64,000 nucleotides of DNA, taken from Halorubrum sp. GN11_10-6_MGM (GTDB lineage Archaea; Halobacteriota; Halobacteria; Halobacteriales; Haloferacaceae). The translations under genes and the position numbers were made by a program. The first letter of the stretch is position 1. Each line of letters starts with the position of its first letter. Of the stretch, positions 1-64,000 are shown one piece after another. Below the pieces are notes generated by a model. It made no database searches. It was not told the DNA's origin and was given only the letters and a program-made list of their open reading frames with translations. The DNA lies in contig NZ_SGUC01000015.1 in NCBI RefSeq assembly GCF_005435165.1, forward strand, positions 1-64,000, in the 5' to 3' direction.

Positions 1-130
1 GTCAGATCTTGAAACGTATCGAGAACTGGTCTGTTCGATCTTTCACGACTACGCCGATCGGATAAGCTTCGCAAAGTCATGGATTGATCGCTTCTTATCT
101 ATTCAAAAGTTATGACTATCACTAAAGAGC

Positions 131-300
131 GCGAACCGCGAGGCTGGGGAGGCGTGAGGTGCTGTGCGGAGCGGTGCGGGGTGGGGTTCAAAGGGGCAGC
201 CGCGATGCCGGCGCAGGGGACGTAAGCACCGCAGCGAGCAACGCGAGCGAGGAGCGCAACGAGCGTGCGCCGGCATCGCGGCTGGGGCTTTGGAGGTGTT
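131..300. repeat. Structured dispersed repeat, copy A (5'-shortened)
   Basis: This copy shares blocks with copies at 17736-17994 and 54499-54742. Reading the plus strand, it has the block GAGGCTGGGGAGG followed by GAGGTGCTGTGCGG, then a TTCAAAGGGG block. A perfect 19-bp inverted repeat follows (197-215 with 266-284) around a 51-nt loop, and then GGGGCTTTGG..GTGTT. The upstream hairpins of the other two copies are missing. A TATA-like TTTATAA at 325-331 would drive minus-strand transcription starting near 300. The gene on that side is polC, whose minus-strand 3' end lies at 441. The rest of 1-440 holds no convincing gene: the ORFs there are shadows of the repeat. Confidence 0.75.
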
Positions 301-440
301 CCTCGAATATCCAGCTTCGATTATTTATAAGCGAGCAGGTGGGGTGTCAGCGGCGTTCGTCGTATCGATCGGACACGAACTGCCGACGGCACCAATCACC
401 ACAGACGGATATACACAAAACGTCTTATAAACCCGATCTG

Positions 441-3400
441 TTACATGAAGTCCGCGATGCCGGACTGCTTGTTGGTGTCGTCCTCGAAGATCGATTCGAG
501 CGACCCCTCTAACACTTTCAGTCGCTGTTTCGTGTAGGGCCGACAGTCGAACCGCTCGGCCACCTCGATGGCGGTGTCGACGTACTTGCTCACCGAGCCC
601 TCGTGGACGGTGAGGTTCACGCGGCCGCCGCACTCGCGGCACTCGCCCGTCAGGGGCATCCGGCGGTACTTCTCGCCGCAGTCGAGACAGCGCGTCTCCT
701 GCCGCGAGAACGCGCGGAGGTTCCCGATGATGTCCGGCAGGAAGTGGTACTCGATCACGCGCTCGGCGACGTCCGTCTCGTCGACCGCGCGCAGCTTCCG
801 GGCCAGCTCCAGCTGCGCGTCCATCTTCTCCATCATGTCGCCGAGCGTCTTGTACGCCGACAGGTCCGGCCCCATCGCGATGTTCGTCGTGTCGTGGGTG
901 TGATCGAATCCGTGGTACTCGTCGTCCGTGCCGAGCGTGTCCTCGCCGATCTGGATCAGCTCCTCGACTTCCTCCGGATCGGCCAGCTCCCGCGACGCCT
1001 CGTACAGCTCCAGCGGATACTCGCGCACGATGTCGACGTTGTGCGCCTCGTCGTCGATCTCCGAGGGGTCGATCCGCGAGGACATGACGAGCGGCGCGTC
1101 CATCCGCCCGCCGCGCTGGTCCGGCAGAAATTCCTTCGAGAAGTTGAGAAGTCCGTCCATGAGGAGCATTACACAATCCTCGTCGCCGTCACATTGCTTA
1201 GATGATATATCATTTGAGATTAATGAATGAGTTCCCTCCACGGAAAGACAGTAGACATGCTGGCAGTCGGATTCAATTAGTTCGATTTGTGAGATTTCGT
1301 CTAAATAGAAGACATCGGATCCACCATCAAACACACGTGATCCCTGAGTGTTGTAATTTGAAATACTATTTTCGAGTTGTGTCTGCTTGCGAGTTAGATG
1401 AATGTCAACCTGTTCAGAAAATCGAACGGCGTCTACAGACGAAACCGTAATTTCGTAGGATTGAGCCATTAGCGTCTCATCGTCATCATCGTAGAACTCT
1501 GGGAATCTATCGCGTAGCAGCGTTCTGTCCGGCTCTCTCACCCTCGCTTTGATTCCGATTCGTGTTAGTAATGCTATTAGATCCGTTTTGAGTTCCGTAC
1601 TAATTGTTGTCGCACGTACTCCAATACCGTTGGATTCAACAGATCCATCGCCACTAAAATACCCTGAGAGATATGCGGAGATGATCTCGTCGGATGCGTC
1701 GAATATGGGGCTCGGAACTCGTTTTGTGTCGGCAGAGATCCCAGCGTCAAGTACCGTGTCAAAGAGAATCCGGACTAGTCGACCGGAAACGGTGACTTTA
1801 GCGTGATTTTCTTCGTAGGGATCCACGCCGAACTCCTCAACAAGGGTATCGAGGAAGAACTGACGGGCTTCTGTCTCGGTTCCACAGATTGTCGTTTGGT
1901 GGATTATTCCCTTTGGAGTCTGTTGCTCACGGGTGAATCCCTCTGCCGCGTAGTACCCGAGTAGAGTGGCAACTGATTCGTTTATTTCGAGGTACCGATC
2001 AATCTCCGTTCGGTCGCGTTTGATTCCGAGAGAAGCATCGTTGGGTACGAACTCAAGGAGATCATCGACCGAGTCGAAGCACTGCTGAAGGTACGCAACC
2101 GGGAAGCTTTCTCGATAGAGATAATTGCTTAGCGTCTTCTTGTTCGTCTCAAATATTTCAGTCATACTCTGGAGCGGATAAAATGGGCCGTCCCACGCGT
2201 CAGCAAAGGTACTCTCAAACAGATCGTAGAGGCGTTCTTTCTGTAATCCTTTTATCATTAAGCGGTCGTTCGGCACTTCGTCAACCGAAATGAACTCTTT
2301 GAGGAGATCGAACTGCTTCGTCCCATATCGTACATTGTCCTCAATTGAATGGGGAGTTACAAGCCGATCAGTATCAGACAACTCCCGTGCTTCTTTTTTA
2401 CTCATCTTATCCTGTTCAGAATTATAGACGTGAACCTCGTGATCTGGGGTAATGGTGAGAGATCGACCAGATCGAGTATGGATCTTCACCATGTGATCGG
2501 GAGCGGGATGTTTGCTGACTGCCTCGATCGGCCGAGAAACCTGTTTTCCGTCCGCTGTCAATGATGGAACTGACAGCTCTCCGTCGACTCCCTCCAACTC
2601 GCCGATTGCGGTCCCGAAGTCGTCGAACTCGACATCCGACTGCTCGAGGTACGTCTCGACGAAGTCGTCGATTTCGTCGTATCTCAATTGACCGGTCTCG
2701 TCCTCGTACCAGATTTTCGTCTCCGGGTGGAAACAGTTCCGCCGTTTCGCGGCGTGAAAGTACGGATGCGCGTATCCCACGGCGGCCGAGGTGAAACCTA
2801 CCACTCTCCCGACAGTTGCCGCGCTCGTGTGGGGGGCCATCCCGAAGACGAGCTCGCCGACGAGGTCGTCGCGCTCGTTCACCTCGTAGAAGCGGTCGAG
2901 CCCGTAGAACTGTTCGAGCAGGTCGTCGACGAAGTCCGCGGTCTTGAGCATGTGCTCGGCGGCGCCGTCGGAGAGCACGATGTCCTGAACGCGGAGCTCG
3001 ATCACCTGGTCGTCGTGGCGGAGGGGCTCGCCGTCGACGTCTGTCTCGTAGCCGAGTTCGCGGAAGTGGTCCGCGGTGACGTCGAGCTCCTCCGGCTTGA
3101 CCGCGGTGACCGGGAGGTCGGTCATGTCGTAGCGGACCGTGCCGTCCTTGAACGACGTGACGCCGTTCTTCGCGCGGAGGACCCCCTTCTCGATCGGCTC
3201 CGGCGTCTTGTTCCGCGAGGTGAGCCCCTGGACCCCTTTGAGGATCTCGAACGCCGACTCGCGCTCGCCAACCGTCTCCAGCGCGGAGCGGTACGCGTCG
3301 TTGACGTCGACCTCCTGGTAGGTCGCGGCCGTCACCTCCCACTCGCAGTTCGGGCACTCGACGCGGCCGGCCTCGTCGGGCGTACAGACGGTGCCGCAGT

Positions 3401-5546
3401 CGCCGCACTCGTAGTGCGGCTCCGTGTGCGTCTCGCAGTCGGGGCACAGGGCGGCGTAGGTGTGCTCACCGCAGTCGGGACAGACGCGGTCGGAGACCTC
3501 CAACTCGTGGCGTCCCCGCCGCCCGGTGTCGTCCATGACGTTCGCGGCCTCGGCCACGTCGCGCTGGGGACCGCCGGCCTCGTTGATCGGGAAGAGGGTG
3601 TGGACCGCCGGCGAGAGGTCGCGGCTCTCCGACTTCTCCGGGCGCCCCATCCGGTTGCCGATCCGGGTCGGGGCGCGCTCGCGGACCTCGAAGGGCGCGA
3701 CCTCGTTGACGGCGCGGACCGCGTTCTCGCCGTCGGCGTACTCGCGGGCCGCGGTCGAGAGGTCCGCCGAGTCCCACTCCTTCCGGAGCCCGTCGTCGAC
3801 GCCGAGCGACCGCGCGAGCGGGCGCCACGTCGGGATCCGGAGCGCGTCGGGCGTCGCCGCGTGTTCGATCAAAAGCGACTCCAGCGCGTCCCGGACCGGC
3901 TCGGTGCGCTCGATCGCGAGGACGCCCGCGACGATCTCGCCCCCGGCGACCGCGTCGGCGAGCGCCTCGAACGCCTCGACCGAGACGTCGTGCCAGAGGT
4001 ACGTGTACTCGGGGTGGAGCGGGCAGTCGTACTCGCGCGCCCACGCGAGCGCCTGGTCGACGTCCGGATGTTCGAGGTCGACGTGGGGGTCGTCCCCCAT
4101 GGCCTGAACGTCGGCGCCGGCGGCCTCGAACTCCTGGACCCACCACTCGGGGGCGTAGGAGGCGGGCGCGAGCGGGTGGTTGTTCTCGACGAACTCCCCG
4201 TAGTTGACGAGGTACTCGCCCAGATCGAGCACCTTCTCGACCCCGTTTCGGAGCTCCTTCGCCTCCTCCGGGTCGTCGATCCGGCGGACCTCGCCGTTGG
4301 CGAGCCGGACCGTCGGGCCCTCAATGGAGTCGACCGGGACGACGCCGTGGGCCTTCCCCGGCCGCTCGGTCTTGATCTGCGTCCCGGCCGCGAGGAAGTC
4401 GTCGACGATGTGCATCGTCGCCGGGTGGACGCCGCCGGTCGCGAACCCGTGGTTGCGCGCGCGACCGTATCGGAGGCGGAACCCGCCGGCCTCGCTCGGG
4501 TGGGTGAACACGGGGCGGCCCGCGATGAGGTCCCGGAGGAACTTCTGCGAGGGCTCCGCGCGCGGCGGCCCCGCGGCCTCGTCGTCGGTCGGGCCGTCGG
4601 TCTCGGACGCCCCGTCGTCCGACTCGCCGTCGCCCCCCTCACCGTCGCCGTTCGCTGCGTCGGTCGCTTCGGCCTCCGCCCCGTCGCCGTCGCCGGCGCC
4701 GTCCTTCCCGATCGTCCCGTCGATGAGGTCCTGGAGCCACGGCCAGTCGACCTCGTCCAGATCGCGGGTGTACCGCTGGATCTTCGGGGCCTTCAGCGCG
4801 ATCCCCTCGGCGGCGACGAGGCACATTCCCCCGCGGGCCGAGTTCGTGTCGACGCGTTCGAGGTCGCGGAACCCCGAGACCTCCTCGTCGCTCGTCGCCT
4901 CCCCGTCTAACATTACGGGGATGTGCTTCGCGATGAACTTCGACTCCTTGTCCTTCGGCGTGTACTGGAGCCCGGTCTCCTTGTCGTAGAGGGCGATCTC
5001 CTCGGCGTAGCGCTCGACCTCGACGTCTCGGGGCTTGTACTCGTCGACGTCGAGCAGCGACCGGGCGTAGTCGGCGACGAGCACCGACAGCGCCTGCGCG
5101 GTCCCGCCCGCCGAGCGGATCGGTCCGGCGTAGTAGACGTTGACGAACTCGGTGCCGTCGTCGTTCTCCAGCAGCTCGACGCGGTCGATCCCCTCGATCG
5201 GGGCGGCGACGACCCCCTCCGTGAGCAGCGCGACGGCGGTCCGGACCGCCCCCTCGATCTTCCCCTCGCGGGAGTCGTAATCGCCGACGTTGCCGTCGAC
5301 GAAGTCGGTGACGAGCTCCAGCGCCGCCTCTTCTCGCGACATCTCGCCCTCCAGATCGCGGACGCGCTCCGCGACGCCGTCGATGCCGAGGATGTTCTCG
5401 ACGCGGTCGGCCATGTCGCGGGCGACCGGGATCTCGATCTCCGGCTCCGGGTCTCGGCCCTGCTCTTTGGCCGCCTCGGCGACGTCCCACGCCTCGTCGA
5501 GACGCTCCTCGATCCGCGCGAAGTAGCGCTCGTCGTCCGGTCTCAT
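441..5546 (-). CDS. polC: DNA polymerase II (family D) large subunit DP2, with intein
   Basis: Catalytic subunit of the archaeal D-family replicative DNA polymerase, which pairs with the small exonuclease subunit DP1 (not in this window). The 1701-codon frame is about 1187 residues of polymerase plus a 514-residue intein (residues 938-1451). An acidic low-complexity linker occupies roughly residues 282-335. Cys-rich zinc-ribbon motifs lie near residue 687 (CPDCGEHTYAALCPDC) and at the C-terminus (CLDCGEK...CRECGG). The intein interrupts KRRN/CDGDEDCVMLLMDG, the most conserved active-site segment of DP2. The start was chosen at the ATG giving MRPDDERYFARIEERL, which matches the expected family N-terminus. 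A PPC-domain gene lies 40 nt upstream on the same strand. The host part is G+C-rich, unlike the intein. Confidence 0.97.
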   Translation of the reverse strand: MRPDDERYFARIEERLDEAWDVAEAAKEQGRDPEPEIEIPVARDMADRVENILGIDGVAERVRDLEGEMSREEAALELVTDFVDGNVGDYDSREGKIEGAVRTAVALLTEGVVAAPIEGIDRVELLENDDGTEFVNVYYAGPIRSAGGTAQALSVLVADYARSLLDVDEYKPRDVEVERYAEEIALYDKETGLQYTPKDKESKFIAKHIPVMLDGEATSDEEVSGFRDLERVDTNSARGGMCLVAAEGIALKAPKIQRYTRDLDEVDWPWLQDLIDGTIGKDGAGDGDGAEAEATDAANGDGEGGDGESDDGASETDGPTDDEAAGPPRAEPSQKFLRDLIAGRPVFTHPSEAGGFRLRYGRARNHGFATGGVHPATMHIVDDFLAAGTQIKTERPGKAHGVVPVDSIEGPTVRLANGEVRRIDDPEEAKELRNGVEKVLDLGEYLVNYGEFVENNHPLAPASYAPEWWVQEFEAAGADVQAMGDDPHVDLEHPDVDQALAWAREYDCPLHPEYTYLWHDVSVEAFEALADAVAGGEIVAGVLAIERTEPVRDALESLLIEHAATPDALRIPTWRPLARSLGVDDGLRKEWDSADLSTAAREYADGENAVRAVNEVAPFEVRERAPTRIGNRMGRPEKSESRDLSPAVHTLFPINEAGGPQRDVAEAANVMDDTGRRGRHELEVSDRVCPDCGEHTYAALCPDCETHTEPHYECGDCGTVCTPDEAGRVECPNCEWEVTAATYQEVDVNDAYRSALETVGERESAFEILKGVQGLTSRNKTPEPIEKGVLRAKNGVTSFKDGTVRYDMTDLPVTAVKPEELDVTADHFRELGYETDVDGEPLRHDDQVIELRVQDIVLSDGAAEHMLKTADFVDDLLEQFYGLDRFYEVNERDDLVGELVFGMAPHTSAATVGRVVGFTSAAVGYAHPYFHAAKRRNCFHPETKIWYEDETGQLRYDEIDDFVETYLEQSDVEFDDFGTAIGELEGVDGELSVPSLTADGKQVSRPIEAVSKHPAPDHMVKIHTRSGRSLTITPDHEVHVYNSEQDKMSKKEARELSDTDRLVTPHSIEDNVRYGTKQFDLLKEFISVDEVPNDRLMIKGLQKERLYDLFESTFADAWDGPFYPLQSMTEIFETNKKTLSNYLYRESFPVAYLQQCFDSVDDLLEFVPNDASLGIKRDRTEIDRYLEINESVATLLGYYAAEGFTREQQTPKGIIHQTTICGTETEARQFFLDTLVEEFGVDPYEENHAKVTVSGRLVRILFDTVLDAGISADTKRVPSPIFDASDEIISAYLSGYFSGDGSVESNGIGVRATTISTELKTDLIALLTRIGIKARVREPDRTLLRDRFPEFYDDDDETLMAQSYEITVSSVDAVRFSEQVDIHLTRKQTQLENSISNYNTQGSRVFDGGSDVFYLDEISQIELIESDCQHVYCLSVEGTHSLISNDISSKQCDGDEDCVMLLMDGLLNFSKEFLPDQRGGRMDAPLVMSSRIDPSEIDDEAHNVDIVREYPLELYEASRELADPEEVEELIQIGEDTLGTDDEYHGFDHTHDTTNIAMGPDLSAYKTLGDMMEKMDAQLELARKLRAVDETDVAERVIEYHFLPDIIGNLRAFSRQETRCLDCGEKYRRMPLTGECRECGGRVNLTVHEGSVSKYVDTAIEVAERFDCRPYTKQRLKVLEGSLESIFEDDTNKQSGIADFM
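1194..2735 (-). other. Intein in polC with LAGLIDADG endonuclease, C-terminal Gln
   Basis: In-frame protein-splicing element of 514 residues. It begins at Cys (CFHPETKIWYEDETG) and ends at ISSKQ, followed by +1 Cys of the extein (CDGDEDC). Block B has a TxxH motif (TITPDHEV). Two dodecapeptide endonuclease motifs are visible (LLGYYAAEG and LSGYFSGDG). The last residue is Gln instead of Asn and the penultimate is Lys instead of the usual His. C-terminal Gln has been reported for the Pyrococcus abyssi PolII intein at the equivalent site, where it still splices. Base composition differs sharply from the host: 1201-1260 has 23 G/C of 60, while 2821-2880 just outside has 43 of 60. This suggests recent arrival by homing. 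Confidence 0.95.
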
Positions 5547-5586
5547 CGGGTCTCGGTCGCGGGGACCGGCCGCTTCGCTCGTCGGG

Positions 5587-6006
5587 TCACAGCCACAGGT
5601 CGAGGTCGGTGGCCTCGTCGTGCGAGCGCTCCAGCGGCTCGGCGAACGCGCGCAGGTGGCACTCGCCCGCCCAGACGGTCGCCGAGTCGAGGTGGCCCGC
5701 GAGCGCCTGCCCGCTCGGCCGCGAGAGCACGGCGTGGGTGTGCGCGAACACGTCGCCCTCCAACAGCGAGACGTTGCCGACGCAGGCGGCCACCTCCAGC
5801 GGCTCGTCGAACGTCACCGAGCGGTACTCGGTCTCCTCCTGATCGTAGAACCAGACGTCCGCGTCCTGGACCGCGCCGAGCGCCGTGAACCAGCCGGCCT
5901 CGACGTCCTCCTCGCGGGCGAGCGACTCGATCTCCTCGCGCCAGTCGGCGCCCGTCTCGAACCGCGCGACGTACTCCGCCGTGGGTTCGACCTCGCGATG
6001 GTACAT
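5587..6006 (-). CDS. PPC (DUF296) domain DNA-binding protein
   Basis: Protein of 139 residues made almost entirely of one PPC/DUF296 domain, the fold that also accompanies AT-hooks in plant DNA-binding proteins. Typical features are the GWFTALGAVQDADVWFYD segment, the metal-type cluster HTHAVLSRP near residues 90-98, and GHLDSATVWAGEC. No AT-hook is visible. It lies just upstream of polC on the same strand with 40 nt between, so co-transcription is possible. An A/T-rich box near 6031-6037 lies about 28 nt before the ATG, fitting a leaderless transcript. Prokaryotic members are poorly characterised, so its target is unknown. Confidence 0.85.
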   Translation of the reverse strand: MYHREVEPTAEYVARFETGADWREEIESLAREEDVEAGWFTALGAVQDADVWFYDQEETEYRSVTFDEPLEVAACVGNVSLLEGDVFAHTHAVLSRPSGQALAGHLDSATVWAGECHLRAFAEPLERSHDEATDLDLWL

Positions 6007-6238
6007 AGCGACTTCCCACGACCGCGGGGGAGAAAAAGGCTTCAGTCGAACCGAGTGAGGACCGCCGGACTCGATTTAATATAGCGCCATATGATTTACT
6101 TGGCGGCGAGCGGGTACACAGGAGATACGACAGAGAGGGCATCAAGACGCGTCTATCCGGCTAAAACGGTCGATCAGCCGAAAGCGGCGATGTGACTCAC
6201 GGAGCGGAAAGAGAGAAAGCGTCGCGGAGCGGACCGAC

Positions 6239-6616
6239 TCAGAACGGGGCCTGCGGGCCTTCGTCGTCGCCGCCGTCGTCGGTCGTCTCGCCGGGGAACG
6301 AGGGAGACATCCCGCCGCTGCTGGTGCCGCCGAGGTCGCCGTCCGCGCCGGCGGCCGCGCCGGTGTCGGCGTGGACCGTCTCGATCTCCGGGATCTCCTT
6401 GACCATCCGGGACTTGATCGCCTGGATCGTCATCGGCGAGATACCGCAGCCGGAACAGGCGCCGCCGAGCTGGACCGTGACCTCGCCCTTCTCGCGGTCG
6501 AGGTGGGCGATAGCGGCGCTCCCGCCGTGCATCTGGATCTGCGGGAAGTTGCGCCGCAGGAAGTTCGTGATCCGCTCGCGGAGGTCGTTGTCCGCGTCAG
6601 TTGCGTCCGTGCTCAT
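6239..6616 (-). CDS. NifU C-terminal-domain Fe-S assembly protein
   Basis: Protein of 125 residues with a NifU-like C-terminal domain over about residues 10-80. The conserved CSGCG (Cys54, Cys57) is the cluster-binding pair that holds a transient Fe-S cluster for delivery to apoproteins. HGGSAAI before it and SPMTIQAIKSRMVKEIPEI after it are typical of the family. The C-terminal 40 residues are a Gly/Ala/Asp-rich tail without family similarity. It stands alone between the PPC-protein region and a small haloarchaeal gene, all on the minus strand. Confidence 0.9.
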   Translation of the reverse strand: MSTDATDADNDLRERITNFLRRNFPQIQMHGGSAAIAHLDREKGEVTVQLGGACSGCGISPMTIQAIKSRMVKEIPEIETVHADTGAAAGADGDLGGTSSGGMSPSFPGETTDDGGDDEGPQAPF

Positions 6617-6689
6617 GCCCGCGAGTTGGCGGGCGGCGGGCTTATGCCTTTGGTTCGGCCGGATTCGGGCCGACGACGGGGAGTTCGTC

Positions 6690-6715
6690 GGGTCCGTTAC
6701 TCGGGTCCGTTACTC
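6690..6715. repeat. 13-bp tandem duplication spanning a stop codon
   Basis: GGGTCCGTTACTC occurs twice head to tail (6690-6702, 6703-6715), followed by a partial third GGGTC. The stop codon of the gene ending at 6710 lies in the second unit, so the same triplet recurs 13 nt further on. It is probably a simple slippage duplication. Confidence 0.8.
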
Positions 6716-7039
6716 GGGTCGATCGACGCCGAGCGTCCGGTACAGCTCGGACTCGATCCGCTCGACGTACTCGTCGAGCGTCTCCTCGAACGTCTCGTCG
6801 TCGACCGCGACGGCGCCCCGGATGCGCTCGCGCGGGTTCTCCGGGAGTTCGACGCGGAACTCGCCGTCCTCGTAGAACGGCTCCGACTCGTTGAGGACGG
6901 TCTGGTCGATCCCGTGGATCAGCTCCGAGTCGTACCGGTCGTTCATCTGGTTGAACGCGTTCTTGTACGCCCGCTGAAGCTCGTTGAAGTAGTGCGCGTA
7001 CTTGTCCTCGAACTTCTCCGGGTCGAACTCGTCGGCCAT
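6710..7039 (-). CDS. Small haloarchaeal conserved protein (DUF5783-like)
   Basis: Protein of 109 residues starting MADEFDPEKFEDKYAHYF. It is acidic, soluble and rich in aromatic residues, with no catalytic motif I recognise. It resembles a family restricted to haloarchaea that I recall as DUF5783; that label is from memory. The frame is open 26 codons upstream, but MADEF is the natural start because the extra N-terminus (MTTPAGFSSVS) is unlike the acidic body. It lies between nifU-like and katG on the same strand. Function unknown. Confidence 0.8.
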   Translation of the reverse strand: MADEFDPEKFEDKYAHYFNELQRAYKNAFNQMNDRYDSELIHGIDQTVLNESEPFYEDGEFRVELPENPRERIRGAVAVDDETFEETLDEYVERIESELYRTLGVDRPE

Positions 7040-7319
7040 GTCGCGAGCGAGGAACCGGCGGGAAAAAAGCCGGTCGATCGGCGCCGAGACGCTCGAAAAG
7101 CCCGCCGGAGTGGTCACTCGGGCGCTTCGGAGCGAACGCGTCGATAAATCATATAACGCGATATAGAATTCCGAGACGTGCCGATCGACGAGCCGGGGTC
7201 GCGTCGCAAGCCGGGGCGGAGGAAGGTCGTGATTCGCGGCCGCTCGACGACGGAGAGCGACGACGGCGTCTCTCGGAGCGGCCGAGAAGCGCGAAAAAGG
7301 AAAGAACCGCGCGGCCGCG

Positions 7320-9491
<2,172 letters not shown>

Positions 9492-9686
9492 CTAATTCGG
9501 AAAGGGAATCATCGGTATAATGAATGGATTCTATCGAAATTATGAAGTTCTATTTGTCGATCTGCGAAGTCACCATGGAGGACCGCAGCGATACTCCGCG
9601 GCGTTTGCGAGGACAGAGGGGAAATAGAAAAGCCGATCAGTTCGGCGGGCAGACAGTTCGGGGGTCGCCGAGGGCGTTCGGAACGC

Positions 9687-11159
9687 TCAGCGGTTCAGCG
9701 TGTGGATCGCCTGTCCGCGGGCGTTCTCGGCCGCCTCCATCACGGCCTCCGCGAGCGTCGGGTGAGTGTGGACGGTCGCGGCCACGTCTTCGAGGGTCGC
9801 ACCCATCTCGACCGCGAGCGCGACCTCGGCGATCAGCTCCGACGCCTCGGGACCGACGATCTGTCCGCCGAGGACGAACCCGGTCTCCTCGTCGGCGACG
9901 ATCCGGACGAACCCCTCGGTGTGGCCGGTCGTCATCGCCCGGCCGGAGGCGTTGAACGGCATCTCGCCGACCGCCGGCTCGAATCCGGCGTCGTCGGCCT
10001 CCGCCTCGGTCATGCCGACGGTGCCGATCTCGGGGTCGGTGAAGACGGCCGCGGGAACCACCTGCCGGTCGAGCGCAGCCGGCTCGCCGGCGATCACCTC
10101 GGCCGCGACGATCCCCTCGTTGGAGGCCGCGTGCGCGAGCATCGGGTCGCCCGCCACGTCGCCGACGGCGTGGATGCCCTCGACCGCGGTTCGGGTGCGA
10201 TCGTCGGTTTCGACGAACCCGCGCTCGTCCGTCTCGATCCCGGCGTTCCCGAGGTCGAGCCCGTCGGTGACGGGCTGGCGGCCGACCGCGACGAGGATCT
10301 TGTCGACGCCGTACGTCGACTCCTCGCCATCGCCGGACTGCGTCCGGCTTCCAGAGGCGCTTTGCGCCTCGCTGTCCTCCGTCTCCGTGTGGAGGAGGTA
10401 GCCGCCGTCGGGCGCCTCGGACCACTCGCTCGCGCCCTCGCCGAAGTTGAACTCGATCCCGAGCTCCTCGGCGCGCTTGCGGACGATCCGCTTTACGTCG
10501 TCCTCGTAGGGGTCGAGGATGTCGTCGAGCATCTCGACGACCGTCACGTCCGCGCCGAGCTTCGCGTACGTGGTTGCCAGCTCCATACCGATGTACCCCC
10601 CGCCGACGATCCCGAGCCGGTCCGGGACGCTGTCGGCGTCGAGCGCGTCGGCGGAGCTCCAGACGTGGTCCTCCGAGAAGTCGAAGCCGGGGATCTGGAT
10701 CGGCCGCGAGCCGGTCGCGACGATCGCGTGTTCGAACGAGAGCGTCTCCGAGCCCTGTCCGTCACCGCCGTGCGCGACGCGGACGGTGGACTCGTCGACG
10801 AACGAGGCGGTCCCCTCGATCAGATTCACGCCGTTCGCCTTACACAGCTTCTCGACGCCGCCCGTCAACTGATCGACGACGCCGTCTTTCCACTCGGTCA
10901 TCTTGCCCATGTCGACGGCGGGGTCCGCGTGGACGCCCATGAACTCCGCGTTGCCGGCCTCGTGGGCGAGCCCGCTGCCGGTGATCAGCGCCTTCGAGGG
11001 GATACAGCCGCGGTTGAGACAGGCGCCGCCGTAGGCGTCCTTCTCGACTAAGGTCGTGTCGAGCCCCTCCTGTGCGGCGCGGATGGCGGCGACGTAGCCG
11101 CCCGGCCCCGCGCCGATGACCAGTACCTCCGTTCCCGTGGTGACGTCTCCGACGACCAT
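9687..11159 (-). CDS. lpdA: Dihydrolipoamide dehydrogenase (E3)
   Basis: Flavoprotein that reoxidises the lipoyl groups of the 2-oxoacid dehydrogenase complex and reduces NAD+. It has 490 residues, with FAD-binding GAGPGG at 16-21, redox-active Cys47 and Cys52 (GGACLNRGCIPSKAL), a second dinucleotide fold (IVGGGYIGME), and the C-terminal HTHPTLAEAVMEAAEN dimer-interface motif. Its start overlaps the pdhC stop by one base (TAATG), so the two are translationally coupled. An unusual insert, residues about 264-276 (EAQSASGSRTQSG), is encoded by two back-to-back perfect hairpins at 10332-10370 and looks like an inserted palindromic element. Confidence 0.96.
   Translation of the reverse strand: MVVGDVTTGTEVLVIGAGPGGYVAAIRAAQEGLDTTLVEKDAYGGACLNRGCIPSKALITGSGLAHEAGNAEFMGVHADPAVDMGKMTEWKDGVVDQLTGGVEKLCKANGVNLIEGTASFVDESTVRVAHGGDGQGSETLSFEHAIVATGSRPIQIPGFDFSEDHVWSSADALDADSVPDRLGIVGGGYIGMELATTYAKLGADVTVVEMLDDILDPYEDDVKRIVRKRAEELGIEFNFGEGASEWSEAPDGGYLLHTETEDSEAQSASGSRTQSGDGEESTYGVDKILVAVGRQPVTDGLDLGNAGIETDERGFVETDDRTRTAVEGIHAVGDVAGDPMLAHAASNEGIVAAEVIAGEPAALDRQVVPAAVFTDPEIGTVGMTEAEADDAGFEPAVGEMPFNASGRAMTTGHTEGFVRIVADEETGFVLGGQIVGPEASELIAEVALAVEMGATLEDVAATVHTHPTLAEAVMEAAENARGQAIHTLNR
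10332..10370. repeat. Double palindrome inserted in frame within lpdA
   Basis: Two perfect 7-bp hairpins with 3-nt loops lie almost end to end. They are GCCGGAC-TGC-GTCCGGC (10332-10348) and GAGGCGC-TTT-GCGCCTC (10354-10370), separated by TTCCA. Together they encode a Ser/Gly/Gln-rich stretch in a loop where other E3 proteins have shorter sequence. The frame is kept. This resembles palindromic elements that insert within bacterial coding regions, such as Rickettsia RPEs. That analogy is inference, and no second copy is visible in this window. Confidence 0.65.
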
Positions 11160-12829
11160 TATTCGTTGAGTAGCAGCAGGGGGTTTTCTAGGTGTTCCAT
11201 GACGGTGTTCGCGAACTCGGCCGCGACCGCGCCGTCGACGACCCGGTGGTCGATCGACAGCGACAGCGGCAGCGTCGGCGCCGGGACGACGGTCGAGTCG
11301 TCCGAGTCGTCGAGGAAATCGGAGTCGACGTCGGCGTGGTCCCGGACGACGGGGCGCTCCTCGATGGCGCCGAGCCCGAGGATCGCGGTCTCGGGGTAGT
11401 TGATGATCGGCGTGGCGTACTCCCCGCCGATCGCGCCGAAGTTGGTGATAGAGAAGGTGCCGCCCTTCATCTCCGCGGGCTTGAGCTTCCGTTCGCGGGC
11501 GCGGGAGGCGAGGTCGTTCACCTCGTCGGCCAGCTCGAAGAGCCCCTTCTCGTCGACGTCCTCGACGACGGGCACCATGAGGCCCGCGTCGGTCGCGACC
11601 GCGATACCGAGGTTGTAGTCGCCCTTCAACACGATCTCCTCGTCGTCCTCGCGGAGCTCGCTGTTGAGGTAGGGGAACTCCTTCAGCCCGGCGACGATCG
11701 CCTTCATCACGAACGGCATGTAGGTGAGTTTCACCCCCTCGGCCTCGGCCTTCGGCTTCAGCTCCGCTCGCGCCTCGACGAGCGCGTCGACCTCGGCCGT
11801 GTCGTGGTGGGTGACGTGCGGTGCCGTGTACTTCGACCGCTCCATCTGCTTCCCGATGGTGCGCCGCACGCCGCGGTAGGGGACCGTCTCGTCGCCCGAG
11901 TCGGCGTCGGCGGAGCCGGTCGTCGCGGCCGCGTCGGCCGACGTCGAAGCGGGCTCGCCGCCGGCGTCGACCGGCTCCGGCGTCGGCTCGGGCGGCGACT
12001 CCAGCGCGTCCGCGTACGCGTTCACGGCGTCGGCCGTGACGAACGCCTCGCCGTCGCGGGTCTCGTCGGTCGGCACGTCGTCGAGGTTGACGCCGCGCTC
12101 GCGCGCGACCTTGCGCGTCGCGGGGGTCGCGAGCGTCGTGTCGCGACCGGCCGGTTCGGGACCGCCAGCGGCCGTCGTCGCCGCGGAGTCGTCCGACTGC
12201 CCCGCGGCGCCGCGCTTGCTGACCGCGGACTTGCGCCCGCCGGCGTCGATGTCGGTCGGCGCGGGACGCGGTTCGGATCCGTCGTCCGCTCCGGCCGCGT
12301 CGGCGGACGCCGCATCCTCCTCGGCGTGGGCTCGAACGTCGGCCTCGCTCACGCGCCCGCCGGGACCGCTCCCGTCGACGGCCGCGACATCGACGCCCAG
12401 CTCGCGGGCGAGCCGGCGGGCCGACGGCGGCGCGAACGTCCGTCCCGACGGGGTGTCGGGCTCGGCGGGCTCCGAGTCTGCCGTGTCGGCGGCCGCGTTC
12501 GGCTCCGCTTCCGGCTCGGACTCCGCATCCGCCTCGTCGGCCGACGCCGCCGGATCGGCCGCGCCGCCCTCGTCGGCGTCGCCCCCATCGTCGACGCGGA
12601 ACGAGATGATCACGTCGCCGACGGGGACCATCTCTCCCTCCTCGACGAACAGCTCCTCGACGACGCCGTCGTAGCTCGACGGCACCTCGACGAGCGCCTT
12701 GTCGGTCTCGACCTCCGCGACGGGCTGGTCCTCCTCGACGCGGTCGCCGGGCGCGACCAGCCAGCTGACCAGTTCGCCCTCCGCGACGCCCTCGCCGACG
12801 TCGGGCAGTTTGAACTCCTCGATCGTCAT
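11159..12829 (-). CDS. pdhC: 2-oxoacid dehydrogenase E2, lipoyl acyltransferase
   Basis: Core acyltransferase of the pyruvate/2-oxoacid dehydrogenase complex, 556 residues. It has an N-terminal lipoyl domain with the modified Lys44 in ETDKA, an acidic Ala/Glu linker, and two E1/E3-binding-like motifs (FAPPSARRLARELG and LATPATRKVARERG). A C-terminal CoA-acyltransferase domain ends in the catalytic SIDHRVVDG. One binding domain is usual; two are uncommon. It follows pdhB with a 45-nt gap and is coupled to lpdA by TAATG. Substrate specificity (pyruvate or branched-chain acids) cannot be told from sequence alone, and haloarchaeal complexes have been hard to assay. Confidence 0.95.
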   Translation of the reverse strand: MTIEEFKLPDVGEGVAEGELVSWLVAPGDRVEEDQPVAEVETDKALVEVPSSYDGVVEELFVEEGEMVPVGDVIISFRVDDGGDADEGGAADPAASADEADAESEPEAEPNAAADTADSEPAEPDTPSGRTFAPPSARRLARELGVDVAAVDGSGPGGRVSEADVRAHAEEDAASADAAGADDGSEPRPAPTDIDAGGRKSAVSKRGAAGQSDDSAATTAAGGPEPAGRDTTLATPATRKVARERGVNLDDVPTDETRDGEAFVTADAVNAYADALESPPEPTPEPVDAGGEPASTSADAAATTGSADADSGDETVPYRGVRRTIGKQMERSKYTAPHVTHHDTAEVDALVEARAELKPKAEAEGVKLTYMPFVMKAIVAGLKEFPYLNSELREDDEEIVLKGDYNLGIAVATDAGLMVPVVEDVDEKGLFELADEVNDLASRARERKLKPAEMKGGTFSITNFGAIGGEYATPIINYPETAILGLGAIEERPVVRDHADVDSDFLDDSDDSTVVPAPTLPLSLSIDHRVVDGAVAAEFANTVMEHLENPLLLLNE

Positions 12830-12874
12830 CGATCGGCCTCCGCTGTGGTCATGGGTGTATCTCCGGGGGTCATC

Positions 12875-13861
12875 TTAAAATTCGACCGCCTCCAGGATTC
12901 CCTCCTCGATGCGCGCCGCGGACGGGAGGTAGTAGTCCTCCAGCGCGTACAGCGGGTACGGCACGTCGAAGCCGGTGACGCGGCCGATCGGCGCCTCCTG
13001 GTACAGCAGCGCCTCTTCCTGAAGGATCGCCGTGATCTCGCCCGCGAGTCCCCCCGTCTTGGGCGCCTCGTGGACGACGACCGCGCGGCCGGTCTTCTCG
13101 AAGGCCTCGACGATCGCTTCGCGGTCGAGCGGCGAGACCGTACGGAGGTCGACGACCTCGCACTCGATCCCCTCCTCGCCGAGCGTCTCGGCGGCCTCCA
13201 TGGTCGGGCGGGTCATCGCGCCGTACGTGAACACGGCGACGTCGTCGCCCTCGCGTCGGGTGACCGCCTCGCCGAGGGGGACCGTGTACGGCTCCTCGGG
13301 CACCTCGTCGCGGAACGCCCGGTAGATGAGCTTCGGTTCGAGGAAGATCACCGGGTCGGGGTCGCGGATCGACGCCGCCAACAGCCCCTTCGCGTCGTAG
13401 GGGGTCGAGGGGATGACGACCTTCAGCCCCGCCTCGTGGGCGTAGAACGCCTCCTTCGATTCGGAGTGGTGTTCGGGCGCGCGGATCCCGCCGCCGTAGG
13501 GGGCTCGCAGCGTCATCGGGAGCGTGAACCGTCCGCGGCTGCGGGCGCGGAACCGCGCCATGTGGGAGACGATCTGGTCGAAACCGGGGTACATGAACCC
13601 GGAGAACTGGATCTCCGGGACCGGTCGCATCCCCATCGCGGCCATCCCGACCGCGGTGCCGACGATCCCCGATTCGGCGAGCGGCGTGTCGATCACGCGG
13701 TCGCCGCCGAACTCGTCGTACAGCCCCTCGGTGGCGCGGAAGACGCCGCCGTTCTTCCCGACGTCTTGCCCCATCACGACGACGTCGTCGTCCTCGCGCA
13801 GTTCGGTGTGTAATCCGTCTCGGACCGCCTGTACCAGCGTGAGATTCTGTGTCTCGGTCAT
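12875..13861 (-). CDS. pdhB: 2-oxoacid dehydrogenase E1 component, beta subunit
   Basis: Thiamine-pyrophosphate-dependent decarboxylase beta subunit, 328 residues, forming the alpha2beta2 E1 with pdhA. Typical segments are VMGQDVGKNGGVFRATEGL, DTPLAESGIVGTAVGMA and the C-terminal VVVHEAPKTGG region. Its ATG directly follows the pdhA stop codon without a gap, so the two subunits are made in a coupled way. Length and motifs are normal for the family. Confidence 0.96.
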   Translation of the reverse strand: MTETQNLTLVQAVRDGLHTELREDDDVVVMGQDVGKNGGVFRATEGLYDEFGGDRVIDTPLAESGIVGTAVGMAAMGMRPVPEIQFSGFMYPGFDQIVSHMARFRARSRGRFTLPMTLRAPYGGGIRAPEHHSESKEAFYAHEAGLKVVIPSTPYDAKGLLAASIRDPDPVIFLEPKLIYRAFRDEVPEEPYTVPLGEAVTRREGDDVAVFTYGAMTRPTMEAAETLGEEGIECEVVDLRTVSPLDREAIVEAFEKTGRAVVVHEAPKTGGLAGEITAILQEEALLYQEAPIGRVTGFDVPYPLYALEDYYLPSAARIEEGILEAVEF

Positions 13862-14965
13862 TTACTCCTCCAAGAACGCCGCGTCGCCGCGGTCGTCGCG
13901 CAGCGCGGCGAACTCCTCGTACTGCCGTTCCAGCTCGGGCGGAAGCTCCGCGTAGGCGTGTTCGAACAGCGCGCGCGGCTCCGGGCGCGCCATCGACTCC
14001 GCGGCGTCTATCGCGTCGGCGACCCGGGCCTCGACCGACGACTCGATCTCCGCGACGCGCTCGTCGTCGAGGACGCCCTCGTCCCGGAGGTACGACTCGA
14101 GCCGGTCGATCGGGTCCTTCCGCCGCCACCGCTCGACCTCGTCGTCGTCGCGGTAGACGGTCGGGTCGTCGGCGGTCGTGTGCGCGCCGAACCGGTACTG
14201 GACCGCCTCGATGAGGGTCGGCCGCGGCCGGTCGGTGTCGGGGTCGCGCGCCTTCTCCAAGGCCGCTTCCGTGACGCTGTACACCGCGAGCGGGTCCATC
14301 CCGTCGACCTGAACGCCGTCGATCCCGTACGCCTCGGCCTTCTGCGCCAGCGTCGCGCTCCGAGTCTGTCGCTCGCGGGGCACGGAGATCGCCCACTGGT
14401 TGTTGTTACAGAAGAAGACCGTCGGCGTGTCGAACACGCCGGCGAAGTTGACCCCCTCGTGGAAGTCGCCCTCGCTCGTCGCGCCGTCGCCGAAGTAGCA
14501 GATGAACGCGTCGTTCTCGCCGCGCAGCTTCGACGCCCACGCGGCGCCGGTGGCGTGGGGCACCTGCGACGCGATGGGGACGGCGACCGGGAAGACGTTG
14601 ACGTCGTCGGGGGCGCGGTTGCCGTCCTCGTGGCCCATCCAGTAGAGCAGCGTCTGTTTCAGCGGGAGCCCATGGACGAGGGCCGCGCCGTGCTCGCGGT
14701 ACGAGGGCACCATCCAGTCGTCCGCGTCGAGCGCGTACGCCGACCCGACCTGGGCGCCCTCCTGCCCGGAGAGCGGGGGGTACGTCCCCATCCGGCCCTG
14801 CCGCTGGAGGCTCACCGCGCGGCCGTCGAAGTGTCGCGCTAGCCGCATGTGCCTGTACATCTCGACGAGCGACTCGTCGTCGAGGTCGGGGACGTCGCCG
14901 ACGACCTCGCCGTCCTCGTCGAGGACGCGAACCGTCTCGTCGTACGCCCTGTCGAACACGCTCAC
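13862..14965 (-). CDS. pdhA: 2-oxoacid dehydrogenase E1 component, alpha subunit
   Basis: TPP-binding E1 alpha subunit, about 367 residues. It carries the TPP motif GDGATSEGDFHEG...NNNQWAIS and the phosphorylation-loop-like region RFGAHTTADDPTVYR. The open frame runs back to 15229, but the family N-terminus (VFDRAYDETVRVLDEDG) points to a GTG start at 14965, or a GTG 12 nt earlier at 14977. No ATG fits. TATA-like AT-rich boxes at about 15007-15015 and 15022-15033 precede it. It is first in the operon pdhA-pdhB-pdhC-lpdA. Confidence 0.9.
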   Translation of the reverse strand: MSVFDRAYDETVRVLDEDGEVVGDVPDLDDESLVEMYRHMRLARHFDGRAVSLQRQGRMGTYPPLSGQEGAQVGSAYALDADDWMVPSYREHGAALVHGLPLKQTLLYWMGHEDGNRAPDDVNVFPVAVPIASQVPHATGAAWASKLRGENDAFICYFGDGATSEGDFHEGVNFAGVFDTPTVFFCNNNQWAISVPRERQTRSATLAQKAEAYGIDGVQVDGMDPLAVYSVTEAALEKARDPDTDRPRPTLIEAVQYRFGAHTTADDPTVYRDDDEVERWRRKDPIDRLESYLRDEGVLDDERVAEIESSVEARVADAIDAAESMARPEPRALFEHAYAELPPELERQYEEFAALRDDRGDAAFLEE

Positions 14966-15343
14966 GGTCGAACCCACCTTCGCATGTCCGATCCGTCCAC
15001 CGCCCGGGTAATATCGTTTTCGTAAATAATTTAGTATGCTCAGAAATAGCGGCGTCGCTCTGAGAAACCGTCCATCAGACGGGGTGAGAATCGGACATTT
15101 CTGAACAAGCTCGGAGGTGTTCGGCAATATTTTCGCCAACATGTGCGTTTCGCCGGTCAGTAACGGACGAACAGGAAGGTTTTCGCGCCGGTGCCGGCCC
15201 CCGGAGCGCCGACTGACGGGTCGGAGCAATCGGCTGGCACTTCGGAGCGTGCGGGTGACGTTTCGGAGCGCCGACGCTACCCGATCGAAGGAGGTCGATA
15301 TCGAGGAAATAGTCGGACGGGCCGTCTGGGGCCGACAGAGCCG
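14966..15343. other. Intergenic region upstream of pdhA
   Basis: This 378-nt gap separates the 3' end of the ribbon-helix-helix gene from pdhA. The first 70 nt are AT-rich and hold the likely pdhA promoter. The remainder is ordinary composition with no ORF showing haloarchaeal protein character and no strong repeat. I see no RNA gene in it. Confidence 0.5.
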
Positions 15344-15748
15344 CTATCCGAGTCGGAAGGAGGGTTCGTCCGGCTCGCCGTCGAGGTCCTCCAGCTGGAT
15401 CACCTCTTCGTCGCCGTCCTCCAGCTGCTCGCGGAGGTAGTTGACGTACCGCTTGTGCTCTTCGAGCTGCTCGCGGAGGTGTTCGGCCTCGAGCTCTAAC
15501 CGCTCGTGCTCGCGGACGAAGCTCTTCGGGACCTCGATCTTCGGGGGGAACGACTCCCCGCTCTCGCCCATGCTGTCCAGTTCGGCCTCCGGGATCACCC
15601 GGACCTGGCCGTCGTGGGCAACGAGCGTATCCACGTAGTCCCGGAAGACCGCCGACAGCGAGATGTCTCGCTCCTCGGCGATGTCGCGGAGGGTCTCGAA
15701 CGCGTCCTCGTTGACGCGGAACGAGATCGTCTTGTTCTTGTTGCCCAT
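15344..15748 (-). CDS. Ribbon-helix-helix transcriptional regulator with coiled-coil tail
   Basis: Protein of 134 residues starting MGNKNKTISFRVNEDAFETL. Residues about 4-50 form a MetJ/Arc-type ribbon-helix-helix DNA-binding domain (KTISFRV strand, then DAFETLRDIAEERDISLSAVFRDYV). Residues 75-120 are charged heptads (EHERLELEAEHLREQLEEHKR) likely to form a coiled coil. The frame is open nine codons further up, but MGNKN fits the family. It lies upstream of the pdh operon on the same strand, 378 nt away, so regulation of pdh is possible but unproved. The operator is unknown. Confidence 0.82.
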   Translation of the reverse strand: MGNKNKTISFRVNEDAFETLRDIAEERDISLSAVFRDYVDTLVAHDGQVRVIPEAELDSMGESGESFPPKIEVPKSFVREHERLELEAEHLREQLEEHKRYVNYLREQLEDGDEEVIQLEDLDGEPDEPSFRLG

Positions 15749-15858
15749 TATCGGACCGTTCGTTCCGCAGATCACTTAAGCGTTTGTCAGACGGTCGCAA
15801 GAACGGGAGTCTCGGGGCGATCCGAACGGCTATCGGGGCGCCCGACGCGCCGGTCGCG

Positions 15859-16533
15859 TCAGGGCTCCGGCGCGTCGGCCGGATCGGTCCCGTCCGGTGC
15901 GTCGCCGAGCGCGGCGTCGGCGCCCGCGTCGGTCGCGGACTCGTCGTCCGCGAGTTCGTCGCCGCTCTCGTCGAGGTCCTCCAGCGCCGACAGCGCGGCG
16001 GCCTTGTACGTCGCGGGGTCGAGATCGTACTCCTCGCGGGCCATCCGCGCGTACTCGTTACTCTCGTCGTCGAACGCGGCGACGCGCTCGACGGTGCGAC
16101 GGGCGGTCTCCGCGACCCAGCGGTCGCGGGTGGCGGCGTCGACCTCGGTGATCGACTCGGGGCGGACGGAGACCCGGACCGTGCCGTCGTCGGTCTCGTA
16201 GGTCCGGGGTTTCCCCACGACTGCGACGTAGGCCGGGGGCTCCAACTCCCGGAGTTTGGAAGCGGCTTCCGGCTGGTACTGGCCGGCGTACACGAAGAAC
16301 GTGCCCGTCGGGTCGACGATGCGGCCGCGCCAGTACTCGCTGTCCTCGCCGACGTCCTCCTTCTCCGTGAGCGTGCCCACGAAGAACACGCGGTTCGAGG
16401 ACTCGCCGGTCGGTAACAGCGCGTAGACGGGGGCGCGCTCGTCGTCGGATTCGGTGAACGTGTAGCCGGCGTCGTTGAACTCGGTGGCGAACACGCGCCG
16501 GGCGACCTCTCGGGTGGGTGCGGATTGGCTCAT
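15859..16533 (-). CDS. RPA-associated protein (COG3390 type)
   Basis: Protein of 224 residues with an OB-like N-terminal part (EFNDAGYTFTESDDERAPVYALLPTGESSNRVFFVGTL, then SEYWRGRIVDPTGTFFVYAGQY). An acidic Ala/Asp-rich tail follows. It matches the haloarchaeal RPA-associated proteins, encoded next to and acting with an RPA gene in Haloferax volcanii. Its ATG abuts the stop codon of the upstream RPA gene without a gap, so the pair form one operon and probably one complex that binds single-stranded DNA. By neighbour size and type it corresponds to the rpa3-rpap3 pair. Confidence 0.88.
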   Translation of the reverse strand: MSQSAPTREVARRVFATEFNDAGYTFTESDDERAPVYALLPTGESSNRVFFVGTLTEKEDVGEDSEYWRGRIVDPTGTFFVYAGQYQPEAASKLRELEPPAYVAVVGKPRTYETDDGTVRVSVRPESITEVDAATRDRWVAETARRTVERVAAFDDESNEYARMAREEYDLDPATYKAAALSALEDLDESGDELADDESATDAGADAALGDAPDGTDPADAPEP

Positions 16534-17460
16534 TTAAATCGACCTCGCTTCGATCAGCGCGCTTTCAACGTCGACGGCGCCCGGGTCCTCCATCTCGTCG
16601 ACCAAGACGTACCGGCCGAACGTGGGGCCGGTGACGCGGTAGTAGCGCCCGAGCACGTCCTCGCCCATCTCCTCGGCGACGACGGTGGTGTCGAGCGCGT
16701 CCATCGCCATGTCCTTGGCCTCCTCGAGACTCATGCCGGTGAGATTCTCGGTGGCCTCGCGGTCGAAGATGACCTCGGTGACGGTCTCGCCGTCGTCGAG
16801 GACACCCTTGATCCGGAGGTCGAACTCCCCTTCGACCTGCCCGTGCTCGGAGCAGCGCCCGTTCTGGAGGACGCGCGTACAGTCCTCCTCGGGGCAGCGC
16901 TTGATCAGCCCGGAGCCGGACTGGATGTCGACGAGGGCGCCCTCGACGGTGTCGGCGTTGTCGCCGACCTCGATCTCCTCGTCGATCTCGGTGATACCCG
17001 TCGTCCGGTTGAGCTTCACCGAGTAGCTCCCTTCGTACTCGTCGGTGACGACGTTCGAGAGCTCGTAGGACTGCCCCTCAGTCAGCTCGGGGAGGTCGGA
17101 GGTCTCGAAGGCGACGAACTTGATCGTGCCCGACTCGTCGCCGAGGAGCCCGACCTGCGAGATGGAGTCGCTTCGGGGTTCCCACAGGTCGACCAGCTTC
17201 ACGCGTAAGTCGACCCACTGCTCGTCCTCGTCGATGTCGTTGACGAGGACCTCCTCGCTGCCGCCGCGGCCGAGTTCGTCGCGCTCCATTCCGGCGTCTT
17301 CGAGGTAGCTGTTGGTGACGCTCCGGCTCGCCTCGTCGAGCGGCACGCGGTACTCGTCGACGAGCGTTTCGAGCCGCTCCTCGACGTCGTCGGGATCGAC
17401 GTCGGTGTGGTCCGAGAACTGTTCCGCTATCGCTTCCGCTTCCTGTCGCAGTTCGCTCAT
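16534..17460 (-). CDS. Replication protein A, RPA3-like single-stranded DNA-binding protein
   Basis: Protein of 308 residues. A helical N-terminal region (about 1-65) is followed by an OB fold (about 70-165) and a zinc motif made of Cys189, Cys194, Cys203 and His206 (CPEEDC...CSEHG). Family members bind single-stranded DNA in replication and repair. Size and the downstream partner gene match Haloferax RPA3. A TATA-like TTTTAATACC (minus strand, 17523-17532) lies about 65 nt before the ATG, implying a 5' leader of about 40 nt. Repeat copy B lies upstream of this promoter. Confidence 0.9.
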   Translation of the reverse strand: MSELRQEAEAIAEQFSDHTDVDPDDVEERLETLVDEYRVPLDEASRSVTNSYLEDAGMERDELGRGGSEEVLVNDIDEDEQWVDLRVKLVDLWEPRSDSISQVGLLGDESGTIKFVAFETSDLPELTEGQSYELSNVVTDEYEGSYSVKLNRTTGITEIDEEIEVGDNADTVEGALVDIQSGSGLIKRCPEEDCTRVLQNGRCSEHGQVEGEFDLRIKGVLDDGETVTEVIFDREATENLTGMSLEEAKDMAMDALDTTVVAEEMGEDVLGRYYRVTGPTFGRYVLVDEMEDPGAVDVESALIEARSI

Positions 17461-17735
17461 GGGGTGTCTCCGCCTCCGGTCTTGTTTTCAGTGGGAGGCG
17501 TACGACGGTTGGTTCCAGATGGTATTAAAATGTACGTGACCGCGGTGAAAGTGGAACGAAACGCCCACTTGAGGGCCGCTACGCGGTGTTCTTTCGATTC
17601 GGGGAGATCGGACGACGCCGGGGCCTCCAACCGCGTCAGACGCTCGTCAGCCGTGCGCGGGCTTCGTTTCGAGTGGAACGATGACACGGGGCGGAGTCAC
17701 ACGGGTGAGGATCCGACGGTGGTGACGAACCGGGG

Positions 17736-17994
17736 CGGTGGCGCGCGCCTCCGAGCGCCCGAGAGGGCGCGAGGAGCGCCGCGCGAGGGAGTCGCGAGCG
17801 AACGGCGACCGAAGGGAGCCCGAGCGAGCGACGAGGCTGGGGAGGTGCGAGGTGCTGTGCGGTCGCAGTGGGACTCGAAGGGGCAGTCGCGAGGGCGAAG
17901 CACGGCAAAGCAAGGACCGCAGGAGCGAGCGAAGCGAGCGACGAGGACCGAAGCGAGCCGCGCGAGCCGTCGCGACTGGGGCTTCGGGAGTGTT
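17736..17994. repeat. Structured dispersed repeat, copy B
   Basis: Full-length copy, read on the plus strand. Hairpin P1 is CTCC-GA-GCGCCC (749-760 of 17 kb), loop GAGA, GGGCGC-GA-GGAG, with facing GA steps in the stem. Hairpin P2 has loop GACCGAAGGGA closed by GGC/GCC. Then come the conserved GAGGCTGGGGAGG and GAGGTGCTGTGCGG blocks, GGGACTCGAAGGGG, and stem P3 (17884-17896 with 17966-17978; 9 bp, one mismatch, 3 bp), then GGGGCTTCGGGAGTGTT. TTTATAAG at 18010-18017 is a minus-strand TATA-like box. It lies between the rnz 3' end (18115) and the rpa promoter. The rest of 17461-18114 has no gene. Confidence 0.75.
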
Positions 17995-18114
17995 CGTGTC
18001 GAGCGGGTGTTTATAAGTAGAAACAGTATCGTACAGCCGAGCGACTGGGACTTCGGCGGTTTTGGCCGTGAAACCGGTCGTCGGACATCGGTTCGCCTCT
18101 GCGTAGTTGTCATC

Positions 18115-19044
18115 TCAGTTCGCGTCCGGGAACGGCACCTCGATCAGGTCGCCGTCGTCGGGGAGGAGACACTCGCCGTCGAAGACCTCCCGGGCGTCCC
18201 GGCGGATCGGACTCGGGTTCGCCGCGTACCGCGAGGAGATGTGAACCAGCGCGAGCCGTTTCGCGTTCGCCCGGGCCGCGATCGACCCCGCCTCGCGGCC
18301 GGTCGAGTGGGCCGTGTCGCGGGCGCGGTCGGCCATGTCGTCGGCGAAGGTGGCGTCGTGGATGAGCAGGTCGGCGTCTTCGGCCGCCTCGACGGTGGCC
18401 TCTCGCGGGCGCGTGTCCGCGGTGTACGCCAGCTTGCGCCCCGGACGCGCCGGGCCGACGACCTGCTCGGGCTCGACGACGGTCCCGTCCTCGGCCTCGA
18501 CCGGCTCCCCCTCGTGGAGACGCCCGAACTTCGGGCCGACGGGGACGCCGAGCTCCTCCGCCTTCGGGCGGTCGAACCGCCCCGGGCGGTCGTCTTCCTC
18601 CAGCACGTACCCCTGCGACACCGTCCGGTGTTCCGTCTCGAAGGCGCGCACCGCGTACTCGTCGGTCTCGTAGGCGACCTCGCCGGGCGCGACCGGTTCG
18701 ATCCGCACCGGAAACGCCGGGTCGTGGCCGACCGCGTGGACGAGGTCGCGGAGGTGGCCGTCGGTGCCCGGCGGACAGTGGATCGTCAGCGGGTCGGTGC
18801 GGTCGTTGAACCCGAGCGTCTGGACGAGACCGGGGATCCCGAGGACGTGGTCGCCGTGGAGGTGCGAGACGAACACGCGGTCGACGGCGAACCCGGTGCC
18901 GGCGCGCATCATCTCGCGTTGGGTGCCCTCGCCGCAGTCGAAGAGGAAGCGGTCGCCCTCGCGGTTGACGAAGACGGCGCTCGCCGCGCGCTCGACGGTG
19001 GGAACGGCGCCCCCCGTCCCGAGGAACGTGACGCGAAGAGACAT
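18115..19044 (-). CDS. rnz: Ribonuclease Z (tRNA 3' processing endonuclease)
   Basis: Metallo-beta-lactamase-fold endonuclease that removes 3' trailers from tRNA precursors. It has 309 residues, the expected length. The zinc motif HLHGDH is at 61-66, and further His/Asp ligands appear in DLLIHDATFADD and LVHISSRY. The frame is open 28 codons upstream, but MSLRVTFLGTGGAVPT is the conserved family start, so 19044 was chosen. It sits alone on the minus strand, with a divergent small gene starting 109 nt away. Confidence 0.95.
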   Translation of the reverse strand: MSLRVTFLGTGGAVPTVERAASAVFVNREGDRFLFDCGEGTQREMMRAGTGFAVDRVFVSHLHGDHVLGIPGLVQTLGFNDRTDPLTIHCPPGTDGHLRDLVHAVGHDPAFPVRIEPVAPGEVAYETDEYAVRAFETEHRTVSQGYVLEEDDRPGRFDRPKAEELGVPVGPKFGRLHEGEPVEAEDGTVVEPEQVVGPARPGRKLAYTADTRPREATVEAAEDADLLIHDATFADDMADRARDTAHSTGREAGSIAARANAKRLALVHISSRYAANPSPIRRDAREVFDGECLLPDDGDLIEVPFPDAN

Positions 19045-19152
19045 GGCGAGTCGTCGGGGCGGCGGTTGTAAACCGGTGTCGATGCGGGGGAGGCAGGAGT
19101 CGACCCGACCGACGGTCGACAGCCACATCTGTCCGGGCGCCCGAACGCGGCC

Positions 19153-19431
19153 ATGCGAGAGCCGATCGCGGCCTTAGTCCGACAGGAGGGATGGCGCGCC
19201 GAGGGAGCGGCCGCCCGCGTCCACTACGAGGGGGGCGACGACCGGTTCGCGGTGGAGTTCTACGCCGAGACGGGACACGTCCTCTACTGGTCCGTCCCGA
19301 CCGACGACGACGAGGGGGAAACGGCGGCGCCGGTCCCGCGCGACGGGGTTCCGGACCCGCTCCGGCGGCGGGTCCGGGGCGACCTCGACGAGGCCGGTAT
19401 CGATTCGGCCGTCGAGCGGCGCGACCTGTGA
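19153..19431 (+). CDS. Small haloarchaeal protein of unknown function
   Basis: Protein of 92 residues (MREPIAALVRQEGWRAEGAAARVHYEGG...). It appears to be a small beta-rich acidic protein with no motif I recognise. The coding bias (acidic residues, G/C third positions) supports a real gene. It is divergent from rnz and followed by the ABC exporter gene 166 nt later on the same strand. Confidence 0.65.
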   Translation: MREPIAALVRQEGWRAEGAAARVHYEGGDDRFAVEFYAETGHVLYWSVPTDDDEGETAAPVPRDGVPDPLRRRVRGDLDEAGIDSAVERRDL

Positions 19432-19597
19432 GTCCGACGCGGGGGCGACGAAGACGCCTCGTCCGACCCGGACGGCGGCGAATCCGAGGCCGTCGGAGAC
19501 GATATCAGCCGATCGAAGGCGTGATACCGGTGTTTTCTGCCGATGTATTTCGGTTCGAAGGAAACCTATTTGCCCGCTTACCTGATACGGAGATTCG

Positions 19598-21544
19598 ATG
19601 AGTGGCGTCGACTGGGAGGAAGACGATCCCTTCGAGGAGCAGCGGGACAAGATCGAGAATCCGATGAAGCGGCTGTTCGTCGAGTACGGCCGCGACTACG
19701 TCCCGCAGGTGACGGTCGGGGTGTTCGCGAGCGTCTTCGCGCGGCTGCTCGACCTGCTCCCGCCGCTAATGCTCGGGATCGCCATCGACGCCGTGTTCTA
19801 CGAGGACGCCCTGTTCAGCGAGCAGATCCCGCTGGTCGTCCTCCCCGACGCGTGGCTCCCGACGGGACAGACGGAACAGTTCTGGTTCACCATCGCCGTC
19901 ATCGGCGGCGCGTTCGGGATCGGCGCCGGGTTCCACTGGGTCCGCAACTGGGGGTTCAACGCGTTCGCGCAGAACATCCAGCACGACGTCCGGACGGACA
20001 CCTACGACAAGATGCAGCGGCTCAACATGGATTTCTTCTCGGACAAACAGACCGGGGAGATGATGTCCATCCTCTCGAACGACGTGAACCGGCTCGAACG
20101 GTTCTTAAACGACGGGATGAACTCCCTGTTCCGGCTGTCGGTGATGGTCCTCGGCATCGGCGTCCTCCTCTTCTGGATCAACTGGCAGCTCGCCTTGGTC
20201 GCGCTGCTGCCGGTACCGATCATCGGCGGGTTCACCTACCTGTTCATCAGGATCATCCAGCCGAAGTACGCCGAGGTGCGCTCGTCGGTCGGGAAGATGA
20301 ACTCTCGGCTTGAGAACAACCTCGGCGGCATTCAGGTGATCAAGTCGTCGAACACCGAACACTACGAGTCCGACCGGGTCGACGACGTCTCGATGGACTA
20401 CTTCGACGCCAACTGGGACGCGATCACGACCCGGATCAAGTTCTTCCCGGGGCTCCGCGTGCTCGCCGGGATCGGCTTCGTCCTCACGTTCGTCGTCGGG
20501 GGGCTCTGGGTGTTCCAAGAGAGCCCGCCGGGGCCGTTCACCGGCGAGCTCTCGGTCGGGATGTTCGTCGTCTTCATCCTCTACACGCAGCGGTTCATCT
20601 GGCCGATGGCCCAGTTCGGGCAGATCATCAACATGTACCAGCGCGCCCGCGCCTCCTCGGCGCGGATCTTCGGCCTGATGGACGAGCCGTCGCGGCTCGC
20701 CGAGGACCCGGGCGCCGAGGACCTCTCGGTCGGCGACGGGGACGTGGTCTACGACGACGTCTCCTTCGGCTACGACGAGGAGACGATCGTCGAGGACGTC
20801 GACTTCGCGGTCGAGGGCGGCGAGACGCTCGCGCTCGTGGGGCCCACCGGCGCCGGGAAGTCGACCGTCTTGAAGCTGCTCCTCCGGATGTACGACGTCG
20901 ACGAGGGCGCCATCGAGATCGACGGGCAGGACGTCCGCGACGTGACGCTCAAGTCGCTGCGCCGGTCGATCGGCTACGTCGGCCAGTCGTCGTACCTGTT
21001 CTACGGAACGGTCCGCGAGAACATCACCTACGGCACGTTCGACGCGACCGACGAGGAGGTCCGCGAGGCCGCCGAGGCCGCCGAGGCCCACGAGTTCATC
21101 GAGAACCTCCCCGACGGCTACGACACGATGGTCGGCGAGCGCGGCGTGAAGCTCTCCGGCGGGCAGCGCCAGCGCGTCACCATCGCGCGGGCGGTGCTGA
21201 AGGACCCGGACATCCTCATCCTCGACGAGGCGACCTCCGACGTCGACACGGAGACCGAGATGCTGATCCAGCGGTCGCTCGACCGGCTCACGGAGGACCG
21301 GACGACCTTCGCGATCGCCCACCGGCTCTCGACGATCAAGGACGCGGACACCATCCTCGTGTTGGAGGGCGGGCAGATCGTCGAGCGCGGCACGCACGAC
21401 GAACTGCTCGACAACGACGGGCTGTACGCGCACCTCTGGGGCGTTCAGGCGGGCGAGATCGACGAGCTGCCACAGGAGTTCATCGACCGCGCACAGGAGC
21501 GCACCGCCCGGATCGTCGAGGACGCCGAGAGCGACGACGACTGA
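19598..21544 (+). CDS. ABC exporter, fused permease and ATPase
   Basis: Half-transporter of 648 residues in the MsbA/lipid- or drug-exporter type. The N-terminal membrane domain (about 35-350) has six hydrophobic segments. The C-terminal ATPase has Walker A GPTGAGKST near residue 414, signature LSGGQRQR near 518, Walker B ILILDEATSDVD near 540 and the switch His in AIAHRLST near 572. It should work as a homodimer in the cytoplasmic membrane, coupling ATP hydrolysis to export. The substrate cannot be inferred. It appears monocistronic. Confidence 0.93.
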   Translation: MSGVDWEEDDPFEEQRDKIENPMKRLFVEYGRDYVPQVTVGVFASVFARLLDLLPPLMLGIAIDAVFYEDALFSEQIPLVVLPDAWLPTGQTEQFWFTIAVIGGAFGIGAGFHWVRNWGFNAFAQNIQHDVRTDTYDKMQRLNMDFFSDKQTGEMMSILSNDVNRLERFLNDGMNSLFRLSVMVLGIGVLLFWINWQLALVALLPVPIIGGFTYLFIRIIQPKYAEVRSSVGKMNSRLENNLGGIQVIKSSNTEHYESDRVDDVSMDYFDANWDAITTRIKFFPGLRVLAGIGFVLTFVVGGLWVFQESPPGPFTGELSVGMFVVFILYTQRFIWPMAQFGQIINMYQRARASSARIFGLMDEPSRLAEDPGAEDLSVGDGDVVYDDVSFGYDEETIVEDVDFAVEGGETLALVGPTGAGKSTVLKLLLRMYDVDEGAIEIDGQDVRDVTLKSLRRSIGYVGQSSYLFYGTVRENITYGTFDATDEEVREAAEAAEAHEFIENLPDGYDTMVGERGVKLSGGQRQRVTIARAVLKDPDILILDEATSDVDTETEMLIQRSLDRLTEDRTTFAIAHRLSTIKDADTILVLEGGQIVERGTHDELLDNDGLYAHLWGVQAGEIDELPQEFIDRAQERTARIVEDAESDDD

Positions 21545-21626
21545 CCGGGACCCCGAGACGGCGCAGAGCCGCGCGACCGCCCGAACGAACCGTCACCGCG
21601 GGAGCCGATCCGCTCCGCCAGAGCCG

Positions 21627-21938
21627 TCACCGCGGGAGCCGCGTCCACTCCTCCGAGGCCGTCTCCGCGGACGCGTCGGCGTACCCCAGCGCGTCGAGGA
21701 CGGCTTCGCGGACCTCCGAGGGGTCGCGGAACTGCGTCTCCTCGCGGCCTTCGAGCAGGCCGTCGAACCGCTCCGTCGACGTCCGTGTCTCCACGACCGC
21801 GGCACCGTACTGCTCTATCAGTTCCGCCGCCGTCACCGGGTAGCGGTGTTCGCGGAGCGCCCGCTTCAGCGGGCCGAATGTCACGGCTGAGGCCGGATCG
21901 TGCGCCTCCGGGTCGTGTTCCGCGTTGTCACCGCTCAT
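21627..21938 (-). CDS. DUF5789-type small haloarchaeal protein
   Basis: Protein of 103 residues starting MSGDNAEHDPEAHDPASAVTFGPLK. The core RYPVTAAELIEQYGAAVVE...REAVLDALGY matches a small family widespread in haloarchaea (DUF5789, related to DUF2795). Nine extra upstream codons are open, but the acidic MSGDN start is preferred. It is convergent with the ABC exporter gene and divergent from the creatininase-family gene. Function unknown. Confidence 0.75.
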   Translation of the reverse strand: MSGDNAEHDPEAHDPASAVTFGPLKRALREHRYPVTAAELIEQYGAAVVETRTSTERFDGLLEGREETQFRDPSEVREAVLDALGYADASAETASEEWTRLPR

Positions 21939-22102
21939 GAAGCCGCGATCCGTGCCGAGCGCCATAATACCCCGGGAGCGTCCGGGACGGGGGCCGGCAC
22001 GGCAGCCGAGCGCCGCGAGCGCGGCGAGCGCCGCGAGCGGCGGGTTCTCACGGCGCCGGCGACCACCGCCGCCTATACGACGCCGGCCGCCGAGGGTCCG
22101 GT

Positions 22103-22867
22103 ATGCGCCTCAGCGAGGTCACGTGGACGGACGTCCGCGACGCCGACGTCGACGTCGCGTTCCTCCCGGTCGGCAGCACGGAACAGCACGGGCCGCACGC
22201 CCCGCTCGGCACCGACGCGCTGAACGCCGTCGCGGTCGCCGAGGCCGGCGCCGACGCCTACGAGGGGCCGGGAGCGGGCGACACGCCGATGCCGGACCGA
22301 GGGGAGGTCGCGGTCGCGCCGCCGGTCCCGGTCGGCGTCGCCGAGGAACACCGCGCGTTCGACGGGACGATGTGGGTCTCCCCGGAGACGTTCCGGGCGT
22401 ACGTCCGCGAGGCCGCGGCGTCGCTGGTCTCGCACGGGATCGATCGCGTCGTGTTCGTCAACGGCCACGGGGGGAACGTCGAGGCGCTCGCGGAGGTCGC
22501 TCGCCGGTTCTCGCGCGACCCGGACCACGCGGGGTACGGCGTCGCTTTCACCTGGTTCGATGCCGTCGGCGACCACGCGAGCGACATGGGTCACGGGGGG
22601 CCGCTGGAGACGGCGCTGCTGCGCGCGACGAACCCGGAACTGGTCCGAGAGGACCGAGTCGACGAGGCGAGCGCGGGGGCCGCCGGCCGATGGGGTGAGT
22701 GGGTCGCCGGGGTGAACCTCGCGCACGACTCCGACGAGTTCACCGACAACGGCGTGGTCGGCGACCCCCGGGAGGGCGACGCCGAGCGCGGCGCGGTCCT
22801 GCTGGACCGTGCGAGCGCGGCGCTAGCGGAGCTGGCGGCGGCGGTCGTCGACCGAGACGCTGTGTGA
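22103..22867 (+). CDS. Creatininase-family amidohydrolase
   Basis: Metal-dependent amidase of 254 residues. Metal-site motifs are visible: STEQHGPHAPLGTD (Glu, His, Asp ligands near residues 33-44) and VNGHGGNVEAL near 114-121. The family includes creatininase and the archaeal formamide hydrolase ArfB of riboflavin/F420 biosynthesis. A role like ArfB is possible, but the sequence alone does not decide it. The ATG start directly precedes the conserved LSEVTWTDV. It is convergent with the next gene. Confidence 0.88.
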   Translation: MRLSEVTWTDVRDADVDVAFLPVGSTEQHGPHAPLGTDALNAVAVAEAGADAYEGPGAGDTPMPDRGEVAVAPPVPVGVAEEHRAFDGTMWVSPETFRAYVREAAASLVSHGIDRVVFVNGHGGNVEALAEVARRFSRDPDHAGYGVAFTWFDAVGDHASDMGHGGPLETALLRATNPELVREDRVDEASAGAAGRWGEWVAGVNLAHDSDEFTDNGVVGDPREGDAERGAVLLDRASAALAELAAAVVDRDAV

Positions 22868-22886
22868 GAGCGGTCCGCAGCGGTCG

Positions 22887-23303
22887 CTACTCCGCCGCGT
22901 CCTCGTCGCCGGAGTCTGCCGCGTCCTGAAGCGCGCCCCGGATCGCCGGGACGGTGCCGGTGAGAGAGGAGACCTCCTCGGCGGCGGCCTCGATGTCGCC
23001 GACGAGCGACTCCAGCTCCTCGATCTCGGCTTTGAGATCGTCGGCGTCGTCGAAGGCGTCGGCGCGCTCGCCGAGGACGTACGCCTTCTTCGCCGAGCGC
23101 ACGCCCTCGATGGCGTCCTCGGCGTCGAGCGCGGACTTCAGCCCGTTGAGCGCACCGAGGACGTTGTCCGCGTCGGTCTCCCACACCGCGTCGGGATCGG
23201 GGAGCGCCTCGCGCGCCGCCGCGAGGTGTTCCTCGACCTCGGCGCGGGTCTCTTCGGCCGCCTCGCCGAACAGGTCGTCGTCGTCGAACGTGGATTGGCT
23301 CAT
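22887..23303 (-). CDS. Haloarchaeal coiled-coil protein (DUF5790-like)
   Basis: Protein of 138 residues, highly acidic and predicted almost wholly helical (AAEETRAEVEEHLAAAREALPD...). No catalytic or binding motif is seen. It resembles a haloarchaeal family I recall as DUF5790; the label is tentative. It starts MSQSTFDDDDLFGEA and is convergent with the creatininase-family gene. Function unknown. Confidence 0.75.
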   Translation of the reverse strand: MSQSTFDDDDLFGEAAEETRAEVEEHLAAAREALPDPDAVWETDADNVLGALNGLKSALDAEDAIEGVRSAKKAYVLGERADAFDDADDLKAEIEELESLVGDIEAAAEEVSSLTGTVPAIRGALQDAADSGDEDAAE

Positions 23304-23530
23304 ACCGGACCCGTCGTGCCCGCACCGTTTAAAAACGCGCCCGAAAGCGGAAGTGAAACCGGCGACCGCGGAGACGCTCGGCGCCGGATCGAGCGAACGG
23401 CCCGTTCAGTTCCGGTCCGGGCGGACGGCGCGATCGGAGCGCGGGCGAGCGACGGTGCGGCTCAGGAACCGATCGCGCCACCCGAGAATCCTCAGTGCTT
23501 TTTAAGTCACCACCCGGAGTTCGGGGAGGT

Positions 23531-24085
23531 ATGTCAACGAGAGAAGTAACGCTGCGAAGCACGATCGGCGGCGTCTCGGTCGAGGGGAAGCTCCACACGC
23601 TCAGCGTCTGGTTCATCCTCGCGCTGCGGCTGATGATCGGTCTCGCGTTCTTCCAGAGCGGGCTCGACAAGGTCCTGAGCGGAGAGTTCAGCGCCGCGGG
23701 CTACCTCCAGAACGCGCCCGCCGCGAACGGGAGCCCGGCCGCCGGCCTGTTCACCGCGATGGGCGAGAACGCGCTGTTCGTCGACTTCGTGAACGTCGCG
23801 GTGCCGTGGGGCGAGGTGCTCATCGGCCTCGGCGTGATCGTCGGGTTCCTCACGCGACTCGCCTCGTTCTGGGGCGCGTTCATGATGCTCCTCTTCTACC
23901 TCGGCAACTGGGACATCTCGCACGGCTACATCAACGGCGACTTCGCGTACATGCTCGTGTTCCTCTCGGTCGCCGCGTTCGGCGCCGGGCGGATCCTCGG
24001 GCTCGACTCGTTCGTCGAGGAGTACGACGTCGGCGGCCAGCCGCTCGTCGAGCGGTACCCCTGGACGCGCTACCTCCTCGGGTGA
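23531..24085 (+). CDS. DoxX-family membrane protein
   Basis: Integral membrane protein of 184 residues with four predicted membrane segments (about 27-47, 85-105, 108-130, 138-158). FFQSGLDKVLSGEF and WGEVLIGLGVIVGFLTRLAS are typical of DoxX, a family related to the small subunit of the terminal quinol oxidase of Acidianus. MSTREVTLRS was chosen as the start over an upstream ATG (MLFKSPPG), which lies in sequence without coding character. It lies 111 nt upstream of the phototransducer gene; a separate promoter there makes co-transcription unlikely. Confidence 0.85.
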   Translation: MSTREVTLRSTIGGVSVEGKLHTLSVWFILALRLMIGLAFFQSGLDKVLSGEFSAAGYLQNAPAANGSPAAGLFTAMGENALFVDFVNVAVPWGEVLIGLGVIVGFLTRLASFWGAFMMLLFYLGNWDISHGYINGDFAYMLVFLSVAAFGAGRILGLDSFVEEYDVGGQPLVERYPWTRYLLG

Positions 24086-24196
24086 GGGGCCGTCCACTCC
24101 GGCGCTGACGGCCGGTTCCGCCTCGGATACCGTTATCACACGCAATATTCGGGTGGCAGTTATTATCCCGATACGATCCCAGTCGTTCTAATACAC

Positions 24197-25867
24197 ATGC
24201 AAGTGGGATCGTCCTCCGGGGTTCGATCGAGTTACGGCGCGAAGCTCGCGCTGTCGCTGATCGGGGTCATGGGGGTCTCAGTTTCATACGGGGTCATCGT
24301 CTACCTCCGGGCGGAGGAGGCCGGCGCCGCGGGCGCAGCGGTGCGTTCCGGGCTCATCGGGATGACGCTGTTGACGGTGATCGGGCTCGCGCTCATCGGG
24401 GTCACCGTCGGATCGAACACGGTCATCTCCCTTCGACAGCTCACGGCCAAGGCCGAGCGGATGGCGGAAGGAGACCTCGACGTGCGACTGGAAACGGGGC
24501 GAACAGACGAGATAGGGCGGCTGTTCGGGGCGTTCGACGCCATGCGATCGTCGCTCCGAACTGAGATCGACGACGCCGAAACGGCCCGCGAGGAGGCGGA
24601 GCGGGCGCGCCGGGAGGCGACGGAGCGCGCCGAGACGGTCGAGCGCAAGGCGACCGAGTACGAGTCGGCGATGCGCGCGCTCGCCGACGGCGACCTGACC
24701 CGGCGGGTCGACGCCGACGCAGACAACGAGGCGATGGCGCGGGTCGGCACTGCGTTCAACGAGATGGCCGACGAGCTGGAGGAGACCGTCGCGTCCGTCG
24801 CGACCGTCGCCGAGGACACCGCCGACGTGGCCGGGACCGTCGACGACCGCACGGACGACCTGCGGGCGACGACCGGGACCGTGAGCGAGGCGGTGACGGA
24901 GATCGCCGAGGGTGCGCGCACCCAGCGCGACGACCTCCAAGCGGCGACCGACGAGGCCGAGAACCTCGCGTCCTCGGCCGAGGAGGTCGCCTCCACCGTC
25001 ACCGACGTGGCGGAGACGGCGGAGCACGCGGCCGCGGTCGGCGAGGAGGGCCGCGAGGCCGCCGAGGAGGCGCTCGCGGAGATGGACGCGGTCGAGGAGA
25101 CGACCGCGGAGACGACCGCGGAGGTCGAGGCGCTCGCCGAGGAGGTCGAGGAGATCGGAGAGGTGGTCGACACCATCTCGGAGATCGCGGAGCAGACGAA
25201 CCTGCTCGCGCTGAACGCCTCGATCGAGGCGGCCCGCTCCGGCGCAGAGGGCGCCGGCTTCGCGGTCGTCGCCGAGGAGGTGAAGGCGCTGGCCGAGGAG
25301 ACGCAGGAGTCCGCGAGCGAGATCGAAGCCCGGATCCGCTCCGTCCAAGAGCGGGCGGAGACGGGCGCCGACGCGATGGCGCGCACCGAACAGCGGATCT
25401 CCGCCGGCGTCGACACGGTCGAGACGTCTATCGACGCCTTGGAGCGCCTCGCGGAGGCCTCCGAGCGTACCGACACCAGCATGACCGAGATCACCCGCGC
25501 GACCGAGACGCAGGCTGACTCCGTCGACGCGGTCGTCGGCCACGTCGAGGACGTCTCCGCGATCAGCGCGCAGACGGCCAGCGCGGCCGGCGACGTCACC
25601 GGCGCGGTCGACGAACAGGAGCAGACCCTCGGGGCGGTCGAAACCGCGGCCGGGTCGCTCTCCGACCGCGCGCTCGCGCTGCGCGACGCGGTCGACGACT
25701 TCGAGTTCGCGGCCGACAACGGGCTCGCCGGGAACACGGACGGCGCGGACGCGACCGCCACGGCGGTCTCTGACGGGGGGACCGCGGACGGCGACGAAAC
25801 CGAGTTCGACTTCTCACGCGCCGACGGGAGGGGCGACGACGCGGCCGCCGAGGAGGGGGTGAACTGA
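24197..25867 (+). CDS. htrII: Phototaxis transducer HtrII (methyl-accepting protein)
   Basis: Signal transducer of 556 residues for the adjacent sensory rhodopsin. Two membrane helices (about 17-36 and 52-76) are joined by a very short outer loop, so there is no ligand-binding domain. A HAMP domain (about 76-128) and a second HAMP-like unit (about 155-197) follow. The long methyl-accepting coiled coil has its signalling tip [20 protein letters not shown] near residues 325-345. The short loop is as in Natronomonas HtrII. Asn74 lies at the cytoplasmic end of helix 2, where NpHtrII has a rhodopsin-contacting Asn. Its stop is one base before the sopII ATG. It should signal to a CheA/CheW complex not in this window. 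Confidence 0.93.
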
Positions 25868-25868
25868 G

Positions 25869-26645
25869 ATGCTCGTCGACACCGCCATTTGGGCGTGGAT
25901 CGGCGCCCTCGCGATGGGCGCCGGGACGATTCCGCCGCTGTGGGCGTGGTTCGCTCGGTCCTCGGAGACCGACGAGTCGCACGCCGTCTACTACGGCACC
26001 CTCGCCGGGGTCACCGGCATCGCGGCGATCGCGTACGTCCTGATGGCGCTCGGGGTCGGCAGCGTCTCGCTGTCGGCCGGAGAGCTCGACGTCGCTCGGT
26101 ACGTCGACTGGCTCCTAACGACGCCGCTTCTGCTGCTCTACCTCGGCCTGCTCGCGCGGCCGTCCCGGCGCGTGCTCGCCGGACTGATCGGCGTCGACGT
26201 GGTGATCATCGCCGGCGGGATCACCGCCGCCGCGACCGCCGGAACGGTCTCGTGGGTCACCTTCGGCGTCGCCGGGGTCGCGTACCTCGCGCTCGTCTAC
26301 GGGCTGCTCGTCTCGCTTCCGCGGTCGGCCTCGGCGGAGAGCGACCGAGTCCGCGCCGTCTTCGGTACGCTTCGGAACATCACTGTGGTGTTGTGGACGC
26401 TGTATCCGGTCGTGTGGCTACTTGCACCCACCGGACTCGGCCTGCTGACGCCCGCGACGGAGATGCTCGTGTTCGTCTACCTCGACATCGTCTCGAAGGT
26501 CGGCTTCGTCGTCGTCGCGGTCGCGGGCGCGGACGCGCTCGACCGCCTCGGTGCCGGCAGCGGCCTCGGGGCGGACGCCGAACGCGAGTTCGCCGCCGCC
26601 GACTCCGCGGGCGAAGGGCAGACGACGGTCCTCGGCGACGACTGA
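25869..26645 (+). CDS. sop2: Sensory rhodopsin II (blue-light repellent receptor)
   Basis: Seven-helix retinal protein of 258 residues. Compared with Natronomonas SRII, it has the counter-ion Asp80 (Asp75), Arg77 (Arg72), Schiff-base Lys210 (Lys205), Tyr179 (Tyr174) and Tyr204 (Tyr199), all with the same +5 offset. YYGTLAGVTGIAAIAYVLMALGVG and LLTPATEML are SRII-like rather than SRI-like. Thr204 of the Natronomonas protein, needed for signalling with Tyr174, is Ser209 here, a conservative change. The gene follows htrII by one base, the usual transducer-receptor operon. It absorbs blue-green light and triggers avoidance through HtrII. Confidence 0.93.
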   Translation: MLVDTAIWAWIGALAMGAGTIPPLWAWFARSSETDESHAVYYGTLAGVTGIAAIAYVLMALGVGSVSLSAGELDVARYVDWLLTTPLLLLYLGLLARPSRRVLAGLIGVDVVIIAGGITAAATAGTVSWVTFGVAGVAYLALVYGLLVSLPRSASAESDRVRAVFGTLRNITVVLWTLYPVVWLLAPTGLGLLTPATEMLVFVYLDIVSKVGFVVVAVAGADALDRLGAGSGLGADAEREFAAADSAGEGQTTVLGDD

Positions 26646-26679
26646 GCCGCGGACCGTTTCCCCTCTGTCGCCTTTTTGT

Positions 26680-27759
26680 TCACTCCCCGTCCGCGACGAG
26701 GTCCTCGTAGCGCGCGCCGGTCTGTTTCAGCGTCGCCGTCGAGTAGAGCCGCTCGTGGGGAAAGGGGAGGTGGTCGGCCGCCAGCTCGTCGATCTTCGCG
26801 TCGACGGCGTCGGCCTCGCGGCCGTGGATCATCGTGAACAGGTTGTACTCCCAGTCCTGGTCGGGGCGCCGGGGCCGGTGGTAACAGAGGGTGACGTACG
26901 GGAGGCTGCCGACCGCCTCACCGCGCTCGTCCAGTTCGTCGTCCGGCACGTCCCAGACCACCATACAGTTGTTCGTGAACCCGGTGACGACGTGGTTGAC
27001 GACGCAGCCGATCCGTTTGATACAGCCGTCCGCGAGCAGGCGCTCGACCGCCGCGAGCACGTCGTCGACGGTCGGGTCGACGCCGGACCCGCTCGCGGCG
27101 ATCTCGCTTGCCACGTCGGCGTACGGCGTCGCCGACAGCGGGAAGCCGTCCTGAATCGCCAAGAGGAGGTCGGCCTCCAGGTCGCTCAGGTCCCCGCGAG
27201 CGTCCTCGGAGATTCGGGTGGCGGAGACGTCGGTCTCCTCCAGCGATTCCCTGGCGAACCGGTCCCCGTTGACGACGGGGAACTCGAGGTCGATGTAGTA
27301 GTCGGTCAGCATCGGGAGCGCCAGCACCTCGCAGTCGGTGCGCTCCTCGATCTCCGCGAGGATCTCGTCGCGCGTCTCCCGCGAGCCCGCGGTGACGACG
27401 AACCACTGGTTCCACTCGTGATCTCGCCGGTAGTTGTGGTTCACCTGCCGGTAGCCGTTGATCACCTCGGCGACCTCGTCGAAGCGGTCCTCGGGCGCAC
27501 GCACCGCCGCGAGCGTCGACGAACCGATGACTGGCGGGTTGAGGACGGCTCCGAACCGCCGGAACACGCCGCGCTCGCGGAGGTTTCGGACCCGATCGAG
27601 GATCGCGTCGGCGTCGACGTCGGTTCCCGTCTCGGCCGAAATTTCGCGGGCGACCCGCTCGAACGGTCGAGGTTCGACGGGGAAGCCGCTCTGGTACTCG
27701 TCGATGAGGGCCGCGTCGACCGCGTCGAGGTCGGCCCGCCAGTCGGCGTCCAGACTCAT
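26680..27759 (-). CDS. Siroheme decarboxylase, AhbA-AhbB fusion
   Basis: Protein of 359 residues built from two tandem Lrp/AsnC-like units. The first (about 10-165) has FERVAREISAETG..., the FRRFGAVLNP motif and YRRDHEWNQWFVV. The second (about 190-350) has FPLSATPYADVASEI, IKRIGCVVNH and the repeat-equivalent YHRPRRPDQDWEYNLF. Both match the subunits AhbA and AhbB, which decarboxylate siroheme to 12,18-didecarboxysiroheme in the alternative archaeal haem pathway. In many organisms they are separate genes; here one chain carries both. The HTH halves are thought not to act as regulators. Confidence 0.88.
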   Translation of the reverse strand: MSLDADWRADLDAVDAALIDEYQSGFPVEPRPFERVAREISAETGTDVDADAILDRVRNLRERGVFRRFGAVLNPPVIGSSTLAAVRAPEDRFDEVAEVINGYRQVNHNYRRDHEWNQWFVVTAGSRETRDEILAEIEERTDCEVLALPMLTDYYIDLEFPVVNGDRFARESLEETDVSATRISEDARGDLSDLEADLLLAIQDGFPLSATPYADVASEIAASGSGVDPTVDDVLAAVERLLADGCIKRIGCVVNHVVTGFTNNCMVVWDVPDDELDERGEAVGSLPYVTLCYHRPRRPDQDWEYNLFTMIHGREADAVDAKIDELAADHLPFPHERLYSTATLKQTGARYEDLVADGE

Positions 27760-27848
27760 TGCGTCGGTTAGGGGGCGGGCGTACCTACAGGTTTCGGAGA
27801 GCGTCGATCGTCAGCGGGACGCACGTGGGGCGTCAGAGCGTCTGCGAG

Positions 27849-28007
27849 TCAGTCGTCGGCGGGCGCGTCGCCCGGCGTCGGGGCGAACGCCCGGGCGCTC
27901 TCCTCCAGCTGCGCCGTCGAGCAGCCGCCGACGGTCGCGGCCTGTTCGAGCGTCAGGGTGCGGGAGCGGTACAGCGTGAGCGCGGTGGCGACGGATTTGG
28001 ACGTCAT
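27849..28007 (-). CDS. Small haloarchaeal protein, helix-turn-helix-like
   Basis: Protein of 52 residues (MTSKSVATALTLYRSRTLTLEQAATVGGCSTAQLEESARAF...). TLTLEQAATVGGCSTAQLEES resembles a helix-turn-helix, as in small antitoxin-like or UPF0175-type proteins. No partner toxin is seen. A strong TATA box 32 nt upstream (28035-28044) supports the ATG at 28007. It lies 89 nt downstream of the ahb fusion start, on the same strand, and may be transcribed toward it. Confidence 0.65.
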   Translation of the reverse strand: MTSKSVATALTLYRSRTLTLEQAATVGGCSTAQLEESARAFAPTPGDAPADD

Positions 28008-28349
28008 CGGGTACAACCAACCAATAGATGGACGAATATATAACTCTGACGGCATAGTAGCCCTGATACAAAATGCTAAAGCTTTTAAACTGTCTGTTTG
28101 TTTCTTATTTTTACTAGCAACCGACCATACGTGTTTTTCTTGTGTGCGAGCAAGTCCCACGGAGCCGGCGGGGACGACCGCGCTCGCCCGGGTCCGAGGC
28201 TCCCGCGCGCCGACCCCGATCTCGCGGTCGCGTCGATCTCGCGTCGTTCCGCGTCGTTCCGCGTCGAGCGGGCCGAAGCCCCGTCGACGCGTTCCCGTCG
28301 CACGGGAGCCGAACGGGGGACTTTTCGTTCGGAAGCCCGAACAGCGCGT
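28008..28349. other. Intergenic region with AT-rich segment
   Basis: 342 nt between two divergent genes. The segment 28015-28145 is very AT-rich for this genome. It holds the TATA box of the small minus-strand gene, a GCTTTTAAAC box at 28080-28089 readable on both strands, and a T-rich run (TGTTTGTTTCTTATTTTTAC). The rest is G+C-rich with no supported gene. An ACTTTTCG box at about 28319-28326 is 27 nt before the next ATG and may be its promoter. Confidence 0.5.
28035..28044 (-). promoter_or_regulatory. TATA box for the 52-residue protein gene
   Basis: Minus strand reads GTTATATATT, centred about 33 nt before the ATG at 28007. Initiation would fall about 6 nt before the start codon, giving a near-leaderless mRNA. 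Confidence 0.6.
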
Positions 28350-29471
28350 ATGGCTCAGGCGACTCAGGAGTTCGGCGACTGGCCCCTCAAGCGGCTGATG
28401 ACCGAGGTCTGCGGCTCCGGCCACAAGTCGGCCGACGACCTGACGCGCGCGCAGGCGACCGAGGCGTTCGAGCGCATCCTCGCGGGGGAGCCGGACCCGA
28501 CGACGCTCGGGGCGTTCTGGCTCGCGAACCGCTGGAAGCGGAACACGCCCGAGGAGCTGGGCGCGTACGTCGACGTGATGTGCGAGCGCGTCGAGTACGC
28601 CGAACCGGACGTCGACCCCGTCGACTGCGGCGCCAACTACGACGGGAAGGGCCGGACCGCCATCTTGGGCGTCGCGGCCGGCGCCGTCGCCGCCGCCGCG
28701 GGCACCCCCGTCGTCGTCCACTCGGGCGACCGCGTCCCCACGCAGAAGCAGGACGCGTACAAGCACGTCCTCGACGAGCTGGGGGTTCACACGGAGTTGA
28801 CCCCGTCGGACTCCGCGGACATGGTCGACGAGACGGGCTTCGGCTTCTACTACCAACCCGCGTTCAACCCCGCGATCGACGACCTGTTCGAGCGCCGCGA
28901 CATGATGGGGGTCCGGTCGTTCGTCAACACCGTCGAGACGCTGGCGAACCCCGCCGGCGCCTCCGTCCACCTCGGCTCCTTCTACCACCTCGCGTTCGCG
29001 AAGAAGGTGGTCGACACGTTCGTCGAAAGTGAGTTCCACGACCTCGACCGCGTCCTGATGTTCCAGGGCATGGAGGGGTACGACGACGTCCGGCCCGGCT
29101 ACACCAAGGTCGCCGAGTGGGACGCGGCGGGCGACGCTGACGGCGGAGCCGACGGCGATGCGGCAGCGGCGGCCGGCAGCGAGGGGGCCTCCTTCGACGA
29201 CTTCGAGATAGAGACCGCGGAGTACGGGATGGACCTCGAAGAGGAGGACCTCGCGGTCGACGACGTGGCGGTCGACTCGGCGCGGATCACGGAGGAAGTC
29301 CTAGCCGGCGAGCGCGACGGCGCCTTCGCGGACGCGGTCGCGGTCAACGCCGCGCTCCGGATCTACGCCGGCGGCGACGTCGACTCCATCGAGGCGGGCC
29401 TCGACGCGGCCCGCGAGGTCATCGACGACGGCTCGGCGCACGACGTGCTGGAAGCGCTGCGAGAGTTCTGA
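28350..29471 (+). CDS. Anthranilate phosphoribosyltransferase-like protein (TrpD2/YbiB type)
   Basis: Protein of 373 residues in the glycosyltransferase family 3 (TrpD-like) fold. The N-terminal helical domain (WPLKRLMTEVCGSGHKSADDL) and the VDCGANYDGKGRTAILGVAA glycine-rich region are present. The true TrpD anthranilate-site motifs (such as GTGGD at the phosphoribosyl site) are altered to DCGANYDGK, so this is likely a TrpD2-type paralogue of unknown substrate, possibly nucleic acid as for YbiB. An acidic linker occupies about residues 258-290. No trp genes are nearby. Confidence 0.85.
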   Translation: MAQATQEFGDWPLKRLMTEVCGSGHKSADDLTRAQATEAFERILAGEPDPTTLGAFWLANRWKRNTPEELGAYVDVMCERVEYAEPDVDPVDCGANYDGKGRTAILGVAAGAVAAAAGTPVVVHSGDRVPTQKQDAYKHVLDELGVHTELTPSDSADMVDETGFGFYYQPAFNPAIDDLFERRDMMGVRSFVNTVETLANPAGASVHLGSFYHLAFAKKVVDTFVESEFHDLDRVLMFQGMEGYDDVRPGYTKVAEWDAAGDADGGADGDAAAAAGSEGASFDDFEIETAEYGMDLEEEDLAVDDVAVDSARITEEVLAGERDGAFADAVAVNAALRIYAGGDVDSIEAGLDAAREVIDDGSAHDVLEALREF

Positions 29472-29627
29472 CTGCCGGGCTCATACGGTACGCCGGTTCG
29501 GTTCGTCGGCGCGCCGCGCGCGCGTCCGTCGACCACCCGGCGAATTCGGTTACTCGGCCGGAGATTCCGCCCGTTCTCCGGTCTCGTCCCCCCCAATTTG
29601 GGTCTGATTTGGGACGGGTTTTGAAAA

Positions 29628-29641
29628 GCGCTCTTGAGCGC
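29628..29641. promoter_or_regulatory. Short inverted repeat, possible operator
   Basis: GCGCTC-TT-GAGCGC, two perfect 6-bp arms around 2 nt, placed just after a TTTTGAAAAG box and about 50 nt before the zinc-finger gene. It could be an operator; nothing identifies the protein. Confidence 0.35.
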
Positions 29642-29693
29642 CGAGCACCGAACGTGAGTGTACCGAAAATGACCCACGATACCACCCACCACT

Positions 29694-29843
29694 ATGCCGA
29701 CCTGTGAACACTGCGAAGCGCACGTCTCCGAACGGTTCGTTCAGGTGTTCGGGGACGACCGGGAACAGGTTCACGCGTGTCCCAACTGCTCGGCGAACGC
29801 CGGGATCGCGGAGGTCGCGAAGGAGCGGGCGCAGGACGCCTGA
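29694..29843 (+). CDS. Small zinc-finger protein, CxxC...CxxC
   Basis: A 49-residue protein below usual ORF cut-offs: MPTCEHCEAHVSERFVQVFG, then an acidic turn and HACPNCSANAGIAEVAKERAQDA. Cys4, Cys7, Cys29 and Cys32 form a single treble-clef or ribbon zinc site. Many haloarchaea encode such one-finger proteins, some affecting motility or biofilm in Haloferax; a specific role here is unknown. Coding bias and the clean four-Cys pattern support it. It is convergent with nadE. Confidence 0.8.
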   Translation: MPTCEHCEAHVSERFVQVFGDDREQVHACPNCSANAGIAEVAKERAQDA

Positions 29844-29867
29844 CCCCCGCTGACCGCTCGGCCCTCC

Positions 29868-30701
29868 CTACCGCTCCGGTGCCGGCGGCATCGCCCGCTT
29901 GTGGGCGCTGCGCTCGTGGAGGTCGACCACGCGGTCGACGGCTTCCTCGGGCACGTCGAGCTCGCGGACCGTCGCCGCCCGGGAGAGGCCGCCGTCGACG
30001 TGGACCGCTAAGATCGCGTCAACGGTGTCGTAGTCGAGTCCCATCTCCTCGGCGTCAGTCTGCCCCTCCCACATCCCCGCGGTCGGCTCCTGCATCACGA
30101 GGTCGCGGTCGACGCCGACGTGGGCGGCCAGCTGGCGCACCTGCTGTTTGTAGAGGTTCCCGATCGGGTTACAGTCGACCGCCTGGTCGCCGTACTTCGT
30201 GTAGTAGCCGGTCATCGCCTCCGCGCGGTTGCCGGTCCCGAGGACGACCCGGTCCTCCGCGTTGGCGACGAAGTAGTTCAACACGGCGCGGGTGCGGACG
30301 TAGACGTTACCCGCGGCCGTGCGGTCGTCGGCCATCTCTGGGACAGCGTCGAAGAACGCCTCCGCGATCGGCTGGATCTCGACCACGTCGTACTCGATGC
30401 CGAGGGTCTCGGCGACGCGCTCCGCGTCGCTCATCACGTCCGGGTCGTTCACCGACGAGGGCATCGTGATCCCGTGGAGACTGTCCTCCCCGAGCGCCTC
30501 GACCGCGAGGTGGGCGGTGAGCGTCGAGTCGATGCCGCCCGAGAGGCCCAGTACCGCCCCGTCCGCGCCCGCGTCGTCGACGAGGTCCGAGATGAACGAG
30601 ACGATGCGCTCGCGGGTCGCCTCCAGTTCCGACTCCGAGAGGCGGAGGTCGAGCGGGGGGTCGTCCGACAGCAACACCGACTGCTCCGAGCTCTGGCTCA
30701 T
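29868..30701 (-). CDS. nadE: NAD+ synthetase
   Basis: ATP-dependent NAD+ synthase of 277 residues, the last step of NAD biosynthesis. The P-loop-like pyrophosphatase motif is SGGIDS at 54-59; TGNRAEAMTGYYTKYGD and VRQLAAHVG are also typical. There is no N-terminal glutaminase domain, so it uses free ammonia. It appears monocistronic. The start MSQSSEQSVLLSDDPP gives an acidic haloarchaeal extension before the core. Confidence 0.95.
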   Translation of the reverse strand: MSQSSEQSVLLSDDPPLDLRLSESELEATRERIVSFISDLVDDAGADGAVLGLSGGIDSTLTAHLAVEALGEDSLHGITMPSSVNDPDVMSDAERVAETLGIEYDVVEIQPIAEAFFDAVPEMADDRTAAGNVYVRTRAVLNYFVANAEDRVVLGTGNRAEAMTGYYTKYGDQAVDCNPIGNLYKQQVRQLAAHVGVDRDLVMQEPTAGMWEGQTDAEEMGLDYDTVDAILAVHVDGGLSRAATVRELDVPEEAVDRVVDLHERSAHKRAMPPAPER

Positions 30702-30783
30702 ACCCGAGTTCAGGAACCGAGGTGACTAATACCCCCGCTTCGGCCCCGTAGACTGGACGTTCGTCGGGTTTCGTGGGCGTCGG

Positions 30784-31404
30784 CTACAGCAGTCCCTCGC
30801 GCTCGGCCAACAGCAACCCCTCCAGCGTCGCGTCGTTCGTCGGCGGCTCACGGGCGACGTCCAGCGCCTCCTCGATCGGGACCGCTCGGGGCGCGAGGAA
30901 CTCGTTGCTGTCGTGGTCGACGTCGACCGGCTCCAACCCCTCCGCGAACACGTACCCTCGCTTGTGGCGCAACACGCCCGTCGAACACCACACCTCCTGA
31001 AGCAGCGAGGTCGAGGAGGGTTCGAAGCCGGTCTCCTCGGCGAGTTCGCGAGCGCCCGCCTCGGTGTACGACTCGCCGGACTCGACGATCCCCGCCGGCA
31101 GCTCCAGTTGCGTGTTGCGCACGGTCGGGCGGTACTGCTCGACGAACAGCACTCGGTCGTCGGCGACCGCGACGATCACCGTCGCGGGCGACAGCTCCGC
31201 CCAGTAGTACTTCTTCTCGGTCCCGTCGGGCTGCTCGACGCGGTCGTAGCCGCCGACGAACCAGCCCTCGTCGTACTCGACGACGACCTCCTTCACCGGC
31301 CACTCCGGCTCGCCCGGCAGTGAGTGGTTGCGGCCGTCGGCGAACGCGGGGAGGTCCCGAAGGTCGGCGGCGGGAGCCTCGGAGTCCGGTTTCTCGGCCG
31401 TCAC
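30784..31404 (-). CDS. Nudix hydrolase (ADP-ribose pyrophosphatase-like)
   Basis: Protein of 206 residues with a complete Nudix box at 105-127 (GIVESGESYTEAGARELAEE followed by TGF). YRPTVRNTQLELPAG before the box is the pattern of ADP-ribose/ADP-sugar pyrophosphatases. The start is a GTG at 31404 (VTAEKPDSEAPAADL) that overlaps the stop of the upstream membrane-protein gene by 4 nt (GTGA), supporting both the non-ATG start and a two-gene operon. The open frame upstream of it is a shadow. Confidence 0.87.
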   Translation of the reverse strand: MTAEKPDSEAPAADLRDLPAFADGRNHSLPGEPEWPVKEVVVEYDEGWFVGGYDRVEQPDGTEKKYYWAELSPATVIVAVADDRVLFVEQYRPTVRNTQLELPAGIVESGESYTEAGARELAEETGFEPSSTSLLQEVWCSTGVLRHKRGYVFAEGLEPVDVDHDSNEFLAPRAVPIEEALDVAREPPTNDATLEGLLLAEREGLL

Positions 31405-31784
31405 GGGCGGACCACCTCCGCGTGGTACGCCTGTCCGTCGCGGCGCACGCGAACGCCCGTCTCCGTCGAGGCGTTCGGCACCTGCTGTGTCAGGGCGTCC
31501 ACCTCGTCGAACGGCGTGTGCGTGAACCACTCCTTCATCCCGTAGGGGCCGGTCTGGTACCCCGCCGACCGACCGTCGTCGCTCTCGATCGCGCCGATCA
31601 GGTACGGGTACCGCCGGTCGGAGACGTTGTTCACGTCGGCGGCGGTGCCGTTCGTCTCGATCGGTTCGACGGTGAGGTAGTAGGGGTCGCCGCTCCCGAG
31701 GTAGCTCGGGAGCGCGCCGAGCGCGAGCAGCGCGACGACGACCAGGGCGATGGCGACGAAGAGGTTCCGGGTGACCCGGCGCAT
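31401..31784 (-). CDS. Membrane-anchored haloarchaeal protein
   Basis: Protein of 127 residues: one N-terminal membrane helix (about 8-30, NLFVAIALVVVALLALGALP), then an outer domain of about 95 residues (DPYYLTVEPIETNGTAAD...). No Cys or catalytic motif is visible. It is translationally coupled by a 4-nt overlap to the Nudix gene, though a functional link is not evident. I do not recognise the family. Confidence 0.75.
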   Translation of the reverse strand: MRRVTRNLFVAIALVVVALLALGALPSYLGSGDPYYLTVEPIETNGTAADVNNVSDRRYPYLIGAIESDDGRSAGYQTGPYGMKEWFTHTPFDEVDALTQQVPNASTETGVRVRRDGQAYHAEVVRP

Positions 31785-31912
31785 ACGCGCCGTAGGGGGC
31801 GGCGGGGAATACCGGTTTCGACCGATCGAGGCGCGGTCGCAGAGGGCGGACGGGAACGAGCGTCCGTCGCGGTCGCCGACGCGCTTTAGCCCGCGGCGTC
31901 CCTGTCGGCGGT

Positions 31913-32869
31913 ATGGAGTACCGGTTCGAGCTGGCGTTGTGCGCCGCGCTCGAATCCCCGGACCGCGTCGTCGCCCGGCAGCTCGGCGCGGGCGTCGAGA
32001 CGCCGGGAACGCGCATCGTCGACGTCTGTCTGCTGTCGCCCGGTGCGGGCTTCGAAGACCGGGCCGCGATCAGCGCCGAGCGGATCCCCGATCCGGCGAT
32101 CGAGGCCGCCGTCGGGCCGGGCGAGGCCGTCCCCGTCGCCGACGCGTTCGACCTCCCGCCCGAGCGGGCCGCCGCCGTCGTCGACCGCGCGGTCGAGGTC
32201 GGCTACCTCGAACGCGAGCGCCGAAACGGGCGGCCGGCCGTGCGGGCGACCGCTCGCTACCCGGACGACTGGGTCGGCCGCCTCGTCGCCGTCGAAAACA
32301 AGCCCGACCTCGGAACCCCGGGCGACCTGGAGGCGCAACTGCGCTACGACGCCGCGCTCGGGCTGTTCGACGAGGTGGTCCTCGCGACCGGCTCCTACGT
32401 CACCCGCGCGCACCTGAACCGGATCCCGGACGCGGTCGGGGTCTGGCGGTTCGACCCCGAGACCGGGGAGCGCGAGGTGGTCCGCGAGCCGACGCCGCTC
32501 GACCCGGACGCGCCGGGCGTCGAGATCCGGGCGGAACGCCCGTCGCGAACCGACGTGGCGCTCGTCGACGCCGAGGCGAAGGCGCGCAAGCGGCGGCGGA
32601 TCGCCGAGCGCGCGTACGGGAAGGGGTGGCGGCCCCGGCCGCCGGGGTGTGCGCACGCGGAGGCGACCGCCGACGGGCGACCGCGCTGCGCGCAGTTCGA
32701 CCGCGTGGTCGACCCGGGGCGGGAGTGCGGGAGCGGCTGTCGCGCCTTCGACCCCGCGGACCCGCCGGAGACGGGCCGCGACCGACTCCGGGACCGGCGG
32801 ACCGCGTGGGTCGCCGACCCGGACGGGGACGGACCCCGGCGGCAGTCGGGGCTCTCGCGGTACCTGTGA
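31913..32869 (+). CDS. Possible PD-(D/E)XK nuclease with Cys4 cluster (DUF5787-like)
   Basis: Protein of 318 residues of a haloarchaeal family I recall as DUF5787. Residues 75-105 look like a winged helix (DLPPERAAAVVDRAVEVGYLE). VGRLVAVENKPDLGTPGDLEAQLRYD (121-146) has an E-x-K (Glu128, Lys130) and Gln142...Tyr145 as in PD-(D/E)XK nucleases such as Cas4/RecB. The C-terminal part has Cys246, Cys259, Cys272 and Cys276, which could hold zinc or an Fe-S cluster. Nuclease function is inference from these motifs; no experimental member is known to me. A TTTAG box about 27 nt upstream fits a leaderless mRNA. Confidence 0.7.
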   Translation: MEYRFELALCAALESPDRVVARQLGAGVETPGTRIVDVCLLSPGAGFEDRAAISAERIPDPAIEAAVGPGEAVPVADAFDLPPERAAAVVDRAVEVGYLERERRNGRPAVRATARYPDDWVGRLVAVENKPDLGTPGDLEAQLRYDAALGLFDEVVLATGSYVTRAHLNRIPDAVGVWRFDPETGEREVVREPTPLDPDAPGVEIRAERPSRTDVALVDAEAKARKRRRIAERAYGKGWRPRPPGCAHAEATADGRPRCAQFDRVVDPGRECGSGCRAFDPADPPETGRDRLRDRRTAWVADPDGDGPRRQSGLSRYL

Positions 32870-32904
32870 GGCGCGGCGGGAGCGACCGAGCCGCCGTGAG
32901 AACG

Positions 32905-32911
32905 CTTATAC
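32905..32911 (+). promoter_or_regulatory. TATA box of the CBS-domain gene
   Basis: CTTATAC centred 26 nt before the ATG at 32934, the spacing for a leaderless transcript. Confidence 0.55.
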
Positions 32912-32933
32912 GGCGAGGGCGGGTGGTTCCGAT

Positions 32934-33341
32934 ATGGACGAGATCGAAGACGTCTTCGTCGCGCGACTGATGTCGACGGACCTCCACACGGTGACACCGG
33001 ACACGCTGGTCGAGGACGCGGCCGCGGTGCTGCTCGACAACGACGTCAGCTCGGCGCTGGTCGTGGACGACGACGGGGACCTCCTCGGTATCCTCACCTC
33101 GACGGACTTCGTGGACATCGTCGCGAAGAGCCGGCCGAAGGCCGAGACGACCGTCGAGCGGTACATGACCGCCGACCCGATCACGGCGAGCGCGCAGGAC
33201 GACGTCGCGGCCGTCGCCGCGACGATGCTCGAACACGGGTTCCACCACGTCCCGGTCGTCGACGGGAAGACGCCGATCGGTATCATCACCACCTCCGACT
33301 TCGCCGCGTACGTCTCCTCGCCGGAGTCCGTCTCGGCGTAG
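32934..33341 (+). CDS. Two-CBS-domain protein
   Basis: Protein of 135 residues made of a tandem CBS pair (about 7-62 and 72-128). VARLMSTDLHTVTPDTLVED opens the first unit and VERYMTADPITASAQDDV the second; each has the GIxTxxD ending (LGILTSTDF, IGIITTSDF). Such stand-alone pairs bind adenosyl ligands (ATP, AMP, SAM) and sense energy state, often through a partner enzyme. No partner gene is adjacent. Confidence 0.92.
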   Translation: MDEIEDVFVARLMSTDLHTVTPDTLVEDAAAVLLDNDVSSALVVDDDGDLLGILTSTDFVDIVAKSRPKAETTVERYMTADPITASAQDDVAAVAATMLEHGFHHVPVVDGKTPIGIITTSDFAAYVSSPESVSA

Positions 33342-33462
33342 CGCCCGCGAGCGACGATCGCTCGCGGAGCGCGGCCCGGCCCGCGTTTCGTCGGCGGGGC
33401 GCCGCGCCCAGTCGTTCCGGGCGCGTCCGCGACCGCGACAAGTGACGCCACTTTCTGTGGCC

Positions 33463-33470
33463 GTATTACG
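33463..33470 (+). promoter_or_regulatory. TATA box of the flavin monooxygenase gene
   Basis: GTATTACG centred about 26 nt before the GTG start at 33492. The distance supports the GTG as a leaderless start over the ATG 11 codons further in. Confidence 0.5.
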
Positions 33471-33491
33471 TCGGACCGCGTAGCGAGGTCC

Positions 33492-34856
33492 GTGTCCGAC
33501 CACCTACACCTCAACCTCTTCACCATGTCCTCGGTCGAGCACGTCTCGCCCGGGTCGTGGCGGTATCCCGGCGACCGGTCGACGGACTACGCCGACCGCG
33601 AGTACTGGACCGAGGTCGCGCGGACGGCCGAGCGGGGCGGCTTCGACGCCGTCTTCTTCGCGGACGTACGCGGGGTCTACGACGTGTACGGCGACGACCG
33701 CGAGACGGCCGTCGAGCGGGCGGTCCAGACCCCCGCGAACGACCCGCAGCTCGTCGTGCCCGCGATGGCGGAGGTCACGGACGACCTCGGCTTCGCGGTG
33801 ACGCGCTCGACGACGTACACCCACCCCTACCAGCTCGCGCGAGAGTTCTCGACGCTCGACCACCTTACCGACGGGCGGATCGCGATCAACGTCGTCACCT
33901 CCTACCTGGAGTCGGCCGCCGAGAACCTCGGCCTCGACGAGCGGATGGACAAGGAGACGCGCTACGACCGCGCCGACGAGTTCCTCGACGTCTGCTACGC
34001 GCTGTGGGAGGAGTCGTGGGACGACGACGCGGTCGAGGCCGACCGCGAAGCCGGCCGGTACAGCGACCCGGAGAAGGTCCACGCCATCGACCACGAGGGC
34101 GACCACTTCTCGGTCCCCGGCCCGCACGGCTGCGAGCCGTCGCCCCAGCGCACTCCGGTCGTCTATCAGGCCGGCTCCTCCGACTACGGCCGGTCGTTCG
34201 CCGCGCGCAACGCCGAGGCCGTCTTCGCCAGCCAGCCGACGGAAGCCGGCGTCGTCGAGTACATGGACGACGTGAAGTCGCGCGCGGCCGACGCCGGACG
34301 CGACCCGGAGAGCCTCCGCTTTTTCATCGGCGTGGTGCCGGTCGTCGGGGAGACGGAGGCGCTCGCGGAGGCGAAGTACGAGGAGTACAAGCGACACGTC
34401 GACGTCGAGGCGACGCTCGCGCTCCTGTCCGGCTTCCTCGACATGGACCTCTCGGAGCTCGACCCGGACCAGAAGGTCGAACACATCGAGACGGACGCGA
34501 TCCAGGGGACGATGAACGCGTTCACGAAGGCCCAGCCGGACCGCGAGTGGACGGTCCGCGAGGTCGCGGAGTTCTGCGGGCTCGGCACCACCTCGCCGAA
34601 GATCGTCGGCACCCCGGAGCAGGTCGCCGACGAGCTCCAGCGCTGGCACGAGGAGGTCGGCGTTCACGGGTTCAACGTCAAGGAGATCGTCCGCCCCGAC
34701 TCGCTCGTCGACTTCGTCGACCTCGTCGTCCCGGAGCTTCGCGAGCGCGGGCTCGTCCCCCCGGCCGACGCCGAGCCGCCGGGCGAGACCCTCCGCGAGC
34801 GACTCCTCGGCGAGGGCCAGACGCGGCTCCGCGCGGATCACCCCGCCCGGCAGTAG
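33492..34856 (+). CDS. LLM-class flavin-dependent monooxygenase (NtaA/SnaA/DszA type)
   Basis: FMNH2-dependent monooxygenase of 454 residues in the bacterial luciferase-like fold. HLNLFTMSSVEHVSPGSWR and FDAVFFADVRGVYDVYG at the N-terminus, SYLESAAENLGL, and the FMN-site segment PVVYQAGSSDYGRSFAARNAE match the NtaA/SnaA/DszA branch, which oxidises substrates such as nitrilotriacetate or thiophenes with a separate flavin reductase. The substrate is unknown and no reductase gene is adjacent. GTG is used as start, giving VSDHLHLNLF. Confidence 0.88.
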   Translation: MSDHLHLNLFTMSSVEHVSPGSWRYPGDRSTDYADREYWTEVARTAERGGFDAVFFADVRGVYDVYGDDRETAVERAVQTPANDPQLVVPAMAEVTDDLGFAVTRSTTYTHPYQLAREFSTLDHLTDGRIAINVVTSYLESAAENLGLDERMDKETRYDRADEFLDVCYALWEESWDDDAVEADREAGRYSDPEKVHAIDHEGDHFSVPGPHGCEPSPQRTPVVYQAGSSDYGRSFAARNAEAVFASQPTEAGVVEYMDDVKSRAADAGRDPESLRFFIGVVPVVGETEALAEAKYEEYKRHVDVEATLALLSGFLDMDLSELDPDQKVEHIETDAIQGTMNAFTKAQPDREWTVREVAEFCGLGTTSPKIVGTPEQVADELQRWHEEVGVHGFNVKEIVRPDSLVDFVDLVVPELRERGLVPPADAEPPGETLRERLLGEGQTRLRADHPARQ

Positions 34857-34912
34857 CGCAGCGACCGCTCGGATCCCGCCCCTACAGGACGCGTTCGCGT
34901 GGGTTCGCGGCT

Positions 34913-34962
34913 CGTATTAGCGAACTGTTGTGAACGGATTGCCGCTAGCTAATACGACAACA
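34913..34962 (+). other. Interleaved inverted repeats (possible pseudoknot)
   Basis: CGTATTAGC (34913-34921) is complementary to GCTAATACG (34948-34956). TGTTGT (34926-34931), inside the loop, is complementary to ACAACA (34957-34962) just after it. This a-b-a'-b' order is that of an H-type pseudoknot in RNA, or overlapping operator halves in DNA. It lies between the monooxygenase stop and the candidate small RNA. Confidence 0.4.
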
Positions 34963-35004
34963 CTGCCGCCCCCGGCATGTTTAAGTGTCTACCTCCACTT
35001 GTCT

Positions 35005-35104
35005 CAGGTGACGCTTCGCTTGGAGGGCCGAAGCGTCAGCGGGGACCTACTGAACGACACGCTCGTGCCACCTTTTCCCGGCACGGGCGTGCCGTTCGTT
35101 CCTT
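35005..35104 (+). ncRNA. Candidate small structured RNA, class unknown
   Basis: A GTTTAAGT box (34979-34986) would place a transcript start near 35005-35010. The following 100 nt contain two strong hairpins and no ORF. One is GACGCTTCG/CGAAGCGTC (35010-35037, 9 bp, with AGGT/ACCT able to pair outside). The other (35052-35097) pairs GAACG.CACGCTCGTGCC with GGCACGGGCGTG.CGTTC (17 pairs including one G-U, one mismatch). A short T-rich run follows. It could be an independent small RNA ending in a terminator hairpin, or simply the monooxygenase 3' region. The remainder of the 395-nt gap (to 35251) shows only a 13-nt direct repeat CGTCGCTCCCGCA. Confidence 0.4.
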
Positions 35105-35251
35105 TACGTACCTAGCGAGCCGCTCGCGTAGCCGCGGCAATCTCGCGCACGTCGCTCCCGCAACGATGGTTCGTGCGTCGCTCCCGCAGCGCCGTCGGCC
35201 GCGTCGCTCGCGCGCCGGCAAGACAAAGTCGCCCCGGACCCAGTCGGGAGT

Positions 35252-35626
35252 ATGCCGCTGTTACAGTTCGCGACGACCGCGTCGCTGTCGCCCGCGGACC
35301 GGACGGAGTTCGTCGCGTTCGTCACCGACCGGTACACCGAGGAGATGGAGACGACGGCCGGCCACGTCGCCGTGACGATCGCGGAACGCGAGCCGTCGGC
35401 GATGGCGATCGGGCGGGGGGTCGAGGGGCCGCTCCTGTTCTTGGACGCCGAGATCCGCGAGGGGCGCCCCTTCGAGTACAAGCGCGCGTTCGCGCTGGCG
35501 GTGATGGAGCGCGCCGTCGAGGCGTTCGGCGTCCCGGAGCCGAACTGTAAGGTCGTGTTCACCGAACACGCGGGCGAGGACATGATGGGTATCGACCGCG
35601 TCGGCGGCGACTGGAGCGGCGAGTAG
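35252..35626 (+). CDS. Tautomerase-superfamily protein
   Basis: Protein of 124 residues beginning MPLLQFATTASLSPADRTEF. In the 4-oxalocrotonate tautomerase/MIF superfamily the Pro exposed after Met removal is the catalytic base; Pro2 is present. The length suits a double beta-alpha-beta unit as in MIF or CHMI (5-carboxymethyl-2-hydroxymuconate isomerase). FTEHAGEDMMGIDRVGGDW at the C-terminus is typical. No aromatic degradation genes are nearby, so the substrate is unknown. Confidence 0.82.
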   Translation: MPLLQFATTASLSPADRTEFVAFVTDRYTEEMETTAGHVAVTIAEREPSAMAIGRGVEGPLLFLDAEIREGRPFEYKRAFALAVMERAVEAFGVPEPNCKVVFTEHAGEDMMGIDRVGGDWSGE

Positions 35627-35635
35627 CCGGCTCGT

Positions 35636-36109
35636 TCAGAGGTTCTCCTCCTGGTACGCCCCCTCGTACGTCCCCTCGTGGTCGGCCTCCGCGAGCACTA
35701 GCTGCGCGATCCGCGCGCCGGGTTCGATCTCGATCGGGTGGCCCACGTCGAGCCGCCCCTCGCCGATCCCCTCGTAGCCCGCGTCCCACACCGCGGTGTC
35801 GAGGGTACAGGCGTTGCGCAACAGCGTCGAGCGCGGCAGGACGAAGCCGATCCGCCCTTCCGGGATCCGCACCGGCTCGCCGTACCGAACGACGTAGCTC
35901 CCGCGTTCCAGCCGGTAGCAGTCGCCGCGGGGCTCCAGCTCCCGCCGCTCGCCGACGCGCTTCCCGTCGCGCCCGAGCCGGCCGGGTTCGGTCTGTGCGA
36001 ACACCGCGTCGACGGTGAGGTCGACGCCGTTCGGCTGTCGCTGCGCGTCGTCGAGATCGGCGCCGGCCGCCTCCAGCGCCGCCGCGACCGCGGCTCCTGA
36101 GTCGAACAT
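35636..36109 (-). CDS. dUTPase/dCTP deaminase-superfamily protein
   Basis: Protein of 157 residues starting MFDSGAAVAAALEAAGADL. It has the superfamily motifs PNGVDLTVDAVF (26-37), LPRSTLLRNACTL (91-103) with Arg93-Ser94, and TAVWDAGYEGIGEGRL (105-120). These shape the nucleotide pocket of both dUTP diphosphatases and dCTP deaminases. It probably removes dUTP, but assay would be needed to separate dUTPase from deaminase or bifunctional activity. Nine upstream codons are open; MFDSG was chosen as the natural start. Confidence 0.85.
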   Translation of the reverse strand: MFDSGAAVAAALEAAGADLDDAQRQPNGVDLTVDAVFAQTEPGRLGRDGKRVGERRELEPRGDCYRLERGSYVVRYGEPVRIPEGRIGFVLPRSTLLRNACTLDTAVWDAGYEGIGEGRLDVGHPIEIEPGARIAQLVLAEADHEGTYEGAYQEENL

Positions 36110-36227
36110 GCGCGTCCGGTACCGCGGGCGAGCCAAAACGGTGTCGCCCGCGCTCCGCGCTCGACGGGGCGAAAGCGGTCGGTCTCGCCGGACACTCCGA
36201 AACTTCCAATTTCGGCCGTTTCAGGCG

Positions 36228-36241
36228 TTTAATGAATTAAA
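36228..36241. promoter_or_regulatory. AT-rich palindrome upstream of aconitase
   Basis: TTTAAT-GA-ATTAAA, perfect 6-bp arms, lies about 110 nt before the acnA TATA box. It could equally be the promoter of the divergent dUTPase-family gene or a regulator site. Confidence 0.35.
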
Positions 36242-36261
36242 ACACTCGGCACGACTACGTA

Positions 36262-36289
36262 TTTCACGGTGGATGGTACCACAGTGAAA
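36262..36289. promoter_or_regulatory. Inverted repeat TTTCAC..GTGAAA, possible operator
   Basis: TTTCACGGTGG pairs with CCACAGTGAAA (11-nt arms, one mismatch, 6-nt centre). It is placed about 65 nt upstream of the aconitase TATA box, a plausible activator or repressor site. Confidence 0.4.
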
Positions 36290-36351
36290 CAGGAGCGAAG
36301 ATTGCCGCAGCGGCGGATCTAACACGGTCGATCTTCGGGAAACTCGCGGGT

Positions 36352-36359
36352 TTTATATC
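36352..36359 (+). promoter_or_regulatory. acnA TATA box
   Basis: TTTATATC centred about 29 nt before the ATG at 36385, consistent with a transcript starting within a few bases of the start codon. Confidence 0.6.
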
Positions 36360-36384
36360 CACGGGAGAGCCATCTTCGCGTGAT

Positions 36385-38370
36385 ATGGGACAGACGATTA
36401 CGGAGAAAATCCTCGATGACCATCTCGTCGAGGGCGAGCTGACGCCCGGCGAAGAGATCGGCATCGAGATCGACCAGGTGCTGACGCAGGACACGACGGG
36501 CACGATGGTGTGGCTCCAGTTCGAGGCGCTGGAGATGGATGAGATCCAGACGGAGCTGGCCGCGCAGTACTGCGACCACCAGACGTACCAGTTCGACTTC
36601 AAGAACACCGACGACCACCGCTTCCTCCGCTCCGCGGCCGGCACGTACGGCGCGTACTTCTCCCGGCCCGGCAACGGGATCTGCCACCAGGTCCACAAGG
36701 AGAACTTCGCGGCGCCCGGCAAGACGCTGCTCGGCTCCGACTCGCACACGCCGACCCCCGGCGGACTCGGCCAGCTCGCGATCGGCGCGGGCGGGCTCGA
36801 CATCGCCGTCGCGATGGGCGGCGGCCCCTACTACGTCGAGATGCCCGAGGTCGTCAACGTCCACCTCGAAGGCGAGCTGCCCGAGTGGGCGACCGCCAAG
36901 GACGTCGCGCTCCACCTGCTCGGCGAGCTCACCGTCAAGGGCGGCGTCGGCAAGATCTTCGAGTACACCGGCCCCGGCGCCGAGAAGCTCACGATCCCCG
37001 AGCGCACCACGATCACGAACCTCGGCACCGAGCTCGGCGCCACCTCCTCGATCTTCGCGACCGACGAGAAGACGAAGGACTGGCTCGCGCGCCAGGACCG
37101 CGAGGAGGAGTACGTCGACCTCCAGCCCGACGACGACGCGGAGTACGCCGAGACGATCGAGGTCGACTTAAACGAGCTCGAACCGCTCGTGGCCGCGCCC
37201 TCGATGCCCGACAACGTCGCCCCCGTCAGCGAGTACGAGGGCACCGACGTCGAGCAGGTCATCGTCGGCTCCTGTACCAACGGCGCCTACGAGGACATCC
37301 TCCCCAGCGCGAAGATGCTGGAGGACCGCGAGGTCGCCAAGCAGACCGAGATGATCGTCGCGCCCGGCTCGAAGCAGGCGTCCGAGATGCTGGCCCGCGA
37401 GGGCTGGACCGCGGAGATGATGGCGGCCGGCGTCAACTTCTCCGAGGCGACCTGCGGCGCGTGTATCGGCATCGGTCACGTGCCCGCCTCCGACTCCGTC
37501 TCGCTGCGCACCTTCAACCGCAACTTCGAGGGGCGCTCGGGCATCGAGGACGACTCCGTCTTCCTCTGCTCCCCCGAGGTCGCCACCGCGGCGGCCATCA
37601 CCGGGGAGATCGTCGACCCGCGCGACCTCGCCGACGAGCTCGGCGATCTCGAGGCCCCCGGTCTGGAGATGGGCGACAGCTACGGTCCCGGCATGGGCCA
37701 GGACGACTCCGACATCATCTCGCCCGACGAGGCGATCGACGACGGGCTCGTCAAGGGCCCGAACATCGGCGACGTGCCGCTCAAGGACGGGATCGACGTG
37801 GACGGCGGGGAGGCCCTCCTCAAGATGGAGGACAACATCACCACCGACCACATCATCCCGGCGACGGCGGACATCCTGAAGTTCCGCTCGAACATCGAGA
37901 AGCTCTCCGAGTTCACGCTCTCGCGCGTCGACGACACGTTCGCCGAGCGCGCGCTCAACGCCGACGGCGGCGTCCTCGTGGCCGGCGAGAACTACGGTCA
38001 GGGCTCCTCGCGTGAACACGCCGCGCTCTGTCCGATGTACCTCGGCATCGAGGCCGTCTTCGCGCAGAGCTTCGCCCGCATCCACAAGGCGAACCTGTTC
38101 AACTTCGGGATCGTCCCGCTGGCGATCGACGAGGAGACGTACGAGAAGATCGACCAGGGCGACGACCTCGAGATCGTCGACGACGTGCCCGCGGGCGTCC
38201 GCTCCGGGCAGGAGGAGTTCACCGTGAGCGTCAACGGCGAGTGGGAGTTCACCGCCGACCTCGACGCCTCCGAGCGCGAGCGCGACATCCTCGCGGCCGG
38301 CGGGAAGCTCTCGTGGGTCAAACAGCAGCACGCCGACGGCGGCTCCGGCGCGGCGCCGGCCGACGACTGA
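36385..38370 (+). CDS. acnA: Aconitate hydratase
   Basis: TCA-cycle enzyme that isomerises citrate and isocitrate using a [4Fe-4S] cluster. It has 661 residues, the haloarchaeal length. The three cluster ligands are visible as Cys297 (GSCTNGAYEDI), Cys357 and Cys360 (ATCGACIGIG). The C-terminal swivel domain has the substrate-binding NYGQGSSREHAAL. TTDHIIPATADI marks the domain boundary. It is preceded by a TATA box and two inverted repeats, and is convergent with rpsG across a tandem repeat. Confidence 0.96.
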   Translation: MGQTITEKILDDHLVEGELTPGEEIGIEIDQVLTQDTTGTMVWLQFEALEMDEIQTELAAQYCDHQTYQFDFKNTDDHRFLRSAAGTYGAYFSRPGNGICHQVHKENFAAPGKTLLGSDSHTPTPGGLGQLAIGAGGLDIAVAMGGGPYYVEMPEVVNVHLEGELPEWATAKDVALHLLGELTVKGGVGKIFEYTGPGAEKLTIPERTTITNLGTELGATSSIFATDEKTKDWLARQDREEEYVDLQPDDDAEYAETIEVDLNELEPLVAAPSMPDNVAPVSEYEGTDVEQVIVGSCTNGAYEDILPSAKMLEDREVAKQTEMIVAPGSKQASEMLAREGWTAEMMAAGVNFSEATCGACIGIGHVPASDSVSLRTFNRNFEGRSGIEDDSVFLCSPEVATAAAITGEIVDPRDLADELGDLEAPGLEMGDSYGPGMGQDDSDIISPDEAIDDGLVKGPNIGDVPLKDGIDVDGGEALLKMEDNITTDHIIPATADILKFRSNIEKLSEFTLSRVDDTFAERALNADGGVLVAGENYGQGSSREHAALCPMYLGIEAVFAQSFARIHKANLFNFGIVPLAIDEETYEKIDQGDDLEIVDDVPAGVRSGQEEFTVSVNGEWEFTADLDASERERDILAAGGKLSWVKQQHADGGSGAAPADD

Positions 38371-38499
38371 GCGCGGTCGACCGCGCCCCTCGGCCCGACA
38401 CCGATTTTCCCTTCTTTCCACCGTCGCCAGCGGCGGGGCCATACACCGCTCGCGACGCGAGCACGCGGCCGCGAGCGGGAAGTTTCTGGGGACGCGATC

Positions 38500-38609
38500 G
38501 GATCGGTCGCTGACCGGAGACGGAGCGGATCGGTCGCTGACCGGAGACGGAGCGGACCGGTCACTGGACGGGAGACGGAACGGACCGGTCGGTAGTCGGG
38601 AAGCGGAGC
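38500..38609. repeat. Degenerate tandem repeat, about 27-bp unit, four copies
   Basis: Units are 38500-38526 and 38527-38553 (identical, 27 bp: GGATCGGTCGCTGACCGGAG plus ACGGAGC), then 38554-38581 and 38582-38609 (28 bp, diverged). Each unit contains a small hairpin-like GGTCGCTGACC. It fills the convergent gap between acnA and rpsG and might serve as a two-way transcription barrier. There are no spacers, so it is not a CRISPR. Confidence 0.75.
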
Positions 38610-38640
38610 GGAGAGAAAGCGAGAGGTGGCCGGGTCCGCG

Positions 38641-39294
38641 TTAGCGGGCCGCGGCGGCGACGCGCTCGCGCTCTTCCTTCTGCGAGATGGAGTAGGAGCC
38701 CTCGACGTCGTAGTCGGCGGCGGCGACGAGCTCGTTCGCGAGCGCCTCGGCGGCGGCGGTGCTCGACTTGTACGTCGCGCTGGCGACGGCGTCGGAGATG
38801 AAGAGCAGCGCCTGATCGACGCGGCGCTGGGGCGCGACGTCGACCGCCTTCGGGACGGAGATACCGCCGTACTTCAGGCGGACGGTCTCCTCGCGGGGCG
38901 CGGCGTTCTCGACGGCCGTCACGAGGATCTGGACCGGGTTCTCCTCGGTCCGGTCGTGGACGATGTCGAAGGCGTCACGGACGATCCGGGTCGCCTGCTG
39001 CTTCTTGCCCGTGTTCTCCTCGGTCTGCATCAGGCGGTTGATCAGCCGCTCGACCAGCGAGATCTCGGACTTCTTGAACTGTTTCGACGCGTGGCGACCC
39101 ATCGTGTGGGCGATGGGCGTCACCGTCATGTATCGCTTCGTCGAGGGATCCTCGTAGGCGATCTCGGTGACGTCCCAGACGCCGAACAGTTGGGCGTTCT
39201 CGTTGGCGGCCTCGCTCGACGCCGGCGCGTCCGGGTCCGGCTCGTCGGCGGCGACGTCCTCCTCGGACGGCGCCTCGGTCTCCTCGCCGCTCAT
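38641..39294 (-). CDS. rpsG: 30S ribosomal protein S7 (uS7)
   Basis: Small-subunit protein that nucleates assembly of the 16S rRNA head, 217 residues. The archaeal-type body includes [24 protein letters not shown] and [21 protein letters not shown]. An acidic haloarchaeal N-terminal extension ([20 protein letters not shown]) precedes it. Its ATG overlaps the rpsL stop by 4 nt, so the two are coupled. EF-2, which often follows in archaeal str operons, is absent; the next gene is convergent acnA. Confidence 0.97.
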
Positions 39295-39719
39295 CTGACC
39301 GGCTTCTCCGCGTTACCGCGAACCAGTTCGATCATCGACACGCCGTTGACCTTCTCGACCTTGTAGTTGACGCCGGAGAGGTCGCCCATCGCGCGGCCCT
39401 TCGCGCCGCCGATGCCGGCGATCGTGACCTCGTCGTGCTCGTCGATGAAGGAGATCGCGCCGTCACCGGGACAGAACGCGGTGACCTGCTTTCCGTTTTT
39501 GATGAGCTGAACCCGGACGCACTTTCGGATCGCCGAGTTCGGCTGCTTTGCCTCGATACCGACCTTTTCGAGGACGATGCCGCGCGCCTGCGGGGCACCC
39601 TCCAGGGGGTCGGACTTCGTCTTGAGCCCGCGCTCTCGCCGAGCGTACTCGGAGTCGGACCAGCGGCGCTTCTGCCGGTCCTTTTTGAGCTTACGGGCCG
39701 CGTACTTGCCGTTCGCCAT
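39291..39719 (-). CDS. rpsL: 30S ribosomal protein S12 (uS12)
   Basis: Decoding-centre protein of 142 residues. [20 protein letters not shown] and the [15 protein letters not shown] region are canonical; this is where streptomycin-resistance changes occur in bacteria. A TATA box 28 nt upstream implies a leaderless transcript separate from the upstream rpo operon. It is coupled by a 4-nt overlap to rpsG. Confidence 0.98.
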
Positions 39720-39744
39720 CGTACATCTACTTCCGAACGGAGCT

Positions 39745-39752
39745 ACTTAAGC
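39745..39752 (-). promoter_or_regulatory. rpsL TATA box
   Basis: Minus strand reads GCTTAAGT, centred about 29 nt before the rpsL ATG. Transcription would begin at or within a few bases of the start codon. Confidence 0.55.
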
Positions 39753-39771
39753 GTCGTCTTTTCTCCGTCGC

Positions 39772-39825
39772 GAAACGCCCTCAGATCCTCCGAGCGGTAC
39801 CTCTCGACCGATCTGAGGGTGTTTC
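39772..39825. other. Large inverted repeat upstream of rpsL promoter
   Basis: GAAACGCCCTCAGATC (39772-39787) pairs with GATCTGAGGGTGTTTC (39810-39825): 16 bp with one G-T wobble and a 22-nt loop. It lies upstream of the rpsL promoter, so it is not in the rpsL message. A terminator for upstream transcription or a protein-binding site are both possible. Confidence 0.55.
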
Positions 39826-39843
39826 ACGGACATCCGGTATCGG

Positions 39844-39900
39844 AAATGACGGGCGCTCGATCACGCTGAGCCGGTAAGCCGACGAGAGCGCCCGTCGTTT
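39844..39900 (-). terminator. Hairpin downstream of lipoprotein gene
   Basis: AAATGACGGGCGCTC (39844-39858) pairs with GAGCGCCCGTCGTTT (39886-39900): 15 bp with one G-T wobble. It begins 26 nt after the stop codon of the lipoprotein gene and ends in A/T runs on both sides, so it could stop transcripts coming from the rpo-nusA-lipoprotein direction. Confidence 0.5.
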
Positions 39901-39925
39901 CGGTTCGAGCGAACCCCTCCCCGAA

Positions 39926-40783
39926 TCAGCCGCTCGTCTCCTCGCGCGCGGTCTCGACCCAGTCCGGCTCCGGCACCGTGGCGCCGAAGTCGCGGTAGTC
40001 GATGTCGACGTCGACCGTCGCTCCCTGACCGTCGTGATCGCCCGCCCACGACTGTTCGAGCCGCGGGACGACCCCGGACTCGTACACGTGAACCGTCGCC
40101 GACGCCGTCTCGACCGTCTCGGGGACGTTCCGATCGCCCTCGAAGGCGTCGGCGGTGAACCGCGCGGTCGGCTCACCGCGAACGTTCCCCGCGCCATCGC
40201 TCGTCGGATTCCAGAGGTTCAGCCCCTCGTACTCCGTCTCGCCGTCCGTGGTCTCCCCCTCGACGCGGATCCCCGTCACGACCTCCGAGCGCATCGTCGC
40301 TTCGAGCTCGCCCGACGACCGGTCGACCGACTGGCTACCGTACCGCGTCTCGTCGACGGTCTGCCGGCGTATCAGCGCCGTGCCGTCGGCGACGTACAGC
40401 TCCGAGACGTCCGTCTCGTCCGTCTCGGTCACTTCCTGGCGCACGTACTGGCGCCCGTTTTCGAGGTCGTACGCGGCCTCGTACTCCTGTGAGGGGAGCC
40501 ACGGGGACGGATCGGCGTCCCCGTCGTGGCTCGTCGCCGCCGTCGAGAGCAGTGTGGCGCCCCCGGCGTCGACGAGTGCGTCGGCGTGTCGCTCGGAGAG
40601 AGTCGCCACGTCGAGGGTGTCTTCGGTCCGCCATTCGGCGTCGGAAAACGGTCGGTCGGTCTCGTCGGCGGACGGTCGCTCCGAATCGTCGGGTGACGGT
40701 CGATCCGAGCCCCCACCGAGACAGCCGGCGACGCCGACCGCGGCTCCGGCTCCGGTCGCGGCGAGGAAGTGCCTCCGATCCAT
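39926..40783 (-). CDS. Tat-exported haloarchaeal lipoprotein
   Basis: Protein of 285 residues. The N-terminus MDRRHFLAATGAGAAVGVAG then Cys21 shows a twin-arginine signal and a lipobox, so it should be exported folded and lipid-anchored. An acidic, Ser/Asp-rich spacer (about 25-50) is followed by an outer domain with repeated beta-like segments (YVRQEVTETDETDVSELYVADG). This resembles LolA/DUF-type outer-surface proteins only loosely; I do not recognise the family. It lies between nusA and rpsL, interrupting the usual str-type order, with 44 nt to nusA. Confidence 0.8.
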   Translation of the reverse strand: MDRRHFLAATGAGAAVGVAGCLGGGSDRPSPDDSERPSADETDRPFSDAEWRTEDTLDVATLSERHADALVDAGGATLLSTAATSHDGDADPSPWLPSQEYEAAYDLENGRQYVRQEVTETDETDVSELYVADGTALIRRQTVDETRYGSQSVDRSSGELEATMRSEVVTGIRVEGETTDGETEYEGLNLWNPTSDGAGNVRGEPTARFTADAFEGDRNVPETVETASATVHVYESGVVPRLEQSWAGDHDGQGATVDVDIDYRDFGATVPEPDWVETAREETSG

Positions 40784-40827
40784 GCGACGAAGAACGGGCG
40801 CGTCCGCAAAAGGGCGTGGGTTCCGCG

Positions 40828-41247
40828 TCAGGTCAGTTGGACGTCGTCGACGTCGTAGTGTCGCGCCGCGAGTCGGCGAGCGGTCTCGATGTTCGCGCCC
40901 TCCGCGCCGATGGCGACGCCCCGGTCCGCCTCCTCGACCTCGACGTACGCGACGCGGTCGTTCTGCTCGGAGACGGTGACAGCGTTGACGGCCGCCGGCG
41001 CGAACGCGCTCGCGACGAACGCCTCGGCGGTGTCCGCGTCCTCGACCAGTTCGATCGACTTGTCGAGTCGCCGTTCGGCCTCCGCGACGGTCTCGCCGCC
41101 CTGTCCGATCGCGGCCGCCATCTCGCCCGCCGGAACCACGAACACGAGCCGATCGCCCTCCACGAGGCAGTCCGTCGGCGTGACGCCGGTCAGCTCGTCG
41201 AACCGGCCGATGTAGCGCCGCGCCTCGTCGGAGAGCTCGACGTACAT
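40828..41247 (-). CDS. nusA: Transcription factor NusA-like protein
   Basis: Archaeal NusA of 139 residues, consisting only of two KH RNA-binding domains (bacterial NusA also has an N-terminal polymerase-binding domain). KH motifs are visible as VVPAGEMAAAIGQGGETVAEAER and GVAIGAEGANIETARRLAARHY. Its ATG overlaps the rpoA2 stop by one base (TAATG), so it is coupled to RNA polymerase synthesis and may act in elongation or termination. Confidence 0.93.
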   Translation of the reverse strand: MYVELSDEARRYIGRFDELTGVTPTDCLVEGDRLVFVVPAGEMAAAIGQGGETVAEAERRLDKSIELVEDADTAEAFVASAFAPAAVNAVTVSEQNDRVAYVEVEEADRGVAIGAEGANIETARRLAARHYDVDDVQLT

Positions 41248-43931
41248 TAGTCGTCGCTCACGACGCGCGACCCCATCCGGAGGTCGACGTCGCCGGTCCC
41301 CATCGAGATGGGTTTGCCGGCGATGACGTTCTCGATGACGCCGTCGAGGTCGTCGTACTCGCCGTGGATCGCGGCGTCGAGCAGGTGGTTCACCGTCACT
41401 TCGAACGCCGCGCGCGCGAGCACCGAGTCCTTGTTGCCGGAGATGCCGTGCCGGCCGATCGACTCGATCTCGCCGTTGTTCGTCATGATGTCGGCGACGA
41501 GCATGAGGTGGCGGACGTTCACGTCGTCGAGCCCCTGCTCTTCGAGCGTGTTCTTCGTTTCGTCGATGATCGTCTCGCGGGCCGCCTCGACCCCGAGGTT
41601 GCGGTAGATCTCGTGGATGTTGTTACACGTCGTCCGCGAGGCGTCGACGCCCTCGATGTCGAGGGTGTCGCCGAACGCCGACCCCTCGGTGTAGAGGACG
41701 AACTCCTCGTCGCCGTCGATCTCTTCTTTGCGAATGACGACGCGCTCGATCTCTTCGATCCCCTTGAACACGATCTCCCGGAGCCGCTCGACCAGCTGGA
41801 GCAGTTCGCGGTAGCTCGGCTCGTTGGGGCCGAACTCGATCACGGTGCCGGCCTGTCGCGTGTCGACGCCCAGCGCGTCCTCGATCGTCTCGGCGATGAT
41901 CTCCGCGATCTCCGTCGGGTCGGAGTGGGTCGGCCAGCGCTCTAACAGGGTGTCGTCGTTCAGGTCGATCCGGACCAGCATGTCGGCGACGTTGGTCGAC
42001 ACGTCGCCGAGCGCGAGGATTCGCGTCGCCTCGATCGACCAGACGACCTCGTGGGCCTTCTCGCGGTCGGTCGCGTACTCGCCGTCGAGGTGGACCGTCA
42101 TCATCGGCGTGTCCGGCGTCTTCCGGGCGTCCACCAGTTCGATGAGCCGGGGGAGCCCCTGCGTGACGTCGATCTCCGCGACGCCGGCGTAGTGGAACGT
42201 GTTCATCGTGTTGTGCGTCACGACGCCCTCTGCCGTGGTGAACGTCTCCAGTCCCTCGACGGAGAAGTCGTACACCCGGTCGTGTTCCGTCGGTACGGCT
42301 TCGATCGACTCGATCCGGTCCCACACTACGTCGCCGGCGACCGCCTGACGGAGTTCATCGAGCGCCTCCGAGTCGACGCCGGCCGCTTCCGCCTCGTCAA
42401 CGAGCCGGCGGAGCCGGGAGCGGCCGATCCGCTGGCGGTTCGACGCCGCGTTCACCTGTCGGCTCGGAATGCCGGCGTCGGACGCGACCTCGCGGAGCGA
42501 GTCACCGAAGTTCGGGATCTGATCCGTCGCGTCCGGACCCGTCTCGTCCAGCTCGGCGGCCGCGGCGTCGAGTTTGTCACCCCGCTCGCCGACCATCCCG
42601 ATCCGGTCGGCGAAACGCCGGACGTGTTTCTTCGGCACGCGGAGCGTCCGCGACGCGTCCTGTTCGCCGAGCGTCGCGTACACGTCGAACCGAGCGAGCA
42701 GCAGCGCGATCCCCGCGGTGAGCCGGTCGCTGGTCGAACTGGAACGGACCGCGCTTTCCGCGACGTTGCCGTCGCCGCTGAAGTACCCACGGAGCAGCGC
42801 CCGGGCGAACTCGTCGTCCGCGCCGTACGCGAATCCGGGAACGATCTTCTGCTCGCCTTCCGTACACGCAGCGCGCAGGAAGTCAGCAAGGACCGTCCCG
42901 TTCACGCGAACGTCGTAGCCGCGGGCGAACTCGCTGTCGTTCTCGTACTCGTTCACCGAGAGGCCGAACCGATCGGCGAACGCTCGGACGCCGTCCTGGA
43001 ACGTCTCGTCGACGTTCGAGACGGACACGTAGTGGTCCGTCAGCGACCCTTCAGCGAGCCACGCGCCGACGAAGAATCCCGTCTCCGCGTCGAGCGGGAA
43101 TCGTTCCGGGAGACCGACCGTACCGCCGGTCGGATAGACGGTCTCCTCGTCGAGATCGCCGGCGTCGAGCGCGTCGCGCTTGTTGCGGAGCTGATCCGGT
43201 CCGACCGGAGCGGTGTCAACGCCGCCGTCAGCGAGCGTCGAGGTGTACCAGTAGTCGGTCGCCGGGAGGTACTCCCGGAGGTCGACCTCGTCGTCGCCGT
43301 CGCTCTCGTACGATCCGACGACCGGGAGCCAGTCGCCCGCTTCGAGGTCCTCGCCGGTGACCGGGACGACCTCGTTGTCACGTCGGGTGACGAACGAGTG
43401 GGCCTTCGTCGCCCGGATCGTCCGACCGGATTCGAGTTCGAACCGAAGCAGTTCGTCCGGTGCGTCGTGGCGGCTGACCTCTTCGACGGGTTTCCAGCGT
43501 ACCCCCTCGTCGCCGTCGAGGCTGAGCGTCTCCAGCCCGTCGGGTGCGAGCCCGACCTCGTGGTCGTCCACGGACCGGGACTCGCGGGACGTCAGTACCT
43601 CGTCGACGAGCGGACCGATCTCGACGACGTCGGTCGTTCCGTTCCGCCGAACAACGACGCGCTCGTCGTGCGGGACGCTCATCTGCGTCCCGGGCTCGCC
43701 GATCGACTGCGCGGAGACCGTACCGACCGGGTCGAGGGGGTCGACCCGCGTCCGCTCGTAGCGGTTCTCGACGCCCTCGGCGATGTCGGTCGCCTGCTCG
43801 ATGGTGACCTCGCCGACCTCCTCGGCCTTCCGGTCGATGGCCTCGTACACCTCGGTCTTGAGCCGACGGGGGAGCTCGGTCGCCTCCACGACCGCCTCCA
43901 TGTCGTCGGTGACGCCGTCGTACTCAGTCAT
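41247..43931 (-). CDS. rpoA2: DNA-directed RNA polymerase subunit A'', with intein
   Basis: C-terminal part of the split largest RNA polymerase subunit. The 894-codon frame is 404 residues of subunit plus a 490-residue intein (residues 85-574). The extein junction is [20 protein letters not shown], the conserved trigger-loop entry, so splicing is essential for a working enzyme. The remaining sequence ([18 protein letters not shown]..., [25 protein letters not shown]) is canonical. Its ATG lies 8 nt inside the end of rpoA1. It is followed by coupled nusA. Confidence 0.97.
42210..43679 (-). other. Intein in rpoA2 with LAGLIDADG endonuclease
   Basis: Protein-splicing element of 490 residues. 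It starts with Ser ([14 protein letters not shown]), ends GVVTHN and is followed by +1 Thr (TMNTF). Block B has the TxxH motif in [10 protein letters not shown]. The endonuclease motifs are VGAWLAEGS and LRGYFSGDG. Blocks F and G are VYDFSVEG and [11 protein letters not shown], with the standard His-Asn end. Ser at position 1 is an accepted alternative to Cys. Composition is close to the host: 42901-42960 has 37 G/C of 60, in contrast to the polC intein, which suggests longer residence or a haloarchaeal donor. Confidence 0.95.
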
Positions 43932-46857
43932 CTGACTCCACCTCCAGCTCCGCGGCCTTGTTCAGCCCCGGACCGGCGTGTTCCGAGAGGTTCGTCGGCG
44001 GTTCGCGCTCGCCGAGGAACCGCTCCTTCTCCTCGTCGGAGGCGAACTCGGCGTCGACCACGCGGTCGACGATCCCGTCGACGTCGATGCCGTCCCCCTC
44101 GCCGGAGGAGACCTTCACGGGCGAGGTGCCGTCCTCGCCGAACTCGAACTGAACGATGCGGCCCGAGGTGTCCCGGACCGTGCCGTCGTACTGCGCCTCC
44201 AGCTCGGAGAGCGCGTTGATGAGGCGCCGCTGGAGGTAGCCGGACTTGGAGGTCCGGACCGCCGTGTCGACGAGCCCCTCGCGGCCGCCCATCGCGTGGA
44301 AGAAGAACTCCTCGGGGGTGAGCCCGCCGCGGTAGGAGTTCTCCACGAAGCCGTGCGCCTCCGAGGAGAGGTCGTTCGGCCGGTAGTGCGAGAGCGTCCG
44401 GTCCTCGTAGCCGCGGTTGATCCGCTCGCCGCGGACCGCCTGCTGGCCGACCGAGCCGGCCATCTGCGTCAGATTCAGCATCGAGCCACGCGCGCCGGAG
44501 CGGGCCATCACGACCGCCGGGTTATCGTCGCCGAAGTGCTGGTCGGCGATCTCGCCGGCCGAGTCGCGGGCCTTTCCGAGCGTCTGCATGATCTTCATCT
44601 CCAGCGTCTCGTCGACGCCGCGGCCCGGCAGCGATTCGAGCTCGCCGGCCTCGTACGTCTCGATGAGCTCCTGAACGCGGTCGTAGGCGCTCTCGATCGC
44701 CTCGTCGACCTGCTCTTCGGCCGCCGGCGGGATCGACTCGTCGTCGATCCCGATCGAGAACCCGAAGTTCATGATCGCGCGCATCGCCAGCGACGCGATC
44801 TCGTTGATGAACACGCGGGCGCGGGTCTCCCCGTACTCCTTCGTGAGCGTGTCGACGACCTCGCCGCCGAACGCGCCGACCGCGTCCTCGTCGATGGTGC
44901 CGCGGATTAGCTGACCGTCCTCGATGACGACGTCGTCGCCGGCCGAGGAGGTAAAGGAGAGGTCCAGATCGTCCGGGAGCAGCTCCGAGAACAGCGTCCG
45001 GCCGGTCCAGAACTCTCGGCCGTCGTCGCCGACGCCGTCGGCCTCGGGCAGCTCGTCGACGCGCGTGGCGCGGAGCAGGTCCAGCGCCTGCGTCTCGGTG
45101 AACTCGGGGTTCGAGTGGGTGAGCAGATAGGTTCCGGAGATGTGGTCCTGAATGGCGCCGATGATGTTCCCGCCGAAGCGGGGGGAGAGGATCTGCTCTT
45201 GGACGCGCATGAGGACGCGCGCCTCGGCGCGGGCCTCCTCGTTCTGGAGCGCGTGCATGTTCATCTCGTCGCCGTCGAAGTCGGCGTTGTACGGCGGACA
45301 GACGACGGTGTTGAGCCGGAACGTCTTGTACGGCATCACCACGACCTCGTGGGCCATGATGGACATCCGGTGCAGCGAGGGCTGCCGGTTGAAGATCACG
45401 ATGTCGCCGTCCACGAGGTGGCGGTTCACCTCCCAGTCGGCCTCGACCTTCTCGGCGAGCTCCTCGCAGTTCTTCTCGGTCACCTTCAGGCGGCGCCCGT
45501 CGGGGCGGCGCACGTAGTTCGCGCCGGGGTGGGCCTCGGGGCCGTTCCGGACGTACTGCCGCGCCTCCTCGACGTTGCGCTCGGTGACGTTGAGCGTCTG
45601 GGTCATCTCCTTCGCCACGCGGTCGGGCACGCCGACCTCGTTCAGCGAGAGCGTCGGGTCGGGCGAGATGACCGTCCGGGCGGAGAAGTTGACGCGCTTC
45701 CCGGACAGCGAGCCGCGGAAGCGGCCCTCCTTCCCCTTCAGCCGCTGGCTGAGCGTCTTGAGGGGACGGCCGGAGCGGTGGCGCGCGGGCGGCGTCCCGC
45801 TGATCTCGTTGTCGACGAACGTGGTGACGTGGTACTGGAGCAGTTCCCAGAGGTCCTCGATGATCAGCTGCGGGGCGCCCGCCTCGCGGTTCTCCATGAA
45901 CCGCTGGTTGATCCGGATGATGTCGACCAGCTTGTGCGTGAGGTCGTCCTCGGAGCGCTGGCCGTTGTCGAGCGTGATCGACGGGCGGGTGGTGACCGGC
46001 GGCACGGGCAGCACCGTCAGGATCATCCACTCGGGACGGGAGTGTTCGGCGTCGATGCCGAGGACTTCGAGGTCCTCGTCCGGGATGTCCTCGAACCAGT
46101 CGCGGATGTCCGAGGGCATCAGCTTGTTCATGTCCTCCTCGGTGAGGTCGACGTCAAGCGCCTTCTCGATGGCGCGGCGGTCCTCCTTGCGCGGGCGGAA
46201 CTCGCCGGCCATGATCTCGTTGATCCGATCGAGGGCGATGTCGGTCGCGTCGGCGAGCTCCTGGGGCGAAGTGCCGGGGTCGTCTTCCTCCTCGTCCGGC
46301 TGCATCGCGGCGGCGATCCGCTCCGAGTACTCGCCCGAGAGCACGTCCTGGACCTCGTAGTAGGTGGTCGGCTTCTCGTGTTTGATGTCCGCCTGCGGCT
46401 CGCCGCAGAACGGACAGGTGGACGCCTTCCGAGCCTGCCGGACGGCGGCCTTCAGCACGTCGTGTTCGTCGTCGCCGAGCTCCTTCGCCCGCTCGTAGCG
46501 GTCGCGGAACTCGTCGCGCTGCGCGTCGTCCAAGGCGAGGCGCCCGCACTCCCGGCACGTCGAGCGGAGCAGCCGCCGGATGAGCTTCGTGAAGCCCACG
46601 TGAATGACGGGCGCGGCCAGTTCGATGTGGCCGAAGTGGCCGTTACAGGAGCCGGAGTGGGAGCCGCAGGTTCGACACTCCAGACCGGGGTCGATGACGC
46701 CCAGCCGCGGGTCCATCAGCCCCATGTCGATCGGATAGCCGTCGTCGTCGTACGTGTCGGCCGTGATCACCTTCGTCGCGGACATGTCCCGGTACGTCTC
46801 CGGGTCCATGAGGCCGAAGTCGATCCCGCCGAGCACTTTCGGTGTTTGCATTGACAT
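43924..46857 (-). CDS. rpoA1: DNA-directed RNA polymerase subunit A'
   Basis: N-terminal part of the largest subunit, 977 residues, carrying the catalytic Mg2+ loop [10 protein letters not shown] with Asp526, Asp528 and Asp530. An N-terminal zinc site ([20 protein letters not shown]) and a second Cys cluster (CRECG...CPFCGEPQ) are present. No intein is seen and length is normal. Its ATG abuts the rpoB1 stop. MSMQTPK offers two ATGs two codons apart. Confidence 0.98.
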
Positions 46858-48687
46858 CTAAATCGCGTCCTCCAGTTCGAGTTTCGGTCGGATGCCGAGG
46901 GCGATCATCTCGTCGAGCAGCAGCTTGAACGCGTAGCTGACCTCCAGCTCGTGGATGTCGTCCTCGTCGCCCGTGACCGGGTCGTACACGCGGCGCTGCT
47001 CGCGGTCCTCGACGGCGACGAGCCCCGTCTCCGCGGAGACGTGGACCGTCTCGGCGTCGGAGGACTCCAGCAGCCGCTCGTTGAGCACCATCGACGCGCC
47101 GTGGCCGATGATCGTGTCGCGCTCCATCTCCCCGACGCGCAGCCCGCCCTCGCGGGCGCGCCCCTCGGTCGGCTGGCGCGTGAGCACCTGGACCGGCCCG
47201 CGCGAGCGGGCGTGGAGCTTGTTCGACACCATGTGGTACAGCTTGTGGTAGAAGATCGTCCCGACGAAGATCTCGGCGTCGATCTTCTCGCCGGTGACGC
47301 CGGAGTACATGACCTCCTTGCCGGAGGACTTGAACCCGTGTTCCTCTAACCCGCCGCGAAGCTCCTCCTCGTCTTCGCCTTGGAACGGCGTCCCGTCGAC
47401 CCGCGAGCCGCGCAGCGAGCCGACCTTGCCGCCGAGCATCTCGAGCACGTGGCCGACCGTCATCCGCGACGGCAGCGCGTGCGGGTTCATCACGAGGTCG
47501 GGGACGACCCCCTCCTCGGTGAACGGCATGTCTTCCTGAGGCGCGAGGTGGCCCACGACGCCCTTCTGTCCGTGTCGGGACGCGAACTTGTCGCCCAGTT
47601 CCGGGACGCGCTGGTCGCGCACCTTCACCTTCGAGAGCTTCGAGCCGTCCTCGCCCTCCATCAGCGTCACGGTGTCGACGACGCCCGACTCGCCCGAGCG
47701 CATCGTCACACTCGTTTCACGGCGCTTCTGCGGGGAGAGCCCGCCCATGTCGTCCGGCTCTTCGAGGAAGCGCGGCGGACTGGTCTTCCCGAGCAGGACC
47801 GACGACTCGTCGACCTTCGTCTCGGGGTTGACGAGGCCGTCCTCGTCGAGGTGGGTGTACGCGTCCTCGCCGCGGGCGCCGCGCACGTCCTGGTCCGGGA
47901 TCTCGAAGCGGTCCTCCTGACCGCCGGGGTAGCGGCGCTCCTCGCCCTCGTAGGTCCGGAAGAAGTGCGAGCGGGTGAGCGCGCGGTCGACGGAGCCCTG
48001 GTTCATCACCAGCGCGTCCTCGATGTTGAACCCCTCGTAGGACATCACTGCGACGACGAAGTTCTGCGCCGCCGGCCGCTCGTCGAAGCTGATCTGGTCG
48101 GAGGTCTGCGTCTTCACCATCGCCAGCTGCGGGTAGTGGAGGAGGTGCTGACGCGTGTCCGGCCGGATCCGGTAGTTCGCCGAGGGGAGCCCGAGCGACT
48201 GCTTCATCATCCCCGCGCCCATCGTAATGCGGGGAGAGGCGTTGTGTTCGGGATACGGGATCATCCCCGCACCGATACCGAAGACGAGCTGCGGGTCGAT
48301 CTCGAGGTGCGTGTGGTCGTCGGACACGTCCTCCTCGTCGACGGCGACGAGGATGTCCTCCTCCTCCTCGGCGTCGATGAACTCGACGTAGCCGCGCTCG
48401 ACGAGGTCCTCGAACTCGACGTCGCCGCGTTCGAGGGCCTCGATCTCCTCGTCGCCCAGCAGCGGTTCACCGTTCTCGACGACGATGAGCGGGCGCCGCG
48501 CCCGCCCCGCGTCGGCGTTGACGATGACCTCGCGGGTCCGGTCTTTCACCGAGACGTTCACCATCTCCGAGACGTCGCCGCGGCGGCGCGCCTCGCGGAT
48601 CTGTTCGGCGAGCTCGTCCGGGTTCTCGTGGGTGCCCACGAGGCTCCCGTTGACGTACACCTTCGCTTCGCGTTCTGCTTGTGCCAT
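46858..48687 (-). CDS. rpoB1: DNA-directed RNA polymerase subunit B'
   Basis: C-terminal half of the split second-largest subunit, 609 residues, normal for haloarchaea. It contains the [21 protein letters not shown] region (nucleotide-binding Lys/Arg), the [17 protein letters not shown] segment and the C-terminal clamp part. The frame is open upstream through rpoB2, but [20 protein letters not shown], 2 nt after the rpoB2 stop, is the start. It is part of the continuous rpo operon. Confidence 0.97.
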
Positions 48688-48689
48688 GA

Positions 48690-50255
48690 TCAGTCGTCCG
48701 CCGTCTGTCGTTCGACGCCCTCGATGCCGGGGATCCCCTCGACACCCATCGACGCCAGTTCTCGTTTCAGCCCCTGTTCGTCCTCGACCGTCTGTGAGAG
48801 CTCCATCGCCTGCGCGAAGTTCTTCACGAGTCCGCAGTTCGGTCCCTCCGGCGTCTCGGAGGGGCAGATGCGACCCCACTGGGTCGCGTGAAGGTCCCGC
48901 GCCTCGAAGTGCGGCTGCGACCGCGACAGCGGCGAGCGCAGGCGACGCAGGTGCGAGAGCACGCCCATGTAGTCGGTGCGGTCGACGAGCTGCGAGACGC
49001 CCGAGCGCCCGCCGACCCAGTTCCCGGTCGCGATGGGGTGTTCGAGCCGTTCGGTCAGCACGTCGGAGCGGACCACGGTGTTCACCGTGAGCTGCCGGTT
49101 CCGCATGTTCGCGCGTTCGAGCTGGTACTTCACGTCGCGCGCCAGCTTGTTCAGGGCGGTGCGGAACAGGTCGCGCATGAGGTCGCCGGAGACCTTCAGG
49201 CGCTTGTTCGCGTAGTGGTCCTTGTCGTCGGCCTCGCGGCGTTCCAAGGCGAGCTCGAAGCACGCCTCGGCCATCCGGCAGAGGTAGTACGCCTTGTTGA
49301 TGCGGACGTCCTCCTCGTCGACGCCCTCCTCGTGGAGGTGCGGGAGGAGGTAGCGGTCGATGACGTAGTTCGCCCGCTTGAGCTGGTAGTTCTTCCCCTG
49401 CCCGGAGGCGACGCGCTCACCGAGCGTCTCGATGGCGCCCTCGGTCGTCTGGACGTCGGCCTCCTCCAAGTTCTCCAGCATGAACTTCACGATCTCGGGG
49501 TCGTCGGAGACGCGGTGGACGATCTCCTCGTCGGATTCGAGCCCGAGCGCTCGGACGAGCGTCACGAAGTCGATCGAGCCCGAGACGGACGGGAACGACA
49601 CTTCGAGCAGTCCCTCGCGGTTGCGCTCGCAGAGGACTAAGGCGCGGTACCCGCGGCGCTGGGAGAACGTCTTGGCGACCTGAATCTCGTCGCCGTACTT
49701 CGAGTCGTACTCCGCGAGGATCTTGTTCGGCGCCAGGTCCTCGGAAGTCATCAGCACGCGCTCGGAGCCGTTGACGATGAAGTAGCCGCCGGGGTCGACG
49801 GGGTCCTCGCCGATGTCGATGAGCTCCTCGTCGGAGAAGCCCGCCATGTTACACTTGTCGGAGCCGACCATGATCGGCATCCGGCCGACCTTCGTCTCGG
49901 TCGTGTCGACGACCTGCTCGGGTTCGTCCTCGCCGCCGCGCACGATGGACATCTCCATGAACACGGGCGCCGAGTAGGTGATGTTGCGGAGACGGGCCTC
50001 TTGGGGGTAGAGCAGCTCCTCGGAGCCGTCGGCCTCGCGGACGCGCGGCGTGACCATCCGCACGTCGCCGAGCTCGACGTACACCGGCTCTTGGCCCTCC
50101 TTGTCGCCGATGTCCGTCTCGATCGTCTCCTTCTCGTCGACGACCTCCTGCATGCCGCGGTCCAGGAAGTTGTTGAACGAGCGGAAGTGATGTTCGGCGA
50201 GCCGTTCGTCGGAGAAGTATTCGCGTGAAACCACGCGTCGGTCTTGCCTGTTCAT
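48690..50255 (-). CDS. rpoB2: DNA-directed RNA polymerase subunit B''
   Basis: N-terminal half of the second-largest subunit, 521 residues. [15 protein letters not shown], the lobe/protrusion segments and the fork-loop region [20 protein letters not shown] are present. It starts at ATG 50255, overlapping the rpoH stop by 4 nt (ATGA). Confidence 0.97.
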
Positions 50256-50479
50256 GAGACGACCAGTCGGTACACGACCGCCTCGTCGGTCGTGCGGGAG
50301 TCGCGGACGATCTTCACCACGTCTCCGACCTCGGCCTCGTCGGGGAGCGCGGGATCCGTGCGTTTGATCTTCGGTAAGTTCGTTCTCTTCACGTCGTACT
50401 CCGCCAGGACCGCCTCGATCTCCTCGGGGTCGAGGAGGACGTGGTCCGGGACGAGTTCGTGTTGGCTTACGTCTACCAT
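50252..50479 (-). CDS. rpoH: DNA-directed RNA polymerase subunit H
   Basis: Small subunit of 75 residues, the archaeal counterpart of the C-terminal domain of eukaryotic RPB5. [24 protein letters not shown] and [12 protein letters not shown] are characteristic. It is first of the rpo operon. A CTTATGAC box near 50540-50547 (minus strand) would give a leader of about 37 nt. The gap to the first tRNA (50480-50748) holds no gene. Confidence 0.96.
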
Positions 50480-50748
50480 GGGTGCTGGTGGTGGGGAGAA
50501 GCTATCACGAGATACTACAGATATGTACATACGCCAGCGTCATAAGACTTACCAAGCGCCGCCGCGCGCGGCTCACGGGTCGCGGGGCGTTCGACACTCC
50601 CACACACGCGAGGTCGACACAAAAGGATATCGGCCGCGACTGCCGTCCGGCGTCGCGGCTCGGGGCCCGATTCCCTGTCACCGACCCGCACCCCCGTCAG
50701 GGATGACAAGCCTTATTTGCCAGACAGGGATACGAACTGATGCGACAA

Positions 50749-50821
50749 GCCCGGATGGTGTAGTGGCCCATCATACGACCCTGTCACGGTCGTGACGCGG
50801 GTTCAAATCCCGCTCCGGGCG
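50749..50821 (+). tRNA. tRNA-Asp (GTC), first copy
   Basis: A 73-nt cloverleaf. The acceptor stem is GCCCGGA/TCCGGGC with discriminator G. The anticodon loop CTGTCAC carries GTC, closed by CGACC/GGTCG. The T-arm is GCGGG-TTCAAAT-CCCGC. No CCA is encoded and no intron is present. A CCTTATTTGCC box about 33 nt upstream is a likely promoter. It is identical to the next tRNA. Confidence 0.97.
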
Positions 50822-50851
50822 TCCCCGGTTTCGGGACGCTGTCGCTTGTTT

Positions 50852-50924
50852 GCCCGGATGGTGTAGTGGCCCATCATACGACCCTGTCACGGTCGTGACG
50901 CGGGTTCAAATCCCGCTCCGGGCG
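50852..50924 (+). tRNA. tRNA-Asp (GTC), second identical copy
   Basis: Identical over all 73 nt to the copy 30 nt upstream. The spacer holds a small hairpin (GTCCC...GGGAC) but no clear separate promoter, so the two are probably made as one precursor and cut by RNase P and RNase Z. Confidence 0.97.
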
Positions 50925-51046
50925 TTTCGTTCCGATTAACCGACGAGCGGTGAGCACCGCGAACCGCGAGTCCGGTCGGAACAAAACCGTGCCTGAGGGG
51001 TTTGAATCTGAGGACGAGCGAGTCCGACAGCGGCTCGTCTCCCGAG

Positions 51047-52051
51047 CTACAGGCCCAGTTCCGCTCGGAGGTCGTCGACGAGCGTCTCGGTCTTCGCGTC
51101 CGGTTCCTCTTCGGTATCGACGGGAGTCCGACCGTCGTACGTCTCGTGGACCATCGAGACGCCTTCGGCGAGCGTGTCGAGGCCGTAGCCGCCCTCCAGC
51201 ACGTACGCGGTGGCGGCGTCGGCGTCGTCGCCGAGCGTTCGAATCCGGTCGGTCAGCAGCGCGTACCCCTCGGAAGAGACGCGCATCCGCGAGATGGGGT
51301 CGTGGCGGTGCGCGTCGAACCCCGCCGAGACGATCACCAAGTCTGGGTCGAACCGCTCGACCGCGGGCGCGATCCCCTCGTCGACGGCGTACAGGTAGTC
51401 GGCGTCGCCGGCGCCCGCCGCCAGCGGGAGGTTCACCGTCGTTCCCTCGCCGTCCGCCTCGCCGGTCTCGTCGAGATCCCCCGTGTCCGGGTAGAGGCCG
51501 TCCTCGTGGATCGACGCGTAGAGGACGTCGCCGCGGTCGTAGAAGATGTCCTGCGTGCCGTTGCCGTGGTGGACGTCCCAGTCGAAGACCGCGACCCGGT
51601 CCGCGAGGTCGTCGTCGAGCGCGGTCTGGGCCGCGACGGCGGCGTTGTTGAAAAAGCAGAACCCCATCGCGTCGTCGGTGACCGCGTGGTGGCCCGGCGG
51701 GCGGCCGATCGCGAACGGCGTCCGCCTCGCGGTCGACCCGCCGAGCGCCTCGCGAGCCGCCCACTGGGCGAGCCCGGCCGAGGTGAGCGCCGCGTCCCAC
51801 GTCCCGTCGCTGGCGACGGTGTCGGGGTCCCAGCTGCCGCCGCCGTCCGCCACGAACGACTCCAGCTCGTCGACGTAGTCTGCGTCGTGGACCGCCGTGA
51901 CCGCCGTTTTCTCCGCGGGGTCCGCCTCGACGTACTCGACGCCGTGCCGCTTCGCGAGGCCGCGGCGGATCGCGCGGAGCCGATCCGGGTTCTCCGGATG
52001 TCGTTCGCCGGTGTCGTGGTCGAGACACCGCTCGCTGTAGCCGAACCGCAT
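51047..52051 (-). CDS. Histone deacetylase-family protein (AcuC/HdaI type)
   Basis: Zinc-dependent deacetylase of 334 residues in the class I/II HDAC superfamily. His121-His122 (RPPGHHA), the zinc ligands Asp159 and His161 (DWDVHHGNG), the later Asp in SAGFDAHRHDP and the catalytic Tyr region VLEGGYGLDTL are all present, so it should be active. It corresponds to the essential haloarchaeal HdaI. Its ATG directly follows the stop of the histone gene (TAG-ATG), forming a histone-deacetylase operon. The substrate may be histone or other acetylated proteins. Confidence 0.92.
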   Translation of the reverse strand: MRFGYSERCLDHDTGERHPENPDRLRAIRRGLAKRHGVEYVEADPAEKTAVTAVHDADYVDELESFVADGGGSWDPDTVASDGTWDAALTSAGLAQWAAREALGGSTARRTPFAIGRPPGHHAVTDDAMGFCFFNNAAVAAQTALDDDLADRVAVFDWDVHHGNGTQDIFYDRGDVLYASIHEDGLYPDTGDLDETGEADGEGTTVNLPLAAGAGDADYLYAVDEGIAPAVERFDPDLVIVSAGFDAHRHDPISRMRVSSEGYALLTDRIRTLGDDADAATAYVLEGGYGLDTLAEGVSMVHETYDGRTPVDTEEEPDAKTETLVDDLRAELGL

Positions 52052-52483
52052 CTACTCGAACAACGCGAAGTACGTCTCGATGTCCTCGGCCTGTACCGTT
52101 CGTCGGTCCGCGTGTCGGGCCAGCGTCGCGGCCGCGCTCGCGACGTTGTCCGCGTAGTCCTCCAAGATGTCGGCCAGCGCGACCCGCGCGTCGACGCCGA
52201 CGCGATACCGGTCGTCGATCCGGAGCCGAGCGATCCGGTCGATCGGCGCGACCGGCAGGGCGAGGTCCTCCCGACTGACGACCTGCTCGACGCCGAAGTC
52301 CGCCGCCATCAGCGTCTTCCGGCCGTCCGTGGTCGCTCGCTCGGCCGCGTCGACGGCCAGTTCCGCGCCGTGCGATTGGATCCGTCGGGCGAGCTCCTCG
52401 GCGGCGTCCGCGCTGACCCGGAGCTCCCCCGCGTTCCGCCGGATGATCCCGTCGACCGGCGCGAACGGCAACTCGACACTCAT
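52052..52483 (-). CDS. Archaeal histone, fused doublet
   Basis: Protein of 143 residues containing two histone folds in one chain: MSVELPFAPVDGIIRRNAGELRVS... (about 1-68) and LALPVAPIDRIARLRIDDRYRVG... (about 75-143). Each has the AxPDRI-type start and the long central helix. Haloarchaeal histones are usually such doublets and are acidic; they may act more as regulators than as packaging proteins. The start at 52483 is supported by a TATA box 25 nt upstream. Confidence 0.93.
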   Translation of the reverse strand: MSVELPFAPVDGIIRRNAGELRVSADAAEELARRIQSHGAELAVDAAERATTDGRKTLMAADFGVEQVVSREDLALPVAPIDRIARLRIDDRYRVGVDARVALADILEDYADNVASAAATLARHADRRTVQAEDIETYFALFE

Positions 52484-52503
52484 ACACACAGTCGCGTCCG
52501 TGT

Positions 52504-52512
52504 ATCGTATAA
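52504..52512 (-). promoter_or_regulatory. Histone gene TATA box
   Basis: Minus strand reads CGTTATACG, centred 25 nt before the histone ATG, matching a leaderless start for the histone-deacetylase operon. Confidence 0.6.
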
Positions 52513-52609
52513 CGCTTTCCGTTAGCCGCATCGCCGCCGGTGTCGGAACGGACCCGGAGCCGGAATCGGACCGGCGGAGAAGAGGGGGCGACCGCGGCGG
52601 CCGACCGCG

Positions 52610-54097
52610 TCAGAAGACGTCGTCCGCGTCGATGGTGCCGTCGCGCTCCGGCCCCCGGACCGTGATCTCCTCGCCGAGCCGGAGGCTCGCGTCGGTGTCG
52701 ACCGCCTTCGTCTGCTGACCGTCGTCGAGGACGACCGGATCGCCGGTCTGGACGACCGTGCCGGTGAACTCGACGTCCTCGCTCGACCGCTCCGCCGTCG
52801 CGGCCGCCGCGCCGCCCTCGGCGCTCGCGGCGCTGCCGTCGTCGCCGCCGGACTCCCCCGCGACGGCCTCGGCGGCCGCCTTCTGTCCGTCTTCGGCGAA
52901 GGCGCCGAGGCCCGTCTCGTCGGCGCCGCGGTCGTCGCTCTCGGCGGCGGCCCCGGCCGCACCGTCCGCGACGCCGGTCGCCGCGTCGCTCCCCTCGTCG
53001 AGGACGGTGACGGTCGAGCGCCAGTTCGCGGACGCCTCCAGGTCGTCCTGCCAGCCGTCCTGGATCTCGACGTCGGTGAAGACGACCCGGTCGGCCAGCT
53101 CGATCTCGCGGTCGGCCTTGTCGCCCCACAGCGCGACGCGGATCTCGCCCGTCTCGTCTTTGATCCGAACGTTGCGGACCTGTCCCTCGCTGCCGTCGTC
53201 GCGGTCGAACGTCCGCTTCGGGTCGGTCTCGATGACGCCGCCGGAGACGTCGACCGTCTGCCCGATCTCGAGGTCGGCGACGTCGGTCGTTTCCGGCACG
53301 TACTCGACATCCTCGTCGACGCGCTCGACCGTGCCGCGGTCGCCGACGTGGAGCTCCAAGTCGCCGTCGCGCTCGCGGACGTAGCCGTCGCCGACCTCCA
53401 CGACCTCGCCCGCGTCGAACTCCTCGGCGAGGTCGGCCTTCCCGTCCCAGAGCGTGACGCGGACGCGCCCCGTCTCGTCGCCGACGGTGAGGTTGGCCAC
53501 GCGACCCTCGCTGCCGTCGTCGCGGTCGAACGTGCGGATCGAGTCGGTGTCGAGCACCTGGCCGACGAGGTCGACGTCGGACGCGCCGAGCGTGAGGTCC
53601 TCGACCTGGTACGTGTCGAGCACCTGGACGTCGACCTCGGCGTCCTCGTCGGGTTCGACCTTGTCGGCGCTCACTTCGAGACCGCTGTACCCCTCCTTGG
53701 GTCGGCCCATCACCCTGAGGACCTGTCCGACTTCGAGCTCCTCCTCCGCGGCCGCGGCCATGTCGTCCCACAGCGCGACTCGGACAGAGCCGGAGGCGTC
53801 GGCGACGTCGACGTTACAGACGCGGCCCTCCTCGGCCGCTTCGTCGTCGCGCTCGAAGGTCCGGATTTCGCCGATGGCGGTCACCTTCCCGAGGAACTTC
53901 ACCTCGTTCATCCCCGGCTCGATGTCGGCGATGGTGTCGGCCTCCTCGTCGCGCAGCTCGTGCGCGATGAGCATCGCGGCGGTCTCCTCGTCGGCGAGCC
54001 CGCCCATCTGCTCGACCTTGTCCTCGACGGCGGCCTCGAACTCCTCGAACTCGACGTCGGTGTCGAGGTCCTCGTACACCTCCTCTATGGCTCCCAT
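52610..54097 (-). CDS. Replication protein A, multi-OB single-stranded DNA-binding protein (RPA2 type)
   Basis: Protein of 495 residues with three clear OB folds (about 62-150, 171-258, 275-368), each showing the internal repeat RTF(E/D)RDD...GxVRVxLW. An acidic Ala-rich spacer and a partial fourth OB (about 438-495, ending DGTIDADDVF) follow. It matches haloarchaeal RPA2, the essential main ssDNA-binding protein of Haloferax volcanii. The frame is open 45 codons upstream, but MGAIEEVYEDLD is the family start. It lies just upstream of the histone gene, an arrangement I recall also from Haloferax. Confidence 0.92.
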   Translation of the reverse strand: MGAIEEVYEDLDTDVEFEEFEAAVEDKVEQMGGLADEETAAMLIAHELRDEEADTIADIEPGMNEVKFLGKVTAIGEIRTFERDDEAAEEGRVCNVDVADASGSVRVALWDDMAAAAEEELEVGQVLRVMGRPKEGYSGLEVSADKVEPDEDAEVDVQVLDTYQVEDLTLGASDVDLVGQVLDTDSIRTFDRDDGSEGRVANLTVGDETGRVRVTLWDGKADLAEEFDAGEVVEVGDGYVRERDGDLELHVGDRGTVERVDEDVEYVPETTDVADLEIGQTVDVSGGVIETDPKRTFDRDDGSEGQVRNVRIKDETGEIRVALWGDKADREIELADRVVFTDVEIQDGWQDDLEASANWRSTVTVLDEGSDAATGVADGAAGAAAESDDRGADETGLGAFAEDGQKAAAEAVAGESGGDDGSAASAEGGAAAATAERSSEDVEFTGTVVQTGDPVVLDDGQQTKAVDTDASLRLGEEITVRGPERDGTIDADDVF

Positions 54098-54344
54098 ACT
54101 CGTCCCTCCGTGGTCGGCGAGGTCGCGCATAAGCGTTGCCGTTGCCCGGGGTTCGCGCCGGGACCCGATCGGTCGTCGCGGCGACCGATCCGGGTCGCGG
54201 TCGCGGCTCGAAGGCGTCTCATAGAGGCTCATGGGTCCCGTCGGTACAAAAGGTGTTCATCCCGCGCCGGGGTGCGTGCGGACCGGGGGCACGCGGCCCG
54301 CGGACCGTAACCGTCTTAAGTTCAACCGCGGTACGTGGAGATGA

Positions 54345-54417
54345 GTCCTGGTAGGGTAGTGGACTATCCTCTTGGCTTGCGGAGCCAGGGACCGGAGTTC
54401 AAATCTCCGTCAGGACG
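54345..54417 (+). tRNA. tRNA-Arg (GCG)
   Basis: A 73-nt cloverleaf. The acceptor stem is GTCCTGG/TCAGGAC with discriminator G, and the D-arm contains GGGTAGTGGACTATCC. The anticodon loop TTGCGGA carries GCG, and the T-arm is CGGAG-TTCAAAT-CTCCG. It decodes CGC/CGT. A CTTAAG box about 28 nt upstream is a likely promoter. Repeat copy C begins 81 nt after its 3' end. Confidence 0.94.
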
Positions 54418-54498
54418 TTTTCGGACACACCAAACGGCGAGCGTAGCGAGCCGTGCGTGGGTCATGCGCGACACACTCAGTCCGTTATGACTCGGAGG

Positions 54499-54742
54499 CG
54501 GTGGCGCGTGCCTGCGAGGCCGCCCCGCGGCCGAGCAGCACGCGCGAGGGAGTCGGCGGCGACCGACGGGAGCCGCCGACGAGGCTGGGGAGGCGTGAGG
54601 TGCGGTTGCGGTGCTGTGCGGGGCGGGACTCAAAGGGGCAGCCGGGCGGCGGGCGCAGGTGACGCAAGCACCGCAGGGAGTGGAGCGACCGAGGAGCGCA
54701 GCGAGCGTGCGCCCGCCGCCCGGCTGGGGCTTTGACGCTGTT
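54499..54742. repeat. Structured dispersed repeat, copy C
   Basis: Full copy, plus strand. P1 pairs GCGCGTG (54504-54510) with CACGCGC (54539-54545), CTGC-GA-GGCCGC (54512-54523) with GCGGCC-GA-GCAG (54527-54538), loop CCC. P2 pairs GTCGGCGGC with GCCGCCGAC, loop GACCGACGGGA. Then come the GAGGCTGGGGAGG and GGTGCTGTGCGG blocks, GGGACTCAAAGGGG, and P3, a perfect 19-bp repeat (54639-54657 with 54708-54726), then GGGGCTTTG. Compared with copy A, both P3 arms differ in the same middle positions, keeping pairing. It fills the 349-nt gap between tRNA-Arg and the antiporter 3' end; no gene is present. Confidence 0.78.
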
Positions 54743-54766
54743 CGCCGTCGACCCGCAAGCAACTGT

Positions 54767-56623
54767 TTAGTCGTGCGGGTGGAAGCGCTCCATCGCGCGA
54801 CGGACCGCGTCGGTGTCGCCGATGAACGTCACGCGGTCGCCGATTTCGAGGACGCTGTCCGCCGAGGGGACGTGGTTCTCCCCGTCGCGGCTCACGACGG
54901 CGACGAAGGTGCCGTCGGGGATCTGCGCGTTGAGGTCGCGGATGGTCTTGCCCGCGACCGCCGCCGAGGTCACCTCGATCTCCTGAACGTCGTGGCTGTC
55001 GCCGAGTTCGTTCATCCAGTGGGTGAGCGCGGGCCGCTCGATCTCGTCGTCGATGGCGACCGCGGTCGCCGTCGTGGCGTCGATGCCGGTGACGCCGATG
55101 CTGTCGAAGGCGTCGACGTTGTCCGGATCGTTCACCCGCGAGTACACCGACTCGACGTCGAACTTGGTGATAGCGAGCTGGCACGCGAGAAGGTTGATGT
55201 CGTCGTCGGCCGTCGTCGTGATGAATCGCTTCGCGTCGTCGATGCGGGCCTCGCGAAGCGTCTCCGTGTCGCTGCCGTCGCCCTCGTAGACGGTGAACCC
55301 GTCCGAGCGCGCGCGCTCGACCACCTCCGGGTCCGACTCGACGACCACGACGTACTCGCCCCTGTTCTCCAGTCGCGTGGCGAGCGCCTGACCGATCCGG
55401 CCCCCGCCGATGATTATCGTGCGCATTGGTGACACTCCGAGGTACTCTCCGATCTGCCGCGCGAGCCCCGCCTCGACGAGGACCGTCGCGAAGATGACCG
55501 CGAACACCGTACCGACGAGCAGCTCGCCGGCCGCGACGCTGCCCGCCAGCTCCAGTTCGATGGCGAACAGCGTCGCCACGCTCGCCGGGATGATCCCCCG
55601 CGGCCCGACGCTCGCGATGAACAGCCGCTCGGGGCGCGTGAACCGCTCGACGCCGACGGTCGCGAGGAACGCCCCCAGCGGCCGGAGGACGAGCATGACG
55701 ACGGCGACGATCCCGATCACGCCGAGGCCGAGCCCGGCGATCGCCTCGACGTCGATCAGCGCGGCCAGCGAGATGAACACGAAGGATAGGACGATCGTGG
55801 TGGTGTTCTGCGCGAACCGCTCGATCTCCTCGCGGTTGTCGAGCCCGAGGTTCCCGAGGAGGATGCCGCTCGTCGCGGCCGCCGCGATTCCGGCCTCCGC
55901 GGCGACGGCCTCCGCGGCGGCGAACGACCCGATCGCGGCCGCGAGCACGAGGAACTGCGACGCCTGAACGTCGCGTTCGGGGACGAGGTCGCTGTCCAGA
56001 ACGAAGTAGATGGTGACGGTGGCGAGCAGCCCCGCCGCGACGCCGACGCCGAACCGCTGGAGGAACGAGACCACCGTCGCGGGGACGCCGAGGTCGTCGA
56101 GCAGCAGCGTCTCGAAGATCACGACCGCGACGATCGCGGCCGTCACGTCGTTGACGATCCCCTCCGTCTCCAGCGCGGTCGCGACGTGGTCCCGCACCCG
56201 GACCACGTCGAGGATCGGCGTGATGACCGTCGGGCCGGTCGCCACTAGCAGCGCGCCGACCAGCAGCGCGATCTCCCACGTGCCGTCCGTGAACGCCCGG
56301 ACCGCCGCGGCGGTGCCGAGGAACATCACGACCGCGCTGACGGTCACGAGCCGGAGCGAGGCCGTCGACGCGCGCCGGATCCGGTCGAGGCGGAGCGCGA
56401 ACGCCCCCTCGAAGACGATGATCGCGACGCTGAGCCCGACGATGATCTCCAGTCCGTCGCCGAACGTCTCCAGCGTGACCAGCCCCAGCAGTTCGGGCCC
56501 CAACACAACCCCGATCGCGAGGTAGAAGATGACGCTCGGCACCCGGAACCGGTGAGCGAGCAGCTGGACCGCGAGCCCCGACACGAGTATCGCGGCGATC
56601 ACCGGCAGCAGGCTGCTGGACAC
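54767..56623 (-). CDS. Cation/H+ antiporter (CPA family) with TrkA domains
   Basis: Membrane protein of 618 residues. About 12 hydrophobic segments fill residues 5-395 with typical CPA sequence (VATGPTVITPILDVVR; ALETEGIVNDVTAAIVAVV, with the conserved Asp of the ND motif). Residues about 400-535 are a TrkA-N (RCK_N) domain (TIIIGGGRIGQALATRLENRG) and the last 80 a TrkA-C domain. It exchanges Na+ or K+ for H+ across the cytoplasmic membrane with nucleotide gating, relevant to high-salt life. Its 3' end abuts repeat copy C. Confidence 0.92.
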   Translation of the reverse strand: MSSSLLPVIAAILVSGLAVQLLAHRFRVPSVIFYLAIGVVLGPELLGLVTLETFGDGLEIIVGLSVAIIVFEGAFALRLDRIRRASTASLRLVTVSAVVMFLGTAAAVRAFTDGTWEIALLVGALLVATGPTVITPILDVVRVRDHVATALETEGIVNDVTAAIVAVVIFETLLLDDLGVPATVVSFLQRFGVGVAAGLLATVTIYFVLDSDLVPERDVQASQFLVLAAAIGSFAAAEAVAAEAGIAAAATSGILLGNLGLDNREEIERFAQNTTTIVLSFVFISLAALIDVEAIAGLGLGVIGIVAVVMLVLRPLGAFLATVGVERFTRPERLFIASVGPRGIIPASVATLFAIELELAGSVAAGELLVGTVFAVIFATVLVEAGLARQIGEYLGVSPMRTIIIGGGRIGQALATRLENRGEYVVVVESDPEVVERARSDGFTVYEGDGSDTETLREARIDDAKRFITTTADDDINLLACQLAITKFDVESVYSRVNDPDNVDAFDSIGVTGIDATTATAVAIDDEIERPALTHWMNELGDSHDVQEIEVTSAAVAGKTIRDLNAQIPDGTFVAVVSRDGENHVPSADSVLEIGDRVTFIGDTDAVRRAMERFHPHD

Positions 56624-56784
56624 GTCGAGCGGAGGTACGCGGCCCGCCTCCCTTAGTGTACTGGTGGTCGGGGAGGGCGGCCGGAGCGATTCGCTCCCGA
56701 CCGCTCACCCGCGTCGTCGGCCGACCCCCGTCTCGCGAGTCGCGGAACTCGCCATTTATCAGTCGGCGTCGCGGACCGAGAGGC

Positions 56785-57477
56785 GTGACCGACCGCGAGA
56801 CCGGTCAGGACCGAGACGCTCGCGACGCGGCGGGCGCCCCAGTCGCGCTCACCGCCGGCGCCGCGCTGTTCAACGAGGGGGCGTTCCCCGCGGCCCGCGA
56901 CGTCTGGGAGGGAGGACGGCGACCGGCGGACGGCGACGAGACCGACGAGACCGACGAACGCGACGGACGCGACGACGTCGAGCGACTGCGCCGGGGGCTG
57001 GCCGCGGCCGCGGCGGCGGCGCATCGCGACCGCGACGGCGACCGGTCCGGTGCCGCGGAGCGCGCGGACGACGCCGTCGCCGCGCTGGCGGGCGCTCCCG
57101 ACTCGGGAGGCGTCGCGCTGGCCCCGGTCAGGGAGTGGGCCGAGCGGCTCGCCGCGGCCCCCGAGGGGGCGGATCCGACGAGCCCGCCGCAGATCCGCGT
57201 CGACGGCGAGCCGCCGACGTTCGACGGGCTGTCGCTCGCCGCGGTCGGGATCGCGGCACCGGCGCTCGCGAGAGCGGGCGAGCCGGGCGACCCGGGGGCG
57301 CTCGCCGCCGCGGCCGACCTCGCCCGCGAGGAGCGCGGGACCGGCCGGACCGAGTTCGCCGAGCTGCTGTTCGCGTACCTCCGGACGCCGGACGCGCGGC
57401 CGCAGATAGCCGCGCGGCTGAGCGATCGCGTCGATCGCGAGCAACGGAAGCGGCGCGACGTCGACGGCCTGTTCTAA
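56785..57477 (+). CDS. DUF309-domain protein
   Basis: Protein of 230 residues. The N-terminal LFNEGAFPAARDVWEGG is the DUF309 signature (family form: LFNxGxYFEAHExWE); helical sequence fills the rest. The start is a GTG at 56785 (VTDRETGQDRDARDAAG); sequence upstream of it has no coding character. The family function is unknown. It is divergent from the antiporter gene and convergent with azf. Confidence 0.82.
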   Translation: MTDRETGQDRDARDAAGAPVALTAGAALFNEGAFPAARDVWEGGRRPADGDETDETDERDGRDDVERLRRGLAAAAAAAHRDRDGDRSGAAERADDAVAALAGAPDSGGVALAPVREWAERLAAAPEGADPTSPPQIRVDGEPPTFDGLSLAAVGIAAPALARAGEPGDPGALAAAADLAREERGTGRTEFAELLFAYLRTPDARPQIAARLSDRVDREQRKRRDVDGLF

Positions 57478-57531
57478 TCGGACGCCGAAGGGCGACGGCG
57501 CCGAGGAGCGACCGACCGCTCGCCGGACCGA

Positions 57532-58419
57532 TCAGGCGTCGTCGTGGTCGGCGGGGAAGTTGGGTTCGGCGGGCATCTCGGGGTGATCGGCGTCCGCCTC
57601 GGGGGCGTAGTGATCCCCCCCTGCCTCGGCGTCGCGGTCGGGTTTGGGTTCTCCCTCGAAGGTGTAGTCGGCGGAGTTGTCGGCGGGGTCGTAGCCGAGC
57701 GCCTCGCGGGCGCGCTCGATCGAGTAGTAGCGGCGGTCGTTGTTCGAGATGCCGTACACGATCTCGTAGCCGTAGTCGGCTCGGAGACAGCGGTCGAACA
57801 GGTGCGCGCAGTCGCGGTGCGAGAGCCACATCGCCTGCCCGCGCTCGTACTCGCGAGGCGGGTGGTCCTTGGTGAGGTTGCCGATGCGCACGCAGACGAC
57901 GCTCATGTCGAACTCGTCGTGGTAGAAGCGGCCGAGCGACTCGCCCGCGGCCTTCGAGACGCCGTAAAGGTTGCCGGGGCGGGGGAGTTCGTTGCCGTCG
58001 AGCCGGTAGTCGTCCTCGGGGCGGTAGAGATCTGGGGTGCGCTCGTCGGTCTCGTAGCCGCCGACGGCGTGGTTCGAGGAGGCGAACGCGAACTTCTCGA
58101 CGCCGACTTCGGCGGCCGCACGCATCACGACCTGCGTCCCGTCGATGTTGTTCCGGAGGACGGAGTCCCACGGCGCCGTCTTCCGGGGGTCGCCGGCGAG
58201 GTGGATCACGGCGCCGACGTCGGCGACCGCCTCGCGGACGGCGCGCTCGTCGGTGATGTCGGCGACGTACCGGTCGGCGTCGGTGACCCCGTCGGGCACC
58301 TTTGCGGCCGGAAGGGGCTCTCGGTCGAGGAGCCGCCAGTCGTACTCGTCGCCGATACCGCGGAGGATGGCCTGTCCCACCCGTCCGCCGGCGCCCGTCA
58401 AGAGGACCGGCTCGTCCAT
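57532..58419 (-). CDS. azf: NAD+-dependent glucose-6-phosphate dehydrogenase (Azf)
   Basis: Extended short-chain dehydrogenase of 295 residues. The Rossmann motif TGAGGRVG lies at 8-15 and the catalytic YxxxK is Tyr152/Lys156 (YGVSKAAGE). It closely matches the Haloferax Azf protein (LLTGAGGRVGQAIL, DSVLRNNIDGT, AFASSNHAVG, YGIS(N/D)NDR). Azf catalyses the first step of the oxidative pentose phosphate pathway in haloarchaea, unrelated to bacterial Zwf. The C-terminal tail is acidic and variable. Confidence 0.93.
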   Translation of the reverse strand: MDEPVLLTGAGGRVGQAILRGIGDEYDWRLLDREPLPAAKVPDGVTDADRYVADITDERAVREAVADVGAVIHLAGDPRKTAPWDSVLRNNIDGTQVVMRAAAEVGVEKFAFASSNHAVGGYETDERTPDLYRPEDDYRLDGNELPRPGNLYGVSKAAGESLGRFYHDEFDMSVVCVRIGNLTKDHPPREYERGQAMWLSHRDCAHLFDRCLRADYGYEIVYGISNNDRRYYSIERAREALGYDPADNSADYTFEGEPKPDRDAEAGGDHYAPEADADHPEMPAEPNFPADHDDA

Positions 58420-58530
58420 TCGACTCTATGTGGGCGGGAGGACGGCATATATGACACGGTTCGGCCGGTAGGGCCGAACGCGGGCCGCGAAAGGGACGAA
58501 ACTGGGAAGGGAAACTTCGAGACCAGACGC

Positions 58531-58881
58531 CTACAGCTTCTGCCGAGAGACCTTCACGCCGGTAGGGGTGACGATGATCTGGTCGTCGCCCTTCTGGACG
58601 ATGTCGCCGTCGACCTCCTGGACCACCTGCCGGAGTTCGTCGTAGACGTGTTCTATCGTCCGGTCCGACGTGGAGTGGCGGGTGATGTCGGCGATGACGA
58701 AGTCGCCGTCGTACACGGCGTCTTTGATCGGGATGACGTCGCTCTGGTCGGCGATCTCGGCGAAGTGTACCTGCGTCCCCGTCTCCGCGTGCGCGTCGGC
58801 GAAGTCGTCCGCGTCGAGTTCGACGTAGTCGTCGACGGAGCGGCTCCCACCCCCGCCGAGGATCTTGCTCATGATGCCCAT
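58531..58881 (-). CDS. sepF: SepF cell-division protein
   Basis: Protein of 116 residues starting MGIMSKILGGGGSR, where the N-terminal amphipathic segment anchors to the membrane. The SepF core follows (IPIKDAVYDGDFVIADITRH...YDELRQVVQEVDGDIVQKGDDQIIVTP). Haloarchaeal SepF tethers FtsZ2 to the membrane at the division site. Three further codons are open upstream, but MGIMSK matches the known Haloferax N-terminus. It lies between azf and mutS on the same strand. Confidence 0.95.
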   Translation of the reverse strand: MGIMSKILGGGGSRSVDDYVELDADDFADAHAETGTQVHFAEIADQSDVIPIKDAVYDGDFVIADITRHSTSDRTIEHVYDELRQVVQEVDGDIVQKGDDQIIVTPTGVKVSRQKL

Positions 58882-58950
58882 ACACACCACACGACGAGGT
58901 CGGACATTAGTTCTTACGTCAGACGCACCGGCCGTCCGCCCCGCAAGCGG

Positions 58951-61764
58951 TCAGTCGAGCCGCTCTTGCCACTCCTGGACCCGCGAGAGCAGCTCCACCG
59001 GGGGGGTCGCCGCGACGTCGACGTCGCTCAGCTCCTCAAGCACGGCGCGGGTGTCGGGGTCGAGCCGGTCGCCCGCTGCGGCCCCCGCGGCCTCGTCGGC
59101 GTCGGACGACGCCGCGCGAGCGCCCGCTCCGTTTCTACCCGCTTCCGAGGCCGAGGCGGTCGTCGCCCCGTCCGTCGCTGTCGCCTCGTCCGCCGACGCC
59201 TCCTCAGCCGTCGACGCGTCGGCGTCGTCCCCCGAGAACGACCCGGACGAGAGGTCGAAGACGACCTGTTGCGTGCCGTTTCCGTCGCCGGCTCCGCCGT
59301 CGCCGGGAGCTGCACCGCCCCCGTTCGTCCCGGTCCGCGAGCCGCGGGCCTCGATGGCCTTCTCCTCGCGGAGCCGGTCTAAGACCTCGTCCGCCCGGGA
59401 GACGACGGGGTCGGGGACGCCCGCGAGATCGGCGACGTGGACCCCGTACGAGCGGTTCGTCGGGCCGTCGCGGACGGTGCGGAGGAACGTCACCTCGCCG
59501 TCGCGCTCGTCGACGGCGACGTGGACGTTCTCCACGCGCGGGAGGTGGTCCGCGAGCGTCGTCAGCTCGTGGTAGTGCGTGGCGAAGAGGGTGCGCGCGC
59601 GGACCTCGTTGTGGAGGTACTCCGTGGCGGCCCACGCGATCGAGATCCCGTCGTAGGTGGCGGTGCCGCGGCCGACCTCGTCGAGGATGACGAGCGAGTC
59701 CTCGGTCGCCGAGTGGAGGATGTTCGACAGCTCCTGCATCTCGACCATGAACGTCGACCGCCCCTGCGCCAGCTCGTCGAGCGCCCCGACCCGGGTGTAG
59801 ATGCCGTCGACGAGCCCGACCTCGGCGGCGCGGGCGGGAACGAACGAGCCGGCCTGCGCGAGCAGTTGGATCAGCGCGGCCTGCCGCATGTACGTCGACT
59901 TCCCGCTCATGTTCGGGCCGGTGACGATGAGGAAGCCGCGCTCCGCGTCGAGCCGCAGGTCGTTCGGGACGAAGTCCGTGGTGCCCTCGACGACGGGGTG
60001 ACGCCCGGCCTCGACGTCGAGCCGGCGCTCGTCGGTCAGCTCCGGGCGCGTCCAGTCCCGACGGGCCGCGTGGGTCGCGAGCGACGCGAGCGCGTCGAGC
60101 TCGGCGAGCGCGCGCCCCGCGTCCTGAAGCAGCTCGGCACGCTCGGCGACGCGCTCGCGCAGCTCCTCGAACAGCTCGTACTCCAGTTCGCCGCGGGCCT
60201 CCTCCAACCGGAGGATCTCCCGCTCCTTCTCCGCGAGCTCGTCGGTGACGAACCGCTTCGAGTTCTTCAGCGTCTTGATCTCGCGGTAGTGCTCCGGCAC
60301 CTGATCCGCCACCGACTTCCCGACCTGAATGTAGTAGCCGTCCGTCTTGTTGCGGTCGACGGTGACGTGGCTGAGTCCGTGCTCGCGCTTCTCGCGTTCG
60401 GCAAGCCCGTCGAGCCACGACTTCGCCGACTCGTGGCGCTCGATCAGCTCGTCGAGCTCGTCGTCGTACCCCCGCGTGAGCAGCCCGCCGCCCGTCTTCG
60501 CCTTCGGCGGGTCCTCGGCGAGCGCCTCGGCGAGCTCCTCGCGAAGCGCGGCCGCGGCGTCGCGGTCGACCGCGTCGAGGGCGGCGGCCGCGGGCGAGTC
60601 GGCGAGCGCGGTCCCCGCCACCGCGTCCGCGAGGTCCGGCAGCAGCGCGAGCGTGTCGCGGACCGAGAGCAGTTCGCGCGCGCCCGCACTCCCGCTCGTC
60701 GTCCGCGCGGCGAGCCGTTCGAGGTCGTACGCGTCGCCGAGCACCTCGCGGAGCCGGTCGCGCGCGAGCGCCGCGGACGCCAACGCCTCGACCGCGTCGA
60801 GCCGGGCCGCGAGCGACTCGCGGTCGCGGCGCGGGCGGGTGAGCCACTCGCGGAGCAGCCGCCCGCCGGCGGCCGTGACGGTGTGGTCGACCGTGTCGAA
60901 CAGCGAGCCGTCGGCGTCGCCCCGCATCGTCTCCGTGATCTCGAGGTTGCGCTGGGTGGTCGCGTCGACATCGACCCGGTCGTCGGCGCCGTAGGTGGTG
61001 AGACGGGTCATCGAGGCCAGCACGCCGGCGCCCGTCTCCTCGACGTACGAGAGGACCGCGCCCGCGGCGCGGACCGCGAGCGTCGAGTCGAGCCCGACGC
61101 TGTCGGCCGTCTCGCGGCCGAACTGCTCGCGGACCGCGTGCCCGGCGCGCCCGGGCGCGAACGCCTCCGCGTCGAACGCGGTCACGCGCCCGGAGAGGTC
61201 CTCGCGCACCGCCCCGAGCAGCTCGTCGTCGTTGCGCACCCGCGGCCCGGGCAGCACCTCGGCGGGGTCGAAGCGGTACAGCTCGGCGCGCAGCTCGCCG
61301 CCGTCGTCGACCGTCGTGGCGAGGAACCGGCCCGTGGTCACGTCGGCGAACGCGAGGCCGTAGGGGCCGTCGGCGGCGGGGTCGGTCTCGTCGTCCCGCA
61401 CCACGGCCGCGAGGTAGCGCGCGTCGTCGTCGCTCGTTTCGAGGACGGTCCCGGGCGTGACGATCCGGACGATCTCGCGGGCGTGGTCGCCGCCCTCCGT
61501 CTCGTACTGGTCGGCGACCGCGACGCGGTAGCCCCGCTCGACCAAGGCGTTCACGTACGGCGTCAGCTCCGAGAGCGGTACGCCCGCCATCGGGTACGAC
61601 GAGCCGTGCGAGGACTTCTGTGACACGGTGAGGTCGAGCTCGTCGGCGACCAGCTCGGCGTCGTCCGCGAAGAACTCGTAGAAGTCGCCGCACTGCATCG
61701 CGAGGACGTCCGCGTCGGTCTCCGCCTTGAGATCGAGGAACTCCCCGACGATCCCCGTTGCCAT
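58951..61764 (-). CDS. mutS: DNA mismatch repair protein MutS
   Basis: MutS1-type ATPase of 937 residues. The mismatch-reading GDFYEFF motif is near residue 26 (Phe-x-Glu). The clamp and core domains follow, with Walker A GPNMSGKST at 616-624, Walker B VILDEVGRGT and the Ser/Thr switch FATHYHEL. A long Ala/Asp/Glu-rich low-complexity stretch of about 110 residues (roughly 795-905) precedes a short conserved tail (DTRAVLEELSDVDV), a haloarchaeal expansion. MutL is not in the window. Confidence 0.96.
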   Translation of the reverse strand: MATGIVGEFLDLKAETDADVLAMQCGDFYEFFADDAELVADELDLTVSQKSSHGSSYPMAGVPLSELTPYVNALVERGYRVAVADQYETEGGDHAREIVRIVTPGTVLETSDDDARYLAAVVRDDETDPAADGPYGLAFADVTTGRFLATTVDDGGELRAELYRFDPAEVLPGPRVRNDDELLGAVREDLSGRVTAFDAEAFAPGRAGHAVREQFGRETADSVGLDSTLAVRAAGAVLSYVEETGAGVLASMTRLTTYGADDRVDVDATTQRNLEITETMRGDADGSLFDTVDHTVTAAGGRLLREWLTRPRRDRESLAARLDAVEALASAALARDRLREVLGDAYDLERLAARTTSGSAGARELLSVRDTLALLPDLADAVAGTALADSPAAAALDAVDRDAAAALREELAEALAEDPPKAKTGGGLLTRGYDDELDELIERHESAKSWLDGLAEREKREHGLSHVTVDRNKTDGYYIQVGKSVADQVPEHYREIKTLKNSKRFVTDELAEKEREILRLEEARGELEYELFEELRERVAERAELLQDAGRALAELDALASLATHAARRDWTRPELTDERRLDVEAGRHPVVEGTTDFVPNDLRLDAERGFLIVTGPNMSGKSTYMRQAALIQLLAQAGSFVPARAAEVGLVDGIYTRVGALDELAQGRSTFMVEMQELSNILHSATEDSLVILDEVGRGTATYDGISIAWAATEYLHNEVRARTLFATHYHELTTLADHLPRVENVHVAVDERDGEVTFLRTVRDGPTNRSYGVHVADLAGVPDPVVSRADEVLDRLREEKAIEARGSRTGTNGGGAAPGDGGAGDGNGTQQVVFDLSSGSFSGDDADASTAEEASADEATATDGATTASASEAGRNGAGARAASSDADEAAGAAAGDRLDPDTRAVLEELSDVDVAATPPVELLSRVQEWQERLD

Positions 61765-61846
61765 ATGTCCGTACTCCCGCCGTGTGAGGGTAAAACCCTG
61801 CGGGTGTCCGCGCGGTCGAGCCTCGAATCCCCGCGTCCGCGCGCAG

Positions 61847-62401
61847 TCACCCCAACCGGTTCCGCTTCGTCGACGCGCGGTGGAACAGTCCGGACGCGCC
61901 GAACACGAGGGCGAAGAGAACCGCGTACGCGTACCCCGAGACGCCGGCGAACGGGACGGTCCCCGCCCACGCCGCCGCCGCCAGCAGCCCGCACACGACC
62001 GCGAGCCCGACGTAGTACTCGCTCCAGAGGATCTCGTTGTCCGAGACGACCTCCAAGTACATCTCCAACTGCCTGCTCTCCTCGGTGAGCGACACCAGCC
62101 CCCGGTCGGACTCGTAGTCGATGAACCCGCTCGCGGCCAGCTTCGGGAGGTGTGACTGGTGAAGCGCCGTGTACACTCGTTTGCGTTGCTTGTACGTTAC
62201 CGCGGGCATCTCGACGCCGTTCTCCCACGCCGCCAGCTGCTCGGCGATGTCGCGGACGCGCGCTTCCGAGCCATTCTTTTTTAGATACTTGATGACGTTC
62301 CGCCGCCGCTCGTTACTCAGCGCGGTGAAAACCTCGTCGCGCGAGGGGCCGGCCTCGTCGGCTGCGGGCGAGCCCTCCGATCCGATGAGTTGTGGTGTCA
62401 T
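61847..62401 (-). CDS. HTH/two-TM haloarchaeal protein (DUF7344-like)
   Basis: Protein of 184 residues. The N-terminal half (about 20-115) is a winged helix-turn-helix (DEVFTALSNERRRNVIKYL...YTALHQSHLPKLAASGFIDY). The C-terminal half has two membrane helices (about 128-150, 153-172). This arrangement is widespread in haloarchaea as a membrane-bound candidate regulator. Its relative lies at the window end (63663-64000), sharing the HLPKLA...GxIxYxxD motif. A TTTATATC box at 62441-62448 (read on the minus strand) gives a leader of about 13 nt. Confidence 0.83.
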   Translation of the reverse strand: MTPQLIGSEGSPAADEAGPSRDEVFTALSNERRRNVIKYLKKNGSEARVRDIAEQLAAWENGVEMPAVTYKQRKRVYTALHQSHLPKLAASGFIDYESDRGLVSLTEESRQLEMYLEVVSDNEILWSEYYVGLAVVCGLLAAAAWAGTVPFAGVSGYAYAVLFALVFGASGLFHRASTKRNRLG

Positions 62402-62440
62402 AGGTCATTCATTTAGCTGCGTAGCAGGATGTCGCGATCA

Positions 62441-62448
62441 TTTATATC
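62441..62448 (-). promoter_or_regulatory. TATA box of the HTH/two-TM gene
   Basis: Minus strand reads GATATAAA, about 43 nt before the ATG at 62401. It sits in an AT-rich stretch (62440-62610) between two divergent genes. Confidence 0.5.
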
Positions 62449-62666
62449 AGTTTCGGTTAACATACTTTTGCCTATTCGCGATGCGCGAAGTCATACGATA
62501 AGCACCATATGAGTGCTTAAACGGGTTTCTGTGGGGAGTTGTGAAGTGAAATTTCACATGAATATTTATTTTTCCCAGATACTACTGTTTCTGTGACATT
62601 TGATTCAGGTCGTCAGGCTGACGGGGCGGTAGGCGGCGCATACATAGGTCAGTTCACCGCCCTTCG

Positions 62667-63587
62667 ATGTGTATGAACGCGTCACGCGACACCATGCTGT
62701 TCCGACTCCGACAGGCCGCCCCGGCCGCCGTCAGCAGCCTCCGGCAGCCCGAATACACCGGCGAGAACCGCTGTCTCCCCTGTACGATCGTCAACCTCGG
62801 GATCGCGGCGGTCGGGGCGGCGGCCGCGGGAGCGGTCGGCGGACCGCTCTTCGGCGCGGTCGGGTTCGGCGCCGCGCTCGCCGCGATCTGGCTTCGCGGC
62901 TACCTCGTTCCGGGCACGCCCGAGCTCACGAAGCGGTACCTCCCGGAACGGGCCCTCGCGCTGTTCGGCAAAGCGCCCGGCCGGACGGGCGGCTCGGCCC
63001 GGGCGGCGGGCAGCATCGACCCGGAGGCGTACCTGCTCGACGCCGGCGTCCTCGTCGAGACGTCCGCGAGCGACGACTTCGCGTTCGCGCCCGACTTCGC
63101 CGCGGCGTGGCGAGCGGCGGTCGCGGACGGAGCGGTCGCGGAGCGCGACGGAGGTGACGACGCCGTCGGCCCCGGCGAAGTCGGGCGCGACGACCTCGCG
63201 GCGCTCGCAGAACTCACCGGGATCGACCGCGACGAGCTGTCGATCGACTGGCGGGGGGGCGCGGGGTTCGCGTACGCCGACGGCGAGCGGATCGGCCACT
63301 GGGAGTCCCGCCCGGCGTTCCGGGCAGACGTCGCGGCCGACCGCGTACTGACGGCGATCCGTGACGACTGGGCGGCCCTGCCGCTCGCGGACCGGAGCGG
63401 CGTCCTCGGCGCGCTCCGGCTGTTCGTCGAAGAGTGCCCGGCCTGCGCCGGAGAGGTGGCCCTCGAAGAGCGGGTCGTCGAGTCCTGCTGTTCCAGCTAC
63501 GACGCCGTCGCGGGGCGCTGTGCGGGCTGTGACGCGCGGCTGTTCGAGCTGCGGCTACCCGAGTCGCTCGCCGCCGCGGACGAGTAG
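62667..63587 (+). CDS. Membrane protein with N-terminal CxxC and C-terminal zinc ribbon
   Basis: Protein of 306 residues. CLPC (Cys36, Cys39) lies just before two membrane helices (about 41-60 and 62-82). A soluble acidic middle follows, and a Cys-rich end with CPAC (257-260), Cys274-275 and CAGC (285-288), likely a zinc site. I do not recognise the family. An ATACATAG box about 26 nt upstream supports an ATG at 62667; a second ATG two codons on is equally possible. Confidence 0.72.
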   Translation: MCMNASRDTMLFRLRQAAPAAVSSLRQPEYTGENRCLPCTIVNLGIAAVGAAAAGAVGGPLFGAVGFGAALAAIWLRGYLVPGTPELTKRYLPERALALFGKAPGRTGGSARAAGSIDPEAYLLDAGVLVETSASDDFAFAPDFAAAWRAAVADGAVAERDGGDDAVGPGEVGRDDLAALAELTGIDRDELSIDWRGGAGFAYADGERIGHWESRPAFRADVAADRVLTAIRDDWAALPLADRSGVLGALRLFVEECPACAGEVALEERVVESCCSSYDAVAGRCAGCDARLFELRLPESLAAADE

Positions 63588-63662
63588 GGACGAGTAGGCA
63601 GGGCCGGGAGTCGGACGGAAGGACGGAGTGCGACAGAGAAGGAGTCAGTTTTCGAGGCCGGG

Positions 63663-64000
63663 TCACCGCCGCCGCAGCTGTCGCAGCACCGAGAAGCGGT
63701 TGACCCACAGCTGGACGGCGCTGGCGGCGGCGAAGGCACCGAGCGCGAGGCTGGTCCACAGCACGGGGTCGACGGCCGACACGAGCGGAACGCCGAGGAG
63801 CGCGGCGAGCACGACGAGCAGCGACCCCACCGCGAGCGCGCGGTACAGCTCGGACCACGTCGCGCCGCCGGGCGCGAGGATTTCCGTGTACAGGCGCACG
63901 TCACGCGCGCGTCGAGAGGGTTCGATGGTCTGCGAGTCGCGGTCGTACGTTATGACGCCCGCGTCCGCCAGCTTCGGCAGGTGCGACTGAACGAGCGACG
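63663..64000 (-). CDS. HTH/two-TM haloarchaeal protein, 5' end beyond window
   Basis: The frame stays open from the stop at 63663 to the window edge, so the gene is cut at its 5' end. The visible 112 codons begin SLVQSHLPKLADAGVITYDRD, the second half of a winged helix, closely matching the gene at 61847-62401. Two membrane helices follow (YRALAVGSLLVVLAALLGVPLV, LWTSLALGAFAAASAVQLWV) and a basic end (VLRQLRRR). A shorter version starting at the GTG 63899 is not the real gene. Confidence 0.8.
   Translation of the reverse strand, partial: SLVQSHLPKLADAGVITYDRDSQTIEPSRRARDVRLYTEILAPGGATWSELYRALAVGSLLVVLAALLGVPLVSAVDPVLWTSLALGAFAAASAVQLWVNRFSVLRQLRRR

Follow-up and report, generated by a model that had tools for sequence, protein, structure and literature searches.

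A TATA-like box at the right end of a dispersed, folded repeat of Halorubrum: a candidate promoter-like site

Three copies of a dispersed repeat

The window, a 64-kb stretch of Halorubrum DNA, contains three copies (A, B and C) of one dispersed repeat of approximately 257 bp (Table 1). Copies were located with an nhmmer profile of 257 model positions, built from 146 full-length copies. The left part of copy A is replaced by a multicopy repeat at window positions 1-128. This 128-bp flank matches six places in the genome, five of them at or beside a contig end, and probably represents the 3' terminus of an insertion sequence by which copy A was truncated; a 37-aa reading frame within the flank had no Pfam match. 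Gene 441-5546 (1701 aa), near copy A, was judged by eye to be a putative DNA polymerase II large subunit with an intein. The gene adjoining copy C (54767-56623, 618 aa) carries the Pfam domains Na_H_Exchanger, TrkA_N and TrkA_C. A search of the whole window against Rfam at gathering score matched three tRNAs and no element, and copy C searched by itself up to E=1 matched nothing.

An earlier note on this DNA had placed TATA-like boxes on the minus strand beside all three copies, 19-27 nt from a conserved edge. TTTATAA is indeed found at copies A and B. Copy C retains just TTTA, and the 'CTAAACA' proposed as its box contains the TAA stop codon of the neighbouring gene, which makes C a weaker case than A and B. 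The proposed spacing holds for A and C, where the box lies 23 nt from the model end (300 and 54742), and fails for B, where the distance is 15 nt (17994); these values point to two registers instead of one. The observation is therefore real in part, with two registers and one degenerate case. TTTATAA occurs three times in the window, every time in an element flank, against a mean of 0.06 over 100 dinucleotide shuffles, none of which reached three.

Table 1. Coordinates of the element copies, right-edge motifs and TATA-like boxes in the window
Feature	Position	Strand	Method or match
Copy A of element, 5'-truncated (model 81-257 of 257)	127..300	+	nhmmer
Right-edge motif CTGGGGCTTTGGAGGTGTTC, copy A	282..301	+	0 mismatches
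TATA-like box TTTATAA, copy A; +24 register (TTATAA at 325); minus strand TTATAAAT	324..330		
Second TTTATAA, right flank of A, between element and stop codon of gene 441-5546	425..431	-	
Copy B of element, full length (model 4-257)	17739..17994	+	nhmmer
Right-edge motif, copy B	17976..17995	+	1 mismatch
TATA-like box TTTATAA, copy B; +16 register (TTATAA at 18011); minus strand CTTATAAAC	18010..18016		
Further right-edge unit of copy B, degenerate, offset by 69 bp from 17976	18045..18064	+	3 mismatches
Copy C of element, full length (model 4-257)	54502..54742	+	nhmmer
Right-edge motif, copy C	54724..54743	+	2 mismatches
Degenerate box TTTA, copy C, +24 register; overlaps neighbour's TAA stop (54767-54769, minus)	54766..54769		

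Distribution of the repeat family

Merged profile matches gave 48 elements in 0.836 Mb of this genome (G000), from stretches picked partly for containing copies, and 54 in 1.2 Mb of a second genome, G015. Extrapolation from these densities puts the copy number at approximately 140-190 per genome. Copy A, used as the query against this genome, returned at least 48 matches (40 of the 173 candidates scored). With copy C as the query, 32 of 39 genomes matched, including this genome and all 22 further Halorubrum genomes. The exact element core was found on at least 117 contigs; of the 80 listed, 68 were named Halorubrum, and the other genera among those listed include Haloparvum, Halorussus, Halosimplex and Halobellus. 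A scan of viral contigs for the exact core gave no match. Among the named plasmid matches to a Halosimplex segment, many are an acyl-CoA dehydrogenase gene and not the element. Two sub-threshold Rfam matches, both in locus L075, were the only ones obtained for four loci from other genera.

In G015, 6 of 60 element matches overlap a predicted reading frame by at least 0.3 and the remainder are largely intergenic; their orientations relative to genes (22, 18, 11 and 9) show no clear preference. A literature search of titles and abstract starts, with subscription papers outside its scope, found no description of the element. The name 'CURT-1', considered for a Haloferax RNA family, was absent from the papers that the search listed and was dropped.

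Fold and folding strand

RNAalifold predicted long hairpins in the element. Pairing was possible in 92% of alignment cells, compared with 81% when one side was shuffled and 30-44% when the sides were slid, and 48 of 75 pairs had changed on both sides, compared with 13-24 when slid. Covarying hairpins adjoin both model ends, which gives the element the near-terminal palindromes used as a criterion for the PATE repeats discussed below. Even if its boxes prove to be silent, it is a folded element with extensive two-sided pair changes, and one for which we found neither an Rfam match nor a description.

Under symmetric scoring, G.T outnumbered A.C mismatches in the plus-strand stems by 51:15 in hairpin HP3 (164 arms, p=1e-5, with the copies related) and by 16:7 in HP2 (99 arms, p=0.09 alone). 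This excess makes the plus strand, and not the minus strand, look like the folding strand, and agrees with the counter-argument that the earlier note had raised against its own proposal, namely that the opposite strand is favoured as the RNA. The raw count of 752 G.T to 181 A.C was set aside, as it was inflated by three weak helices that gave 517 of the G.T; in the same count one aligned helix, the misaligned HP2, shows the reverse, with 15 G.T to 49 A.C. Identical HP2 arm sequences recur across copies and species beside different neighbours, a gene-conversion-like pattern that was noted by eye only.

Position, frequency and conservation of the box

The hexamer TTATAA lies at +24 in 41 and at +16 in 15 of 177 right edges, where approximately 0.006 would be expected at any single offset. 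Twelve further cases fall at other offsets below 50, and 121 of the 177 edges have no TTATAA in either register. Removal of flanks at least 75% identical leaves 36 of the 56 box-bearing flanks. These counts omit copies that did not reach the model edge in question or had too little flanking sequence, and identical sequences were entered once. Additional peaks of TTATAA at +81 and +138 are the mark of a 57-bp tandem unit. Right-end units are arranged in tandem, with lengths of 57 or 69 bp, plus box-less ones of approximately 50 bp (for example window 17976-18064).

To judge conservation, units were picked by the head of the spacer and not by the box. In the 57-type units (n=66), conservation of the box columns was 0.70, compared with 0.53 before and 0.58 after the box. 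In the 69-type units (n=32) it was 0.75-0.91, compared with 0.44-0.69 before and 0.41-0.56 after, and TTATAA itself was present in only 15 of the 32 flanks. Conservation of this kind among dispersed copies can equally stem from homogenisation.

The hexamer is concentrated around the element. In this genome (0.836 Mb), 49 of 76 occurrences lie inside a copy or no more than 300 bp away, an area that makes up 4.7% of the sequence; in G015 (1.2 Mb) the figures are 24 of 60 and 3.8%. The frequency of TTATAA within 45 nt of the right edge was 14/35 in the analysed part of this genome versus 8/44 in G015, and looser AT patterns identified a right box in 63 of 145 copies. The median copy score was 177.9 for 61 copies with a box and 176.1 for 83 copies without (p=0.44).

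At the left edges, TTATAA was found at -16/-15 in 32 of 184 cases and from -23 to -9 in 56; a further AT box lies near -47. These left boxes near -16 and -47, which the earlier note did not report, occur in some copies and follow broad registers, not fixed ones. Copies B and C have no left-side AT box, and the left end of copy A is missing. Left and right boxes co-occur (145 copies: both in 37, neither in 66, right only in 26, left only in 16), with an odds ratio of 5.9 and p=1.8e-6, a p value made optimistic by the relatedness of the copies. The suggestion of an inverted arrangement of left and right boxes was withdrawn; the consensus gives it no support, and inverted and direct arrangements are indistinguishable because the core is palindromic.

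Orthologous loci and other genera

Of the 48 elements located in this genome, 11 have both flanks in the compared G015 sequence, and in 10 of these an element lies between the flanks. Among the 10 shared intervals, two span as much as 2.8 and 9.3 kb, and in one of this pair the flank orientation is inconsistent. Of 10 G015 copies with both flanks present in G022, 7 have an empty site there. At the locus of copy A, compared across 29 genomes, the element is in the plus orientation in G000, G007, G014, G003, G019, G011, G039 and partly G021; it is reversed in G013 and G018, and no element was found in the other 19. The presence of both orientations in the spacer next to gene 441-5546 suggests repeated gain.

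The boxes also vary between orthologues, and in some orthologous pairs one box is degraded. At locus B (28 genomes), TTATAA is present in the first spacer in G000, G044, G043, G042, G021, G040 and G014, while G020, G016 and G015 have the copy and no box in that spacer. At locus C (26 genomes), degraded outer right-end units retain TTTATAA-like boxes, and in G039 boxes persist where just a left-end remnant survives. The G044 contig starts 456 bp upstream of this point, and its corresponding box has changed to TTTATCAA. In G042, one copy (el4) has boxes on both sides that are missing from G022, G015 and G000, all of which have no copy there. For a second G042 copy (el3), G022 and G000 have neither element nor box, and G015 has a remnant with an AT box. 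Since that remnant may indicate loss, only el4 was counted as lineage-specific.

Tandem right ends were also found in Halosimplex, Halorussus and Haloparvum loci, where the right-end units that could be read contain no TTATAA. The Halosimplex unit has a 57-bp period (five starts, four perfect periods) and no box, so TATA symmetry does not account for the period. AT stretches upstream of the left end occur in a Halorussus copy (ATATAAATA, L097) and in a locus from a MAG (TATTTATAAA, L068), and the left AT box may therefore reach beyond Halorubrum.

The box as a putative promoter

Archaeal promoters of the BRE/TATA type have a TATA-like core approximately 26-31 nt before the start, and the upstream BRE gives direction. 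In 408 upstream regions, the AT cores of genes begin at about -31/-30. On a promoter profile the scores of the box regions, on either strand, exceed the median for gene promoters and stay below the upper quartile, a result to be read with the caveats that any TTATAA scores well and that a wider stretch was scanned. The full profile favored the plus strand for the right box in 66% of 65 cases. A score limited to the flanks was higher on the minus strand in 63% of the 41 boxes of the +24 class and behaved oppositely in the +16 class; tested on 27 promoters whose direction is known, this score was right for 13 and thus has no power. Given this calibration, assignment of direction from the promoter profile was dropped. 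A sigma-70 scan was also set aside as not applicable to archaea.

We consider the box a conserved, element-associated AT site just outside the right end that may bind TBP and act in a promoter-like manner, possibly in both directions. We put the probability of this reading at roughly 0.45, that is, somewhat short of an even chance. TBP binding and promoter-like action are inferred here, and a promoter function is plausible. The box itself lies in the spacer outside the right end, in two fixed registers and in a subset of copies, and recurs in the 57-bp tandem right-end units. TTATAA being palindromic, transcription may start on one side or on both. In the 57-bp units the box is midway between the edge motifs, such that starts approximately 28-31 nt away would reach the GGTGTTC/GAACACC edge either way. 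The plus strand looks like the folded one and most right edges are box-less, so the folded element does not require the box as its promoter. The left box at -16 would start an RNA within the first hairpin, which we take to make it a poor promoter for the folded element.

A far-reaching extension would have the repeat form well over 100 movable, folded plus-strand RNA or ssDNA cassettes in Halorubrum genomes, many of them with AT boxes beyond one end or both. Their right-end units, each with a symmetric TATA halfway between edge motifs spaced 57 bp apart, would be bidirectional promoter arrays that spread start sites across the genome; we regard this as improbable.

Alternative explanations

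The strongest competitor to a promoter-like site is a DNA site by which the element moves or is maintained, at which an unknown recombinase would recognize the DNA or open its strands and transcription would play no part. Boxes on both sides that co-occur and that are missing along with the copy at G042 el4 would fit such a site, as would the gain and loss of copies between species and the two orientations in one spacer at locus A. Identity between left and right flanks, however, did not exceed that of shuffled pairs and thus gave no signal like a target duplication, with junctions that are unclean at this divergence. No transposase was tied to the element: 30 loci derived from 39 Y1-transposase matches (99 kb, several genera) hold a single element match, and G002, G004 and G005 have no Y1_Tnp match yet gave 243, 241 and 281 first-look element candidates. 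On balance, we consider a DNA site unlikely, at about half the weight of the promoter-like reading.

The earlier note had read the box as possibly the element's own minus-strand promoter, producing an RNA from the AACAC edge through the element and away from the neighbouring gene. Part of this interpretation is supported. The box does have a fixed offset from the conserved edge, is TBP-compatible and is conserved above the spacer, and the +24 spacing would set a minus-strand start near that edge, given the position of gene cores. The proposed transcript fares less well. More than half of the right edges have no TTATAA in register, the flank score cannot read direction, and some orthologous copies do not have the hexamer, nor do the right ends that were readable in Halosimplex, Halorussus and Haloparvum. 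The minus strand is also the weaker folding strand, with G.T to A.C at 67 to 22 in the symmetric arms. A minus-strand element RNA is consequently not favoured, and we hold this promoter to be improbable, more so than a DNA site.

Equally improbable in our estimate is a box with no function, an AT patch carried along and homogenised in a successful subfamily. Such a patch would account for copy scores that are the same with and without the box, for box frequencies that vary by species and for orthologous copies that differ. It sits less well with box columns that stand above the neighbouring spacer columns in both unit types, and with TTTATAA that persists beside degraded units at locus C, including G039; in G044 the box at this place is altered.

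That the box belongs to the neighbouring genes, as a promoter or terminator, is very improbable: right boxes did face gene ends more often than gene starts in G000 and G015 (22/50 vs 1/25, p=0.0004) and after addition of G022 and G042 (29/62 vs 5/30, p=0.006), but the association was not replicated at other-species loci (29/53 vs 14/34, p=0.27; 11 loci of other genera and one G015 locus excluded, L141-L177 kept with names unchecked) and was dropped, the left box has no such orientation bias, and the register is tied to the element and not to the gene, which refutes this explanation in general.

If the boxes fire, the repeat would place start sites next to a large number of genes in a common hypersaline archaeon, and part of archaeal antisense RNA could be explained in this way.

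Comparison with known systems

Haloarchaeal gene promoters consist of a BRE and a TATA box. The box described here resembles them in having a TBP-compatible AT core approximately 30 nt from a conserved edge, and differs in being a candidate site predicted from sequence.

Among mobile or repetitive elements, an IS200/605 parentage was considered and was not found at the TnpA loci examined: 30 TnpA loci scanned for the element gave one match, located at a contig end about 1 kb away from TnpA. PATEs are IS605-related, with ends in common with IS605-type transposons as one of their criteria, and no such link was found for the present element at these loci. Comparison of left and right flanks with shuffled pairs gave no excess identity of the kind left by target duplication, for an element whose model ends may differ from its true ends. 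A likeness exists to the PATEs, MITEs and SMRs of Haloquadratum, which are transposase-free, high-copy repeats (PMC3119063). Some of these have near-terminal palindromes and no target duplication, and some lie at corresponding places in two strains (PMC3119063). High copy number, a haloarchaeal host, the lack of a transposase and near-terminal palindromes are common to both, while the available part of that source mentions neither tandem right-end units nor AT boxes for the Haloquadratum repeats (PMC3119063).

In terms of promoter activity, there are precedents in the literature for the reading proposed here, although we found no description of the element itself. In Pyrococcus furiosus, a single TATA box is described as driving transcription in both directions, from start sites separated by 49-50 bp (PMC6640164). 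A near-symmetric TATA box with possible two-sided starts would be a likeness to those promoters, which are, from what is accessible of that report, gene promoters with measured start sites and a BRE, whereas the present box is a prediction from DNA sequence (PMC6640164). The intergenic repeats of halovirus HF2, which has a Halorubrum host, fall into two classes, I (56-58 bp) and II (29 bp); promoter activity was seen in 9 of 9 tested, and for class II it was bidirectional (PMC8707807). Compared by description, as given in the accessible portion of the source, the HF2 repeats differ from the present element in being viral, short and tied to viral genes, with no folded 257-bp part, and resemble it as repeats that bear an AT box (PMC8707807).
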